Positions 1 through 7,946 of a stretch of DNA of 7,946 nucleotides are shown piece after piece; position 1 is the first letter of the stretch, and each line of letters begins with the position of its first letter. Origin of the DNA: Thermoproteota archaeon (GTDB lineage: Archaea; Korarchaeota; Korarchaeia; B14-G2); assembly GCA_003661385.1 (NCBI GenBank), contig QMWA01000075.1, positions 1-7,946 on the forward strand. Reading direction: 5' to 3'. The notes beneath the pieces are model-generated. The model was not told the origin of the DNA and made no database searches. It worked only from the letters and a program-made list of their open reading frames with translations. The position numbers and the translations under genes are program-made.

Positions 1-155
1 GTGGGGTTCAGCACAGTCTTCGGTGGCAGAAGCACGATACGCCCTCCTTCAACCACGAGCTTAAGCTCATCCCCCACCTTGATCCCAAGCCTCTCCCTGA
101 CCTCAACTGGGATGGTTATCTTCCCCTTCTGAAGAACCCTAACTATATCACCCAT
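1..155 (-). CDS. AbrB/MazE/SpoVT-type swapped-hairpin DNA-binding protein, partial
   Basis: Not reported as a long reading frame because the window cuts it off; I translated it directly. The ATG is at 155 and 51 codons are visible before the left edge. The protein starts MGDIVRVLQKGKITIPVEVR and continues with ERLGIKVGDELKL, then a short beta stretch GGRIVLLPP. This is the classic swapped-hairpin fold: a beta strand, the K-G-(K/Q)-(I/V)-T-I-P turn, a short helix with R-x-x-L-G-I, then K-x-G-D. Family members are dimeric DNA-binding proteins, either transcription regulators or antitoxins of toxin-antitoxin pairs that repress their own promoter. It has its own TATA box and lies 128 bases after the chelatase operon on the same strand. 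A toxin partner (for example a PIN-domain VapC) could follow beyond the left edge, but that is not visible. Family confident; role as antitoxin or regulator open. Confidence 0.85.
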   Translation of the reverse strand, partial: MGDIVRVLQKGKITIPVEVRERLGIKVGDELKLVVEGGRIVLLPPKTVLNP

Positions 156-156
156 T

Positions 157-167
157 TAGGTGACCTA
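157..167. promoter_or_regulatory. Perfect 11-base palindrome between TATA box and start codon; possible operator
   Basis: TAGGT-G-ACCTA is a perfect inverted repeat about a central base. It sits between the TATA box and the ATG of the AbrB-type gene, overlapping the expected transcription start. AbrB/MazE-type proteins often bind short palindromes in their own promoters, so self-repression is a reasonable inference. The half-site GATAGGT (minus strand, 163-169) occurs again on the plus strand at 251-257. Function is not shown by the sequence. Confidence 0.4.
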
Positions 168-173
168 TCTAAG

Positions 174-181
174 TATATAAA
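174..181 (-). promoter_or_regulatory. Archaeal TATA box for the AbrB-type gene
   Basis: On the minus strand this reads TTTATATA, a full match to the archaeal TATA consensus. Its centre lies about 22 bases before the A of the ATG at 155. Archaeal TATA boxes are normally centred about 26 bases before the transcription start, so the transcript should begin at or very close to the start codon (leaderless or nearly so). This fits the absence of a clear GGAGG-type site before this gene, in contrast to the operon genes. The element just upstream (BRE) is not strikingly purine-rich. Confidence 0.7.
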
Positions 182-283
182 TCCTGGAGCTCAGTTAAGC
201 TATCTCAAGCTGGTGTGCTCAGCTTCTCTAAGCCCACTGGCGCTCTCATAGATAGGTGAGCTCACGTCCTCAGCAGCTGTGCT

Positions 284-2173
284 TCAGATTTCAATCAGCT
301 TGGCTTCAGCATGCTCTACTATGTCCTGTATGTAGGATGCTCCAGGTGATATGCCAGGGCCTCTCGTGTCGTACACGCTGAGGGAGATCTTGCTCTTCTT
401 CACTGCCTTGGATAGCTGAGGTATCTCGTCTGCTACTCTGCTGTAAAGTGGGACGTTGGCTTTCCCATCTGTTATCAGGAATGCCCTAACTGCTAGTGTT
501 TTCTCCTTCATCCTCTCTCTTCTAGCTAGGTTGAGTAGCATCTGGAGGGCTGAGCTGAGTGGGGTCTTTCCTCCAGTTGGCGTCTCATCTATTGCCTTGA
601 GGATGCTGAGGTAGTTCCTCGTGGGTGGGGCTGCTAGCGTGGCTTGGGCTCCCCTGAAGACTATGAGTGAGATCTTGGACCTCTTGATGTACCCCTTCTC
701 CACTAGCTTCTTGGCTATCCCCTTGGCTACGCTTATCCTCTTCTGGATGCTCATGCTTCCACTTGAGTCGAGCATGAGGACCCATAGCGTGGGTGGCCTA
801 GCTTTCCTCACCCTCACCCTGAGGTCCTCTGGGCTAGGCTTCACCGGGGGCTTCTTTCCTGATAGGATGGCCCAGAGTGCTGTCGCGTAGAGGTCTACGT
901 CCTCCACGCTGCCCTTCGGCACAGTGTAGTACACTGGGATCCCTCTGGGGTAGCCTACCACGGCTGCTACAGCGTCCCTAGAGGAGCGTGTGCTAGCCAG
1001 GTAGCTGTCTAAGCTCACCTTACCTGGCACCTGGGCGCTTGCGTCAGCTGCCTGGTAGAGCCTGTCCCTGCCGCCTAGGCTGCTGTGGCTGTGGTGGCTG
1101 TGCTGGTGGCTGCTGTCCTCTCGGTGCCTGGGGTCTTCCCTTCCTGCTGGTGGCTTGGGCTTTGGGAGCTGCGCTCTGGGTGGCTGCTGGAGTGGCTTCT
1201 CCTTAAGGCGGTGTGGTAGCGCTAGCTCCATTGCCCTCTCTAGGTCGCTCAGGGTCACTTTGGCTCTCCCGTCTAGGGCTGCTATGGCCTTTGCTGTCTT
1301 CACTGTCGTTATCTCTGCTCTGCTGGTCTTTATCCCGAGGCTTATGACCGTCTCTGCTAGGAGCTTGATCAGCTCGTCGCTTACCTCCACCTTTGGTAGG
1401 AGTTTTCTTGCCCTTGTTACCTTCTCTGCTATTGCTTCCTCGCTTGCCCTGTACTTCTCGTAGAAGGAGGCAGGGTCCTTGTGGAAGCTTTCCACTCTCC
1501 TGACTATCTCAGCTCTCTCCTCTGGTGTGCTTGGGGCAGTGACCTCTACGCATAGGCCGAACCTGTCTAGGATCTGCGGCCTGAGCTCTCCTTCCTCTGG
1601 GTTCATGCTGCCCACCAGGATGAACCTAGCTGGATGCTTGAATGAGACTGTCTCCCTCTCTATGATGTTCCAGCCCATTGCCGCGGCGTCTAGGAGGGCG
1701 TCTGCTATGTAGTCGTCTAGCAGGTTGACTTCGTCGATGTAGAGTATGCCTCTGTTGGCCTCGGCTAGCACCCCGTGCTGGAGTGCTCTCCTGCCTTCCT
1801 TCAGGAACCTCTCTACGTCTATCGTCCCAACTAGCCTGTCCACTGTGATGCTGAGCGGCAGGTCTACTACACGCATCTTCCTCCTTGCTACTGGGAGCTC
1901 CTCTCCTCTCATGTGCCTCTGGTAGCAGCTGTCGCACATCTCAAGTGGGTTTCTGGGGTTGCAGTTGAATGGGCAGTCTGCTACAACCTCTATCTCAGGT
2001 AGGACGTTTGCTAGCGCCCTGACTAGGGTGGACTTCCCTGTCCCCTTGTCTCCTCTCAGCAGGACTCCGCCTATCAGCGGGTCTACTGCGACGCAGAGCA
2101 GGGCGAGCTTGGCGTTCTCCTGGCCTACTATGGCTGAGAAGGGGAGCACTACTCTCCTCTCGCAAGCCTCCAT
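284..2173 (-). CDS. Fused ChlI-ChlD chelatase motor (AAA+ ATPase plus von Willebrand factor A domain)
   Basis: 629 residues. The AAA+ (ChlI/BchI) half spans about residues 10-320: Walker A GDKGTGKS at 41-48, Walker B LYIDE at 144-148, sensor-1 asparagine in GSMNPEEGEL near 191, DRFG with the likely arginine finger R204, and sensor-2 region TSRAE near 283-287. A Cys set C67-x3-C71-x8-C80-x2-C83 lies after Walker A and could bind a metal. A Pro/His-rich linker (about 325-365) joins it to the ChlD-like C-terminus, whose vWA domain has an intact MIDAS motif DSSGSMS at 469-475 and T537. In class I chelatases, I and D form the ATP-driven motor that acts on the H/CobN subunit holding the tetrapyrrole. 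One-chain I-D fusions of this size are common in archaea and some bacteria. The start overlaps the CobN C-terminal gene by 25 bases and has a strong ribosome site at 2182-2188. With CobN next door, cobaltochelatase is the best guess; magnesium chelation is unlikely because no chlorophyll genes are present. Confidence 0.93.
   Translation of the reverse strand: MEACERRVVLPFSAIVGQENAKLALLCVAVDPLIGGVLLRGDKGTGKSTLVRALANVLPEIEVVADCPFNCNPRNPLEMCDSCYQRHMRGEELPVARRKMRVVDLPLSITVDRLVGTIDVERFLKEGRRALQHGVLAEANRGILYIDEVNLLDDYIADALLDAAAMGWNIIERETVSFKHPARFILVGSMNPEEGELRPQILDRFGLCVEVTAPSTPEERAEIVRRVESFHKDPASFYEKYRASEEAIAEKVTRARKLLPKVEVSDELIKLLAETVISLGIKTSRAEITTVKTAKAIAALDGRAKVTLSDLERAMELALPHRLKEKPLQQPPRAQLPKPKPPAGREDPRHREDSSHQHSHHSHSSLGGRDRLYQAADASAQVPGKVSLDSYLASTRSSRDAVAAVVGYPRGIPVYYTVPKGSVEDVDLYATALWAILSGKKPPVKPSPEDLRVRVRKARPPTLWVLMLDSSGSMSIQKRISVAKGIAKKLVEKGYIKRSKISLIVFRGAQATLAAPPTRNYLSILKAIDETPTGGKTPLSSALQMLLNLARRERMKEKTLAVRAFLITDGKANVPLYSRVADEIPQLSKAVKKSKISLSVYDTRGPGISPGASYIQDIVEHAEAKLIEI
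1085..1126 (-). repeat. Histidine-rich low-complexity linker inside ChlID
   Basis: Codons 350-363 of the ChlI-ChlD protein carry six histidines (350, 356, 358, 360, 361, 363) among Ser, Asp, Glu and Gln. At DNA level this appears as a run of GTG/GCTG units on the plus strand. It lies between the AAA+ and vWA halves, within a stretch rich in Pro and charged residues. It could bind or buffer a divalent metal close to the chelatase, by analogy with His-rich tracts of cobalt and nickel handling proteins; it may equally be a plain flexible linker. Confidence 0.6.
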
Positions 2174-3681
2174 GCCCTCTCCACCTCCCGGATGCGGCTC
2201 TTCCAGTGGCTGCTGTCCTCAGCTGTGTAGACCTCTATTGTGCCTCCCTGGACCTCGCCTCCAGCGAGCTCCTCCTCTAGGATACCCTCCAGCTCGGAGT
2301 AGGCTTCCTTGAGCTCCTCTATGAGCTCCTCGCTAGTAGACCAAAGCCCCCTCTCGTAGGCTTCTACCAGGCGCCTAGCTATCTCCTCTGCTGCATAGGG
2401 GTTGTGCTCCTCCAGCCACCTCCTCATCTCCTCGTCGAGGAGGTACCTTCTGGCTATCTCGTCGAACACCCAGTCCTCTACTACGCCTGCTGTAGCCTCC
2501 CAGCCATAGAGGTGTAGGATCTTCTTCGAGAACTCGCTGGCGCCCCTGTAGCCGTGCTTCTTCATCTCCTCAATCCACCTCTCGTTCAGGAGCTTAGCTC
2601 TCACTATCCTCTCGACCTCGTCCTTTACGTCTACTATCCTGGTCTCAGAGATGTCTCTCGTGTCGACTTGGACTACGTCTATGCTCTTGCCTGTTAAGGC
2701 TTCTGCTGCAGCCTTGAAGCCGCCGTGGTACGCGAAGTAGCAGCAGCAGTTGGTGAGGTCGTGCTCATCGCTTATGTGGTTCCTGGCTACCACATCGACC
2801 TCCATCAGGCCTAGGACAAGGGGCTCATAGGCCTCTACGCCGAAGGCGTCTTTCCCGTAGGCGTAGCCAGACCACTGGACCCAGACCTTGCCCAGGTCTT
2901 CTATGCTCCTCCAGGCAGATGCCTCTACAGCGAGGTTGACTCCAGTGCCGTAGGCTCCAGGCGGGGCGCTGAAGACCCTGAAGCGAGCTAGCCTCCTGGC
3001 CTCCCCTACGCCCCTGCCGAGCTCCACTAGCTTCTTGATGTGCTCGATGTAGTGCTTCCTCACGTAGTTCACCTCAGGAGGCTCGTCTAGCGAGACCACC
3101 TTCTCAACTGCCTCGTCTATCAGGTTGATGTAGTTTGGCAGCGTGTCCCTGACTATGCCGCTTATCCTAACGAGCACATCTATCCTAGGCCTGCCGAGCT
3201 CCTCTAGCGGTATGGCCTCGAGCCCAGAGACGACGTCTCCAGCCCAGGTGGGCTTGACTCCCATGAGGTGCAGGATCTGAGCTATCTGCTCTCCGTCAGC
3301 CTTGTAGCCGTCTATGCTCCAGAGGACCTGCCCCACGCTCTCAGGGTACCTCCCATGCCTCCTCCTGTACTCCTCTAGGAGCTTCTCAGCTGTCTCAACA
3401 CCGATCTCCCAAGCTGCCTTCGTTGGGAGAGCCCTGGGGTCTACGGCATAGAAGTTCCTGCCAGTAGGCAGTATCTCAAACCTCCCTCTGGTCAAGGCCC
3501 CTGAGGGCCCTGGCTCAACATACCCTCCAGCTAGCCCAGCTAGGAGCCCGCTGACCTCCCTCCTGCACTCCAGCATCCTCCTAGCTAGCTCAAGCGCCCT
3601 CTCGAAGACGCCCCTGAGCTTCTCTGGGTGCTTGAGCTCGAACCCAGCTCTCCTAGCCTCCTCCTCAACTACCTTCAGCAT
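2149..3681 (-). CDS. cobN: CobN C-terminal part (cobaltochelatase large subunit, second of two split genes)
   Basis: 510 residues from the ATG at 3681. The sequence matches the C-terminal third of CobN/ChlH-type chelatase subunits: GGYVEPGPSG at 52-61, LPTGRNFYAVDP at 71-82, DGYKADGEQIAQILHLMGVKP around 124-144 (split here: DGYKADGEQ then IAQILHLMGVKP), RPRIDVLVRISGIVRD at 164-179, PPGAYGTGVN at 240-249, YHGG at 318-321, and the region with GWEATAGVVEDWVFDE from 393 to NPYA at 430. A triple cysteine (312-314) precedes YHGG. The reading frame has a GTG three codons earlier at 3690, but GGAGG at 3691-3695 sits nine bases before the ATG, so the ATG is preferred. It overlaps the N-terminal CobN gene by 17 bases in a different frame. 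The two products together total 1258 residues, the usual size of a full CobN, so they should assemble into one H-type subunit. No large region appears to be missing. Confidence 0.92.
   Translation of the reverse strand: MLKVVEEEARRAGFELKHPEKLRGVFERALELARRMLECRREVSGLLAGLAGGYVEPGPSGALTRGRFEILPTGRNFYAVDPRALPTKAAWEIGVETAEKLLEEYRRRHGRYPESVGQVLWSIDGYKADGEQIAQILHLMGVKPTWAGDVVSGLEAIPLEELGRPRIDVLVRISGIVRDTLPNYINLIDEAVEKVVSLDEPPEVNYVRKHYIEHIKKLVELGRGVGEARRLARFRVFSAPPGAYGTGVNLAVEASAWRSIEDLGKVWVQWSGYAYGKDAFGVEAYEPLVLGLMEVDVVARNHISDEHDLTNCCCYFAYHGGFKAAAEALTGKSIDVVQVDTRDISETRIVDVKDEVERIVRAKLLNERWIEEMKKHGYRGASEFSKKILHLYGWEATAGVVEDWVFDEIARRYLLDEEMRRWLEEHNPYAAEEIARRLVEAYERGLWSTSEELIEELKEAYSELEGILEEELAGGEVQGGTIEVYTAEDSSHWKSRIREVERAWRLARGE
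2182..2188 (-). promoter_or_regulatory. Strong ribosome binding site for ChlID
   Basis: GGAGGTG on the minus strand, eight bases before the ATG at 2173. It matches the archaeal anti-Shine-Dalgarno sequence and lies inside the end of the upstream CobN C-terminal gene. It fixes the ChlID start and shows that ChlID can be translated on its own despite the 25-base overlap. Confidence 0.75.
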
Positions 3682-5911
3682 GGCAGACACCCTCCAGCAG
3701 GCGCTCCAGGCTCCTCACAGCAACCTCATGCAGGCGCTCCAGGAGCTCCCTGTTGGACACGCCTCCAGTCGAGGCCATGGGGTTCTTTCTGATCTCATCG
3801 TAGTCTAGCCCGAATGCCTCGGCTAAAGCCCTCCTTATAGACGGGCAGCAGTGGGAGTCGTATGCCATCACTGTGGCTATGTACTCTGCTAGCCTCCTCG
3901 GGTCTCTGGGTGGGTGCCCGAAGACATGCAGCCCAAGGTTCACCTGGGAGCCTCTGACCAAGTCGACGTACCTGTGCACCTCCTCTATGGTCTGCTTCTC
4001 GTCTATGGGGTTAGTCACCTTCACCCTGCTCCTCTCAGCCTCCTCCAGTATCTGCCTGTACACCATCATCCTCCTAGCCTCATCTCCCATGCTCTTGGCG
4101 TGAGCATACTGCTTGAGCAGGGAGTCAAGCTCATCCAGGGCCTCAGCCATCGCCATAGGAGGGTACATGTGGTCTACTAGCACAGCATACCCCCTCCTCT
4201 TTGCTATCACGCCCTCCATCGGGTTTGAGACTATGTACACGTAGAGGTGCGGCGCGTCATCTAAGGTGGCTTCTGGCACGCAAGACGGCGAAAGCCCGAC
4301 GCCCTTGCCAGGCCTGAACTCCAGGTACCCGTGGGTTCCGAAGTGGATGAGCAGGTCAGCCTTGAACTTGCGTGTGACCCACCTGTAAGCAGCCCACCAC
4401 TGGTGTGGAGGTGTTATGGTTGGGTCATGGAGCACCCGGCAGACTCTGCCATCGCACCTAGAGCCTGCACACCCAAACTTCGGCTGCACCATGACGACCA
4501 CGTTCCCGAACCTCACTCCTGGGACCACAAACTTCCCCTCGTAGACCATCCCAGCGAGCTCCTTGGGTGCTCTCCCAGACAGCACGTCCTCAGGCTTCCC
4601 CCAGTCCTCTATGATCTTCTCCCTCAGGTCATCTGGGAGCTCGCTGAGCCACCTCAGGTACTCCTCCAGGGTGACAAAGCCTAATGCCCCACCTCTCTCG
4701 ACTACCTCCTCGACGCTAGTCCACCTGAACTCGCTTATCGCCTTCCTCTCCAGGATGAGCTTGACAAGCCCCTCCCCGCTCTCAGGGAGGCTGTCTCCCA
4801 GGTGGTAGCCTTCCTCCTTGAGCTTGTGGAGGAGCCTGACCACGCTCTCAGGCACATCCAGCCCCATCCCCACAGCTACGCTCGCCTCAAGCCCCTTGCA
4901 AGGGGGGTTGATCAGCACTATGGCGACTTTAACCTGGCTCCTTGGCTTCCTCCTCAGCTCAACCCACTTCCTCACCCTCCTAGCGAGGTGCTTCACGTGC
5001 TCCCTGAAGGCCTCCCCCCTCTTGTACCCCTCTATGCTCTTTGTCCCAGCTATGAACAGCGGCTCAGCTGCCCCAGCGAGCTCTGGGACTATGACCCCAT
5101 AGACCTGCGTCATGTAGTCTACTCCCTTGCTGCTCTCCACCCACTCGCTGACAGGCTGGCTGTATGAGCGGAGTGGGGCAAGCACAGGGACGCCAACACG
5201 GCTCAAGTCACCTAAGTCCACTGCTCCAAAGGAGATCAAGCTGACGATGGCCTCCACAACAGGCCTCCCCCCTATGGTGAAGAACTCGTCTACAGCCCTG
5301 CTCCTGTCCTCGCCGAGCCCTGTCACAGGGTCCTTGCCGTAGGTGAAGACTGGGATCACACCTAGCCCCTGCCTTTCAAGCTCCTCAACAACCTCCTTCA
5401 CTGGAGTGAGGTCCCCATAGAGCCAGGCGCTCCTCCAGAAGAGCACCCCGACCAGAGGCCTCATCTTGTAGTCCTCTAGGTACCTGCTTAAGCTGGTGTA
5501 GACTCCCATCTGAGGGTGGTATATGCCATGCATCGGCACCTCCCTTGGCTCACTGTACTCTCGCCTATCGCCTGCTAGAGTAGCCAGGAACCTGACTAGG
5601 CTCCTGAGGTTCTCTACGCCACCTAGGATGTAGTATGCCTTAGCCTTAGCCACAATGTCCTGTGGGACGTTGCTGAGCTCCTCCAGGCCGCCAGCTGAAA
5701 TCACCTTCGCCCTGCTCTCCCTTATGGCGTCGGCTACAGGCTCCGGGAGCGTGTGGGCGTAGATGAAAACCACGCTCGCGCTCCTGAGCTCACCTAAGAC
5801 CTTAATGCAGCTCTCGTCGGTCAAAGCTAGCCCACTGACCTCCTCCTCAGCCAGGATCCTCTCGACTACTGGGAGAGGCCTGGCACCATACCCTAGTATG
5901 AGGCATATCAT
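3665..5911 (-). CDS. cobN: CobN N-terminal part (cobaltochelatase large subunit, first of two split genes)
   Basis: 748 residues from the ATG at 5911, which forms an ATGA overlap with the stop of the upstream membrane protein gene; a GTG at 5941 would add ten residues but is poorly placed. The family signature is clear: GVLFWRSAWLYGD near 155-167, GVIPVFTYG near 184-192, VQPKFGCAGSRCDGRVC ending at 491 followed by LHDPTITPPHQWWAAYRWV, the near-invariant HFGTHGYLEFRPGK at 523-535, and NPMEGVIAKRRGYAVLVDH at 563-581. In CobN/ChlH proteins the HxGTHG...E region is thought to line the tetrapyrrole site. The three-cysteine insert C481-x4-C486-x4-C491 replaces a Cys-free stretch of many bacterial CobN and is, from memory, typical of archaeal versions. 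The protein stops after a helical tail, just before the conserved region that resumes in the next gene with GGYVEPGPSG. Cytoplasmic, no signal peptide. Cobalt is the likely metal; nickel or a reverse (metal-removing) reaction cannot be excluded. Confidence 0.92.
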   Translation of the reverse strand: MICLILGYGARPLPVVERILAEEEVSGLALTDESCIKVLGELRSASVVFIYAHTLPEPVADAIRESRAKVISAGGLEELSNVPQDIVAKAKAYYILGGVENLRSLVRFLATLAGDRREYSEPREVPMHGIYHPQMGVYTSLSRYLEDYKMRPLVGVLFWRSAWLYGDLTPVKEVVEELERQGLGVIPVFTYGKDPVTGLGEDRSRAVDEFFTIGGRPVVEAIVSLISFGAVDLGDLSRVGVPVLAPLRSYSQPVSEWVESSKGVDYMTQVYGVIVPELAGAAEPLFIAGTKSIEGYKRGEAFREHVKHLARRVRKWVELRRKPRSQVKVAIVLINPPCKGLEASVAVGMGLDVPESVVRLLHKLKEEGYHLGDSLPESGEGLVKLILERKAISEFRWTSVEEVVERGGALGFVTLEEYLRWLSELPDDLREKIIEDWGKPEDVLSGRAPKELAGMVYEGKFVVPGVRFGNVVVMVQPKFGCAGSRCDGRVCRVLHDPTITPPHQWWAAYRWVTRKFKADLLIHFGTHGYLEFRPGKGVGLSPSCVPEATLDDAPHLYVYIVSNPMEGVIAKRRGYAVLVDHMYPPMAMAEALDELDSLLKQYAHAKSMGDEARRMMVYRQILEEAERSRVKVTNPIDEKQTIEEVHRYVDLVRGSQVNLGLHVFGHPPRDPRRLAEYIATVMAYDSHCCPSIRRALAEAFGLDYDEIRKNPMASTGGVSNRELLERLHEVAVRSLERLLEGVCHAEGS
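3691..3695 (-). promoter_or_regulatory. Ribosome binding site deciding the start of the CobN C-terminal gene
   Basis: GGAGG, followed by GTG, on the minus strand nine bases before the ATG at 3681. It directly abuts the alternative GTG at 3690, so that codon cannot use it. Its presence inside the end of the CobN N-terminal gene argues for real independent initiation of the second half rather than a sequencing error in a single long gene. Confidence 0.7.
3697..3743 (-). repeat. 14-base perfect direct repeat, period 33, at the CobN split junction
   Basis: The plus-strand sequence GCAGGCGCTCCAGG occurs at 3697-3710 and again at 3730-3743, a period of 33 bases or exactly 11 codons. It encodes two copies of the helix segment LERL within the last 25 residues of the CobN N-terminal half (LLERLHEVAVRSLERLLEG). 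It may be a small in-frame duplication or simply a heptad-like helix with biased codons. It lies directly upstream of the second CobN gene. Confidence 0.55.
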
Positions 5912-6915
5912 CCAAGCCACCCCAGTGCAGCTATGAAGCACAAGGCTATCGCGCTCCTGAGCATCATAGAGGCGAGCATGATCCCAAAGCCCTCTCTGCC
6001 ATACACCCCAACATAGTATGGGATGAGAACCCTCAGGTAGCTTACGTTAGCCAGAAGAGACCCCACAAGGAGAGCTCTAATCAGCTTCCTCCCGCATACA
6101 AGCCCAGCGTCAAGCAGGCTTCCACCCAGGGTGTAGGCTGCGACGCTGCTGGCCATGTAGGCTGCTGCGATGCTCAGCTCCTCAGGTGAGAGAGGGAGGC
6201 AAGAAGCTGCCTCCTCCACCACTGCAGCCAGAGAGCTGAAGAACCCAGACTCCACCAGGAGAGCAGCCAGGTAGGTCACCACAACCATAGTCCCCAGAAT
6301 GGGGGGAGCATGCCTCCTAACCCCTCTCAAGGCCCCTCTGAGGGCTTCTGAGAGGGGCTTACCGCCCTCCTCGCTTCCGCTCTCGCCTCCTGTGCTTGGC
6401 TGCCTGCTAGCAGGCTTGGTGAGGAGGAGCCTGCCTGCTGTGGCTGAGATTAAGGCCTGTATTAGGCTGATTGAGACCAGGATTCCGAAGTAGGCTAGCC
6501 CTAGGCTCCCGAGGGTTGCTAGGAGGATGGGGATAAGTGAGTTCCAGTGCCTGACCATGGACGGGAACGAGTTCATGAGTGCTGCTATGTAGAGCTCTCT
6601 CCTGCTTATCTTGTTCTCCCTGTAGAAGCTTACGAGCATTGCTCCCGCTGCCCTAGCGTTCAGGAATGCTGCTGTGAAGGGCAGAGAGCACTCTGATGGG
6701 AGCTTGGAGAGCTTCACGAAAGGCCTCCCGAGCACCGAGGCCCTTCTGACAGCCCCCTTCTCAGCTAGGAGCTCAGCTACGAAGACTCCAGCAAGCAGGC
6801 TTGGGACAGAGCGCTTGAGGAGCCTAGCAGAGTACTCAGCTGACCTGGCAAGCAGCTCAAGCACATCTCCCGCCCCCGCGGACAAGGCTGCTGGAGGCAT
6901 GATGCTACCTACCAT
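5908..6915 (-). CDS. Multi-pass membrane protein with two Gate-like (nucleoside-recognition-like) repeats
   Basis: 335 residues, about eight hydrophobic segments (roughly 36-52, 76-98, 127-145, 146-165, 203-232, 246-266, 278-300, 311-334). The two halves resemble each other: about 30-165 and 200-335 both start with a basic residue and P-(S/P)-(L/I)-L, run through a hydrophobic segment, and contain a stretch of the type A-x-A-x-L followed by a basic segment and a run ending in LIP (NSLIPI, RVLIPYY). This is the pattern I associate with the Gate/nucleoside-recognition family and with the core of FeoB and related transporters. The halves are joined by a hydrophilic loop (166-202) with a Ser/Gly/Glu-rich part. 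No substrate can be named. It starts 11 bases inside the ATPase gene (ATG at 6915, GGGTGG six bases upstream); an ATG at 6900 is an alternative. Its stop overlaps the CobN start by four bases, so it is likely co-translated with the chelatase and may move a metal or the tetrapyrrole. Confidence 0.72.
   Translation of the reverse strand: MVGSIMPPAALSAGAGDVLELLARSAEYSARLLKRSVPSLLAGVFVAELLAEKGAVRRASVLGRPFVKLSKLPSECSLPFTAAFLNARAAGAMLVSFYRENKISRRELYIAALMNSFPSMVRHWNSLIPILLATLGSLGLAYFGILVSISLIQALISATAGRLLLTKPASRQPSTGGESGSEEGGKPLSEALRGALRGVRRHAPPILGTMVVVTYLAALLVESGFFSSLAAVVEEAASCLPLSPEELSIAAAYMASSVAAYTLGGSLLDAGLVCGRKLIRALLVGSLLANVSYLRVLIPYYVGVYGREGFGIMLASMMLRSAIALCFIAALGWLG
6321..6357. repeat. Inverted repeat and tandem 12-base repeat in the cytoplasmic loop of the membrane protein gene
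   Basis: CCCCTCTCA at 6321-6329 is perfectly complementary to TGAGAGGGG at 6349-6357, with a smaller palindrome CCCTC-T-GAGGG at 6334-6344 in the spacer. On the coding strand the same bases are an imperfect tandem 12-base repeat (6322-6345) that encodes ALRG twice in the basic loop of the membrane protein. The coding repeat largely explains the hairpin potential. Confidence 0.5.
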
Positions 6916-7681
6916 GAGACGCCACCCTTGGGAGGACTACTCTGAGCCCATTCACCTCAATGGTGCAAACTGGGACACCATAGACCTTCTCGAGGACCTC
7001 GCTCCTCAGCACGCTCCTAGGGCTCCCTAAGGCTATGATCCTGCCGTCTCTGACTAAGGCTATCTTATCAGAGTAGACTGATGCCAAGGTGGGGTCGTGG
7101 AGCGTCATGACAGCTGAAACCCCCTCCCCTCTGGCCAGCGTCCTCACGACCTCGAGGATCTTCACCTGGTTCCTGAAGTCCAGGTGTGCTGTAGGCTCGT
7201 CAAGCAGCAGAACCCTGGGATCCTGGACTAGCGCCCTAGCGATCAAGGCTAGCTGAAGCTGGCCTCCACTAAGCTGGGTGTAAGGCCTGTCCTTGAGGCC
7301 TTCTATGCCTAGAAGCCTGAGCTTCTCCAGAGCTCTCCTGTAGTGCTCCTCACCTGGGGCCTCAAACACCCCAAGCTGAGAGGCAAGCCCCATCACAACA
7401 AACTCCAGGACAGTATACGGGAATGAGGGGCTATGCACTTGAGGGACGTATCCAGCTAGCTTAGCTCTCTCCCTGAGGGGCAGGGAGTGGAAGTCCCTGC
7501 CATCTACCAGGACACACCTCCTCTTGGGCTTGAGCAGCCCATAGATGCACTTCAAGATCGTGGTCTTACCGCTTCCATTAGGCCCAAGCAGGGTGAGAAC
7601 CCTACCCTCCTCAACCTCAAAGCACACGTCCCTGACGCTGAAGTCGCTGTAGCTGAACGAGAGCCCGCTAACCCTCAGCAT
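6905..7681 (-). CDS. ABC importer ATPase of the FecE/BtuD family (corrinoid, heme or iron chelate type)
   Basis: 258 residues from the ATG at 7681, giving the usual family start MLRVSGLSFSY. All ABC motifs are intact: Walker A GPNGSGKTT at 33-41, Q-loop Q81, signature LSGGQ at 137-141, Walker B LLLDEP at 158-163, D-loop HLD at 166-168, and switch histidine H195 in TLHD. The order and spacing, with PYTVLEFVVMG after the Q-loop, are those of ATPases paired with FecCD/BtuC permeases, which import cobalamin, heme and ferric siderophores. A GTG at 7693 with GAGG seven bases upstream would add MVAG at the N-terminus and cannot be excluded; the ATG has a GGTGG-type site. The start overlaps the permease stop by 14 bases, and the stop is 11 bases inside the membrane protein gene. 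Substrate is not readable from the ATPase itself. Confidence 0.95.
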   Translation of the reverse strand: MLRVSGLSFSYSDFSVRDVCFEVEEGRVLTLLGPNGSGKTTILKCIYGLLKPKRRCVLVDGRDFHSLPLRERAKLAGYVPQVHSPSFPYTVLEFVVMGLASQLGVFEAPGEEHYRRALEKLRLLGIEGLKDRPYTQLSGGQLQLALIARALVQDPRVLLLDEPTAHLDFRNQVKILEVVRTLARGEGVSAVMTLHDPTLASVYSDKIALVRDGRIIALGSPRSVLRSEVLEKVYGVPVCTIEVNGLRVVLPRVASHGR

Positions 7682-7946
7682 ACCAGCCACCACCAGTCTT
7701 CCTCAGCAGGTAAGCGAAGAAGGGCACACCAAGCAAGGTGGTCAGCACGCCAACTGGGATCTCATAGGAGGCTAGGGACCTAGCTAGCGTGTCAGCTAAC
7801 GTCATGAAGGAGGCTCCGACAGCAGTGGAGACTGGGATGAGGAGCCTGTGGTCTGGCCCGAAGGCCATCCTCACCATGTGGGGTATCATGAGCCCAACCC
7901 ACCCTATGACGCCACAGAACGACACCGAGGAGGAGGTCACCAGGGA
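7668..7946 (-). CDS. FecCD/BtuC-type ABC importer permease, C-terminal fragment (cut by window edge)
   Basis: 92 residues before the stop are visible; the frame stays open to the right edge, so the beginning of the gene is missing. The methionine codons inside are not the true start. The fragment carries the family's most conserved end: CGVIGWVGLMIPHMVRMAFGPDHR (split as CGVIGWVGLMIPHMVR then MAFGPDHR), then SASFM-type glycine/alanine helix (VGASFMTLADTLAR), then IPVGVLTTLLGVPFFAYLLRK. In BtuC and FecCD these are the last transmembrane helices and the coupling region that contacts the ATPase. The family imports vitamin B12, heme and iron chelates with help from an extracytoplasmic binding protein, which would be expected further to the right. 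It overlaps the ATPase gene and is the first visible gene of the operon. Confidence 0.95.
   Translation of the reverse strand, partial: SLVTSSSVSFCGVIGWVGLMIPHMVRMAFGPDHRLLIPVSTAVGASFMTLADTLARSLASYEIPVGVLTTLLGVPFFAYLLRKTGGGWYAEG

Follow-up and report, generated by a model that had tools for sequence, protein, structure and literature searches.

Importers of the FecCD/FecE type take up corrinoids, heme or metal chelates, and CobN together with ChlI/ChlD uses ATP to move metal into tetrapyrroles. The locus described here combines genes of both kinds. It shares with CobN, whether of CobNST or of the archaeal and bacterial pairs with ChlID, the superfamily, the domain order (PF02514), the AAA+/VWA motor and the HxG(T/K)HG histidine motif. 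Unlike ordinary CobN, however, the large subunit is split into two genes, has Cys-Cys-Cys in place of Ser-Asp-Asp and a C-x4-C-x4-C inserted in Loop I, and lies in an operon with an importer, with no cob genes nearby and no corrin pathway detected in the host. Magnesium chelatase ChlHID likewise has a large subunit and ATP-driven AAA+ I/D subunits, but the locus has no chlorophyll pathway context and, in our alignments, ChlH has neither the cysteines of Loop I nor the Cys triad. The import genes resemble the type II importers BtuCDF/FecBCD in their FecCD permease and FecE ATPase and, in relatives, a Peripla_BP_2 binding protein; the known importers stand alone or with cob or siderophore genes, whereas this one shares a single operon of overlapping genes with a chelatase.

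A further likeness is to HmuS/BtuS of Bacteroidota, in that a class I chelatase-like protein occurs with tetrapyrrole uptake genes in a host that relies on imported tetrapyrrole (PMC12583661, PMC6460266). HmuS is periplasmic and membrane-anchored, uses NADH and carries the motif LSLDHxxEFMGG, whereas the present locus has CCCYFAYHGG and an ATPase subunit in the operon; there is no Hmu receptor or hemophore among its genes. HmuS is also characterized by a methionine-rich insertion, a Met-79/His-254 heme site and an hmuYRSTUV operon. The HmuS paper says of those archaeal "CobN" proteins that have no link to cobalamin genes that "their functions are unclear" (PMC12583661). The case presented here narrows that question, as a host without detectable tetrapyrrole synthesis retains a class I chelatase and an importer in one operon. 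Salvage by archaeal CobN is not a new idea; haloarchaeal CobN has been proposed to act in cobalamin salvage (PMC8305020), a salvage proposal by Rodionov for archaeal/CobN-like proteins is cited in PMC6460266, and the response of Methanosarcina BtuS-like proteins to the iron source points to salvage as well (PMC10846266).

Gene content of the locus

The window, by which we mean the whole 7,946-nucleotide stretch of DNA that was analyzed, spans contig C75 from end to end; this contig belongs to a Korarchaeia MAG (1.74 Mb, 206 contigs, 91% complete), and position 7946 is the contig end. The host is a heat-loving korarchaeon of a different family than Ca. Methanodesulfokora washburnensis (class Korarchaeia), a contig of which is identical to one in the relative G017. 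Open reading frames and Pfam matches bear out the six overlapping same-strand genes of the initial annotation (Table 1). All six lie on the minus strand, the cut FecCD first, followed by FecE, Gate, the two CobN parts (N, then C) and ChlI-ChlD. The overlaps, given in that annotation as 4-25 bases, come to 4-26 nt when ATG 5911 and ATG 3681 are used as the starts of CobN1 and CobN2, and to 11-34 nt when the longest ORFs are used. ATG 5911 is the likely start of CobN1, forming an ATGA overlap of 4 nt with the Gate stop, while GGAGGG precedes ATG 3681 of CobN2 and GGAGGTG precedes ATG 2173 of ChlID.

The permease was assigned to the right family, but just its last 92 codons are in the window; the 5' part is absent because the contig ends there. 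What remains is 51% identical to L042_7, and the adjoining ATPase is 53% identical to L042_6. A FecCD permease, incomplete at the contig end, together with a FecE-type ATPase identifies an importer of the FecCD/BtuC type. The "full class I chelatase" of the same annotation holds for CobN, in two chains, and a fused ChlI-ChlD, but not for a separate ChlI, which is absent from the window. The two chains cover Pfam CobN-Mg_chel consecutively (profile 2-655, then 676-1088), and the motor motifs of ChlI-ChlD are intact, including Walker A (GDKGTGKST), Walker B and MIDAS (DSSGSM). A complete CobN-Mg_chel domain, the HxG[TK]HG motif and a ChlI/ChlD partner with Walker and MIDAS motifs place the proteins in the class I chelatase superfamily.

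Table 1. Features of the window. Residues of the CobN N chain are numbered from GTG 5941 and those of the CobN C chain from GTG 3690.
Feature	Position	Strand	Evidence or remark
FecCD/BtuC-type permease, C-terminal 92 codons only	7668..7946	-	Pfam FecCD 102 bits, profile 228-311
FecE/BtuD-type ABC ATPase	6905..7693	-	Pfam ABC_tran; alternative start ATG 7681
Gate-domain membrane protein, predicted two-repeat elevator-like fold	5908..6915	-	Pfam Gate
CobN N-terminal chain	3665..5911	-	CobN-Mg_chel 560 bits; ORF open from 5941
CobN C-terminal chain	2149..3690	-	CobN-Mg_chel 598 bits; likely start ATG 3681
Fused ChlI-ChlD AAA+/VWA motor subunit	284..2173	-	NCBIfam TIGR02442 636 bits; Pfam AAA lid, Mg_chelatase, VWA
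Cys348 codon of CobN N chain (NPPCKGLEA)	4898..4900	-	27/27 in clade, 0 in ordinary CobN
C491-x4-C496-x4-C501 motif (FGCAGSRCDGRVC), active-site gating loop (Loop I)	4439..4471	-	27/27 in clade
HFGTHG active-site motif (His537 = HmuS His-538)	4328..4345	-	Motif described in PMC12583661
Cys triad C315-C317, CobN C chain	2740..2748	-	Aligns with HmuS Leu-Asp-His1209 and CobN Ser-Asp-Asp

The division of CobN into two genes was considered as a possible sequencing error or programmed frameshift. Both were rejected, as CobN2 has its own GGAGG before its ATG and the split recurs. Comparable splits, with their own ribosome-binding site, are found in Methanodesulfokora, Thermodesulfobacteria, Thermodesulfovibrio and a deltaproteobacterium. 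The break maps to roughly residues 746-765 of L044_11 in the window, Methanodesulfokora and the deltaproteobacterium, and its position is looser in Thermodesulfobacteria and Thermodesulfovibrio. The tree requires five changes of split state, and splitting, or re-fusion, has thus occurred repeatedly.

A clade of CobN proteins marked by cysteines

The C-part of the window CobN reads SDEHDLTNCCCYFAYHGGF. A triad starting with two Cys is present in 33 of 92 CobN C-domains, and these, with one CGG member, form a clade (SH-aLRT 90 with 92 rows; 100/99 in a tree against five outgroup rows). The same position is Ser-Asp-Asp in ordinary CobN and Leu-Asp-His in other archaeal paralogues. The archaeal members belong to Korarchaeia, Desulfurococcales and several methanogen and ANME groups, and the bacterial members to Thermodesulfobacteria, Thermodesulfovibrio, Sporomusa, Acetobacterium, Desulfovirgula, Kuenenia and Geobacteraceae. 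To our knowledge, all are anaerobes.

Comparison of 27 full-length members with 34 ordinary CobN revealed 37 invariant clade-specific columns, six of which are Cys (binomial p=8e-6). These are C348, C491, C496 and C501 in the N-part and C315 and C316 in the C-part, so that cysteines of the predicted active site occur in both chains; C317 is Cys in 23/27 members. The signature GC-x4-CDG-x-VC-x2-LHD was matched by pattern in 31 clade rows, is slightly altered in L077 and occurs in 0/58 other rows; in clade rows L061 and L065 the contigs end before the motif region. NCBIfam NF004646, labeled cobaltochelatase CobN, groups part of the clade. More distant members score above its curated cut-off of 1468 bits (L060, 2138; L084, 1655), and the nearest unsplit relatives of the window protein (L044, 1217; L059, 1244) and the two window halves (607 and 608) score below it. 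No description of the cysteine signature was found in the literature searched, most subscription journals lying outside it, and this cysteine-marked, import-linked class I chelatase subfamily appears to be undescribed. The signature lends itself to mutation and assay.

In HMMER alignments to solved CobN and ChlH structures, C-x4-C-x4-C falls in Loop I, where it forms a short insertion directly ahead of the HDP motif and 32 residues before the His of HFGTHG. Counted along HMMER match coordinates, C501, H505 and H537 of the window correspond to Phe-502, His-506 and His-538 of HmuS. In HmuS that loop closes over the active site, Phe-502 and His-506 lie near His-538 and His-1209, and His-1209, which is part of LSLDHxxEFMGG, faces His-538 across the cavity (PMC12583661). 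The window triad aligns with this last motif but reads NCCCYFAYHGGF there, so the HmuS motif with its His-1209 is missing. Taking these alignments and the HmuS active-site description together, prediction from sequence puts the clade-specific cysteines around the metal. Alternatively, they may be structural or zinc-binding.

Linkage to importers across genomes

A scan of named genomes with two peptide patterns identified 80 CobN loci. Importer genes are near clade CobN at 20/26 loci and near ordinary CobN at 3/37 (p=2e-8), and the reverse applies to cob genes (2/26 versus 26/37, p=5e-7); both p-values overstate independence, since the loci are related by descent and two peptide patterns were used to find them. 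Among Korarchaeia genomes, 3/4 of the CobN-positive ones and 0/12 of the others gave strong FecCD matches (Fisher p=0.007). The same gene set as in the window recurs in Ca. Methanodesulfokora washburnensis in a different order, namely SBP(tandem)-FecCD-FecE-CobN1-CobN2-ChlID-Gate-Gate, and the association is thus more than chance. A Peripla_BP_2 binding protein adjoins FecCD in L042 and L058, and is the tandem one in Methanodesulfokora (L042_8).

The clade neighbors are SBP-FecCD-FecE, with a TonB receptor as well in Gram-negatives, or ECF transporters. Thus the linkage is constant although the kind of importer differs, being either FecCD/FecE/SBP or, in Methanosarcina and G014, ECF. In G014 an unsplit CobN, 63-72% identical to the window CobN, adjoins ChlID and the ECF-type importer. 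The importer-chelatase association is therefore kept in related genomes, in archaea as well as bacteria, and the coupling of uptake to the chelatase that the initial annotation had proposed is well supported by comparative evidence. The same can be said of its proposal of a non-biosynthetic role, for which Methanofollis (L085), where a Gate gene and clade CobN adjoin cbi genes, is a counter-case.

Cobalamin riboswitch control of the clade was considered and rejected on the basis of eight bacterial clade loci (L064, L066, L070, L072, L073, L076, L083 and L077), none of which showed such a riboswitch, although the genomes checked among these bacteria have them elsewhere. In a neighboring CobN clade, of the CTD type, the loci L095, L097 and L131 do have cobalamin riboswitches. 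A search for a shared upstream operator revealed no 11-mer common to three upstream regions and was uninformative. An attempt to assign a substrate from the importer families was likewise abandoned, as heme, corrinoid, F420 and siderophore models score alike and below cut-offs. For the window FecE, the NCBIfam heme and corrinoid ABC ATPase models are tied at 190 bits. For the bacterial orthologues, the TonB receptor and binding protein are nearest to heme-type models, also below cut-offs.

Absence of ring synthesis markers in the host

The initial annotation had seen no cobalamin biosynthesis enzymes beside the chelatase, and the pathway was not seen in the host MAG either. Family searches in this 91% complete MAG, using one marker family per step and with controls that were detected, gave no match for tetrapyrrole methylases (PF00590; corrin or siroheme methylase), ALAD (PF00490), CobS (PF02654) or McrA, and the CbiA/CobQ glutaminase domain (PF07685) had only weak, partial matches below the cut-off. 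ALAD, the methylase and CobS were likewise not found in G002, a 1.6 Mb single-contig relative, which argues that the absence of ring synthesis is not just a matter of MAG incompleteness. Consequently, the chelatase cannot be accounted for as the enzyme that inserts cobalt in a pathway of the host itself. Both refuting conditions set out in the initial annotation, a cobalamin pathway and a linkage that is not conserved, thus turned out in its favor.

Proposed function and alternatives

Our leading proposal, which we hold tentatively and at somewhat less than even confidence, is that a class I chelatase driven by ATP and lined with thiolates removes or exchanges, in the cytoplasm, the metal of imported metallo-tetrapyrroles. 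It draws on the lack of ring synthesis markers in a host that has B12-binding proteins, on the linkage to importers of varying type, on the confinement of strong FecCD matches to CobN-positive Korarchaeia, on the missing riboswitches at the eight bacterial loci, on the placement of the clade cysteines at the active site and on the nearness of the bacterial receptor and binding protein to heme-type models, albeit below cut-offs. An importer of the BtuFCD/FecBCD type, whose binding protein would here be off the contig, would take a metallo-tetrapyrrole into the cytoplasm. Both CobN chains would build one class I active site, powered with ATP by the ChlI-ChlD AAA+ motor. The cleft would be lined by the clade cysteines, three in the gating loop and the triad facing the histidine of HFGTHG, and these might take the metal directly as thiolates or via an Fe-S cluster. 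The reaction would be removal or exchange of the metal and not its insertion into a freshly synthesized ring, and the Gate protein might move the metal or the stripped ligand across the membrane. We infer the direction, the metal, the substrate and the role of Gate. A more specific version, in which the active site holds a Cys-ligated redox or metal-relay center for ATP-driven metal removal or exchange on imported tetrapyrroles, making the enzyme a cytoplasmic, anaerobic counterpart of HmuS, is possible but more doubtful.

Several published observations bear on this proposal. The M. marburgensis protein annotated CobN1 reaches a high level solely under nickel limitation (PMC12350162), and CobN-like proteins of M. 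barkeri respond to the iron/sulfur source (PMC10846266), the responding proteins being no more than candidate members of the window clade. Taken together, the salvage literature, the response of CobN1 to nickel limitation and the absence of cobalamin riboswitches at the eight bacterial clade loci favor removal or exchange over B12 synthesis. Against metal removal, the characterized ChlI/ChlD-dependent class I chelatases insert metals. The proven de-chelatase HmuS uses NADH (PMC12583661, PMC6460266), so ATP-driven removal would be new. The Gate-CobN pair beside cbi genes in Methanofollis also speaks against the removal or exchange reading. If the enzyme strips or swaps metals, anaerobes ranging from korarchaea to methanogens and sulfate reducers would have in common a way to mine the cofactors of other organisms for iron, nickel or cobalt, and an entire group of proteins that now bear the name cobaltochelatase would have to be renamed.

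The main rival is corrinoid salvage, in which imported metal-free or wrongly metallated corrinoids would receive cobalt from CobN-ChlID and supply corrinoid proteins. The host does carry several B12-binding domain proteins, one of which, of the methyltransferase type, adjoins an MttB-like gene (identified by eye), and the window permease scores best with BtuC models. Salvage is also what has been suggested for haloarchaeal CobN, and the riboswitches of the neighboring CTD-type clade fit it. However, CobS was not found in the host, Korarchaeia relatives with B12-binding proteins (G002) are without CobN or strong FecCD matches, and the eight bacterial clade loci have no such riboswitch. Moreover, contig C92 of the host encodes a second complete SBP-FecCD-FecE set, a copy separate from the window FecCD, which could carry corrinoids instead; BtuC models and, in part, BtuF models score high for its permease and binding protein. 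We consider corrinoid salvage unlikely.

Less probable still is a metallophore cycle, in which an apo-tetrapyrrole would be exported by Gate or an ABC-2 pump, taken up again once it carries metal, stripped by CobN-ChlID and used anew. An ABC-2 ATPase-permease (exporter) pair is beside CobN in 11 loci, seven of them in the clade of the window, and the bacterial chelatase is preceded by a TonB receptor and binding protein. Yet the window holds no ABC-2 pair, the export role is putative, and a host without detected ring synthesis would have to borrow the ligand.

To a similarly low degree, CobN-ChlID might serve dedicated nickel or cobalt acquisition, binding and handing over metal from a non-tetrapyrrole complex. 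Thiolates suit late transition metals. The rise of M. marburgensis CobN1 together with NikR1 solely under Ni limitation (PMC12350162) points the same way; however, the tetrapyrrole-site motif HxGTHG and its surrounding sequence are conserved, and the SBP similarity is family-wide rather than substrate-specific. Finally, an ordinary cobaltochelatase of B12 synthesis, the label given by automatic annotation, left over or completed by missing genes, is already disfavored and very improbable, as the NF004646 name and the Methanofollis locus are outweighed by four ring/B12 markers without a match over the cut-off in the host MAG, the two clade loci in 26 with cob genes, and the scores of the host, L044 and L059 proteins below the NF004646 cut-off.

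The Gate-domain protein

The membrane protein matches Pfam Gate (PF07670) with 36.4 bits against a cut-off of 29.6, and its AF2 model is usable (pLDDT 80). The structures nearest to the model are concentrative nucleoside transporters (CNT; Z 11-12 over ~280 residues), followed by other elevator families (Z 10-11), with Foldseek E-values of 0.01 or worse. As modeled, the protein fits a secondary transporter. A FeoB-like fold is not in the list of structures, which shows nothing either way. The scan of named genomes returned no Gate relatives, the family being too divergent for that method. Gate genes are direct neighbors of CobN in Methanodesulfokora, an ANME-1 archaeon, a deltaproteobacterium and Methanofollis. 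In G019, contig C33 carries a CobN C-part, ChlID, a CobN of a second type and a Gate gene, and contig C9 ends in two Gate genes; we infer that the two contigs join within the first of the two Gate genes of C9.

Other CobN types and their gene contexts

Korarchaeia also encode a second type of CobN, which carries the sequence DLDHYYEFLGG, nearly the LSLDHxxEFMGG motif of the heme de-chelatase HmuS. At L043 and L045 ChlID adjoins it, and these proteins are candidate de-chelatases with an ATPase partner. Contig C33 of genome G019 (L045) carries in succession the C-part of a cysteine-type CobN, ChlID, the HmuS-motif CobN, and a Gate gene. Two Gate genes lie at the end of contig C9 of this genome (L046), which seems to continue C33, with the junction inside the first of the two.

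The CobN clade associated with cobalamin riboswitches is distinct from that of the window and is marked by SCTDYYNYYGG; one of its operons (L131) also encodes a CcsB-like protein and includes a radical SAM gene. Within the cysteine-type clade, the Methanofollis locus is the only one with a clear B12 context. The second importer of the host genome is a candidate corrinoid importer, and in G014 the proteins listed for L044 stand where FecCD/FecE would. An ABC-2 exporter ATPase-permease pair recurrently adjoins CobN (the two tabulated loci and nine others), which suggests export of a stripped ligand or another product.

The divergent CobN halves of G059, presumably Methanopyrus kandleri judging from its content, are adjoined by mtr-like genes. 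In their relative at L028 the C-part is interrupted by in-frame stops, and this CobN is apparently decaying. In the window itself, the AbrB/MazE-like gene is truncated at the left contig end.

Coordinates of the features discussed
Feature	Location	Remark
Second CobN type	L043 1978-5757; L045 240-3926	Korarchaeia
Cobalamin riboswitches	L095 2193-2378; L097 465-647; L131 1245-1438	upstream of FecCD-FecE-CobN operons
Gate and cysteine-type CobN	L085 2-7594 (Methanofollis)	immediately behind cbi genes
Second complete SBP-FecCD-FecE importer	L148 1-2848 (G000 contig C92)	host genome
ECF importer, membrane protein, secreted-looking beta-propeller protein	L044 13500-19178 (G014)	adjoin CobN-ChlID
ABC-2 pair	L072 4899-6490; L084 3108-4682	
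Cysteine-type CobN, two divergent halves	L047 7087-10329 (G059)	opposite strands
Relative of L047-type halves	G037:C1:885139-888203 (L028)	
AbrB/MazE-like protein, start only (MGDIVRVLQKGKITIPVEVRERLGIKVGDELKLVV...)	window 2-157	minus strand; by eye only
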